Source of the DNA: Onchidella celtica
Lineage: Eukaryota > Mollusca > Gastropoda > Systellommatophora > Onchidiidae
Direction: 5' to 3'
Length of the DNA stretch: 64,000 nt
NCBI GenBank assembly: GCA_963931925.1
Contig: OZ007575.1
Span: 29,113,752-29,177,751 of the forward strand
Below, piece after piece: positions 1-64,000 of this stretch; position 1 is the first letter of the stretch, and each line of letters starts with the position of its first letter. Under the pieces are notes generated by a model, which was not told where the DNA came from, ran no database searches, and saw only the letters and a program-made list of their open reading frames with translations. Both the position numbers and the translations under genes were made by a program.

Positions 1-275
1 GCTTTGTCACACAGCCAGAAGAGATGCCACTCATTCACGGATGCAGGAATGAGACTATAGCAAGATCTATGGATTAAGTCTAACACTAAAGTAATTGATA
101 TGGCGGCGATTGTGACGGAAGGAGGAATCAATTCTAAACTTACCTAGATCTAGATTTCTTAAATCCAACATGGAGAAAGTTGATGACATGAGATTGGGAG
201 TGTGAAAACACTGAACAGCACAGAATAGGCAAAAATTATGCAAGGCATTTGTGCTCTTTGGCACTCAAAATCCCA
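1..275. other. Intronic sequence, nothing recognised
   Basis: This is probably part of the last intron of SUPT5H, since the final exon lies downstream on the plus strand. I see no exon-like reading frame with splice sites and no repeat that I can define. Confidence 0.4.
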
Positions 276-980
276 ATATGTGTGTGCGCCTGAAGAAAGG
301 TACCAGTTGTCGGTACAGCTATTTTTGAGCTAGGGGGTGAAAAGGTAGAAAAAGTCGTGACTAGTCGAAAATGTACTTCTAGCAGAAAACACAAGTTTAA
401 GCATTTCTAAATAGGATATGAAAAGGATTTTGGAATATTTTGTGTTTAAATATTATTTTATTAATTATTTGTACAACATGTGACTCTTCAAGAAGTAATA
501 TTGAAGTGATTGTTGCTAGGGGACCGTGGACTAATTACAAAGCCGTTATAGAGATAATACTGAGCAGTGTTCACTGCTCATCTATAGTTTACCGTGTAAC
601 ATGCCACGGTCCCCTAAAAACCGCCAAGTCGTAAGTTTTTTTGGATCTTGTTAGGAGAGCGCAGTATTTTACATAGAAAGCTAGAGCTGAGCAGTGAACA
701 CAACTCAGTAGTTTCCCTATTTGCCTTTATAATAAAACTACGCTCCCCCAACAATATCCAAAAAGTCTGTCATGGGAGTGAGCTGCTAAAGCTGTTTTTC
801 TCAAAAGTTTGTTTTTGCCCCCTGTCTTACAAAATGTGCCATATCTTCAAAACTAGTTAAGATATTGTTAAAATTTTAAAAGCAGCGTGTTCAGCATTGA
901 ATTTTCTTGAAGAATATGCCCTTATCTCAAAATCCAAAATTTGTGACAACTGGTACCTTTCTCCAGGCACACACACATAT
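276..980. mobile_element. MITE-like element, long TIRs (copy A)
   Basis: The ends are inverted repeats of about 35 bp. The left end reads ATATGTGTGTGCGCCTGAAG and continues into AAAGGTACCAGTTGTC. The right end is its reverse complement with a few changes. No transposase frame is present, so it is non-autonomous. Inside, at about 505-655, is a module bounded by TAGGGGACCGTGG and CCACGGTCCCCTA. The same module recurs twice in tandem, in the opposite orientation, inside the related element at 27054-27604. It lies in the last intron of SUPT5H. No target duplication is evident. Confidence 0.7.
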
Positions 981-2628
981 GTCAAGGCAGGTCTTATCTG
1001 ACATAATTGTAAGAAAAACACTGCTCCAGAGCAAAGATGTTGTTTTGGCCAAGATCAGGGCAAGGAGTGAATAATTAGGTATGGTCAAAATGAAATGTAA
1101 ATAGTGTATGTTTTAAAGATGATTTTCAGCTTAATTCTTTGTGATCAAGAAAAAAAAGAACATGAAATATAGGTTTAGAACTGGTACCATTTAATTTTTG
1201 TCGTCGTTCACACCTATTCAGATTTTCACCCCCAGATTCAGATCTTTGTTTTTGTAAGGTGGCATCTCTGAGCCAGGCTTATATGGCTTTTATTTTTCCA
1301 ATTTTTCCATCTCTAAATCAATTCAGTCTTCCAAAGGTCTAAGTTACTTTTCATCAAAGTAATATTAATATGAGCCAAAATCAAATGAAATAATGTTTGT
1401 AGTTGTATTATTTCAAATGGCACTGGACATTCCGACCTATTAAAAATACAATGGCAGCGTTATTTGGATCACAAAATGACTAATTTTTTTAAGGAAGATT
1501 AAAAAAAGATGCCAACAAAGATCCATGAGTGAAATATCACCAGAAGTGCTGGCAAAACAAAGGCCATTTTGCTGTGTAATTCTCTATTCACAGTTTTTTT
1601 ATTCCCTTTTTTGTCTTTCTTTACCGTTAACTTTATATTGATTTGTGTCTGTGATCAGGCGTCCAATATTTCAAGCAGGCTGTCTCTCTGTAGATTGCAT
1701 AGAAATTCTGTTGTTTTGTCAGAATGATCTCTAGCTTTAGATCTATGCATGTTTATTAACGTGCACTAGATTCCTGTTCATTTGAAAAATAAAGAAGTAG
1801 GAAAGAGGCATGAAAAAAGTAAGAAAGGACATCTTCTTTGGGAGACATTGCATGTTAACAATAATCTTATTATTTAAAAAAATTGGTGGAGGGAGTATTT
1901 CATTGTGGTGCGCAATTAGACCACTTTTTTGGCTCAGGGCTGCAACCTGAATAGAAAATTATGATATTAAGTTTCTTGGTATCTGATAATCTAACCCAAT
2001 CGCTTTTGTATTGAACAACTGTGTTCCTTAAAGTTTCAGGCAGTCTTTTAAAAATGTTGTTATGGCGGTAAAATACAGTGAACATTTTTTGGTTCCTTCG
2101 ATAAGTAAGTGTATGAGAGACTGCACTTGACATACATTCAGCTTGAAAATTGATTAAGAGGGAGGGGGGCAGATAGAAAGGAAGAAAACAACAAAACGAG
2201 ACTAGGAGATTAGAAATTCAGTTTTTGTCCTTGGCCCGTGAAGTTGTGGGTTCTCTATTAGTGAATGAAAAAAAAATTGGTGCTTCCAAGCGAGAAAAAA
2301 GTGAAATTTACTTGATCCATTGGCTGAATTGAGTTGCTTGAGCAACAAAACAGCAGACTAATAATAGATCTTTCTTTTCTGAAAGTAAGAATAATTTGGT
2401 AATTAAAACCTTATGTGTGAGGTACGTTTGAAAATTACTAACTGAAGTTCAGCAGAATTGAAGTTCTTCTCACTTGGTTTAGTGCAAAGCAAGTAGGACA
2501 AGTGGCTGACTGGCATTCTTTGTTTGTCTGTAAGCTGTTTACTTATAATGAAAATAATATGTTTAGTGACTAAATATCAAACATTCATCAATTCTTAAAA
2601 TTATTTTTTGATCTACCACCTTCCTCAG
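981..2628. other. SUPT5H last intron, nothing else recognised
   Basis: AT-rich non-coding DNA. It ends in a good 3' splice site, pyrimidine-rich then CTCAG at 2624-2628. No earlier SUPT5H exon could be read here, so the upstream exons must lie outside the window or beyond a long intron. Confidence 0.5.
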
Positions 2629-2784
2629 GCCAAGGTCATAGCTGGTGAATATCGTGAAGCAACAGGATCTTTAATGAGCATCGATGGTGAAGAGGGAGTT
2701 TTCAAATTAGACAGCAAGAAAGGAGAGCAACCAGATAAGATTATTATGTTGCCTATTCACTATTTGTGCAAGATGGCAGATTGA
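2629..2784 (+). CDS. SUPT5H: SUPT5H (SPT5) last coding exon, C-terminal KOW domain
   Basis: SPT5 pairs with SPT4 to form DSIF, which binds RNA polymerase II in the nucleus and controls pausing and processive elongation. The exon starts right after a CTCAG acceptor, in phase 0, and encodes 51 residues ending in TGA at 2782-2784. Residues 6-22 (GEYREATGSLMSIDGEE) match the final KOW motif of SPT5, which in human reads GEDREATGVLLSIDGED. The last residues (IHYLCKMAD) align with the LRFLGKL end of the human protein. Between them is a lysine-rich stretch (SKKGEQPDK) a few residues longer than in the human sequence as I remember it. Only the 3' end of the gene is in the window. It converges on the minus-strand transposase gene downstream. 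Confidence 0.8.
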   Translation, partial: AKVIAGEYREATGSLMSIDGEEGVFKLDSKKGEQPDKIIMLPIHYLCKMAD

Positions 2785-3682
2785 GGGTTCCCATTGTGCA
2801 TTTTCATGAATCTAAATATAATTGTTGCATGAATTCCTAAAAAAAAATATATGTTTTTTGTTGTCATATTGGAATTGACCATTTCATTTAGATAATCCAA
2901 AGATAACTTCCCATATGGTACCACTTGTAGCTCTACCCAGTCATTTATTTTTGCACACTTTAATCTTGGAATGGCTAAAATAATGTAGTTTTTGTCAATG
3001 TCAGAATCAAGAATGAAGTGAATATATGTGGGGGATTTTCTGATGACTTTAACTGTTTGCCATTGCTGTTTTCTTGTTGCTAATTTTGAAACATTGAAGA
3101 CTGGCAGCTGTGATGATATTTGAGGATAAGGATGTCATTTTCTCCTCTTTGGAAGTGATATGATGATGATAAGATTCCTTGCCATTTTTGACTTTGCTGT
3201 TCTTATAATGTATCTGTCGCCAGCTTCAGATTGGTAAAGCTGCAGTGTCTCTTGAAGAATTTAAATTAAAATATTGATTAGCTTGTGCGTTGTTTCAAGG
3301 CCACTTATTGGGTGGATTAATGTCGGGGTATATGATCATATCAGGTAATATAATTACATCAGGGAAATCCACAATCTGTGAGAGCAAAAAAGAGGGGAAA
3401 AAAATATATTGTCAATAATCCATACTTGGCACAATTTGACACTTGCCGTTGTCAGTCATGCACTTTTTGCTGTTCTCATTTTGCTGTTGATGATTTACTA
3501 AAAAGATAGGAGTTTTCAAGTTGTTTCACGTTTTTGTTTACTAAATCCCCTTACAATGGATATTTCACATTCCTTCAGGATATATACAAGGCCTACTCCC
3601 TGGCCTCTTTGTTGATTGAATTTTTTTTCACATTTCATTGTATCATGGGCCCATCTTGCAAGGTTCTGTATTAGTCTTAAAC
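2785..3682 (+). other. SUPT5H 3' UTR and intergenic DNA
   Basis: Non-coding sequence after the SUPT5H stop. A weak poly(A)-like AATTAAA lies near 3264, so the transcript may end around 3290; this is not certain. The stretch ends in CTTAAAC (3676-3682), the left copy of the target duplication of the transposon that follows. Confidence 0.4.
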
Positions 3683-3697
3683 TAGGTACCACAAACT

Positions 3698-4605
3698 AAA
3701 AATGAGATTTGAATAAATGGGTGATATTTGTGTTTATTTTCATTGTACTTTTGAAACCATGAACAATGCAACAAATTTCATCAAAATCCGTCAACAAATA
3801 AAAAAGTTATGGTTACATAAATTTTTTCGGACTTAGAAAATTTACGGACATTTTGTAAAATATGGTATTTTAGGGTTTTTGAACATTACAACAAAATTTC
3901 TAGTACTCCATTAACACAAACTAATATAAATAATCAAATTAATGTCATATAGACAGTGGTAAACACAGAAAACATTCTGGATAACATCAAATTTTTGGAT
4001 CTCATGGGGGCTCAAACACAGGCGAAAAGTTTAATTTCACGTCAAAAATATAGCAAATCGTCCAATATGCCAAGTTTGATGCCTTGTATTAAGAAAATTT
4101 GATCCATAATTGAGCTAGAACTTTAATAATACAATCTGATACTGCCAAATTATAAGCTCAATTTTTCTTAGCTCAAATGAATGAAAAATGGCAACTTTAT
4201 GTTCCAGTCTATATGCTTCAATGTGCAAAAACGACAAAATGTAGAAAACCGGATCAAATTGCCGGGAAATTGAGCCAATTTTATAAAATTCATAAAAAAT
4301 TAACTAGAAGAGATATCAAGATGAAATAAAAACCATTGTGAAGGGAATTAAAAGCCTTATTTCCTTATGAGAAATACATGCTTCTTCAGTTATTAGAACA
4401 TTTTTGAATGTGACCTCTTTTTTATCATAATTTTTCAAAGAATATCATGAATAAATGCTCATAAAAAAAAATTCTTTTTTTTCAAATCAAGTTAAAAAAT
4501 TATAATGGTTACATCTGCCATTTGATTGATCATTATTTGCATTATGTTAAAAGGCCATTTAAATTTAGAAAACTGCTATATCATTTTTTTATGGGATGGC
4601 ACCTA
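3698..4605. other. 3' non-coding part of the hAT-like transposon
   Basis: AT-rich DNA between the left TIR and the transposase stop codon. It would be the 3' UTR of the minus-strand transcript. No second open frame and no nested element with clear ends is visible. Confidence 0.5.
3733..3738 (-). terminator. Candidate poly(A) signal of the transposase gene
   Basis: The plus strand reads TTTATT, so the minus-strand transcript would carry AATAAA about 870 bases after its stop codon and about 50 bases before the element's end. The position is suitable, but usage is an inference. Confidence 0.35.
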
Positions 4606-7600
4606 CTACACTCTATTCATCTGGGGTGAACTTGATTGTGCCCAGCATTCATCTTGGTCGCTCAAGTCAGTATCAGTATCAGAAAAACTTTTGGTGCTCA
4701 ATATGTCCAACTCCTCTGAGTCTGAGGCTGTGTCCTGACAAGCTGACTCTGAATCTGTGTCTTTTCCAGTTGACTCTAAATCCATATCCTTTTCGCTCTT
4801 TTGGAGATCCTCATCAGACTCATCTGCTGCTGAAATTTTTTCAAGTAGACGGGTATACATCATTTTCCTTGTGCCAGTCACCTTTATGTCTTTCTCCTTC
4901 ATGAACAGCTTTCTGTATTTAAGCTGTGCCTTCAAATCCTCAGCTTTCCCAGTTCTGTACATATGGTCAAGTTCATGCTTGGTGGTGATCAGACCTCCAT
5001 CCGACAACACTTTCGTCAAAAGCTTTGCCTTAATTTCCTGTTCTTGATTCTCCTTCTCTTTCTTCTTCCTCTCAGTTTCTTCTAATCTAGCTTTCTGTTT
5101 CTCTCTCACTGCATCAACAGCTGCATTGTGCTCCTCTCTCAGATGTTTGCCATGCATCCTTCCTGCTTTCATAATTGCATCTCTCTCCTTATCAGTCTTC
5201 TTGCTGATCCACTTGACTGTGTCATTGTGCTTAAACATATTGATGCTGGATCTGTGGTGAGTCGAGGCGTACCTTCTTTTCGACATGTCGAAGTCAAGAT
5301 CACCAAACAACCGTTCTCCAGTGAGATTAGTGAGGGGACATGTGTCAAGCAGCTTTTGAACGTCAGGATGAATCTCTCCCCCGTAGACACCTTTAGGAAG
5401 GAAATCGTTTAGCTGTCGGATCAAGACATCTTTAAACTTGAGGCATATTCTGTGAAAAATGGTCTGGAGGACATCTGTGCTGTAGTCGTCTGATGCAAGG
5501 AAGTCAATGACAGTATCCTTTTTGATGGTAAAGTCATCGAACACTGGGTCTGTATCAGCAGATACTGTGAAGCCTTCTGATAGCCAATGGTCAATGGTGC
5601 TGCTCATGGACTTGACATACTGAGGAAAGCTTCCATATGGTAAGTAGCTATTCATCAATCTCCAGTAGGGACCTGTAAACAGAACATGTGCTATGGCTAG
5701 TGCACCGACAGAAGACATGACCCGCTTGTCTTGTAAATCCAACAGAACACTCTCCAACAGCATATTTGACTTAGGAATCCAATTTGTAAGGAAGTCAACT
5801 ATGTGGTTGCGATGGAAAATGACTGCTTCAGCATTCTCAAATAGATTATTAAATCTGTTATCACGGAAGCTGGTGAACCTGGAGCTGATATTATCTTTGT
5901 GACAAAAAGCCAACCAGTGCTGGCGACATCCACTCTTTTCGTCTCCTCGGGGGCCTAAGACAGATGTTGCTGTGCGGATTAGTCTTACTACGGCATTTTC
6001 CTTGGAATTGGATCCAGAAAAACTTGAGTATGCCGCACTTGCGTCCCGTCCCATGGGGCCTCCCTCTTTGATCAGCTCCTTCTCTTCAGTTGTCACTCCC
6101 TCTTTTGCAGCAGTTGAAAGGCCCAGCAGGAAATGTGCGTTGCAGAAAAGGAAATGTGTACTGGCATCAACATCTTTTTCTTCACCAAGGAAGTCTTTCT
6201 TGTATTGGGCCATTTTCTGATCGAACAACTTCATTACAGATGCCCTGTCTGACATGATGCACTTCAGTTTGGAAATGATCTCCCACATGATTTCATCAGA
6301 GGTCTCGGAACTTGTCCCTTTCTCTTCAGCGGCTTGAAGATGGATTTTGGTCAGCTCCTGAAACAGTGCAACTGACTGTTCTAAAAGAGTACTTGCGTCA
6401 TCTGATGCTATTTCAGCGTAGCCCAAACTTAAGACCTTTTTGCTGCCTAAGATGATATGGCGCTCCAGGAAATTTCTTCTCTGTCTGCTAGTTCCATCTA
6501 GACCATAAGTGAAATGCTCACTTTGCATTATGCTTTCCACTACATGCTGCTTTGCGATATGATGGGCCTCATCCGCAAAATTGATGGCCGTACTCGCTGA
6601 TGGCAATCTCTCAAGGCCAATGTCGTATCCCCAGATATACTTGCAGATGATCTGTACAACCTTTGAGGCATTATCTGCTGATACATTTCCTTCACCTTGA
6701 AGTGCCATGTAGGCCAGTCTGACGTCATTAGTGAACTGGTTGTACTTTGATCCTCTAAACTGAGGCTCCATTCTGTCCTCCGTAGGCATATTCACTGTGT
6801 ACAGCAATGCTTCAGTAACATTCCGTTCCAAATCCAGTTTTTTTCTCAGTTTGCTCTTGTCTGTCTGGACATTTTTAAGTTTCTTCTTAAGACAAGAGAT
6901 GTCTTCCTTTGTGGCCCCAATTTCTTCCTGATGACTAGACATCAATTCTTCCATCTTCACCTTCAAGCTTTCATTCTCTAATAGCAGTTTATCATTGGTT
7001 TCCGCTGCCTTTTCTGTTTCCTTTCTTAGCACTGAATTCAGATGATATGTCCTTGAAACTTTGTACTTCTTGATCTCTTCGTTCAAAATACCTATCTCTT
7101 TCTTCAGCTCTCTGTTCTCCTTGGCTTCTTTCTCTAAGATGTTCAATCTGTCCTTAGCTATACTCATCTCATTCCGGAGTTGTTCCCTTTCTTCTTTCAA
7201 AATCTGGACTTCAAGTTGGAGCAAAAGTTGATCTTGGTTGTTAGTAAGTCGCTCCACCTTGCGCCTCAGTTCTTTTGCTTCTTTTGCATGGTCACAAGTA
7301 GTCTTGGTGTTCATCACTTGTGGATATAACTTCAAAAGTTTTTCTTGAGGTGCATCCTCTACATTTTCATTTTCTTCAAAAAACTTTTCTGAAAGATAAG
7401 AGTTTAATTCCTGAACTTTTTTGGAGTTCTTCAATTTCTTAACCATTTGCAAAGTTTTCAAAGCCTTTCTTTTAATTGTTGCTTCTTTGCATTCACTGTT
7501 GGACAACCGTAGGATCCAACGAATCACAAAAGTCATTGGGAGGCCTTCCATGCTCCTGAAAATGTCTAAAGTCATTACTACATTGTTTGTTACAAGTGTG

Positions 7601-8411
7601 CTGGGGTTTGGTGAGAAGTCTTTAGCATCAGCTAATAAAACACTCCTTGAAAGTGACAATTCAGCCAGGACTGGGGACACGGCATCAAAGTCAACTATTT
7701 CAGACAGGAACTGAGGTTCGCTGATGAAGGTTGACTTCAGGACAGTCTGTATCTTGTGTTGCAGTCTTCCCATTGTCACATCCACACTGCATAGGGATCG
7801 GTACCATGATGTCATCTGAAACATAGAGAGAAAGCTCACATGTATAAATAAGCAAAAGACAGTGATTTACCATGATGTCAATGTCAGAAGTGAAAGTCTG
7901 TCCTTAGCACTGAGCACTGTCAATGGATTAGAAAATGATCCAAAGTACACTGGGAGAAAACAAAATCCGCCATGAGCTATCGCAGGCCTAAGCCTTTTCG
8001 AAAAATTGCTGAGGAGAGAGACAATCACCGTAACAAGATTGAAAGGGGGGGGGGGGTACTCAAGAGAGAGTATGCATACCAGGAGAAAAATAAATTCGCC
8101 ATGAGCTATCGCCAGCCTAAGCCTTTTTAAAGAATTGCTGAGGAGAGAGACAATCAAGAAGACTGGGCATTGGTCATTATAATAGGTGTATAAAGAAAAT
8201 GAAATAAAGACTTACGTCATCAAAACTTGATCCTCCTTCTTGTCTAAGGAGATCCAGTTGTAAGATCAACTTGTTCGTTGAAGAAACAGGTGGGCATGCT
8301 GGTCTTCTACCTTTCCCAGTCATCAGGAACTTGCTTCTCAGAGCATCATATACATCGTCCCCTGTGAAGTTGAAAAAAAAAAAAGACGAAATTGATATTG
8401 GACTTCATTTT

Positions 8412-8442
<31 letters not shown>

Positions 8443-8997
8443 GTGGTGGTGACTAGGAAAGATTTAAAAAAAGAAAAAAGGAGGGGGGGTGCAGGGGGAA
8501 ACAAGTGGGCCAGTTCAAGTGGGGAGGGGTGGGGGCATTCGTTTACACTCTATCGTTCTTCTTCTCTCTCTCTCTCTGTAGCGAGATCTATCCACCTTTC
8601 TTTACCCACAGGTTAACTAAAATACACTATTAAAACTATTTTATTCGCCAATCATCCAAAATGCCAATCTTATTCCATAGATAGATCTAGATCTAGCCCC
8701 ACCCCCCCCCCCCCAAAAAACCCACTCTAGGCCTAGCCTAGGCTAGCCTCGACAGCTGACCTGGTACCTTCGCTCGGCTGTTCCTTCTGTTAACATTACT
8801 CCCGATTATTTACTATGATAAAATAATAAACAAACAAAGAAAGAAAAGTGTTGAACAACAAAATTGAAGTGTGTTCATAAGCAATACTCACGGAGATATG
8901 CGTTTAAGTCCTTAATCTGTTGGGGATTGGGGTTTGCTTCATTCCCAGCGTCGATAGATTCAGTGTTGACGGGAGCTAGTCCCAGCGGTTCCGCCAT
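4606..8997 (-). CDS. Coiled-coil hAT-like transposase, 3 exons, ~1153 aa
   Basis: The coding exons are 8892-8997, 8216-8361 and 4606-7815. Both introns are GT-AG (donors GTGAGT and GTAAGT), and the frame is kept across phase 1 and phase 0 junctions. The start codon at 8995-8997 opens MAEPLGLAPVNTES. Exon 3 alone encodes 1069 residues without a stop. Residues about 258-421 are a long charged coiled coil. The next part looks like an RNase H-type transposase core: Asp524 in YGLDGTS, Asp607 in MSDRAS, then Cys642-x-x-His645 (CNAH), and Glu918 in NLTGERLFGDLDF. This order, and the gap of about 310 residues before the Glu, match hAT enzymes such as Hermes. A basic helix follows, then a SAP-like segment (IKVTGTRKMMYTRLLEKI, about 1061-1078) and an acidic Ser/Asp tail. 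I see no BED finger. It could be the element's transposase or a tamed host gene; the flanking TIRs favour the first. The family name is inferred. Confidence 0.8.
7816..8215 (-). other. Intron 2 of the transposase gene, with internal duplication
   Basis: A GT-AG intron of 400 bp. It holds two imperfect copies, offset by 129 bp, of a block around CGCCATGAGCTATCG (about 7949-8030 and 8078-8156). A G-run lies between them. The copies do not code. Confidence 0.7.
8362..8891 (-). other. Intron 1 of the transposase gene, simple repeats
   Basis: A GT-AG intron of 530 bp. It carries a GA run passing into a G run at 8413-8440, purine-rich DNA to about 8530, a CT run near 8563-8577, an AGATCT-rich patch near 8682-8696 and a C run near 8702-8714. 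The acceptor is preceded by a long T tract on the coding strand. Confidence 0.65.
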
Positions 8998-9599
8998 TAG
9001 TCTTTGTCTTGCCTCTGGGCAAGTGAAAGGTGTGGACACACGTTGACTTTGACGCTCGATACTTTCGTCCAGGAACCACGCAGTATTGTAAAATTATCAC
9101 AAACACATGGAGAATTCCATAACGCGTATTCTGATACCCGTCACGTCGAAAAAAGTAGTCAAATCATAGCGAATTTCTTGATCCAAAGACTTCACTTTAA
9201 CTTTCGATGCCTTTCTTCCAACAACATCCGGACGTGCTTGGTATCCATGGAAAGCTACGCATGCCCTGGTTTCGTATGATGTGCGAAACTACACATTACG
9301 ATTGTCTGGGCCAAAGTACAGCGCGATTTATGAAGCGTATCAAAAATTTTGCTTGCCCGGGGCCGAGCGGGCAGCCCGTAATTGCGTGATGGGAACCTTT
9401 TCTCGGCTAAAATTACGGCAATTTGTTTATTTTGCACTGCACAAAATTATACACCGATGGAAAGGACAAAGATCAAGCTAAACAGTGGTACCATTTTTAT
9501 TATTGATTCTCAAAACGATTTTGAGTACGAGCGATGTGAAATTGACGAAAATCGGCTACCGTAAGCACTACGGGATATTTTCTGCCATCCGCGGCGTGC
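8998..9599 (-). promoter_or_regulatory. Likely 5' region and promoter of the transposase gene
   Basis: This is the 600 bp between the start codon and the right TIR. It is richer in CpG than its surroundings (for example around 9120-9150, 9340-9400 and 9560-9600). No TATA box is obvious. GGTACC, the core of the TIR, recurs at 9488-9493 and also at 8762 and 7800. These could be subterminal transposase sites, but that is a guess. Confidence 0.35.
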
Positions 9600-9621
9600 A
9601 GTCTGGGGTACCTACTTAAAC

Positions 9622-9795
9622 AAGATGATCTGCCCAATTTGAGTATTTGCAAAGCAACTTAAAAAGTGAATTATATGACACAGACTTTTAATTGGAAATA
9701 TCAATATAAATCTTGATGAAGGATTCATTGTTGAAAGTGAAATTCCTAAACTCATTCAATAGCCAAGAATGCAGTGTGGGATGAGGTGGACAGAA
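9622..9795. other. Short gap between two elements
   Basis: Unique-looking AT-rich DNA between the hAT-like transposon and the next TIR element. Nothing recognised. Confidence 0.4.
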
Positions 9796-10843
9796 TTCAT
9801 CCCCTTAGAATGACACGGTTCTAACTCCCTTCCATCAACTTTTGAGAAATCAAAGATTGAAGTTTCGTGTGATCATGGTTTTTTAGAGCAAAGAATTCTT
9901 TTCACTTTAGTACAGTGGACTTCACTTGAGTTGAACTTGCATGAGTTGATCTTTCAGTTTCAAGGGCTCTCCCCACACTATCAAAAGGCGTAGCATCGGC
10001 ATTCCGACCTATTATCTCATTTTCTCCTAAGCTGACCATCATCTAGAGTTGTTTGTCTAAGAACCAATCAGGAACAAGCTCTGAAATGACCTTTGCCCCA
10101 GGTGCCCACGTTGGCTCATTAATAGTGCTAATCTGGATAAACAAAATAGTTTAGCGGTCGAGGATATCATGCTTCGTTCTGAAGAAAATACAGCTATCAG
10201 TGTCAGTATCATAAGTCAGATCACTGGTTAAAGACTTACAGACAAATGTTTCGTTGGTTGATTCAGTTAACTGTAATAAAGGACAGCAGCGAATATTTTA
10301 CTGACCACATAAAAACCATGTGCACAGCGGTCGTGTGTTAGTCGGCAAGGGTCAATGCGACCCAGATAAAATCCCCCCGTGAGTGAGGTCACTAGTCCGG
10401 TCAGCGGGCTTGACCAGTAGCGTCGGCTGGAGGTTTTAATAAGCACAGACGTTAGAGGGTATCCCAAATTCACATATTGCACCGTCATCTAGTTTATGAT
10501 TTTATGAATGGCAGGCCAAGATTAGAAACTGTAGTGCACTGACCGACCATTGCATTCAGTTTGAATGTGTCCCCCCCCCCCCCCCCCAATGTAAAGTTAA
10601 TATTAGTTAATCCCTTGACATCGGGCCGGCGACGGATGAGTTGAACAACGGATGTGTTGATTTTTTTTTCATCCCCCGACGACATCAACACAAGCATAGT
10701 TGACTGTAATACTTTCAAATTGTGCACTGAATCTGCTTCATACTTAGACACACAATGGAGAAATCCCGTAGAACTAGTGGGTAGTGTGTAACTCAGTTCA
10801 GCCTAAAAGTGGAGATAGAACCTTGTCATTCTAAGGGGATGAA
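9796..10843. mobile_element. TIR element, TTCATCCCCTTAGAATGAC family
   Basis: The ends are inverted repeats of 33 bp with two mismatches; both begin TTCATCCCCTTAGAATGACA. There is no transposase frame, so it is non-autonomous. The interior (about 9956-10411) is homologous to about 25404-25910, which sits inside an element with different, TTAA-flanked ends. A C17-like run lies near 10570-10586. A lone terminus of the same family is at about 58848-58925. No clear target duplication. Confidence 0.7.
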
Positions 10844-11217
10844 ATGCTGGAATCTAAATATAGTCCAGGTTGAAAACAAGAAAAAAATGAAGAAAGGACC
10901 AGCGATTGTGGGCAATGTTTTGATATCAAGAAGAATGATTCTTTGATACAGTGAACAAATTTATCCAGGTATGTGTGCTTACACATTGTCTATTAAGCGA
11001 AAAAGGTTTAAAAAAACTTTTGCAAACTCTACTGTTGGGATGTTTTAGAACACCCTGTTTCTGTACATGGTTATGTATAAGGTTTCCACATGTGCTGATG
11101 TGTCACATTTTGTATTTAATGTCGATATGATTTTGCTGTTTTTTTTAACTGGAAACTCAGAATAAAGCCTTTCATGAAATGCCACAGTTTGTTATGGGTT
11201 CTTATCGTAGATGGAGA
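10844..11217. other. Unassigned intergenic DNA
   Basis: AT-rich, with no recognisable gene or element. Confidence 0.35.
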
Positions 11218-11386
11218 TTGTTGTTGTTGTGTTTGATCTGCGTGCGCTATCGAGGGCATCGCAGGAAGAAAAAGTTTTCAGTTTTACAGCCAGCTGGGAA
11301 GCCTGCCTTGGTGTAGAGTTTTCAGAGCTTCTTTGATGCCACTGGTACAGGTTTTCCTTGGTCTGCCTCTGGCCTTGTATCTAGAG
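11218..11386 (-). mobile_element. Probable LINE 3' remnant
   Basis: On the minus strand one frame reads ARGRPRKTCTSGIKEAL, which resembles the GRP(K/R)-x-T-W tail found after the reverse transcriptase in many non-LTR elements. It soon meets a stop, and no reverse transcriptase is present. Short and degraded, so the call is tentative. Confidence 0.35.
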
Positions 11387-12383
11387 AAAGACAGATGGAG
11401 ATTGTTATTGTATTTAAATTGTGGCTGAAATGTTTCATTATTTGTAAATCTAGAATCAGACTGAGAACTAATAAATGATGAAGCTTACTCCTTTTTTTTT
11501 TTTCAGTATCAATGACTTAAAGTGATTCTATCCATGGGTCATTATAGCATTGATGAAAGTTATTTATTTTCACATGGGAAATCCATGTTGACGAAAATCA
11601 GTTTGTCCTGTGTTTATGTACAGTAGCAGTTGTAAAATTATGACCTAGATTTGTAACTTAAGCCTTCAAGAGATTTTCTTTCCTATCATTCATAAAATTT
11701 TGTTTCACTGCATTTAAAAATCTGCGCGTGATTTTTGGTTGATTTTTACTCGACCAGTAGTAGCCAAACAGATTTATGTAGCTGAAGATTTGATGTCTCA
11801 CTGCCCAAAACAAACAAACCGAAAGGAACATAGAAGTTCAGCAAAAAAAATGACAATAGACAGAATTATCTGGGGCACCTCACATATGTAGAGTAGCACT
11901 ATAAAAAAAAAGCTTAACTTAAATTGAAATGTCCGATTTGTTTTTAAAAGCATCTTGGCATAACGACAGTATTGAAATAAGACTGCTTTCCACTGAGATT
12001 TCTCACTTTCCCCCATCAAATACAAGAAAGTAAATATGAGGGAAAATTTTCCTTAATTTCGCTGTATAAGGAACCCCTCAATTTATGTTTCATAAAACGA
12101 ATGAACCAGAACGTCATTCACTCGTATAACAATATGACACTCCATACTTTGTGTTCACGAAAAAAACTGCCCAGTGTGACCGTTATTGCAAGTTTTACTG
12201 AAAGTTCCCCCCACTAAACATTGTCGCCACATTTTTCTTCTTTTAATTATTGTTGAGGTACAAGGGAGCGCAGCAGTGCAGTTGCCGGCATTGAGAAAAA
12301 TAGGGCTGATGTGATGCTAGCGTGTTGTATAAGGCGTCTAAATAATGATATAGGTAGTGGCTCCTGAAACAGAGCCAACTGGT
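11387..12383. other. Unassigned intergenic DNA
   Basis: AT-rich sequence with homopolymer runs. No gene, RNA or bounded element was recognised. Confidence 0.35.
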
Positions 12384-12540
12384 CTTCCAGGTTAGAGTTT
12401 TGGTGTGGGGCTTCTGCTTCAGCTATTTGTCATGTTTTGTTTTACATGTATTACTTTTTTGTTTTGCATGGAGTAGTTCATTTTTATCTGCTCTGTCTGA
12501 TTCTGTTTGTGAATTCACACCCAACAAAAAAAATCCTAGT
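12384..12540 (+). repeat. SINE body, 3' part (third copy)
   Basis: It matches the 3' half of the SINEs at 13001-13510 and 47719-48180, including CTTCTGCTTCAGCTATT, CTCTGTCTGATTCTG and the CACACCCAACAAAA tail. The tRNA-like head is missing. It lies in inverted orientation to the copy at 13001-13510. Confidence 0.65.
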
Positions 12541-12962
12541 CACTCTTGAGCAAAGCAACGATAATCAGAGGGGGGAAAAGCAGAAAAAAAAAGTAACAAC
12601 AAGAAAAGAAGTCAGCTCTTGCAGAGATTCGAACCCCTCTTACCAACTCGGCAGCACTTAGCATGCCACCAGGTAACCTGAGTAAAAGCGTTACTATGCA
12701 GGATCTCTACTACTGAGGACACGATAACCGATAAGTATTGCTAAAAAAAGAAGACAACCTGGTGCATCATTACCGTAAGAAAACACCATGCATTAGCTAC
12801 TCCGAATCGAGCCGTCTTACCAAGTGAAGAACTTAATTATTTAACAAAACAAGCCAGAATTATGATCTAAAAGAGCTCTTTCTAAATAAAATCATAAAAC
12901 CAAGATTCCATCTGCGAATAAGATCCAGATCTTATCCGCAGACGTTTGCGAATAAGCGTGAC
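12541..12962 (-). repeat. tRNA-like block plus three-arm hairpin module
   Basis: The minus strand of about 12605-12700 reads like a tRNA-derived promoter, with GGTGGCATGCTAAGTG (A-box-like) and GGGGTTCGAATCTC (B-box-like). At 12912-12956 are three arms of the CTGCGAATAAG motif in alternating orientation. Both modules, and the stretch GAGCAAAGCAACGATAATCA next to them, reappear in the same order at about 48780-49460. The two places are therefore copies of one repeat family, probably a second SINE or a composite. Confidence 0.55.
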
Positions 12963-13000
12963 CATTGTAAAAAGGATTTTTTTTGTGTGTGTGTTTAGAT

Positions 13001-13510
13001 GATATTAGTATTACTAGCCAATTTTGTCAGGTGTGAAATCACAGAGAAAGCCAGACAGAGCAAATAAGGATGAACTAAACTTCTATGCAAAGAAAATAGT
13101 AATAAAACAAAACGTGACAAATACTAATAGCTGAAGCAGAAGACCCACAAAATATATTTTCATTAAATACACAACCCAAGCCTGGAGAGATGAAAGTTTC
13201 AGTTCACACTGTCTAAAAGAAATCATAATTTACATGTTCAAAATTTGATTTACATTTTTATTTCCAATTAGCAACTGTCCCGTTCAATGAAAGGAATAAA
13301 TCAAGTGAACAGGAATAATAAAAGAAATAATCTGAAGCAAACTTGTAATGATCAATTTCCCACGATATCAGTTTTGCAAAAGTCCTTCGAAAAAAAAAAG
13401 ATTCTTAATAAATGTACAAAGTTTAAAAAAAAAAACAAACTCCGGTGTGGGATCGAACCCATAGTCGCCAACTGATAACCTCAGATGATAGTCATTGTGC
13501 CACCGCAGAC
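13001..13510 (-). mobile_element. tRNA-derived SINE, 510 bp
   Basis: On the minus strand it starts with GTCTGCGGTGGCACAATGAC (A-box-like), followed by GGGTTCGATCCC (B-box-like) and a T-rich run. A body follows that contains TGAACGGGACAG and ends with TTTCACACCTGACAAAATTGG. The copy at 47719-48180 matches throughout, which defines the ends. It would be transcribed by RNA polymerase III and moved by a partner LINE. The identity of the partner is unknown. Confidence 0.75.
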
Positions 13511-14056
13511 CCCGGTAGGCTGGAGGAACTCTTCCATTGTAGACATCACAAAACCAAGAAACCCCCTACAAAATTAATCACAGGCCAAAGTTCAATTTAT
13601 AGCAGGTATTCGCTGATAAGATTGGCCAACGAGTATTCTGGGATTGAATAGCTGAAAACCAATAGATGTAAAGTGAAGAATCGATTCCATGCAAAAAATA
13701 ATTGATCTTATGGTTTTTGGTCCATTGATGAATTTCTTTTGTGGAAACAAAGATAGTAGATATTGTATCCCGCATCTTTGGTGGAAATAATCTACATTCC
13801 ATAAAGCAATTTTGCGAACTATATTTTGCCAACTGTAGATCTACATGGAAGTTTTAGTCAGTTTCAACTCATGGAAACGTTTGAACAATTGATTATGATT
13901 ATTGTGAACAAAATAGATTTCAATACATTAAAAACCCGTATCATCCGCTGTGTATCACTAAGGCACAGAGATATTGACATATTTGGAGATCTGTGCAGAA
14001 GCAGGCCTGGCGACTAACAGTGATTGCAAACAGTATTACGTGTGTGCTCGATTATA
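13511..14056. other. Unassigned intergenic DNA
   Basis: No gene or element recognised. Confidence 0.35.
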
Positions 14057-14374
14057 TATTAGTTTCCATACATTGGCAGACGGACTTGCTTTTGTGCTGC
14101 TAACCAAGCAAGAACTCGCAATTAAGTACACATACCCTGTTTCGCTTCGATTCTATACATTTCCAGTTGAAATGTGTTCGATTGTTTTCTCTGTTCCATT
14201 TTCTTTCTTTCTTTCTTTTTTTTCTTGAGAAAGGCGAAAATTTAAACATTTTTTGTCTTCTCTTTAGTTTGCTTTGTATCGTTTGGGTATTATTTCTCAT
14301 GCGGGGCTTCGCTACATACAACTTTTTCTTTTTGCCCAATTTTGACATTGCTTATAGGCCCACTTATAGCCCTG
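14057..14374. mobile_element. Small hAT-type MITE, left end missing
   Basis: It is homologous to 14983-15286. The right end, read inward, is CAGGGCTATAAG followed by a second TATAAG and then CAATGTCAAAATTGGGC. A terminal CAGGG is typical of hAT ends. The left TIR is absent, so this is a truncated copy. Confidence 0.6.
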
Positions 14375-14759
14375 CTGCGACCCCACAGTTTTTCTGTGGT
14401 TTTTATAATAATTAATATTTAGCCTAAATAAAGCTGAATGACTTAATCAAGAGAGATTGTGAAACGAAACGGATGAATATAAAACAATGGGCATGCAAAC
14501 GATTGAAAGTGTAATATAGCCTACTGATGCTGTTAAATAAATAGGCCTACAAGATATTCGCCGCGCTGCTGCATATTGGTAGCAAGATTGCAAATTGCAA
14601 GAAATGTCTGTAGTGTGTGCATGTGTGTAAGAGGATCAACGAGAAAGATGTAGTTGACCAAAAAAAAAAGGGGGGGGGGTGTGTTATCCACGGAGCTCTC
14701 TATGTTATGGTGTCGGCGGCATAGCTCTATGCAGTTATTAATCGAAAGGAAGCGCATAT

Positions 14760-14823
14760 TTGTACGGATAATGCACTGTCCATATCCGTACAACATGTTA
14801 TGGACAGTGCATTATCCGTACAA
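14760..14823. repeat. Perfect 25 bp inverted repeat, 14 nt loop
   Basis: The left arm is 14760-14784 and begins TTGTACGGATAATGCACTGT. The right arm, 14799-14823, is its exact reverse complement. The motif GTACGGATA(A/T)AATGCAC-like recurs at 15521-15538 and, with changes, at 15775-15825, so it is part of a local repeat family. No gene is adjacent. Confidence 0.8.
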
Positions 14824-14982
14824 TGCACACAATTCGATGACGTAGAACACACACCGGAATACTATATTACTGACCTTGTTAATTTGCATAGTTTTTAAAA
14901 ATATGAATCGGCTTAGTAGCAAAACAATCCGACTTCTGCTCGGAGATTGCGTAATCTGTGCTAATAATAATTACGAGGATAT

Positions 14983-15286
14983 CAGGGCTATAAGCAAAGT
15001 CAAAATTGGGCAAAAAGAAAAGGTTGGATCTAGCTTCCATGCATTTGGCGGACGGACGTGCTTTGGTGCTGCTAACGAAGCAAGAACTCGCATCTAAGTA
15101 AACTGTTTCACTTCGTTCCTGTTGAAGTCTTTTATTGTTCGTTTTTTTCACTTGAAAAAGGCGAAAGCCGAAAATTTTGTGTATTTTCTGTTTTCTCTTT
15201 AGTTTGCTTTGTATTGTTTGGGTTTTATTTCTCTCGCGGGGTTTTGCAACATACAACCTTTTCTTTTTGCCCAATTTTGACTTTGC
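14983..15286. mobile_element. Small hAT-type MITE with ~33 bp TIRs
   Basis: The left end is CAGGGCTATAAGCAAAGTCA and continues AAATTGGGCAAAAAG. The right end at about 15253-15286 is its inverse, without the outer CAGGGCTATAA part. CTAATAATAATTA is found at 14961-14973 and again at 15286-15298, flanking the element. In such AT-rich DNA this may be chance. Two more copies are at 14057-14374 and 43527-43692. Confidence 0.65.
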
Positions 15287-15316
15287 TAATAATAATTATT
15301 CTCCTTGAGTGTACGT

Positions 15317-15462
15317 CGATCACCAATGGCTACCCCAACCCCTTTTCGCCTGATTAGTCAATCTGACTACCGCCCATTGATACAAACTGACTAGACCCTC
15401 ACGCCCCCAGGTCTATCTGACTATTCCATGCGTTGTCACTTTAAATTCGTGAACACCATACC
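15317..15462 (+). repeat. Dispersed repeat block shared with 52514-52653
   Basis: About 120 bp are nearly identical in the two places, including CCCATTGATACAAACTGACT and ACCCTCACGCCCCCAGG. In the second place the block is inside a TIR element. Here no TIRs are visible. Confidence 0.65.
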
Positions 15463-16394
15463 GGTACCAAGTTTTGTTTCAGCAAACCTTCACCAGTCGC
15501 GCTTTTTGGTAAACATGATGTACGGATATAATGCACCACAGAATAAATATAACAGTCTGTGATGCACATGGAGCTATTAATAACACATCCGTGAAAAGAT
15601 AGACAGAACAGCGCTGGCTAGGCCCTATCTATTACATGTACAATACTGTACGGAGCGGCCTTGCGCTGCCGTGCCTTGCCCTACTTGTTCCGCCATCTTG
15701 GGGTTTCAATTGTTCGCGGCTCGCGGGGCAAGCGAAGAGGGCTGTGCGGACTCCAGTTTTATAGTACCTCCATGGTGATGCACTGTCCATATCTATACAA
15801 CATGTTGTACGGATAAAATACACTTCCTAATCGAAATCGCCAGTTACGTTAAAAAATGAACTGCGAATACGAGACGGAAGTGCTGTTGTTTGTTACAATT
15901 AAGTCAGTGTAGATCTAGTTGATCCCGAAACTTCATACTTTTATTTATGTGGATCCGACGTATCCTTCTTAAGAAAAAAAAAATGAAACAAAACATGCAT
16001 TCGATCTAGATCTAGACTGTATTACGCCATTGTAAATAGATTACATAATTTACTCACATTGCACTTGTATCAAAATACGTCCAGTGATTATCCTTGCAAA
16101 CCATCAGTCAGAGTCAGCCATACAACTATCTAGGATCTAGAATCTAGATCTAGATTCTGGGTCTAGACTAGCTCTAGATCTAGCTCAAGAATTTAGGCAT
16201 CTAATCTAGGTCCCCTCTGAGACCCTCGATCTAGAAATCTAGATCTGGGTCTAGAAACTAGAATAGAACTATTCTGGTAGTGGTACAGTGCTGTAAGACA
16301 GTCAGGTAAGAAGCAAAGTTACATTTTCGTATGAAACTAGGGCAGGAAAAGTTAAGTGGTGAAGAGTCAGAGAACAAGCAGTCTTAATTCTATA
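15463..16394. other. Intergenic, CTAGATCTAG-rich
   Basis: It holds copies of the GTACGGATA motif (15521 and 15812) and a dense patch of short CTAGATCT palindromes at about 15995-16260. No gene was recognised. Confidence 0.45.
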
Positions 16395-17973
16395 CAGTCG
16401 ACATTGCTTAACATGGTGTTCGGGGGACATAGGCTACTAATTAATATATAACATCACACTATCCATCAAATCATGTTACGAATAGATCTAGCTAGGTAAA
16501 CTGTGATTTTTTTTTTTTTAAAGGAGGGAACTGGGAAGGGGTTTTTTGTTTGTGTAGGGCTAGAGTCTACATGTATTACTATTAGGGTGTGTGAAGGGTT
16601 ACTGTTTAAAAAATGTACATATTTATTCAAAGTGATGGTAGGCTAGCCTATATGAAACATTTTAAAAGAGAATGCTCTGTTTCATTATAACCAAGACTGG
16701 CAATAATACTTTACTAGATCTATCTAGATAAAAACTGAAAGTCAACATAAAGACATCAAACCCAAAGAGACACTATACATGTACCGTACATGTAGTGCTG
16801 GATCCAGACCTCCCATCTACATGATGGTATCTCGTGTATAATGCGTGATGGTATCTTGTGTATAATCATAATGCGATCCCTGACTTTGTAAGACCAGGGT
16901 AGGTGTATGTGAAACAGTTTCGACAGAGCTGATTAAAATTTAAAGCTAATATTGACGTTAATTCTTTTAAAGCAGTCTGGTCAGCCCAATCTGACATTTC
17001 ATGTCATGTTCAGAAAATTGCGTTAATGGACGTCTAACACCTATTATTAGACAAGTCCCCCTCCCTTCTTCACCCGACAGAGGAAAAAAAAATGCTTAGC
17101 ATGAGCTGGTCACACTCGCATCAAGTAGCACTGAGCCTAAACTAACACGATAAACATCGTCCATCTATGGTGACCGAGTGAGCTTGGTATTTGACACTTT
17201 GTAGCACTGAGCCTAAACTAACAAAATAAACACTGCCCATTTCCATTGACCGAGTGAGCTTGGCATTTGACACCTTTGTAGGCTTTCTGGCGCTGACTGT
17301 CTTTGCTCCGTGCCCCGTGAAAACGATTGAATCTCTATTGCGTAGTTAAAAAAAAAAAGTAAAAAAATTGTGGCCACGCCTGTTACGGTCCCTTCACATG
17401 GGTAACCCGTTTGCTCTTTCTCCCTATCGCAACCTCCCCTTTCAGTGCCTGACATGAGTAAAATCAGTGGCCCTGTGAATCTTATGACATCTGATGTACA
17501 TCATTTACTATTATACTGCATTATCGATCCACCTGATGAATAAGACATGGCAACATATTTGAGCTTGCATGAGTGCTAGGGATCGGTGATGCCAGCAGAA
17601 TAAAATTTGTAAAATCCTACACTCATGGACAAAGCGACGTACACATGGCGCCTTGGGTGCACGCTGGGTAGGTGACATTTATAACTAACAGGTGTAAGCA
17701 TGGTGAGGCAGACACAGATCAATGGCAGGTATGAGCTGTTGCAAAACATCGATTACAAAAGATGACAGCTTGCACTTGACCATGGCACACATTAGGAAAA
17801 TCATGCTAAGCATTTTTTTTCCACTGTCGGTCTTGAAAACGAGATCGCACAAAGAGTAAAGACGGATTCTATGATGTCATTCTAAGCGTTTTTTTGCATT
17901 GGGAAAGGGATAAAAGAAAAACATCACACAAAAAGATCACATAAAGCGACTTCATTTTATGTTGAGTCGACTG
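16395..17973. mobile_element. Tc1/mariner- or pogo-like element, non-coding
   Basis: The ends are CAGTCGACATTGC at left and, read inward at right, CAGTCGACTCAAC. Both are flanked by TA (16393-16394 and 17974-17975), as expected of Tc1/mariner/pogo. The length is 1.58 kb. No transposase was recognised in it. It includes a tandem duplication at 17125-17277 and several AGATCT and ACATGTA patches. The outer TIR match is only about 9 bp, so the call is moderate. Confidence 0.5.
17125..17277. repeat. Two-copy tandem repeat, 76-77 bp unit
   Basis: The units are 17125-17200 and 17201-17277. Each starts GTAGCACTGAGCCTAAACTA and contains GACCGAGTGAGCTTGG. About ten positions differ. Confidence 0.85.
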
Positions 17974-17987
17974 TATTCATAAATAGC

Positions 17988-19797
17988 ACTAGCTGAGGTC
18001 CCGGCATTACCCGAGATAAAGTGTTTAAGAGTTTCCATTCTAGGTGTGCCTCACCTTGCCCGTTCCTTAAAGTTTATCAGATAATTTATATGTTTCTAAA
18101 TAAGTCTTACTACTGCATTCCCCTTGCGTATTAGTGCCCCATGCACCCTGCTAACATTTGAGGCAAATTTTGTCATGAAAAAGCAGTAATCTGTGCCGTC
18201 TTGTCCCTATCAACCTTCGATTAAGGAGGAGGGTTCTGTGGTCTGTTGTGTAGCAGATGAAAGAAATTAGGGCTAATTCAGTAACTGACATGTTAACATT
18301 AAACAACAGGCAATGTCAACTCAGCATAGATGGTCTAGCGTCAGGAAGTGATGATGTCACGGGCTCAAGTGTTCATGGAAAAGAAAGGATCGGGGGGTGA
18401 AATCAGTGACAAAAAACAAATTTTAAAAAATGCTTTCCCATCATTTCAAGATTCGAAATGTAAAAAAAGAACCTTCCGCAGGTCAAAAGGAAGGCACGTG
18501 TAAAATTTGATGCAAATCCGGGGAGGATGAGTCGCAACTGGTTCCTGATAGAAATCGTGGACATTTTTTTTATTATAGTAATAAGTAAATAGCATTACAG
18601 CCCAGAACTTGAACTGTGGGCCCTATTTACGCAGGTGATATGGAAAAGAATTGAACATTTTTTGTTGTAATAGTAATATAATTTTGTACAAATGGCTGCA
18701 CGTTATATTTGATGAGATATTTTATGAGTCATAAATTTTATGGTGTTCATGTTCAAAGATAAGTGGAGAAAGTTTGGGGCGTTTGTATTAGTTTAAATCG
18801 TCCTATGAAGGAAAAGAAACTGATGATGCTGTTTTTACAATATGATTTTTTAATGTTTAATTATTTTCAGTCGGAATTTATCATAATTTGGTGTTTGGTT
18901 ATCAAATTGTTAATCGCGTGATGGGTAATAGCAGCATTTTTTGCTGTGTTAAAGATGATGCATTTTTGACATTCGAGTTGCACTGATGTAATGATTTCCC
19001 TTTTAAGGCCACTTTAACTTTAAGTCAGTCTCAGTTGGTGATAAAATGGAAATTTTAAGAAAAAAATGTATAAACATAGATCACTTGTTCTTAACATTAT
19101 ACACCTACATGAAGAGTTTAGTTCAAGGCCTGGGTTAAGTCACATTTGAGTTATTTCAAGAAAAAGTCAAAAAACTTTGGACTTTTATTAAGCTTCTTCT
19201 TGCATTGGTGTGGCCTACTTTCAAATCAAACTTTTTTAGTGCTGGTTAATGATAGTAGGATGATGTTACTACAAATAGATAGCCTCTATATATAGTTTCC
19301 ACTGATATGCGCAAAATTTTAGCAGAATCTATACTATATATATTTGTGGACTTGAGATTTTTCGTTGCTAAAGGCTTCTGAACCACTTAACACTCAGACT
19401 TCAAATTTTATATGGTGCATCAGAATGGATGTAAGGGTGCACAGTTTTTAATAGAAGTCTCAAATCGGTGTAGTTTTTTTTATTGGAAATTTATTGTTTC
19501 GCCATCATTTAGAGCTACTTCGAGTCATAGTTCGCCATTTTAAGGTTTCGTTATCACTTCCTGCGATGTGTTCACTATCAAACACACTAACCCGTGCGCA
19601 AATCATGCTGTTGTATGGGATGCGCAGGGTGTCAACTCACAAAGGCAGAGCAGTAAGACTTATTTAAAAACAAACAAACAAAAATAAAATCAACAAATAG
19701 GAACAGGCCAGGTGAAGCAGGTCCACAATAACCACCCAGAACTGAAACCAATATTCAAACCGATTTATCCCAGGCAGGGCCGGGGACCTCAGCTAGT
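17988..19797. mobile_element. TIR element, ACTAGCTGAGGTC family, 1.8 kb
   Basis: The left end is ACTAGCTGAGGTCCCGGCAT, continuing TACCCGAGATAAA. The right end (19764-19797) is its inverse with one extra C and a few changes. It begins only 14 bp after the preceding element. The motif TGAGGTACCCGGCATTGCC at 61473 and its relative at 61879 belong to the same family. No open frame of transposase size is present. Confidence 0.6.
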
Positions 19798-20961
19798 ATA
19801 ACATAAATCTGTTCTTCAGTTAATCTCCTCATATATATGAGTAAGCCCATTGTTTACTGAATAGGCTTATTCATGGATCATTTTCCTGTTCAAGGTGAAC
19901 ACAGTTCAGTGTTTCACCCTGTTTTACAGTGTAGAATTTATAAGAAAAACAAAAAATGCTGGTCTAATCATCATGTTTTACAATGGGGTGGAGAGAGAGA
20001 GGAGCAGGAGAGAGATTGGGGCATAGAAAGAGAGGGGTAGAGAGAGAGACGGGAGACAGAGATGTGGATGGGCAGATGTAGAGAGAGGAGAGAGACATTG
20101 TGGAGGGACTGATAGAGGGATAGGGGAGGGGTGAGGAGAAATGATGAAGGGTTTGTGAGAGAAGTGGGAGGGAGAGAAAGAGAGAGAGAGAGAGGAGGTG
20201 GTAGGAAGGGATAGGAGGTTGGGGAGACAGAGAAGGAGTGGTGAAGGGAGAGAAAGGGAGGGGGAAATCAGATTTTCTCTTGTAATTGATCTCCTTACTC
20301 CATCTGTGCATCATCATGCAGATCATAAGCAGAGACAAAAATGTTCAAAATTCCCAAAATGTCCTGGCAGACCGTAGGTGAAAAGTCTTTTTCTTTTCAA
20401 GGACCTCAGATTTGGAATTCTTTGCCTCAGTCTTTGAGAGAGAGATTGAAAACTGCATGAGTTTTAACATCAGTTGCAAAGTTACCTTTTTACACTCTGG
20501 ATTTCCATGAATAGTTTTGTTTTTTCTTTTTGTTTATTAAATAATTTGTCTGCGTGGTGTGTATGATTCAGTATAAGTATGAAAAAATGATGTAAAATGC
20601 TTTGGGCCTGGTTGTTAACAGGATGGAGCACTACATAAATGCTATGTGTTATTATTATCATTAAAAAGATATTGTGTCAGTAAGATTAAGAAAGTGCACA
20701 AAGGAGAAGTGCAGGTTGTAAATATAATGCAGCCTAAAATGCACAAATAATGCAAGTTTTAATCATGGCAAGTTGCTGACAAACATTTGTAGCTCAGACC
20801 CCAAGTTTTCATTGTGACAAAATTTTTGTTCAATAGTTATGCACTTGACTTGATTAGCATTCATTTGTCTTACTAACTAGTGTGTTATTATTGTAGACAT
20901 GTTACCCACGAGAATTGACTAAACAATAGTTTTTTATCTGTTCAGCTCAACTAAACTACAC
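19798..20961. other. Intergenic upstream of LIX1, purine-rich tract
   Basis: 19985-20270 is an imperfect GA-rich (purine) tract of low complexity. The long frame that can be read from its complement is compositional, not a gene. The remainder is AT-rich and may include the LIX1 promoter, but no core element is clear. Confidence 0.5.
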
Positions 20962-21071
20962 GTGCTCATGACTCCTGTATGTATTATCTCACCAGAGCAT
21001 TCTTCATGTAGCCAGTTCAAAGCAAATCCAGTTCTTTGTCCATTGCATACTAGAGAAAAAATAACATCAAA

Positions 21072-26767
<5,696 letters not shown>

Positions 26768-27053
26768 CTATTTCATGCTTTTGTTTCATTGTTGAAGACA
26801 AGGGTGGCAGTGAAGGCTTCAGTTTCCACTCACTTTCAATTAGCTATGCAGTCAGGATTGTAGTAATTGAAACTGCATACTTTCCACATATCAGTCCTTA
26901 AATCAGTGATGATTTTTTTCATTAGTTCATCATCATTGTGTCTGTGACCTTGACAAAAAAAATTCACCATTTCAAATGTTTGGCAGATATTCAAGTTACT
27001 ATCACATGAAAGTAACCAGTGTAAATTCTTATGAATTGGGCAAATCAGTGGAT
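26768..27053 (+). other. LIX1 3' UTR
   Basis: Non-coding sequence after the LIX1 stop, up to the next MITE. No poly(A) signal in this part. Confidence 0.5.
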
Positions 27054-27604
27054 GCATATATGTGAGTGTGCATGAGAAAACCCACAATATGTCGAGAGAC
27101 CTGATTTTGAGAAAAACGTCTTTGAAGTGAAAATATGGGTCCGACACAAATTTCCAACTTGGCTGTTGTTTAGGGGACTGTGGCATGTTGCAGGGTAAAC
27201 TGTAGACGAGCAGTGAACACTACTCACTATGATCTCTATAAAGGCTTTGTAATTACACTACGGTCTTCTAACAAGATCCAAAAACTTCTGACTTGGCTGT
27301 CGTTTAGGGGACCGTGGCATGTTACAGGGTAAACTGTAGATGAGCAGTGAACATTACTCACTATGATCTCTATAACGGCTTAGTTGTTAGGCTACGGTCT
27401 CCTAACAGCAATCACTCCAATATTAATGGGTCAATTAGCTATTGCCACTTTTAGGATTAAATGCCGTTTTCTCAAAATCTTGTTTTAGGGGGGTCACTGA
27501 CTTCAACTTATCAGCAATGTCTTGTCTTTTATTATGTGTACAGAACTCAAAATGTCATGTTTGCGACTTATTGTGGGTTTTCTCATGCACACTCGCATAT
27601 ATGT
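27054..27604. mobile_element. MITE-like element, long TIRs (copy B)
   Basis: The ends are about 40 bp inverted repeats. The left starts GCATATATGTGAGTGTGCAT and goes on through GAGAAAACCCACAATA; the right is its inverse. The inner module at 27157-27290 is repeated in tandem at 27291-27412 (period 134 bp) and is homologous to the interior of the element at 276-980. It lies between the LIX1 stop and the AATAAA at 27664, so it may be part of the LIX1 3' UTR. Confidence 0.7.
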
Positions 27605-27663
27605 AGTGTCTTGTTTGCTCTGCGTGGAAGCATGTAGAGACACTTGTCAAAGTTGTAATCTTA

Positions 27664-27669
27664 AATAAA
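27664..27669 (+). terminator. Candidate poly(A) signal of LIX1
   Basis: AATAAA, the first good signal after the LIX1 stop that I see. It is about 900 bases downstream. Its use is inferred. Confidence 0.35.
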
Positions 27670-30600
27670 TATGGAAAAATTATGCTATTTTATACCCCAA
27701 AAAAAGTGTCCAAGGTATCAAAGTATTCCAAAAAAAGAAGATTTGATATTTCATATTGTTGTGAAGGAAATACTGAAATTTTTCTTGACATATTGTGACT
27801 CCTTTTATTAGACTAAGACAGGCCAAAGTGGCATATGAAAGCATTGAAACTGAATGTCTTGACAACATTCTTATCGCACATAAGAAACTGTGTATTTCAG
27901 CAGCAGTTTTCTGCCTGCGGCTCCTCAAAAATTGCACTTGTATTTGACATTGGGAATTACAGATTTACCTTTTTGAAAGGAAAAAATTTGTACTACTGTT
28001 TCCTTTAGTGTTTCTGGTTATGGCTAACACAGCTTCTGTTATCTTTTGTCATGCCCATGCTTTTGCGATGCGCCTTAAAGTAAGGCAAAAGCATAGAATC
28101 ATTTTCTTTGGGTAGCTGGTGATTATTGCAAAGTGATACTACACAAATTGTTGGGTAAATGTCTGTTTTAGGTCATGTGTCCTTTCTTTCTCATTCTGCT
28201 CCTCATTTAGTTAACCTTCTGAAATATTAAAGCTTAATGTATGCAGCTCATAGCTTCATGAATTTTGCTAGCTGGGCTAATATCCGTGGATGATTGGCAG
28301 CTCCAACCACCTTCTTTTCTTTCATGCTAAAGTTCATCCTTTCATTTGGTAAGATTAGATTAGAGTGAAGTTGGTTGGTCAATATTTGCATGAAAAAGTT
28401 GTGTTAACTGTATGAATCTATATGAAGCTGCCACTAAAATTCAGTGCAGAGCTTGTGAAATCATGGGTATGTTCTTGTCTAGCCCAAGCTATTTTTCTTC
28501 TTTTGATACCAAAGGAATGTAGTAATCACAGGCTTTCACTTCACAGCTTGAGATGATGCTTTTAACAAACAGGCAGTTCATGATATTATACGTTTTAATT
28601 CTGTACCCCATGACAAAATGTTAAATGCATAATGATCTGTCAATGCTTGTCAGGTGTTCTTCTATCAGGATACAAAAAGCATCCCTCTTCATTTTTATTT
28701 TTGCTTGCAGTGCTTCGGCGTCTTTTGGAAATTTGAGGTGGTAAACCTGATGCAAAAAAAAATCTCCGCTATTGATATTTATGGTTCTCTGTTTTGTTCG
28801 CTTCCTTACATCTGAGACTGGCTAAAAGGCTATAAGTAAGCACCTGCATGTGTCTTTGAAGCATTTCTTTTGCTCTGTTTCACTCTCTTGTCGTACTTGT
28901 TATGTGTGCGGGTGGTTCGTGGGAGCTTCTGATAGGGTCTCCTTCTGTCCTATCATTCATTTGTATTCTGTCTATGTTCTTGCTTCTTCCTAGCCCAATG
29001 TGACCGTTATCGTGTCCACGTGCTTTCTCGAAACTCAAATTCAAACTCCTTATATGTGTGACTTGTGGTGAACAGCAGTACACCATTGGCTAATGGCTTG
29101 GTGGCCTAAGAAGTTGACAGCAAATCATGCATATGCTGAGATGATTAAAATACAAATAAAAAAGTCAAAGCAAGGATAAGATTTTTCTCCTGAAAATTTC
29201 ATTTCTTTGCTACCTATGACAATGCACAGAAGTGGTAGTGGAGAACATCCTGCTATTCCATCTGTACATTATTAGAAATTCCTTCTGGCTGCCCATCAGG
29301 ATAGGTCTGCACACGCTTTCACTATTTGCTTATGTGCAAAAATTATTTTATGCAGAATTTCTTTTGGGATGAAACATATCCAATAACAATAAAACAGTTA
29401 TAACAGCCTTATTATAATTTAAAGGAAAATTGTCACTTTTACGACATTAAATTGCATTGACAGAATTGTAGTAATAAACAAATGTCGGGATGTAAATCAA
29501 GATTACTGTAAATACAGCACAAACAAATTTTTTAAGGGAAATCTCAGTTGGTAGCAGTAAAGAATAGCTAGCTGTATTTGCTTCTTTCCCATATTTCTGT
29601 TTTTGAGCATAGTTGACACATGTTTTGTAAAGTGAGGGAATGCATTTTCCAGGCTTTGAACAAACTCACAATATAAACAATAAGCTGGAGACAAGAGATT
29701 TAAACAATGGCAAGTATGGCCTGTAAATTTCAGGAAGGAGTAAATGAATAAATAATGAATCCATCGCTAAAATTTGCAGATGAATTTTATAAAGAAAGAG
29801 CAGACATCAAAAGCAAGACATTGAAACATATTTATTTGCATTTGTTATGAAAATTCTGGATAGTATGATGCCATGCTTGCTGATGGCTGTACCAGCAAGA
29901 TGGCTGCTGGGTCAAAGGTCACTGCCAATCACTTTCAGCTTATATAGCTTTACTTAACCAAAGACTTTGAAATGTCTGCAATATTTTTGTTTCATGCTTA
30001 TGGTACTAAAGGCATCTTTATGAGATTGAGATTTTGGTAGTTCAAACAGGCATTTGCAGATTTAACTCTTCTCTTCCAATGCTGATTTTATGTTGTCACT
30101 GTTTTCTTTGTGGCAGTACTTGAATTGGCAGAAATTGGAGCCAGACATCAATTTCATTGTGATAATGACTGATATAGCCAGGCTTAAGACAGGTCTTTCT
30201 TTCTCCAGTTTTTTCTTCCAGGGCGAGAGAGAAAGAATGCAGACACCCTTCCTTCTTCTTATCAACAATTATATGATACAGATGATTTTGACTTGTCATT
30301 ATTCTTTTCTTGGGGGAAATTGCTTGTATTGGTTGCTTTGAGAAATTGCTTTGAGACAGTGACTCATTGAACTGGACCATGAAGCAGTCTTTAAAAGAAT
30401 GCATTGATTGGTCTCAAAATGGTTATCTTATGTTCTCCATGGTGATAGAATTTGTGCATGTGTTAGCTGTAGTAAACTATTGCTGTAGCATTTTCCACAA
30501 AATATTGTTGGAGTAAACTCTGTCCACATTGATAATGTTAGGCCTTGGGAGTAAGGAGCGAATTCAGTCATCTAACGGTCAATTATACTGTCTGTACTTC

Positions 30601-31620
30601 AGAACAGTGGCACCACAGGTTGTTGCTCGTGTAATTTTTATCAAGAGGGAAAGCTATTAATTATGTAGAAATAATCATTTAATTTTAACATGTAGCAGTC
30701 TTTACAAAACCAGTCTCTACTCTCTCTTCTTTCTGCACACTGCTGCATATACTAAGTCTGCTTCATGAAAATTTCAGCAGGTAGGCCTAATGTTCCTGAA
30801 ACTGTGACTCTTCTCTACAAATGCCATCTGATTTTTGGGCTATGTTATATCTCTTCAGGTTTTGTCCAGTAAATGCGGTTGTTCTTTCAGCCTTGTCAGA
30901 TTATTCATACCTGTGAGTGTGAGAAATATTCTATTTCCTTTTTCTGAAGCATATTCATTTACCAGGAAAACTGTCATATAATACAGTTAAACCTGCAGTG
31001 GGATGATTTATTGGCAGCAGAATGAATTACACCAACATGGATATCTAGAACGTCTTCAGACTGTTTCATGTTGACAGAGTATGAGTATGAAATGCACAGG
31101 TTCAGGGAAGTATGAGTATTTTTCCAAATAGTAAAGAGCTTGTGTTTGTTATTCCCAAGGGTCAAGGATGTGACTGTGAGTATTTATTCCATTAATGGAT
31201 AATCATGTCAAACTTTATTTCGCATGGTCATTTTAGAGATCTGAATGTTGATATTAACAATTTCGTTGTCCTATCGTACCTCTTTTGAGGCTGTGTGCTA
31301 GAAATTTTGGATTATCTTTTTTGAGACAGCATATTTCTACATATGTATGAATTGTCTTTTTAATAGTGAGATCCTCATAGTGCCACACTTTCATATTTTA
31401 GTGTAGACCACATCAGTAAACCATATTTCTTATTACAGGGAACATTATAATCAGTATTGAGCTACAGCAGTGTAAGACCCAAAACTCAGTTCAAAAGTCT
31501 CCTGAGTTCTTTTAGATATTTTTGTCCACACAAAATGGGTGGTTCCATTAACATTTTAGTAGTTGATGTTAGAGGCCAGGCAGCCCTTTTCCCTCATGTG
31601 GACAGTGTAGCACATTGTAG
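27670..31620. other. 4 kb intergenic stretch, nothing recognised
   Basis: AT-rich DNA. Frames are short and without family resemblance. No TIR pair, tandem array or RNA gene was found by eye. Confidence 0.4.
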
Positions 31621-32663
31621 TAGGCAGTCCAAACTGAGTTTTAGTTTTTATCACATCTCACCAGTTATTGTCTAATCTGATGAGCTTGCTTTTCCAAGAT
31701 TTTGATACCAAATTTATTATTCTGGCTTAAAGGCTGTGGAAGTTATGGCATTTTCAAAAGTGAAAAAACACTTTGAATTTGCTACCTTTTCCAAATTGCA
31801 CAATAGTCCAGCTTTGACCGCTCATAAAATGACGGTTTATTGAGTCATGGAATTAAAAATTCGTGGTTTGTTAAGTCAAGGGGGTGTACATTACGCTCAA
31901 TTTTTTTCGAGCGGTACAAATATAATACAAGCATTTCATTTTACTATTTTTAGTCATCAGACTTCATTCGACATCATTTTTTTGTGAACTCTTACAGTGG
32001 AGACAATAATAATGTTTTTGGTCTTTGTTTTTAAATTGAAAAAGAGGTCAACCGTGTCACCATTGACTAAGCGTCAGACAAAGGCAAAGAAATCAAGCAT
32101 TGGGTGGGTCTGTAAAAACAGTGGGTGCTTTACGCCGAAACATGCCCGATGTCTGATCTTGGCATACCCTTATAATGGAAAGGCTGAAATTTATTTGCGT
32201 ATAATTTTGATCCTGATCTGTTCAAGTTTCCGCTAGTTTCTCGGTCTACAAACTTTTCAACAAATGATTTTCAAAAGAATTTCAACTTAAAACACTTTGA
32301 AAAATACATGTAATTAAACCTCATTTATCTGGCTTTCTGTGCAAGTTATTTTCAAACCCGTACACAACATCGGCACGACGCTTTGTGACCCTTTATTATT
32401 AGGGGGTCAATTCGGTGGGCGCAGCTCAGATCAGAGCAAAAACGGCAAGACTATGTCCTGTTCAAGCTATAAAAATACTCAGGTAAACCTATTAAACAAT
32501 ACAAAAGGAAGTATATTTTGTCAGAGGAACGATTGAACTTTATTTTGATGCAGGATACATGTCGTTTCACATAAATACACTGCAGTATTAGCCTTGTAAT
32601 GTCGGCCTAAAATTATGCCAAAACGGGATTTTGCTCCTTTTGCGGGGCAGTTTGGACTACCTA
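31621..32663 (+). mobile_element. TIR element, TAGGYAGTCCAAACTG family, copy 1
   Basis: The ends are TAGGCAGTCCAAACTG and the inverse of TAGGTAGTCCAAACTG. The outer TA may be the target duplication. A second copy lies at 49579-50605 in the opposite direction and is recognisably homologous along its length, for example at GATGAGCTTGCTTTTCCAAG here and CCAAAACGGGATTTTGCTCC near the far end. There is no transposase frame, so it is non-autonomous, about 1.04 kb. Confidence 0.75.
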
Positions 32664-32756
32664 TTAACAGATATTGTCATTGGGATGTAAATCATGTGCC
32701 TGGTTCTCCTTCACTATCACTTTGAAAGATCAAGTTCAACATCCAAAAATCAAGCA

Positions 32757-32772
32757 AGTAGCAAGTTGAGTT
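32757..32772 (+). repeat. Target-site duplication of the LINE (left)
   Basis: AGTAGCAAGTTGAGTT here is repeated exactly at 36079-36094. The first few bases on the right may belong to the LINE's own TAG repeat tail. Confidence 0.8.
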
Positions 32773-35700
32773 CTGCTCCAATTGTTCATGCCTTGACGTG
32801 GAGGAGTGGCTTGCGTGTCCCAGTGATCCCAGGAGCTAAGCCAGCGGAGGCCTCGTGCCCCTGATAGCTTTAAGCAAGCTGGACAGGTCATGGGGGAAGG
32901 ACCAGACAAGATTGAACAGGTTCGGGGGTTGGGCGTAGGGCTAACAACCCTACCCTGAAATCCTTGTTGGGGTGACCTTACTTGGAGAAACAAAAATCGT
33001 TACGGAAACAGCAACATGGAAAAACCAACGTTCTGGATGTGATGGACCTTCTGAGTACCTCGCGACTCGTATGAATGCAAGTAGTGAAAGCCGAAAGGAA
33101 ACTGCTAGCAGGATGAAGGAGGAACTGAACACCGCCAAAACCAAGACCAGGATTGGATACTGGAATGTTAGAACAATGTATGAATCGGGTAAGTTAGCAC
33201 AAGTAACATCAGAGATGAGGCGCTACAACCTATACATCCTGGGTGTAAGTGAGAGCAGATGGACTGGATCTGGAAGGATCAAAACATCCACTGGAGAAAC
33301 CGTTCTCTACTCTGGAAGAGAGGATGACCAACATCATGGAGGAGTAGCCATCATCCTAAAGAAAGGACTGGACAAATGCTTGTTGGAGTGGAAACCAGTC
33401 AATAGCAGACTGATGAGGATGAGGATGAAAGGACAACACACAAACATCACTGTCATCCAATGTTATGCACCAACCAACGAAAACGACAACAACAGACAAA
33501 GACGACTTTTATGAACAACTCCAGGGGGAAATGGACATGACGCCATGGCATGATCTCATCATTGTCATGGGAGACCTCAATGCTAAGGTAGGTAAAGATG
33601 ATATAAATTATGAAAGAGTAATGGGAAAACATGGAACTGGAACAAGGAATGACAATGGAGAAAGGCTTGTGGATTTTTGTGCCTTGAACAACTTAGTCAT
33701 CGGAGGGACCCTTTTCACACACAGAGAAATTCACAAACTCACATGGAATTCTCCAAATGGAAGAGACAAGAACCAAATAGACCATTTGATGATCAACGGT
33801 ATGTGGAGACGATCCCTTCTAGATGTGAAAGTGAAAAGAGGAGCTGACGTAGCCAGCGACCACCATCTAGTGGCAGCACTTATCAAAATTAAACTGAACA
33901 AGACCGGAATCAAGACATCAAAGCAAAGACACCTTAATATTCAGAAACTGAGAGATGCAAGTGTTAGAAATGCCTTCAACATACAAGCCAAGAACCGATT
34001 CCAGGCTCTACGAGAGTCTGATAAGAACAACCCTAATGAAAGAGGAATCGATTCAGAGTGGAAAAGAGTAACTACAGTGTACACAGAGAGCAGTGTAGCC
34101 TGCCTTGGATTTAATGAGAAAGGGAAAAGCAAGGAGTGGATCCAACAAAGAACATGGGATGTGATCGAGGAGAGGAAAGTCATGAAAAAGAAACTCCTAC
34201 AAGTGAAATCGGAAAGGCTGAAAGAGAGGTACCAACATAGCTACACAGAGTTAAATAAGAAAGTGAAGAGACTAGTAAAGAAAGATAAACGAGAAGCCAT
34301 GGAACAGCTAGCGGCAGATGCGGAGGAGGCAGCAGCAAGAGGAGAACAGGGTAAGCTCCACAAGATCACTAAGCGCATTTGTGGCAAGTACGGTGGAAGA
34401 CCAAGTGTTCCAATCAAAGACAAGAATGGGAAACTACTGACTACAGAACGAGAACAGGATACACGCTGGACAGAGCACTTTCAGGAATTACTAAACCGGC
34501 CACCACCTGAAGATAGAATAATAATACAAGATGCTGCTGAAGACCTTGACATCAACATAGATCCACCAAAGAAAGAAGAGATAGTGGCAGCAATAAAGAG
34601 CCTAAAAAACAGCAAAGCCCCAGGAAAAGACAACTTGACTGCAGAACTGTTCAAAGCAGATCCGGATCAGTCAGCCACCATCCTTCAGCCACTGTTCACA
34701 GCTATCTGGGAAGCAGAAGCAGTACCAAAGGGCTGGAATGAAGGCAGAATAGTGAAAATACCCAAGAAAGGAGCAGTCAGCGATTGCAACAACTGGCGTG
34801 GTATCACTCTCCTTTCTATACCCAGCAAAATCCTTGCCAAGATCATTGTGCAACGTATGTCAGATGCTGTGGACAAGACACTGAGAAAGGAACAGGCCGG
34901 ATTCCGAAAGGGGAAAGGATGCATTGACCAGATCTTCACACTCCGAAACATCATAGAACAGTGTTCAGAATGGCAAAGGCAGCTCTATGTGAACTTCGTT
35001 GACTTCGAAAAGGCCTTCGACAGCATCCACAGAGAGAGTATATGGCGCATTCTTCGGCACTATGGGATTCCCAGCAAGCTTGTTGAACTCATCAAAAGCT
35101 TTTACAAGAACTTCAGTTGCAGTGTCGGAAACAGTGATGCATCCTTTGAAGTGAAAACTGGTGTACGGCAAGGATGTGTGATGTCAACAATTTTGTTTAA
35201 CCTCGTAATCGACTGGATTATGCGGAAAACTACAGAGGATGCACCAAGAGGCATCAGATGGACACTCTTCGACAACCTAGAGGATTTGGACTTTGCGGAT
35301 GACCTTGCACTATTGTCACATAGTCACCAACACATGCAAGATAAGACGCAGAGACTACATAATTTTGGATGCAAAGTAGGCCTTCGGATTAGCCAGAAGA
35401 AGACAGAGATTATGACCCTAAATGTAGACACTCCAGCACCAGTGCAAGTAGATGACAAGAACCTCACCACGACGGACAAATTTAAATACCTTGGTAGCAT
35501 TATCAGACCAGAGGGTGGCACAAAGGAGGACATCCAAAGTAGGCTGGGAAATGCAAGGGCTGTCTTTCAAAGTATGAGCAACATCTGGAAATCGACACAA
35601 TACGGCATCAACACCAAGATCAGACTGTACCAAAGCTGTGTCCTATCCACACTCCTGTATGGATCAGAGTGTTGGCGAATGACAGAAGGTGACCTCGCCA

Positions 35701-36080
35701 AGTTGTCTTCCTTCCACACCACATGTCTTCGTAGGATTCTCCGCATCTTTTGGCCAAACAAGATTTCTAATCAGGAACTACTAAGGCGATGCAAGCAAGA
35801 AGAAATAGCCAACATCATCACGAAGAGACGATGGAGATGGCTTGGACACGTGCTGCGAAAGGAAGCAAATTCTATAACCAAAACAGCACTTCAGTGGACA
35901 CCGGAGGGACGGCGCAAGCGAGGCAGACCCAAGGCAACCTGGCGGAGAACAATCGAGGCAGAGATGAAATCCTTCAATCACTCATGGGGAACTCTCGCAA
36001 AGATGGCCCAGGACAGACAGGGCTGGAGATCCTTTGTTGCTGCCCTAAGCACCAGTGGGTGCAACAGGAAATAGTAGTAG
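32773..36080 (+). mobile_element. RTE-clade LINE (SR2-like), near full length
   Basis: A 3.3 kb non-LTR retrotransposon. It has a 5' non-coding part of about 200-300 bp, an endonuclease plus reverse transcriptase frame, and a short (TAG)n tail at 36071-36080. It is flanked by a 16 bp target duplication. The single frame with N-terminal endonuclease, the small size and the microsatellite tail all fit RTE. The protein blocks resemble Schistosoma SR2 as I know it. Only one frame break is visible, so the insertion is fairly recent. Confidence 0.9.
32972..36074 (+). pseudogene. RTE endonuclease-reverse transcriptase, one frameshift
   Basis: The endonuclease part shows RIGYWNVRTMYESGK, ILGVSESRW, HHGGVAIILKK, CYAPTNE, MGDLNAKVG and the ASDHHLV block. 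The reverse transcriptase shows GKDNLTAELFK, PKGWNEGRIVKIPKKG, NNWRGITLLS, KEQAGFRKGKGCIDQI, VDFEKAFDSI, TGVRQGCVMS and the catalytic LDFADDLALL near 35290. The tail has WLGHVLRK and GRRKRGRPKATWRR. The frame shifts once, around 33485-33500 in an ACA/ACG-rich run: the first frame stops at 33514 and the second runs open to 36074. Otherwise no stop is seen. This enzyme nicks the target and copies the element's RNA there. Some LINEs live with programmed shifts, but a single-base change is likelier here. Confidence 0.9.
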
Positions 36081-36094
36081 TAGCAAGTTGAGTT

Positions 36095-39000
36095 ATGGGT
36101 GGTCTGTGAAAGTCCGGCTTTCAGAATGGGGCAAGATGCATTTATATCAAGTATTCGCATCTAAATTCAGAATTTCACATAAACCAGTGGAGATAAAGAA
36201 GAGCACAAACAATGTTGTGAGCTGGGTTCTTTTATTTAGTGACAAGCACTAGTGATAAATGCTTTAATGCAGTTTCTAGTTTTTACATTAGCGACACGTT
36301 GCTGTAAAGACATGGGATACTGTCATCTTTTTCTTTGCCACTTAATCTGTCTCAGAAAGCATTTTATGAAAGTCATGACCAAAATACGTGAAGCTTTAGA
36401 CAGTGACAGCTTCTGACCTGAGAACATTAAATTGAAACTTTTGCATCTGAAGTTAATTTGACATTTGGACATGGAAGGAGTTCATTACAAGCTTTATCAG
36501 TCCAAATTCTTCGTGGAGCCTACATAAAACCTTAAAATGCTATATGTACCCAGAAGAGAACCTTGCTGCTCAACTGTTACACATGAGACATTGTTTTGTT
36601 CAAGGAAGAAGAAAAGAAGTTATTTACAAAGAAACTTCATTTTTTTTAAAGGGAAAGCTTGACCTGTGGGGTTTAACTGGAATATAAACATGAGAAAAGG
36701 TGGTAGTATCCATAATTGGGTGTGGAACGCCACAAAAATCATGTTTGAAGTGCGATTTTTTAATCTAGACATAGTAGTAGTTTGGTGGTTGTGAGCCTTG
36801 CACATTGACAGGCAAATATTAACTGCCTTAATCTTCAGACCATCTCTTGGGGGTTATCATCATACTCATTTTTGACAACTTATTTCAAATATTGTTTTGA
36901 TTTGCCATTTTGTTTAAACATAACAAATATTTTTGATGACTGACAAGTTATCTAACTTCAGTTATTTTTTATTCTTTTTGAATTTATTGTTTAGTTTTCT
37001 TGTTTGTTTCTATTGTGGGGCTTTACTAGATGCAGCTTTTTATTGTCTTTTTGTCACATTTTTGCTTCATAAACATCATAAACCTTTGCAGAGGGTGTAA
37101 GATAATCTGGCAAAAGGGGGAAAAGCACATTTGTTGTGTAAAAGAGATACTAAACATTGTGGGTGTTGGCCTTACACAAACAAGTCTATGTGTTAATGTT
37201 TTTGTATCTATTATGTCTGAAAAGTGCAACAGACAGATCTTCATGTTTTCTTGTATGTATTATAAAGGTTGATATATCAAAGAATGTACCAAATGAAGAG
37301 GTTTATGCTAGACCATACATGATTCACAAAATGTTGGAGAGGTTGATGACACTATGGTGTGAATACAGGCCGTCCAAAATTCTTACTATTTTGTCTTATG
37401 CCTGTGCCTTGCTTAGCGACGGAGTCTCTTGTCCCATGATATAGAATGTATGTACAACCAAATCATACCTGGCTTTTTTTTGTTGCTGTTTTTGCCGTAT
37501 ATGTAAATAAATATATTGTACTGAATTATTATGTAACAGTGTATTTGTCAACCATTGTATGATTAAAGATTGGACTATTGAAGAAAAGCAAATTCTGTTA
37601 TCATAACAAATTTTAATGTCCTAAGCCTTTTGTTTTTGGACAGTTTTGTCCCTTATTAATAACATATGCCCTTCTTATGTTTGTTGATCTGAGTTTTGTT
37701 ACGTTGTTATGCATGTAATGTGTGCAAATGCTGCACCCTTCTGTTTTTAGCTAATGTTTACTGATTTTGTCTATTGTGGCTATAATAGACAATTGCAGTT
37801 GTATTATGAACAAGATATCTTTTGGCAGCACTTTCTTTGTATAGCAAAAGAGTAAAAATGTGAGCAAGCCCACTAACCTCAACGGAAGTCGCACTGGACC
37901 AAATGGGGAAAATGGGGAAAATCGCGATGAAAGACAAATAGATTTTTTTACGTTTTTTGTATTTTGGTTGATACTTAAAGTTCAACTGTCTCAAATCAGC
38001 CTCTAAATATGATAAAAATTGCTTTTAATGTCTTTAATTTTGCCGTTGACATCACAGCTCTAATGGGGTTCATTGAACTCCCCACAACTTCAAAATTAAT
38101 AAACCTATTGTCACAAAATTTTTACACAGCGTGTATCATGTATATTGGCATAGACATGCAAAATTTCAAAACCGTTGGTTAATTACAAGTACCTGATGCT
38201 AGGGAGATAGTAAGGCCATGCATCTCGTCGAGAGCGAAAATTGCTCCTCCATCTTTAATGGCGATTTTCTCAGAAGTTACGTCTGTTTTTTTACCCGGGG
38301 GAGGTGTCTTTAAAAAGCCATAACTTTGCCATAAAAAGGAGCACTGCAATAATTTTTTACACTTTGTTAAAGATGAAATTTCATACTTTATGGTGATATT
38401 CATAACTCAAAACTGAAAAAATGCTACTTCCGTTTTGAATCTCCACTTTTACTGGTGGCTATATTTTTTTTGGTTTTGTCATCCATAACCACTTTCTCTG
38501 TGCCTTGCCAAGGCCCTTAAGTCCTTGATCATTTTCAAGCAACAGCCTTAATTTGAACATTTTCTGTCTTCTTCATCTATTTGTACTGTATTTCCTGATG
38601 GCAGAAACCAAGAGATTGAAAAGAGAATTCCTTACACAGTCGTTATCAGGGTGTCGTGCTTACCTGAATTTCTTTTGTTTGATAACTTTTGTGGTATTTT
38701 TTTGGGTTTAGTTTGTACCAGTAATGTTCTTCAAATGAAGGCACAAAGTAACTGCTTTCTTTCATGCTGCAGAATTTTTCAAAGTATATTTTTATTCCTG
38801 CGTTAGCAGTCATTTGACACTCGTTTGTGGCCTTCTAATTAATATATGTTCAAAGAGGTGTCAAAAAGGTGCTTTCTGTGCAAATCCATAGCATTTAAAA
38901 CTGCATATGTTGAAAATATTTACATAAATAATAATGATGAATCTGTGACTGGATAGATAAGTAATTTACAAATAAATAAATAAATAAACCAAACTAGATC

Positions 39001-40236
39001 TAGTGACGAAGAGCTAGATGAGTAGGCTGTCATTTGGTTAGATGTATAAGGATCAACAAACAAGAGTGGTATGTATGTTGAAGCTGTCTTGATTTACGGA
39101 AAAATAAATAGACTAGCATAGAGTTAGATAGACTAAAAGACAAGGTGAAGGAGAATCAGATTGAAAGTGAGAAATGAAAATGAAAACATTAAATTGTTTG
39201 TCACATGGTGTCAAATACTTCATTTCAGCCTTGGATCAAATACATGAGATTTTTTATTTGTGGAATTGCAATGAAATATTTCTTTAGGTGGCCCATCCTG
39301 GAAAATGTGCAAAAATGCATCAGCAAACATATCTCAGATATAAAGACAGATTTCTCCTTCTGTTCGTTTGTTAAGTTCTTTCTATCTGGTTTATTTCCAA
39401 GTGTAATTACTGAAGCAAACTCCAGGTGAAATGATGGTATACATGTATTCTGTCTTTTTCTCTATGACTGAAACCACTTGAGATCAAATCATCAGTATTG
39501 AAAAATGTGTCTGAGCCTATTTCGCATTCTTTGGTTGAAGGCATGTAAAAAACTTATTCGTAATACCATCAAAATATCTTTGTACTATCTTATTACATTT
39601 ATGCAATGTAATTTTATCGCGCTATCAGTTTTCGCATAGGTGATTTGGTTTTCAAGTTATTTTAGTTGATGGAAGTGGTAGGCTTTCAACTTCTCTGAAA
39701 ACAGTTTACCTATGAGGGGGTAAAAAGTCAACTACCAATGTTTAGGTTTTCAACTCTTTGTTATTTTCATAATGTTTAGCTGTCATAAACACGTTTGTTT
39801 TATTTTGTTTTTTTAGAAATCACTTTAAACCATGCATTTGTATACAGAATTGAAGCTTTGCATACCTTTGGGGTCATACATTTTTATTTCATCCAGAGCA
39901 AATCCCTTGTGTGGTTTGATACATGTACTGATAATACATGTAATGTCAAACTGGCACCATGTATGTAAAATAAGTACATATTTATTGTAGTCATTTTGAC
40001 ACATCCCAGCTTATTTCATGAAATATTGGTTAAAGTAATAGGTGCTGGCTGATGTAAGTGACATCATGTACATTAATTTTGTGCTTTTACAGTGTAATTT
40101 ACAGCTCTGATCAGGGGGGACTGATACAGCAAGCAGTTTGGTCTTTGAATGCTATCCTTTTTTCCAGTGTCCTTCTTTAGGACCATTCTATTCTTCACCA
40201 TGAATATAAATAAAAATTTTATTCAGTTATCATTCT
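36095..40236. other. 4 kb intergenic stretch, nothing recognised
   Basis: AT-rich. I looked for exons, TIRs and SINE heads and found none that I could support. Confidence 0.4.
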
Positions 40237-40271
40237 TTGTGTATGTGTGTGTGTGTGTGTGTGTGTGTTTG
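40237..40271. repeat. GT microsatellite
   Basis: A run of GT dinucleotides, slightly interrupted at both sides. Confidence 0.9.
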
Positions 40272-43200
40272 AGTGTGAGTATGTGCTCATTTGCTGGATA
40301 TGATTTATACAAATACGAGAATATTTGTAATGGACTTTACAGCTGACAAAGGAGACGTATATGAGCCATTCTCAAAAGGTGGGGACTAGGCGAAGTGCTT
40401 CTTTTTGTTCAACTCTGGCAACTGACAAAAACAAGGAAATTATATGAAAAAACTACCTTTGTAGGACTGAGAAATGGCCAAATAGATAGTGTGAGATAGG
40501 AAAAAGACCAAACTTTACAATGAACAGAGATAAGTGCTTCCAGAACTTTGAACATGCTAAACTTATGATACCTTAAGCTGGTGGATACCTGAGAATGTAC
40601 TTCGTACATCCATCTTTGCACCAAGACATAATCACTTATTTACTGGTTGTCACAGAATGCCAATGTAGTGGAAGATTATTCTCAAAGTATTCTGAAATGT
40701 GAGAGGATGAACGATTTTCTATTTTCAATATGTGCTTTCATGGTAACGCTAGTGCGTGAGTAAGGGACGGCCACTCATAGTAGTTTATGGACACTTGGCC
40801 GAGTACCATTAATTGGATTATTTCCCTTGTAATAGTAGCGCGGGACCCGTTATTCACATCACGGTGAAAAGCGCGCATTTTGATTGGTCAGTTGGAAATG
40901 TTGACCACCGGGCTTCCAACTCTTATATCATGGCTTTAAGTTTCTTACAACTCGCTCCTTCGTTGTTATCCACCGACAGAAAGACGGGAACCCGAATTCA
41001 TTGTTGAGAGTAGGCAATACCCTATCGGTACAAAATAGGTACTCATGATAACGTTTGTTATCAATGGAGATACGTCGTATTAATGGACGAAAGTATCCCG
41101 CACAAATTTGTCCAATGTTGTTAGTCCTGACACTTTGAAAATTTATATTAAAACTATTACCGGGTTTCTGGTATAAGTAGTCAGTTAGAATTTTAGCAGC
41201 AAGTTTCTACTTTATAATGGTACTAATTTCGTTGTACTTTGATGCACATATTATCGTATTGAAATAATTAATAAAAGGGTCTCGGATTTAAAGCAAACTA
41301 TGAGTTAGACGCATGTTATCCCCGATAATTCCAACCTGGGTCAAATTTATTCAATTATAGCTGGAGGGGACCATAGAGTAATTTCTGCAGTTTACTGGGA
41401 TACCTAATTGACTTTTGTGTGCACCCTTTTAACCGTACTGTAAATTCGATTGTGTTAGGACCCTAACCGGTTATGTTGTTCGGCTGGACTCAATGTCCGA
41501 GCCTTTCACTTGTCCAACACTGGACTACGTAATAGCCCTCTCGGACGTCCGCGCTGGCTCATAAAGATGATGCCAGTTCGAGTGGTCAGTGAATGAAGAC
41601 AACAACAGAAAGAAAGAAAAAAAGAACAACAACAAGAAAGACCAAAGAGAGAGAAAATCAAGAACAGGGGGCCAACAGCACTATGCTGAGGCCCCCGAGA
41701 AACAAAAGAACTCATCCGTGGTCAGTAGACTCCATCAAAGACGCCGCAACAATAGGAAGCACAAGTGGACCTTGCAGTACAATAGACCGGCGGCGGCCTG
41801 CCGTGGCGCGCCTCGCCCAAAACATGGCCTAGTCCAGTTGCGCCAGTAGCAGAGAGACTTTGGGTAAGTTGGAGACTATTATATTAGAAGTGACTTTAAT
41901 TTGCGCACCCCCCCCCCCCTTTCGGGGATGCCGCGTAGAGAATGCTGATCTACAGAGACTATTATGAGTCCGGCTCAACGGTAATTGCCATTGTCATTAG
42001 ACGTGTAAGATGCGCGGTGCAGTGCAGTGTCTTGATATTGTGACTTTATTGTCAAAGTTAACGTTTGCGGTGCTAGATGATAATGATGGCTCGCTAACCA
42101 AGCTATCACGATTTGCTTGTGTGCATATATATAGTGTATGTGTAGCATTGCCTTGTTGTGGTAGGCAGTGAGGATTTCCTGACATGTTGATGTGGATGGC
42201 TTATGTTATAGCGAGCGGCACTATACACTTGATTGTATTACGGGTATTTGTGTACCTTGCCAGTACCACTATGCTATAGAGAGCAGTGTGATTGTGATTG
42301 TGTGTTTAGTGTTTAAGATGTGTAATTAATTACATGTATTGGAGATGTATAATATTAGTTGGGCCTCACATGGGTGAGCCCCAGGATTGTTCTATGTGCG
42401 GCGGTGGATGAACAATGTTTCAGTGAGTTTGCACATGTTGCAATGAGTCCCGCCTATAGATCTACCTATTATAGATTATAGATATTACAGACGTGCTGTG
42501 TTTCATTGGGTTCGTAGGTTGTGTGAAGGACATAGTTTCGAATGTACACACTACTTTATGTATCTAGTGGTGTGTCATACGCATGTTAGCCTGGCGGCAT
42601 AGCTCCGCGGCTAAGGTCAAAGGGCATGACCCTTCAGTATCGATTGGGAAGGGAAGTAACCAATACAATAGCCCTGGGGCGGGTTAGTACTAATAATGGG
42701 AGTGGGCCTATGAGGATGGCCTGCATTGGGATGCAGCGTCTGTGTTATGGACGGTCAGTGGGCCATGTTGGCCACTGCGTTATTAAATGGAATGGCCACT
42801 CTGGATGTGCTGTACACCGGCTCAGTGGAGCGAAACTATTGTGTTCTTGCCCCTTCATTTGTTATGTCCTTCATACTTTGATTAGTACATTAGTTTATGT
42901 TGCCAGTGTACTAGGAAACTCCTTGTGTGTATGATATAGCCACTTGTAGTTGTTATTCATTAACCTTAGCGCTATTTTATTCCATGCATACATATGCAGT
43001 TGGTTATTGCTTAAATTCTATATTATGTTGTTGTTGTTTGATTTAATACTTAATACTATTACTATGTATGTCCACCATTGATTGCCTGATTAATGTTGTC
43101 ATTATATCCTAATCATATTTTTGTCTTTTTCTCTTGTTCCAGCTTATGGCTGGTTGGGCTTTTTTTTGCTTGGTAGGGTTCTCCTATGCCTTTTTTGTTT

Positions 43201-43510
43201 GGTAGTGATACCTTTGTTAGGCTTTTTGAATAAATGAGATTGCCAGCAGAACCCTGTGTTTGTTAATCCTGTGTATCCTTAAGGGAGTTACTATTGAACC
43301 CACGCAGTAACCACATTAGCCACTCGTAGTTCATCCAACAGAAAGATAAAAAATTTGAAAACATTCTGTCTGTTAATGAGTGGTGAGAGAACATCTTACA
43401 ATCAGCACCCAGTGTAGGTTTCTAATAATGAGTATATTTTATGGCAGATCACTAGGCACAGTGAGATTGTTAACCTGCACTCCAGTCGATGATAAAGTAA
43501 GAATTGCAAA
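40272..43510. other. Unassigned 3.2 kb, possible retroelement-derived parts
   Basis: No gene family was recognised. The A/G-rich frame near 41590-41850 codes for a low-complexity basic peptide and is not convincing. At about 43200-43310, AATAAATGAGATTGCC followed by a T/G-rich stretch looks a little like the R-U5 part of an LTR. No second copy, primer site or gag/pol is seen nearby, so this is only a hint of a fossil. A C run lies near 41908-41919. Confidence 0.25.
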
Positions 43511-43526
43511 TATTATAGACTGGCGG

Positions 43527-43692
43527 TACAAAATTGGCAAAAAGAAAAAGTTGTATATAGCAAAGCCTCTCGTAAGAAATGATACCCAGACAATGCAATA
43601 AAACGCAAAGAAAAAGGGAAGTCAGAAAATACCGATATTTCGGTTAAAATCTTTCTAAAAAAAAAAATGAACAGATAAAATAATCGAACAAT
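43527..43692 (-). mobile_element. Fragment of the CAGGGCTATAAG MITE family
   Basis: It is homologous, in reverse, to the right half of the element at 14983-15286: AAAATTGGCAAAAAGAAAAA, GTTGTATATAGCAAAGCC, and further to CGAACAATAAAA. One end only. Confidence 0.65.
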
Positions 43693-44039
43693 AAAAAAAA
43701 TTTAGAATATGAAATCAATACGTCCACTTACCTGACTCTGCAGTTCCACTGGATTAGTGTATTTGAACGTCATTTTTCTGGTATTTTGATGGGCGTCACC
43801 CCGGCCTTTAGACCGTTGTATTTTGCTTTGGGGGGTGGGGGGGGGGTGGGTCCTGTTCAGGAGGGGGAATCTGGATGCACCCTTGTCTTCTAGGCCTGCC
43901 AGGAGTGCAAACTTACTTGATGTTCCTACTGCTGAATACTGTTGCCTCACTTTCTACATGTAATTCACGGATGGGATTTATGCTGCGTGAACTGTTCAGG
44001 GTTGTGTGGGGCCGAACAGTGACTGGCAGTGAACAGTGA

Positions 44040-44423
44040 ACAACGTTTGTCTCAGCCGATTCAGGGAGTGATGTTTCTTGTCCCACTCCACAGGCAGTTC
44101 ACCAGTTTTCATTTGATTAACCGATTTCGGTTCTCCGGCGATGGTTTTTAACATTTTGTCGAGATGACAAATACGCTCAACTAAGCTAGTTTTATCTAAG
44201 GATCTTGGCTGCTGATCACCAAGAAAGGCGACCAGGCCGTCCTTACGTCAACGACGTTCAGGTCCAGCATTGCTGGATCGGCAGCATTGCACCTGTCCAC
44301 CCGCATGTCTCTGTCTTTTCCTCGAGCCGGGAATTTGGCAAGGATCAAGGGTTTTGTTTGTTTCCGTGTGTCACTGGGATATGTCTTCATCACTGCCACC
44401 ATGGAGTTCAACGAGGGACACAC
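44040..44423 (-). other. Coding-like fragments, family unknown
   Basis: Two minus-strand stretches look protein-like. About 44196-44420 reads SLNSMVAVMKTYPSDTRKQT and continues to RVDRCNAADPAMLDLNVVDV. About 44060-44190, in another frame, reads LDKMLKTIAGEPKSVNQMK and on to ELPVEWDKKHHSLNRLRQT. I do not recognise either. They may be decayed parts of one host or mobile gene, or one could be chance. The codon-third composition is less AT-rich than the surrounding DNA. Confidence 0.3.
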
Positions 44424-45090
44424 TATACCCGGGGTACTCGGATAGCCAGCGCACTTGTGTCAGGACTACGTTAGAAACATGCTTCTCACAGGTGTTAATT
44501 CCAGAATTCCATTTTCCTCCGTCACAGGTCGCACCTCACGTGGGGGAAGTAGGCCAATTTATAAATCCCTGTCCTACACAGGGGTTGCATTCCTGTCGTC
44601 TGTCAGATTCTAAACCGAATGATGTTATATTGTTTTTCTTTTTGCACTTCCTGGTCGACAACGTGGAGGCAATGAAGGCAGGGAAATGAAACAATATTTA
44701 TTGATCTGGCAGACAACAGATATATTTCACAATTATCATGCGGGGGTCTGTCAGATGCCCTCCCCCGTGTGTAAAATTGCGGTGGGTCTGTCAGGCCACC
44801 CGAAAGTAAAATCAGAGGCTGAAGGACCGAATGGAAAATAGCAAAAAGCAATCATTCTTTATTGGGAGTCATCCTGTATTAAATGCTTTCAAAATATTAG
44901 AAAACAAGTTCAGCATTTTTGGGCAGTGTGGAGCAGTGTTTGGCAACAAAACAATGCCATATGTCAAATGTTCTATTATTTTGCATTGTGGGGGGGGGGG
45001 GGGGGGGGGACACAGCTGGAAAAAAGGGGATGAGAGAGGAAATAACTGGTCACTGAAGTCGAAACTCAAAACATTTGCACCAGTTATCGT
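44424..45090. other. Upstream region of SCFD1
   Basis: No repeat with defined ends. It contains a perfect G20 run at 44990-45009. An ATG at 44831 is in frame with SCFD1, but the encoded extra stretch crosses the G run and has no family similarity. I treat it as non-coding or 5' UTR. Confidence 0.5.
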
Positions 45091-45175
45091 ACTTCCGGAA
45101 GTGCCACGTTCTCCGTTTACTGTGGGCCAAGAAAAAGAACTGCTGTTCATTCGTCACCGTTTCAAGATGGCGACT
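45091..45175 (+). promoter_or_regulatory. SCFD1 core promoter: ETS palindrome and YY1-like start
   Basis: ACTTCCGGAAGT at 45091-45102 is a perfect palindrome of two ETS/GABP-type sites. CAAGATGGCGAC at 45164-45175, over the start codon, fits the YY1 consensus (AAGATGGCGGC). The pair is typical of TATA-less promoters of vertebrate housekeeping genes, with the start site a few tens of bases before the ATG. Function is inferred. Confidence 0.5.
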
Positions 45176-47077
45176 ACTTTACAAGATAAACAGATAGGTG
45201 CCTTGAAACGAATGCTGAATTTTAATTTGCCTGCGACGAAGACGTCTAATGCTGAACCGCAATGGAAAGTTCTTGTATATGACAGATTTGGTCAGGATAT
45301 TATATCGCCACTTTTGACCATTAAAGAATTGAGAGACATGGGCGTCACCTTACATCTCAGTCTCCATTCGGATCGAGATCCCATTCCAGATGTTCCAGCA
45401 ATATATTTTGTCATGCCTACTGATGATAATGTTCAACGTATTTGCAGAGATTTTCAGAATCAGCTGTATGAGTCATACTATCTTAACTTTATTTCGGCTA
45501 TCTCAAGACAGAAACTGGAAGACATTGCCCAAGCTTCTCTTCAGACAAACACTGTTCAGCAAGTCTCAAAAGTATTTGACCAGTATTTGAACTTCATTTC
45601 CCTTGAAAATGAATTGTTTGCTCTCAGGCATCAGGACAGAGATTCTATTTCATATTATGCTATTAATAAAGGGGATGTGAAAGATACAGAAATGGAATCA
45701 ATCATGGAGAGTATCGTTGACAGTTTGTTCTCTGTATTTGTTACCCTCAGTATTGTTCCCATTATACGTTGTCCACGTGGGAATGCTGCAGAAATGGTTG
45801 CAGAGAAGCTGGATAAAAAACTGAGAGAAAACTTAAGAGATGCTAGGAACAGTTTGTTCACTGCTGATGGGGTACCAGGACAATTTAGTTTTCAAAGACC
45901 TCTTCTTATTATTTTAGATCGCAACTTGGATCTAGCTACAATGCTCCATCATACGTGGACCTATCAAGCTTTAAGCCATGATGTATTGGATTTGAAACTA
46001 AACAGAGTGGAAATTGAAGAAATAAGTGATGATGGACCCCATTCCAATTCTACTGCAAGAAAGCAGAGAACGAAGAAGAAAACCTATGATCTCTCTTCTC
46101 GAGACAAGTTGTGGATGTCTCAGAAAGGTCATCCATTTCCAGAAGTTGCAGAGGCTGTCCAGGAAGAGCTCAATGCATACAGGCAAGAAGAGGGAGAAGT
46201 GAAAAAGTTGAAAGCTGCACTTGGTTTAGAAGGTGAAGATGACACAGCTATTAGTATGCTCTCAGATAACACTGCACGCTTAACTTCAGCTGTCACATCA
46301 TTGCCTGAATTGTTGGAGAAAAAACGTCTGATTGATATGCATATGAACATTGCAACAGCACTGTTGGAGCAAATTAAAGCGCGGAAGCTTGATTCCTATT
46401 TTGAAATAGAGGAACGCATGATGAGTAAATCAACTTTGAACAAATCACTTATGGACATGATCTCAGACCCAGAAGCCGGGAAACCTGAAGATAAAGTGCG
46501 TTTATTTATTATTGCTCTTATATGTGGACCACCCATGTCAGAAGCAGAGATTGACCAATACTGTGTGGCTTTGCAGGCAGCCAATTGTGATATTTCAGCA
46601 GTTCAGTATGTCCGTCGTTGGAAATCATACACAAAATTGCAGGCTCCAGCAAGCCAGTACATGGGTGGAGGCATCAGTTCAACAAGCATGTTCTCAGGAC
46701 TTCTTTCAAAGGGATCGCAGTTTGTTATGGAGGGAGTGAAAAATCTTGTTGTTAAAAGCCATAACCTTCCAACCACAAGGATAGTGGATGCATTGATGGA
46801 ACTAAAGTCACTACCAGACGCTGATGACTTTCGTTACTTTGATCCTAAACTTTTACGTGCTGATGCTTCATCTATACCACGAAATAAGTCTCCTTTCCAA
46901 GAAGCTTATGTCTTTATGGTGGGTGGCGGCAATTACATTGAATTCCAAAATCTGATGGATTATGTGAAGTTCAAGTCAACACCTACAGCTCAAAAGAAAA
47001 TTGTGTATGGTTGCAGTGATTTGGTAAATGCCTCACAGTTTCTGAAACAGCTTTCACATTTAGGACAAGAAATGTAG
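45167..47077 (+). CDS. SCFD1: SCFD1 / SLY1, Sec1-Munc18 protein, single exon
   Basis: SLY1 binds syntaxin 5/18-type SNAREs and drives fusion of COPII and COPI vesicles between the ER and Golgi, acting on the cytosolic face. The frame gives 636 residues from ATG 45167; human SCFD1 has 642. Near-identical blocks run the full length: LKRMLNFN, YDRFGQDIISPLL, LHSDRDPIPDVPAIYFVMPT, NQLYESYYLNFISAISR, VFDQYLNFISLE, KLDKKLRENLRDARNSLF, QFSFQRPLLIILDRN, HHTWTYQALSHDVLD, ISMLSDNTARLTSAV, LPELLEKKRLID, GSQFVMEGVKNLVVK, RYFDPKLLR, VGGGNYIEFQNLMDY and the C-terminal QLSHLGQEM. There are no internal stops and no introns, whereas vertebrate SCFD1 has many exons. It may be a functional retrogene or a lineage that lost introns. 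Confidence 0.95.
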   Translation: MATTLQDKQIGALKRMLNFNLPATKTSNAEPQWKVLVYDRFGQDIISPLLTIKELRDMGVTLHLSLHSDRDPIPDVPAIYFVMPTDDNVQRICRDFQNQLYESYYLNFISAISRQKLEDIAQASLQTNTVQQVSKVFDQYLNFISLENELFALRHQDRDSISYYAINKGDVKDTEMESIMESIVDSLFSVFVTLSIVPIIRCPRGNAAEMVAEKLDKKLRENLRDARNSLFTADGVPGQFSFQRPLLIILDRNLDLATMLHHTWTYQALSHDVLDLKLNRVEIEEISDDGPHSNSTARKQRTKKKTYDLSSRDKLWMSQKGHPFPEVAEAVQEELNAYRQEEGEVKKLKAALGLEGEDDTAISMLSDNTARLTSAVTSLPELLEKKRLIDMHMNIATALLEQIKARKLDSYFEIEERMMSKSTLNKSLMDMISDPEAGKPEDKVRLFIIALICGPPMSEAEIDQYCVALQAANCDISAVQYVRRWKSYTKLQAPASQYMGGGISSTSMFSGLLSKGSQFVMEGVKNLVVKSHNLPTTRIVDALMELKSLPDADDFRYFDPKLLRADASSIPRNKSPFQEAYVFMVGGGNYIEFQNLMDYVKFKSTPTAQKKIVYGCSDLVNASQFLKQLSHLGQEM

Positions 47078-47718
47078 AGGTGAAGAATATTTTGCTGGCA
47101 CTGTGTTATCGTAGTTGTAGTAATTTTTCACTGAAATTTGTTTTAAAATTGAAGACTCCTGTGTTCAAAGAGATTTAAAAGCTGATCAAGATTCAACAAA
47201 ACTGACATTCAAATTAAGATCAATTGAAGTCAGAATTCAGTTTGACAATTTCAGATGACCAGTACCCACTCCTTTTGAAAAGATGTCTCTGAAAAATGTC
47301 CACTTAAAAAATAAAAATATTCGTTCTGGTAGGACATTGTACTACTAGTACTCCAGTAGACTACTACATGTACTTTTGTATTGCAAAGGCTCTAGATATG
47401 GTAAAAAGTAGAATCGATTTACACAGAGGTTCTTCAGAAATATGGAATTTTGTTATGTCATTCGGGACCATTGTTAGATTGTAAGCCATAACATTTTTAG
47501 TATGAAACACATCGATCATGTAGCATATCTTGCATTATTTGCTTTTGAAACCTATTTCTGAAAAATTAATTGGAATAATTTTGTCTAAGGAGTGTTTTGG
47601 TAGAATCTTCTTTTTTGCTCTTGGTAAAAGTTTTGTTTTGTGATTGTGTAGTGACTTGTGTTGTGGGGTTTCGTGATTTTGTGATGTCTACTATGGGAAA
47701 GTTCTCCTATAACCTGCA
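47078..47718 (+). other. SCFD1 3' UTR and flank
   Basis: Non-coding. AATAAA at 47310-47315 is the likely poly(A) signal, about 230 bases after the stop. No genomic A tract follows, which would have marked a recent retrocopy. Confidence 0.55.
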
Positions 47719-48180
47719 GTCTGCGATGGCGCAATGGCTAGCATCCGCGGTTATCAGTCAGAGACTACGGGTCCGGTCCTGGGTTCAAACCCACGGCGGA
47801 GCATATTTTTTTTTTTTTAACCTAGGATTGCTCATTTTTAGGAAAAACAATTTTTGTTTAAAAAGGATTTTGCAAAATTAATGTCGTGGGGAAATTGATC
47901 AATGTTACTAGATCTAGTGTGCCCTAGATTACTTTATTCCTGTTCACTGAACGGGACAGAAATAAAAATGTAAAGTCAAATTTTAAACATATAAATGATT
48001 TGTTTTAGTCAGTGCGAATTGAACAGCTCATCTCTCTCCACGGTAACCTGGATCTATTTGTCATGTTTTATTTTATGGCATTTTTTGTTTCCATGGAAGT
48101 TTAATTCATTTTTATTTGTTCTGTCTGACTTTGTCTGTGATTTCACACCCGACAAAATTAGCTAGACTAATATTAGTAAT
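47719..48180 (+). mobile_element. tRNA-derived SINE, 462 bp
   Basis: It begins GTCTGCGATGGCGCAATGGC (A-box-like) and has GGGTTCAAACCC (B-box-like) about 45 bp on, then a T13 run. The body contains TGAACGGGACAGAAATAAAA, and the end is TTTCACACCCGACAAAATTA. It is homologous throughout to the minus-strand copy at 13001-13510. A tRNA gene is excluded because the arms do not fold into a proper cloverleaf and the repeat continues far past the head. Confidence 0.75.
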
Positions 48181-48779
48181 AATAATAATTCATCAAAAAA
48201 AAAAATTGTAAACAAATCTATTATAAAAAAAAAACTCGCTTTTTTTGTAAAAGCCGTAGCTCGGCTATCTGTGCACCAATCAAGCTCAAATTTTGCATAC
48301 AAATTTCTTTTGGTCTGAAGTTGATTCCTTGCTACACTCATTGCTGAACACTCTCCGTAAGTATTTTTTTGAACTACGCAAATTTGCATTTGTTCCAAAT
48401 AAATACCATCCGGGCGTGAGTTTTTATGTGGCATGACGTCACTGAATTTGCGCTCCACCGTGCGATCTCAACGTCCGGTTCCCCAAATTTGAAACCGTGC
48501 TTCCGAGTCCATCCATAACATTCGTGGTTCTTGCTGCAGTGACAGTGTGGCAAAAACATGCCGAGTCCATGCATAACATTCGTGATGATCCATTTGTTCA
48601 GGTACGTTGATGAAGATTTTCAATTTTTATAATAGATCTAGATCTAAATCTATATCTACTAACAGATATCTAGGCTAGCTCTAGATCTAGATCTTGAAGT
48701 CCACGTTTCATCATGTCTTTACATGATAGCTATCCCCCCCCCCCCCCCCGCGAATTTCGCGGGTTCAATACCAGTATAT
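48181..48779. other. Unassigned, CTAGATCTAG-rich near its end
   Basis: A dense patch of CTAGATCT palindromes at 48628-48695 and a C run near 48735-48749. GGGTTCAATACC at 48760-48771 resembles a B-box. No gene. Confidence 0.4.
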
Positions 48780-49460
48780 TTTAAAAAAATCTTAGCCACA
48801 ATTTTATATTGTGAAGCAAAGCATTGATGATCAGGGGGAGCAGTAAAAAAGTCACCCAAAAAAAACGTCAGATCTTGCGGAGCCTCGAATACCACCCCCC
48901 CTCCCCAAACTCGGCAGGCGAGTTTAGTTCTGATAGGTTTTGGAATAGAAAAAAAGGAATGTGGGGCAGAGGACGAACTCTTCTGGCTTTCTGATTTCCC
49001 CCTCGACACGCTGTTTGTTTACTCTGGTCCGTCTCTGAATGAGAAGTGATGCGCATCGTTTGTTTCGGTCATGTGATTGAGATGGACGCTCGGGTGGCCG
49101 CCCTGGCCTCTCACTCGTCGAGCGAAGGAATTGTTCGTTTCAGCTTTTCAATGTATGTATGCGAAGTTAATCTGATCTTTCTAGACTTTTATCACTCGCT
49201 AAAATTCAGAGGGCTTTGGTTCTCGCCTGCTTGTTATGGTACTTGGGTGATTTTGTATCCCTTAGACAGCTCTCGCCATCAAAAATGTTTTGGTGAAAGT
49301 TTCATCGATAACTCAGTTGAACGCTATTTTACGCCGAGGAGGTTGTCAGGTGACGCATAAGGAACTCTTCCTAAATAAAAATCACAAACAGAAAATTCAT
49401 CTGCGAATAAGATTCTGATCTTATTCGCAGACGTCTGCGAATAAGCGTGGCCTTAAAATA
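48780..49460 (-). repeat. Second copy of the tRNA-like and three-arm hairpin repeat
   Basis: GAAGCAAAGCATTGATGATC and the ACTCGGCAG / TTCGAGG segment (about 48810-48915) correspond to 12550-12655. The three arms of CTGCGAATAAG at 49401-49445 correspond to 12912-12956. The middle is longer than in the first copy, so one of them carries an insertion or a deletion. Confidence 0.5.
49401..49445. repeat. Three alternating arms forming two rival hairpins
   Basis: Arm 1 is CTGCGAATAAGAT (49401-49413), arm 2 its exact inverse (49418-49430), and arm 3 CTGCGAATAAG (49435-49445). Arm 2 can pair with arm 1 (4 nt loop) or with arm 3 (ACGT centre), but not both. The same layout, slightly eroded, is at 12912-12956. 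Confidence 0.85.
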
Positions 49461-49578
49461 AATGCCAAGGAAAGGAGAATGTTCGCAACTATTGTGATGA
49501 GACACATTGCTGAGAATAGGTGATGATATTATTTTTCCTTTCCAAATTATACATCTGGTTCATTTCCCAAACTGAGAT
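49461..49578. other. Short spacer between repeats
   Basis: Nothing recognised. Confidence 0.4.
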
Positions 49579-50605
49579 TAGGTAGTCCAAACTGCCCCGT
49601 TCACCTGTCGTTAAAGGGGCGAAATCCCGTTTTGGCATAATTTTAGGCCAACATTACAAGGCCACTGATGCCATGTTTTATGCAAAGCGGCATGCATCCT
49701 ACATTAAAATAAAGTTCAGTTCTTCCTCAGTCAAAATATACTATCTTTTGTATTGTTTTATGCGTGGAGCTGTGTGTTTTTATTGATTAAGGAAGATGCA
49801 GTCTTGCTATCTGACCCCCTGATAAAAAAGGATGGCAGAGCGTCGTGCTGATGAAGCGCACGTGTTTGAAAATAACTCTCACAGAAAGCCAGATATATAT
49901 TATTATAAGCTTTAATTCAATGTATTTGTCATCTTGTTTTGAGTTGAAATTCCATCAAAAATCATTTGTTGAAAAGTTTGTTGACCAAGAAACTGGTGGA
50001 AACTTGAATAGATCAAGATCAAAATTACACAAATGAACTTCAGCCTTTGTATTATTATAAATGTGTGCCAAAATGAGACGTGTGTTAGTGCACAGCAAAG
50101 CGCCGACTATTTTTATAGAGTCATCCAATGCCTGATTTCGTCACCTTTGTCGGATGCTCAGTGCTAAGTCAATGGTTTAATACGAGTGACCTCCTTTTCA
50201 ATTAAAAAAAACATTTTTATCTCCCTTGTAAGAGTTCATAAAAATTTGACGTCGGATGACTAAAAAAAAGGAAAATGAGATGCTTGCATTGATTATATTT
50301 GTACCCCTCGAAAGACATTGAATGCAATGTTCACCCCCTTGCCTTGGAAATTGAGAATTTTCAATGCCGTGACTCAGTAAATTGTCATTTTGGGTGGTCA
50401 ATTATGTCATGCAGCTTGCAAAAGGTACAAATTCGAGGTGTTTTTTCACTTTTGAAAATGCCGTTATAACTTTCATAGCCTTTTAAGCCAGAATAATAAA
50501 TTTTTATTTGGTACAAAAATTCTTGGAAAAGCAAGCTCCATCAGATTAGACAGTAACTGGCGAGTTATCATAAAAAGTAAAAATCTGTTTGGACTATCCT
50601 ACCTA
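49579..50605 (-). mobile_element. TIR element, TAGGYAGTCCAAACTG family, copy 2
   Basis: TAGGTAGTCCAAACTG at the left; a slightly altered inverse ending in CTACCTA at the right. It is homologous to 31621-32663 in the opposite orientation and similar in length (1.03 kb). Non-autonomous. Confidence 0.75.
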
Positions 50606-52316
50606 CTGAGATATGAGCATTTTGGATACTAGAGCAAATTTCTGCAAATGATAAGTAACCTAATTTCAAGCACACTAATAATGTGTAAAATAAAAAATTG
50701 CCCTTGATTTCATCTTTATGTAGGCCTAAAGCACTGTATTATGAGAATTTGCCGAAGAAAACTTTTTTTTACATGTTCCATTAACTAACATTTTATCTTG
50801 CTTTCTTGGACAGTAGTGTGCGAGTTAGTTTTGGAGTGTAAAATACAATGTATTGGAAGCGGTGTGCTTCGTGTTATTTATTGTAAATTTCAACATGTAC
50901 ATAGAGACGAAGTTTTCAGGAAGTGTTGCCATGAAGACGAAGTTTTTCATCTTAACATTTTTATTTAATGTTTAGTCTTTAGGTAATTTGTAGGCAATTT
51001 AGCACATTATTGGACTGCATATTTTGGAACACATTTGATACATGTGAGGTTGTCTGATGCCTAACACACTACATGTGTACATGTACTTTAGTCCTCAATG
51101 GACTTTTAGGGTAAAATTACAGGCCATCTGCATTTATTGGTTCTGAAAATGATTGATGGTAGAATTCATTCTGGTCCTGCAGTTAAATATGTAGGTACAG
51201 AGGCAAGAATGTCAGATTACAAGGCATTGACTAGTTTGTGTGCTTGCAGCTTATGTAAGGAGGAATATATATTATATATATTATATTCACTATATTGAAT
51301 CCATCACTTTTCAAGCCAGGAGGTTTCTCAATACTAACAGCAAAAATACATGTATATCATATAAATTGAGAGCTGGGGTTAAGGAATACAACAATGAAAG
51401 TCTAAACATTAAAATTTTGAAACATTTATTATTAGCTTTCCATTTAAAGATTAATTTAGATCATCTTTTTCATGTCTTGTAAGCATTACGCACCAGCTTG
51501 ATGTTAAGTGACAACCTGAACTCATCTTTTCTCTTTTGTTCTCTTTAGTTTGTTTGCTGGTTGCAAGTGAAAGCTGTGCTTGCTGTGGGTAGGGCGTTTA
51601 TTTTGTCATTTATGGTTGCCTGACTTTGATGTTCTTGCATTTTGTGCTTTGTCATGCATGTGACATAAATTTACATTTTTTCTTTTTTGAGCGTCAAGCT
51701 GTGTTGACTTGACTTGCTCACTAACTAGGAGCATATCGTCTGTATCAGTCACAGATCTGTGTGACAGTATAGTTTTATATATACATATATTATGTTCTGA
51801 GAGACCACACTCCTGCCTGTGAGTATTGTAAGTGACTGCTGTATTAAATTTAGGACAAACAACCATTTCTGTACTTAGTTTACTTTCATCATTTTTAGGG
51901 TACTGCAGTCTAAGGATACCAGCAGACTACAGAACTCATTTTCTCAAAACTGAATTTTTGGACCTGGCTGTTCCGATTTTACCAAAAATCCACTCAATAA
52001 AATAATTTTGTGTACATGTATGTCACTAGTCAATATCAGTTGGGTCAGTTAAATGTGGTTATTTTTAAAACATTCAGAATGTGGCCTTAGACTAGAGTGG
52101 CACAGAGATAATTGTGAGCTGTGTTAGGTAAAACAAAAACAAAAAAGAAGTCCAACGTGCATTATTTTTCTACTTTTAACCTGAATGTCCAATAATTAAT
52201 GCTCTAAATCAGTCAGCTCTGCTGCATCTTTTCATTTGTTATGTTTCTTTTTTCATTGTGTTGTCCACGTCAGTCCTACATTTTTGCATAATTGTGGTAT
52301 TTTTTTTTTTGGCTAG
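50606..52316. other. Intergenic, nothing recognised
   Basis: AT-rich with many ACATGTA words. No gene or bounded element. Confidence 0.4.
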
Positions 52317-52763
52317 GTATATTTGGGCCGAATATGGCCTAAATAGCGCAAAACCCTCGTTCTGGGTTATTTGGGCCGATAATGCGAGTTTGCAGTTTGC
52401 ACTGTTCTGGCGTGTTTTTTTGGTTTTTTTTTTAAACAGAATTTGTGTCCGTGCAGTATTTCCTAAAGGTAGCGTCAATTACCACCGCATTGCGGTGGCC
52501 ATTGACGGTTCATCGATCGCCAATGGCTACCCCAGCCCCTTTTCGCCTGATGAGTCAATCTGACTACCACCCATTGATACAAACTGACTAGACCCTCATG
52601 CCCCCAGGTCCATCTGACCATTCCAATGCACACTTAAATCGACAATGGACACCGTATTACGCGGTGACAATTGGCACTCCCTTGCCTAAAATACCTTCGG
52701 CCCAAATGGCACAGGAGCAGGTTGTATAGGCCGTATTCGGCCTAAATATATACACTTCCTTTT
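52317..52763. mobile_element. MITE with GGCCGAATA(T/C)GGCC ends
   Basis: The left end is GTATATTTGGGCCGAATATG continuing GCCTAAA. The right end, read inward, is GTATATATTTAGGCCGAATA continuing CGGCCTA. Inside are a near-perfect hairpin at 52474-52506 (CACCGCA/TGCGGTG core, GTCAAT/ATTGAC base) and the block shared with 15317-15462. It is 447 bp and has no frame. Confidence 0.65.
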
Positions 52764-54270
52764 TTTTTTGTAGGATTTTTCTTTAAAATACATACATTGT
52801 AATTTGTATGTAGATCAAATACAGTGAATTTTGTTAAACTTAAAGGGTGTAAATTGCATTAAATATTCATGAGCCATAGCTTTGAGAAAAGGCCTTTCTA
52901 TCTCTTGTTGTTTTTATCTTTGTGCAAGACAGTCTGTGAATAGTGTGAAGAAAAAAGAAAAAGACTGAAACATACAGTACATAAATTTACATGTCTAAAA
53001 ATTTATAATCTTAAATTGTTCATGTTATGGCATCTCTGTCATTGTTCATCAGGTCTGACCAGTGACATGCTACAATTATAATTCATAGGTCACTGAATTT
53101 GACAGCAAAGTAAAATTCACAGCTATGTTGGGTACCGTCAGAATCATAGTGAATTTTATCACTGGCTGTGGTTATCTGACTGTGACTGTGAGTGAGTGTA
53201 CTGTGAAAGTATATAATAACTACATGTAATACGACTTTACAAAATCTGTACAAAAGATACCATGCCTTACTGTAGGCGACGGACAGTGAAGCACAAGACT
53301 CTAGTCTAATACATTATTATCCATTATTGTTGTGTTTGGAGATTTATTTTTCATCTAGTACTATTGACCAGCCATTTCATAATTACTGTATAGAAGATGA
53401 CTAGATATTTATCACTGGGTTAATTTTTGTGATGATTTCTTTGTGGATAATGTGAGTTTGCAAAGTGAACCTGGCCAATCAGATCGAGTTAACTAATGAG
53501 TAAGATTATCTTGCTCTCGAGAGTGCATTTGGGGTAAACATTAACTATTACATGTGAAAACATGAAGGAGACAAGGGAGTGAGCACAGATTTAGCTAATG
53601 CTAACAGACATGTCATCACTCTGATCTGAAATGCAGTGTGAATGTGATTTCATGAAATAAAATGACAATGTTCTCTGTTCAGATATGTGGCCTGTTGCTT
53701 TTTCAATCATAAAAAAGTGTGTGCATGACGCATAGAAGTCATGTCCTCAGATTGACAAAGTGATCAGCGTACATCTTTAACCTTTGATGTGCCATTTTGT
53801 GTAAATTCTCTTTGCTGGTTCTCAAATTTCCATCAAAAGACGTAAAACCTGGAAAAACCCTGGAGACATCCTTGAATTCTTCAACTCGGAGTGTTCATTT
53901 TTACTTGCAGGACAAAATGTATGCAAACAATGTAGGCCTAATTTGAAATTCAGTTTTCAAAAGTTATCTGCTGTAAACCAACCTAAACTGTCACTGTCAG
54001 CATTTGTCTTATTTTGGTACAGTAGTTTTTATTTCATGATTCAGTTTGTGAAAATGAACCCTGAACTGGTTGATTCACTTCATGCCACAGTTCTTAGAGA
54101 TCAACTTGTTGTACTACTGGATTTCTGATAGAATCACCATCTTCTGGCATTGGTGGCAAGGAATCAAAAATATGTATTCTGGCATTGGTGGCAAGGAAAT
54201 ATCAAAGTACATACATTGTCACTATCAGAGTTGAGCTCTTGGGGATCTAATGACTGCACGAGAGGCAGCT
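52764..54270. other. Intergenic, one short tandem duplication
   Basis: TCTGGCATTGGTGGCAAGGA occurs twice, near 54143 and 54178. Otherwise nothing recognised. Confidence 0.4.
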
Positions 54271-55352
54271 AACTCACACTCGGACACACACACAAGAAAT
54301 TATTAAATAACTAGAGTATATATGTATATCAGGCCGGCCGGGCCATATTATTACATACATATTAATAATAATATACAAAACAAAAGACAATAGAGGTATA
54401 TTCAAAGCAAAAATTCCAATTACTAACTTAACCTATCATATTCATGTGTAACTATGTTCCCTTATTGGATGTACTGCAATCAATAGCCAAATGGTATATT
54501 ATAAGAAACAAGATATCAATCTAAAGTAACAGTTGAGTCGCCACTGGCCAGTCGCCAGGCAAACTCCAGAAATCATATGGGTTCCCAAGGTACACTGAAT
54601 GTTAGGAGAGCCCAGTACGTTCAAAGCCTACAGAAGCACAAATCGGCTTGTAGGTATTTAAGCAGCTTGTAAAAGTATATTATATAAATGCAATCACTCA
54701 GTCACTATTCATTTCATCAACAATGTGCCATAATTCTTCAATCGTATTATGGAGATAGTTTTACAATACAGAACACTCGTTCGTCGAGTCCAAGCTGTGG
54801 TTTTCTCTGACTTCCCGTGAGGCTGTGGGTTTTCTCTCTATCTCTGAACTTTTATCATAATTAGTTACTAAGATCAGTTACCATTGTCACGCCTAATTCG
54901 TAGGCGCGAACATCAGAAGAGCGCAGCGTGGACCTTTTAAGTCAGTCCACCCAGACCTTTCTTACTAGAGCTCTCTCTCTCTCTATGCTCAGACAGTCCG
55001 ATGACAATGGACCGCTCGTCTTCGGGCCACACAGTTCAGGTACTAGCCAACCGGAGATACTTCACGAAAACGATGCTTCTTCTCGTCTGTATTCAATGAA
55101 TTTCAACGTTGCACGATGTTTTATACTATCCAACTACCCAGCAGGGTTAGTCCTCTGGTAAAATTAGTTCAGCAATCTCATTGGCCGAAACCCCACCATT
55201 TTGAATGTAAGAATACGTCTGCACTATTCTACCAGCCTGTTAACATGCAAAAACTTGTCTAGTCATACTTAGCAATGTCAGCAATCCCCACCGTATCTCA
55301 CCCCTCCTCCATTACTTCTAATCACTAACACCAAAACCCAAAAGCGTGAATC
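54271..55352. other. Unassigned, CpG-containing stretch
   Basis: More CpG than usual at 54890-55100, with a CT run at 54970-54983. It resembles the C-rich insert at 22701-23500 in style. No repeated copy, gene or family could be shown. Confidence 0.3.
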
Positions 55353-55355
55353 TAA

Positions 55356-56027
55356 AGAGCCTATTCCACGCACAGTTTTTCCGGACAGGTTTTTTAACTG
55401 CAGCCAGGCTTCAGTTTCACTGCAGTTGATCGTTTAACTGAAGATGTAATAGCATTTCTTTTAAACTGCAGTCGGACTGCAGTTGGGTGTGTATGCGCGA
55501 AGGTAATCAAGTTAAACTACACAGCACACAAGAGTGATGGCGGATAGCCAGATACTTGATCTCCTTGCGTTTCCCAGAATTTTGTGTATAGTAGGAGTGC
55601 TCAGTGCGTGCTGTGTAATTTGAGTTTTTAGTGAAGGCTAAAAAATGTTTGCTATAGAATCTAATATTTTTTTTAAATAAGCATTTTAATAGGGCGTGTA
55701 CGCGATGACTTTGCTAAATTTAATGCGCTGATTTGAAAAATGCAATTCATTTTAAAATCGGATGACTTTTAAACAAATTTGATATTTCTCGAAACGGCGT
55801 TCTAGTAGAATACGTCACTGGGCGCCATGCCGTCTAGGACTGAAGCAGCGGACGTACGGTAAAAATATTTGGCTGGCCAAATATTTCTGAGCATGAGGCT
55901 AGACTGCAGTAATTCCGGATTGATGACGCAATACTGACGATGGTTTTGTGATCACACGCACAGGTTTAACTGCAGTCAGACTGCAGTCAAAATCCTGTCC
56001 GGAAAAACTGTGCGTGGAATAGGCCCT
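55356..56027. mobile_element. PIF/Harbinger-like MITE, 672 bp, TAA duplication
   Basis: The left end is AGAGCCTATTCCACGCACAG and continues TTTTTCCGGACAGG. The right end is the inverse, beginning AGGGCCTATTCCACGCACAG. The TIRs are about 48 bp. TAA flanks both ends (55353-55355 and 56028-56030), which fits the TWA duplications of PIF/Harbinger. The palindrome ACTGCAGTC(G/A)GACTGCAGT lies near both ends (55465 and 55972). No transposase. Confidence 0.75.
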
Positions 56028-56030
56028 TAA

Positions 56031-56557
56031 CAGTTTAACTTTGCAATTCCTTACTCACTAAACAATAATTCGCGGAGACCGTTCGAGGCCACCAGCCAAT
56101 TTCTCATGGCCCTGCCAAATAAACAACTCACGCTCTGCGTGAGATTTAATAACACTAGACTCATGTATTGAAAAAAAAAAAGTATCCCCGAGGCAGACAG
56201 CTGCCGAAACTCATAAAAATTACCTGATTGTTGCAGGTGGAAGTGGCGCCAGGAGCATAATCATCTTTTTGTAATTTGATGTCACTACATGTACTACATG
56301 TACAGTTACACACCTTGTTCCCATTCGGGCGACCTGGCTAAGAATCACGGAGGTCGGTCCAAAGTGATACACGTCTTATAAATTTTAGAGAATACACATT
56401 TCATTCCCACATAACGTTTCTTTTGACAAAAGGTGGTCCCCTGAGTCCCCATGGAACTTGCATTGGATAATACATAGCATTATGTATGTGATCACGACGG
56501 ATAGACCGACTGAAAGCGTGTTATTCTACACTTATCTCAGTGTGGGAACAATTCCCA
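56031..56557. other. Intergenic, nothing recognised
   Basis: An A run near 56171-56181 and ACATGTA words. No gene. Confidence 0.4.
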
Positions 56558-56936
56558 GGACGCACCACAGACTAACAAAATACCCAGACTGGATGGTCCC
56601 ATTGTGTGACGTCACAAAACAGCGAAAGGTCATGAACCATCCGCCATATTAGGTTTAAGGTAGCGACCGACGCTTGAGCATAGCTACAATTTTGAATGAT
56701 ACCATACGCACCTACTGAACTCGGAAGTTTGGTTCCGCACCAAGAAATTAATACATGTACAACCAATCTTGTCAAATAAAAAGAAATTTCTACTGCAGAT
56801 AGAACTAGAATCGGAATTTCCCGAGCGGCGGCCATGTTGTTTATATGTACAGTCGTCGCTCGGGAAATTCCGTAAAAAACGACACAGCCCGAAGCTCGTG
56901 TTTCCAGTCTGGTTAATTTATTAGTCTGTGGGACGC
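56558..56936. mobile_element. Inverted-repeat element with kB- and CRE-like sites
   Basis: The arms 56558-56593 and 56903-56936 match at about 26 of 32 positions (core CCACAGACTAA and CCAGACTGGA). Inside are TGACGTCA (about 56608-56615, perfect CRE) and a perfect 15 bp inverted repeat, GGAATTTCCCGAGCG at 56813-56827 with its inverse at 56857-56871. Each arm of the latter holds an NF-kB-type site. Probably a MITE. Confidence 0.55.
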
Positions 56937-57610
56937 ACGGATAGGCATTATATAGATCTAACCTGCATTTTTCTCTGTACGAGTATACGGGACAGTGTGG
57001 TAACAAAATTTACCGTACCAAGATGTACGAACCGCAGGGAAAATAGCGACGTACGGAAAAAGGTTAAATAAGATGCTCTCGTTCTACCTCGAGACAATCG
57101 CACTGGCCCCTTCTCTTTCTCTAAGTTCTCTCTCTCTCTTTCTTTCAATGTTTTCTCTCTCGCATACGCACACACACAATTTTCTTCACCAAGTCTCTCC
57201 CCTCTCTCCTCAGACTAATCTTCCCTTGAGTCTCAGAGTCTCTCTTTTTGTATTCCTATCTGTATTCCTGATACCAGCAACGAATTTTTAAAGCTTTCAT
57301 TGTACACACGTATGTAGGAGGCGGAAAGTGTGAAGGGAATGAACCCCAACACACGTGGGGTGTCTTAAACTGTTAATGAGTGTTATGCAAATATTGGGGA
57401 CATTTTAAATATTGTCACATGCGCACTGCAATGACCTGTTGATGTAGGCTGGGATAATAACATTACACATACATGTATTGTCAAAAGCTCCAATAACAGA
57501 TTTGTAGGACAAAGATGGTTGGTAGTGTATACAACATTGTACAATGTAGAACGTGACTGCAGTCTTGGTGCGGATACTATTAATCGTGATACTGTGATAG
57601 TAATGATGAG
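56937..57610. other. Intergenic with CT-rich tract
   Basis: 57100-57250 is a pyrimidine-rich stretch. No gene recognised. Confidence 0.4.
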
Positions 57611-57612
57611 TA

Positions 57613-57660
57613 GGCAGGGCCGGATTAAGGACAACTGATGCCCCCAGCACAGTCCAACTT
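57613..57660 (+). repeat. Possible single hAT-type terminus
   Basis: CAGGGCCGGATTAAGG is a common type of hAT end. No matching right end was found, so this is a weak call. Confidence 0.25.
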
Positions 57661-57786
57661 GGGTGTCCCTCAGCCCTTCCTTTGGCAAGACATTGTCAAA
57701 AGTGACAAAATGCGAAGTACTAAATTAAGAATTCAGTTTTCTCCCAAACCTGACACTTCTGTTTATATATATAAGGCTACCGTTAT

Positions 57787-57985
57787 TGATCCAAATGGAC
57801 AAATAAGCCTGATCCTTATTGGACCAAATGGACACATTTATTTTAAGCTTAATTCTTATTTGTCCAAACGGGCAAATAAGTAAAAACTTTAGTGGTCCAA
57901 ACGGGCAAAAAAGTCTTAACTTAATTTGCCCAGGTATTGATAATAAAATTACATACATGTAATGTAATTGGTCCCAACAGGCAAA
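57787..57985. repeat. Degenerate tandem repeat, ~33-40 bp unit
   Basis: GGTCCAAACGGGCAAATAAG and its variants (GATCCAAATGGACAAATAAG, GGACCAAATGGACACATT, GGTCCCAACAGGC) recur about five to six times. The repetitive peptide in the reverse frame is a by-product. Confidence 0.65.
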
Positions 57986-58010
57986 GAGAATAGCCACAAT
58001 GGTCCCGTAA

Positions 58011-58340
58011 TACAGTAGTATAGGTAAATTTTGTGGAAAAGAAAAGAGGTAAGTTTGCAGAGAAGTACACTGTAGATGTAACTGGCCACAAGTTGGTAAT
58101 AAAGAGCCTTTTGTGAGTATTTTGGCTATATGACCCAAATTTTTATAGATTCTTCAAGGAGATTTCAAAGACCACTGAGATTATAGATGAGACACGCATG
58201 GGTCTATTATAATTTTATTTATACAGCAAGGGTCATTCGGATTTCAACAGCAACGACTTCAAGTTGTCCGTTCGTTGAGAGAACTGCTTGTTAAGGTAAG
58301 CTGTTTAATTTTTTTAACTTGGAGAAATTCTGCACATCCG
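58011..58340. other. Intergenic, nothing recognised
   Basis: AT-rich, no gene or bounded repeat. Confidence 0.4.
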
Positions 58341-58361
58341 GACCATCAAGTGAACATATCC

Positions 58362-58456
58362 TAAGTCTGTCCCTAACCCTGTCTTTATCCCTAATCCTAA
58401 ACCTTCGTTTCCTGGATAAAGGGCTGTATGTTAGGATTAGGGATACGGTTAGGGAA
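58362..58456. repeat. Inverted, telomere-like CCCTAA / TTAGGG words
   Basis: The left part reads CCCTAACCCTGTCTTTATCC then CTAATCCTAAACC. The right part is roughly its inverse, GTTAGGATTAGGGATACGGT then TAGGG. Further CCCTA and TAACCC words follow to about 58620. It is degenerate, not a true array. Confidence 0.5.
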
Positions 58457-58847
58457 TTATTTCCGAATCCGCTAATCTCCAGGAAACACGCAGGTCTTTA
58501 AATGGAAAAAGAAGGACAAACGTTATTAAAATTTATTAAACTTGAAAGAAATGTATACTATAATTAACCCTATCCCCAATTCCAAACCTATTATTAAACC
58601 TTTCACTAACCCTTAGTGTTGTCCGTACACATGCTCTTCAAATCACGACAACCGGATTCGGTAATCCTCCACTATTGATTCAAGTTATGTATAAGGACAG
58701 GGTTATGGTTTAGGTATCTTGTGTCGGGACACATGGAGCTCATTCTCTCATGCTTTGTTATATCATGCTTAGCATAATTTTCTGATGGAGAGAGGGAAGG
58801 ACTAACTAGTAACTTCAGTCGTCATAAGTCTCCGTAATGGCTGTTCG
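58457..58847. other. Intergenic, telomere-like words only
   Basis: Scattered CCCTA/TAACCC-like words as described for 58362-58456. No gene. Confidence 0.35.
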
Positions 58848-58925
58848 TCCCTTAGAATGGCAAGGTTCTAACTCCCTTCCATCAAATTTTGAGAAACTGA
58901 TGATTGAAATTTCATGGTTGGGGAC
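58848..58925 (+). repeat. Single terminus of the TTCATCCCCTTAGAATG family
   Basis: TTCGTCCCTTAGAATGGCAA and the next 55 bases match the left end of the element at 9796-10843. No partner end nearby. Confidence 0.6.
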
Positions 58926-59719
58926 GTCCAGGGCAAATAACAATAATAATGTTATTATAAAATGCACAATTTTGAAAACATCATTCATTAATTAGAAATC
59001 TGGCTGAATATAAATTGCGTGTTTGTACTCAAAACTGGTTACTCTTAACTCAGGGTAATACGGTAGCAAAAATAATACACATACAATACAATTTCATTGT
59101 GAACGAAATGAAACTTAATGGATAATAATACTAAACCACATACACTGTACTTGCTCCTCACTGAAATACCCCCTTCCCCCCCCCCCCCCAAAAACAACAA
59201 TTATACAACAACAAAACTACCGGTTTGTGATTGGGGGAGTGGCGAGGGTTAAAGGGGTCAAGAAACGCAACGCCAGGATTCTCACAGGTCCATAAAAATT
59301 AAACTTAAGGACCTTTAAGGACATTTTTAGACAAAAATAAAAGACTTTTTAAGGACCTTTTGATATTCTTCCCTAACACGCTTACGAATGTTCTAGGATC
59401 CGATAGTATCTGCAATAAAACAATTACTCCTTACATATTTCACATTGTTAAGTGCAATGGTGCGCCACTAGAGCCGTTGGTCAGTTGAGTCGAAAATGGA
59501 CAAAGACGAGCCTTCAAATAAAAAGAACGATCGCAATTTTTAATTTTTTTTTTTGCCTGCACTACAATATAACAAAGAAAGGTGTGATAATCTGGTATTT
59601 TAAGGATTTTTTAAGGACCTTTGCATAAATTTTGAATATTAAGGAATCCTTAAAACCAATATTTTTTTATTATTATTATTCTTTTAGAAAATTAAGAACT
59701 TTAAGGACTTCCAGCGATC
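58926..59719. repeat. TTAAGGACCTTT-word repeat region
   Basis: At about 59300-59360 and again at 59600-59715 there are clusters of TTTAAGGACCTTT-like words in both orientations. They could be the ends of one eroded element, but I could not fix its limits. A C run is at 59177-59190. Confidence 0.35.
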
Positions 59720-61467
59720 TGTTTTTAAGTCAGTTTTCAGTTTCAGAAGATGAGGGAGTTGCATTATTCGGTACATCAGTTAAACAAGAAAATGTGTCCG
59801 CAAAATCTTTGTACACCTCTCCTTTTCTTCTCATCTGAGTTTCTAGTTTGTCAACAACTGTGTAAAAATTGTAATATGAAATTTATCTGTGGCATTAAAA
59901 AGAAATGTACGGTACTCCCTTCTCCACTTTCTGTTGTGCCCTCCTTCCACTTGATGCCCAAAGCACGTGCCTGTTTTGCTTAACATGCCTGTGATTGGGC
60001 ACTGCAGACTGGATAGCGATCAGGGGCGAGACTTCCTCATAATCAAATAATCAGTGATTACCCTTCGAATATTAATTCTAGAATTACTGTGCTTTCCAGA
60101 TCGAGCCCAACTCTCTCCCATTTAGTCAGTTCAGCATTCAATTCTACCTCGCTATTTGCGTTTGTTGAATAGTCCAACACCCCTCACCGAAAAGCATCTT
60201 TATAGAGACCTTAGGAACTGGTCCATAATCAGTGATTAACAAAGAAGAAGAAGACTTGACTACACCCAGAACCTATCTTGAGCATAGCCTGTATTCGTCG
60301 ACGCGGCCCCGTAGACAGCAGAATAGTGGGGGATTAAAATAGGTTTAAAAATCAAAGTTTGACCAGATTTTACCGATTTATGCATGTTTTTCACTATGCG
60401 GTCGTTTTCATCCTATTCGAAAGGTAAAGGGTAGAGTGAAAGAGTTTGTGTGGATTTTTTTGTTTGCTTGAGGTAATCTAAGAATAATTTACTCCACGCA
60501 CAGTAAGAGCTATCAAAGCATAATAATATAGTCTAGATAACAACTGTGATAAAAACCAGTCGAGCGTAACCATCAAGAACATCACTTCACTTGATAGGTC
60601 GAGCGAACCTATACCGCAACGGCAGGTAGCCACTTCTCCGAGATCGCTGCACATTGTTGTGTCACAGAGATGCCAGTTAAGCACTTTCTGCCATTTAATG
60701 TTAATGGGTCTTTTTCGAGAAACTTTATGAGACGGTAGAATAACAAAATCTCTGGCTATGAATATGACAATGAAAACTTGCCGTTCAAATTATATTTTAA
60801 AAATGGATGAAAAATATGTCTATAAATCTGTTAGTATGAATGAATGGTATTTTCAGATTAGTTTGGCTTGTAAATTGCTGCATTCCTTCCTGTTGACAAG
60901 AATAGTCCGCTCTTTAGATTTTGCAATGCCTTGCACCCGTTTCATTGTTTTAGTCGCTGCATTTATAATTACATGTAAATATGATGTAGCGATACTTCCT
61001 ATTATAAGGATCTCTAGCTTAAATTCTGATTACCCTCTGCAGAGGGCCAGGCTTCGCCCGTGATAGCGATGGCTTTCGATATTCATCGTGGTTTTGATGA
61101 TCGTGAGAACAAGTATGTAGTGTGCTTATGATGGGATTGATATGCGGTGACAACATTATCAGACTCGCTCACCGCGCTGAAAACGCCCAACTAAACAGTA
61201 AACGGGAACAAAAAGCCAGCTTGGCTTTTCAAAACACAGTCGGGAAAATGTCATCGTTCGGCGAAAGTACACTTTCTGGGGAAAAAGGTGTATGGGGGAA
61301 CTTATGAAATTAATTTATATTTCATGAAATGAACAATATTTGCTCCACGTAGCGCTGAATATTATGCGTTCACGTACAAAATGATCCGCGCGCGCATGCA
61401 ATTTTACTTTCACGTGCTACGTATTCCCGGCCCTCACAGCCTGTCCCCATTGTTTTCTTTTTAAGGA
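59720..61467. other. Intergenic, nothing recognised
   Basis: Frames here are short and without family resemblance. No bounded repeat was found. Confidence 0.4.
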
Positions 61468-62262
61468 CTAAATGAGGTACCCGGCATTGCCTGTGTTCCC
61501 ATCTTTCTCTCTCCCTCTTTCATCTAGACAATTTCCCATAATAATCCAGAGTCTTGCTTCAGAACTCATGTACACAGGGAACTACGCACCAGTCTGAGCG
61601 CTTGTCAAATACAGTCTCCCCGTGCAGTAGGCTAGTTTTTAAAGGGAACACAAAAAGAGATCGATGTATTTTACATTTTTTACAACAAATACAAAAACTT
61701 GTCTGAAATTTGAATAAACACAATAGGTTGATACAAAAGTAATTGGGTTAGATTAGTCGACACTTGAGAAAATTAGTTCTATAATTTTTGCAACTTTAAT
61801 TTGGGCTGTAGCGTTGAGCGAAAAAAAAAAGGGGCGGAATGGCATCACAGTGAATTAATACTCTCGCCACTAATTAGATGAGGTACCTGGCATTACCCAG
61901 GATCAACCTATGCTCCTTCTTATCTAGACCATAATATTTCTCATATTATTCCACAGCATTGCTTCAGAACTCTTGCGGGCCAGGGCACTAAGCACCAAAT
62001 TAAACGCTTTGTCAAACGCAGTCTCCGCGTGCGGCCAGCTTGTCAAAGGGAGCAGAAAAAGAGATCATTGTATTTTACATTTTTTAAAAATGCCAGAAAC
62101 TTGAATAAACACAATAGGCCGGTACAAAAACTAAAGGTTCAGATTACTTGACACTTGAGAAAATTAATTTTACAATTCTGTAAGCTGTGATTTAGTCTGC
62201 AGCGTTGAGAAAAAAGAAAAAGCCAAAATTGCACCGCAATGAGTTACTCCCACCACTTTTTT
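61468..62262. repeat. Two-copy tandem repeat, ~406 bp unit
   Basis: Unit 1 is about 61468-61870 and unit 2 about 61871-62262. Both begin near TGAGGTACC(C/T)GGCATT and share AATAAACACAATAGG and GACACTTGAGAAAATTA. The starting motif is that of the element at 17988-19797. Confidence 0.75.
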
Positions 62263-64000
62263 TTTTTTTTTATATAAGATAAGATGAGGTTGTAGAGTCG
62301 AGATAAGGTAGGGTGGTTACTCTACGGGATAGGATGAAACTGCAGGCTGATTGGTCAATTTCAACTCAAAGACTGCCCGTTACTCTCTTCGGGTGTCAAT
62401 TAGTACATCCAATAAGACGCCAAAACTTTGATTCTGTTTACGCTATTAAAATTTTGCCTGTTCCCTAAATAGTGCAGCCGTCTTTGCACCTATAGCAACC
62501 AAACTTTTTGTGAAGGTTCATTTCCGTCAGAAGTGGTATTATGAAATGAATTCATCAATAACCTTGGTTGGGGAGTATTTAAAAAAAAACAACTTCGTGT
62601 CATTCACACTTTTCAAGGCGGGGGTTCACTTATCATTGGCATTTTTACATATCTAACGTGATTTGACAAAACGCCTTTCTTCATTTTGGTGCGAAAATAT
62701 TTTATTTCATTATTGGAGTCTCATCAATTATCGCCTTGCCTGTTTGAGTTGAACAGTCTAACTAAACTGTGGACTGCGGACTGCGTGAAAGAGCCAGGTG
62801 GTGTAATCGAACCTTCTATCACTCATTCCCCCCTTCCAAGTAGCGGTGAAAAAAAAACAACAACAAAGAGTTGCAAAGATAATACATGTAGTAGTGAACA
62901 CTGAACAAACTGTTACGATCATGAATCTATAAATTACAAAGACTTCAAGAGCATTATAAGTTAATCAGTAGCAGCTCAAACAGGTGCCAGAAGACAAAAT
63001 GAGTGACGAATAAAAGAGACTGAGACAGACAGACGAGCCTATGTTTCACAGTACCGGTAGATGAAAGGAAAATGTGGGCAGATCTTGCTTTAATTTGTCG
63101 AAGAGAGAGCAGGAGAGAGGAAAGTGAGGGGGGGAGGAGGAGAGAGACGGGAGGGGGTATACAGAGAGAGGAGGAGGGAGGGTAGTAGTATACACTAAAA
63201 TTGGACAACTACGACCGTACCGATCTTCATTTCTTCAGACCTCCCTCGCCCCCCACTCCCCCCCTCTCTTGACACCTACGCTTGACACGCGTAGACAAAC
63301 AGAAACACAAAAATGCACCCAATTGTGCATTGATGTCTGGTGCCTCTTGCACGGCATGGAATAAAGGCTGGGATCCCCAGCAATATTGTTATTTAATTTT
63401 GATGAGACCGGTGTCAGCAGCTTACCGTAGCTTTTTTCCGGCTTTGTTCAGGCAGGCGTTTGGGTAGCGGAATGCAAGGGGGGGGGGGGATGAGTTTAAC
63501 TCGTCATGTCACTTGTCAGCCAGTCTTTTTCTTAACTCTCTGGTCCAGTTACGCTTCAGTGACACCATGGCAATGTTCTCCATTTCTGAATTTACACAAG
63601 GAATCAAATGGACCTCCCTCCCTGAACTGCTACACTGTTAATCAATACTGGACACAGACACTATAAGACCAGTCGTGCTTATATTTTGTGACTCTTTCTC
63701 TGGCCTATTCAGTTCACTATGAGTCTTTGAATGTCAGTGTAATTGTACATAATTTTTATTTCAGTTATTCCTTTTATGCCACAGTCCAATTTCTAAGGGA
63801 CGCGTTAAAAATAAGATGCACAGGAACATATTCTTTTTTTTTGTGTGAATGAATTCCATTGGTGGAAAGTGACCAGTGTGTTCAAACGGGGAGTAGAAGA
63901 AGAACGATCCAATTTGTCAAGGTATTAACTGTGACGGCGGACATTAGACTGCAATACGCGATGTGATGTCATAAACACAAGGGTGCCCGGTGATGTGGGT
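62263..64000. other. Intergenic to window end, simple repeats only
   Basis: A T run at 62258-62273, a purine-rich GA tract at about 63100-63190 and a G run at 63479-63489. No gene or bounded element was seen. Confidence 0.4.

Follow-up and report, generated by a model that had tools for sequence, protein, structure and literature searches.

The 64,000-nucleotide stretch of Onchidella celtica DNA analysed here, hereafter the window, contains an element of 5,932 bp (3683-9614) that lies between two identical direct copies of the 7-bp sequence CTTAAAC, and that carries matched inverted repeats at its ends and a long open gene between them. We consider it likely that this is a complete cut-and-paste DNA transposon, hAT-like and probably autonomous, whose gene would encode a CxxH-class DDE transposase built around an RNase H-type core.

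The two copies of CTTAAAC form a target site duplication (TSD) at 3676-3682 and 9615-9621. Immediately inside them are a left terminal inverted repeat (TIR) of 15 bp, TAGGTACCACAAACT (3683-3697, forward strand), and a right TIR, TAGGTACCCCAGACT (9600-9614, reverse strand), which are identical at 13 of 15 positions and have no mismatch in their first eight bases (TAGGTACC). When the window was scanned for inverted ends identical at 13 or more of 15 positions, immediately flanked by an exact 7-bp repeat and spaced 150-12,000 bp apart, this element was the sole pair returned. The same scan of 40 random windows yielded a mean of 0.125 pairs (largest 2) and never a pair that flanked the gene (0/40), and a simulation of the flanks only also placed no such pair around the gene (0/300). 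The combination of good ends with an adjoining 7-bp repeat is rare and beyond chance. These results bear out the original prediction in two respects: that the element is intact and bounded by TIRs and a TSD, and that chance is an unlikely source of the ends and repeat around the gene.

A second insertion with similar ends is also present in the window. Its copy B, about 1 kb long with TAGGTA ends (49579-50605), is flanked by a 7-bp duplication of its own, CTGAGAT (49572-49578 and 50606-50612). Copy A (31621-32663) has TAGG ends, is 75% identical to copy B in reverse orientation and shows no clear flanking duplication; the homology between the two copies stops at, or no more than 4 bases from, their TAGG ends, and neither copy has a transposase match. 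Across the whole window, TAGG[CT]A and its reverse complement form 60 end pairs at 100-12,000 bp spacing, two of which, the gene-bearing element and copy B, have exact 7-bp flanking repeats. Among the same 60 pairs, exact flanking repeats of 5, 6 and 8-12 bp number zero, as do those of 4 bp, and there is one of 3 bp. The second base is T and the sixth is A in both duplications, CTTAAAC and CTGAGAT. Because copy B has its own perfect 7-bp duplication, the length of 7 bp appears real, and the true duplication is probably 7 bp, not a decayed 8. It had been proposed beforehand that the repeat was either 7 bp or 7 of 8; the first option stands and the second is unlikely, an 8-bp duplication being rejected since both insertions with a visible duplication show 7 bp.

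Beyond the ends themselves, no significant sequence similarity links copies A and B to the gene-bearing element within 300 bp of either terminus. In eight comparisons of kinship involving these copies, one reached 2/200 shuffles when the ends were included and 27/200 when the first 16 bases were removed, and the other seven were at chance. The exact end patterns of copies A and B had no match in IMG/VR. The same predicted enzyme might move these 1-kb copies.

The element's gene lies on the minus strand and is modelled with three exons, which together encode a protein of 1,153 amino acids without a stop. The predicted exon 1 (modelled part, 8892-8998) has its ATG at 8997-8995 and a GTGAGT donor, exon 2 (8216-8361) has a CACAG acceptor and a GTAAGT donor, and exon 3 (4606-7815) has 1,069 open codons and ends in a stop codon at 4606-4608. 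The putative introns would span 8362-8891 (GTGAGT/CACAG borders) and 7816-8215 (GTAAGT/TTTCAG borders); the second contains a 75-bp direct repeat, 89% identical, at 7953-8027 and 8082-8156. An opening as long as exon 3 has a chance of about 1.6e-31 at this composition, and the remaining two frames of its strand hold 76 and 82 stops. The earlier claim of an open gene with two good introns is therefore upheld by the 1,069-codon exon and by plausible, though predicted, splice borders. The gene reads toward the element's left end, with 923 bp of the element after the stop codon and 617 bp before the ATG. Measured from the stop codon, candidate ATTAAA/AATAAA signals occur at 481, 573 and 870 bases, and a search upstream of the gene detected no TATA[AT]A box.

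The predicted protein looks like a DDE/CxxH transposase in its layout, with a hAT-like C-terminal signature. The proposed catalytic residues, assigned by motif and encoded on the minus strand, are a first Asp, D524 (GLDGTS, codon 6496-6498), a second Asp, D607 (MSDRAS, codon 6247-6249), and a Glu, E918 (TGERLFG, codon 5314-5316), with a CxxH motif between D607 and E918 (C642-N-A-H645 in FCNAH, 6133-6144, minus strand). Their order was found by eye, without a supporting alignment or fold. Shuffling the protein 5,000 times produced the D-D-CxxH-ERxF order 57 times, and produced it together with the following KR once; as the pattern was picked after inspection, these figures are an indication and not a test. 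Near the C-terminus, residues 1045-1078 (4834-4935, minus strand) form a stretch that we take to resemble a SAP domain; the protein has no Pfam match to SAP.

No Pfam cut-off was reached by the full 1,153-residue protein, including those of the hAT, hAT C-terminal dimerisation, BED, P-element, THAP and other transposase domains, and the only match listed to E 10 was to DUF1048 (E 0.029), in a coiled-coil part of the protein. We attribute this match (E 0.026-0.029, and 0.0087 with part of the protein) to chance, together with those to a Tn5 dimerisation domain (E 0.23), to Cas4 (E 0.042) and to weaker Pfam entries, all of which fall under the curated cut-offs. The BED zinc finger is N-terminal in hAT transposases and is common there, not universal; a separate Pfam search of the first 110 residues found no BED match either, and CxxC is absent from the protein. 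Against the PDB, the whole protein matched nothing up to E 1, and matches of the protein core to Spot 14 and STAT3 (E 0.83-1) are at chance level. Single-sequence AlphaFold models of residues 423-1111 (mean pLDDT 40.3) and of residues 495-700 (mean pLDDT 42.6) were unusable, so the RNase H fold is presumed from the motif layout; the second model is all helix with no strand, so an RNase H core finds no backing there either.

These features suggest how the element would move. The product of a single spliced gene would be a CxxH-class DDE transposase, with an RNase H-type core and a C-terminus like that of hAT enzymes, perhaps multimerised by an N-terminal coiled coil. The transposase would bind the TAGGTACC ends and excise the element and, should it truly belong to hAT, would be expected to leave hairpins on the flanking DNA, by analogy with Hermes and Kat1, for which hairpinned flanking DNA is described in passages of PMC4763223. 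Both ends would then be joined across a 7-bp stagger in the target, and gap repair would create the duplication. The element may still be active.

The likeness to hAT is clearest in the C-terminal half of the protein. The proposed D, D, CxxH, E order is that of hAT, and the long stretch between the second Asp and the Glu spans 311 residues in the element versus 324 in Hermes. The ERxF motif is followed by Lys or Arg at 12-14 residues from the Glu (K930, R931 and R932, at +12, +13 and +14; 5272-5280, minus strand), near the position of the TIR-contacting Lys and Arg residues of hAT enzymes. According to passages of PMC4763223, Hermes K585, R586 and R588 contact the TIRs, and Kat1 K907, R909 and R911 (+12, +14 and +16 from E895) are their counterparts; excerpts of PMC6027215 give E572 as the catalytic Glu of Hermes, with K585, R586 and R588 at +13, +14 and +16. 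Unlike Kat1 and Hermes, which both have Arg at +16, the element has Ala at +16 from E918. Passages of PMC3706591 describe a CxxH/DxxH motif that follows the second Asp in hAT, Kolobok, P and MuDR. The ends are short and start with TAG, and the symmetrical T..A of the target recalls the T2 and A7 preferred in the 8-mer target of Hermes (part of PMC8721813). Compared with the hAT end consensus (T/C)A(A/G)NG, as it appears in an excerpted source, the element's TAGGT fits at four of five positions, its fifth base being T instead of G.

Other features set the element apart from hAT. Judged by position and motif without alignment, Hermes W182, two residues after the first Asp, is replaced by Thr, and D607 is followed by no RW like Hermes R318-W319 but only by RF at 730 and 738. 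The distances from first to second Asp and from second Asp to the Cys are 83 and 35 residues in the element, versus 68 and 17 in Hermes and 67 and 25 in Kat1, whose second Asp was taken as D377, a residue on which passages of PMC4763223 disagree. The element is 5.9 kb long, whereas 2.5-5 kb is stated for hAT in an excerpt, and its 1,153-residue protein has no detected BED or hAT dimerisation domain. It duplicates 7 bp where hAT duplicates 8 bp; the relevant part of one published account allows hAT duplications of 4-8 bp. The original prediction of a hAT transposase thus agrees with the residue layout and the ERxF-x8-KRR tail, but draws nothing from Pfam, where hAT, BED and P-element domains were all missing. 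Membership in hAT is partly supported, by the residue layout only, and is unproven.

A second, less likely placement is that the element represents a separate, unnamed animal superfamily within the CxxH class, standing between hAT and P and defined by 7-bp duplications, TAGGTA ends and a coiled-coil N-terminus, with 1-kb non-autonomous relatives in the same genome. In such a superfamily, the long coiled-coil N-terminus would replace the zinc finger.

A rather unlikely explanation is that hAT is a more distant relation of this intact transposon than the P superfamily or a CxxH-class lineage of intermediate position. Pfam detects neither THAP nor any further P-element domain in the full protein, and its ERxF-x8-KRR tail is consistent with hAT; the missing Hermes tryptophans speak for this placement. 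So does the duplication, as the P superfamily has 7-8 bp duplications and the element has 7. The element was compared with Galileo, a P-superfamily element that, according to passages of PMC4168063, makes mostly 7-bp duplications with T2 and A6 (GTANTAC) and has the residues D327, D415, D449xxH452 and E642. The element shares the 7-bp duplication with T2/A6 and, in its proposed residues, the same order, with CxxH in place of DxxH, and the spacing agrees well between the two Asp residues (83 versus 88 in Galileo) and between the second Asp and the Cys or Asp (35 versus 34). In contrast, the distance from the second Asp to the Glu is 311 residues versus 227 in Galileo, which also differs, in the same passages, by its THAP domain and long ends. 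In its spacing, the protein therefore looks P-like in its front half, where both distances are near those of Galileo, and hAT-like in its back half, where the distance to the Glu is near that of Hermes.

It is improbable that the gene belongs to the host, possibly as a domesticated transposase, and that old ends have survived around it by accident. In favour of this, the gene is present as a single copy within the window. However, domesticated transposase genes tend to lose their ends, and here a tight, perfect duplication adjoins matched ends, a configuration observed once and never reproduced in the 300 simulated flanks. Still less credible is that unrelated short repeats happen to surround a real, non-mobile gene. 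The end pattern by itself is not rare, with 12 matches at up to 3 mismatches versus 12.5 expected, and a less strict scan, for TAG-starting ends identical at 7 or more of 12 positions and with exact 7-bp repeats, returned 6 pairs versus 2.9 on average over 10 random windows, so that it finds nothing above chance except the two elements described here. Good ends with an adjoining 7-bp repeat are nevertheless rare, and copy B shows the pattern again.

An element of the Dada or the Kolobok/piggyBac type is the poorest fit of all. TTAA is the target duplication of Kolobok and piggyBac and abuts their ends; CTTAAAC includes TTAA, but not adjoining the element's ends, and copy B's CTGAGAT lacks it. 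According to passages of PMC3706591, Dada elements share with this one duplications of 6-7 bp, a large gene with introns and a DxxH motif of the D/CxxH class, and occur in oyster; they differ in an N-terminal CCCC zinc finger and in that those with clear termini sit in small RNA genes, the U6 and U1 families having no TIRs, whereas the element has TIRs and a protein lacking CxxC, in a window with no tRNA and no Rfam match at gathering score.

Beyond the element, the window holds a LIX1-family exon at 26261-26767 (forward strand; positions 120-249 of the 249-position Pfam profile, E 7.2e-73), a non-LTR retrotransposon encoding endonuclease and reverse transcriptase at 33429-36074 together with 32945-33514 (forward strand), whose two overlapping frames are apparently frame-shifted, and a Sec1-family protein at 44810-47077 (forward strand; Pfam E 2.6e-128, near-full profile), which is one open frame and possibly an intronless copy and which had no tblastn match in plasmids. 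These other genes are in keeping with animal DNA.

Relatives of the protein were sought in IMG/VR, in GTDB genomes (single-protein scans), in plasmids and in phages (tblastn), and none was found. The scans relied on six short peptide patterns each, which detect close relatives only, and most of the material in these collections comes from prokaryotes or viruses; this result accordingly says little about animals. Among the literature matches listed, no 7-bp hAT element from an animal was recognised, Repbase Reports and most subscription papers being outside the scope; the gene-bearing element may already have been described. If it is just an uncatalogued hAT family, it has little importance beyond transposon annotation. 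The duplication length, however, mirrors how the transposase's active sites are arranged on the target DNA. A hAT-like enzyme that duplicates 7 bp and in which no zinc finger can be detected, encoded by an intact gene, would test how this length is set, would inform the relationship between the hAT and P lineages, and might yield a new insertion tool.

If the element is a hAT-like transposon, as we favour, its duplication has a precedent. Duplications of 7 bp within hAT are already known: passages of PMC12730594 describe hAT5, hAT6 and hAT7 variants with 5-, 6- and 7-bp duplications, where hAT7 comes from rust fungi, clusters with fungal hAT and with plant Ac/Tam3, and includes twenty families that carry a TET/JBP gene. 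The element differs from hAT7, which is fungal, in having no Pfam match to such a gene, and resembles it, as compared by description and not by sequence, in combining 7-bp duplications with a hAT-like predicted transposase.
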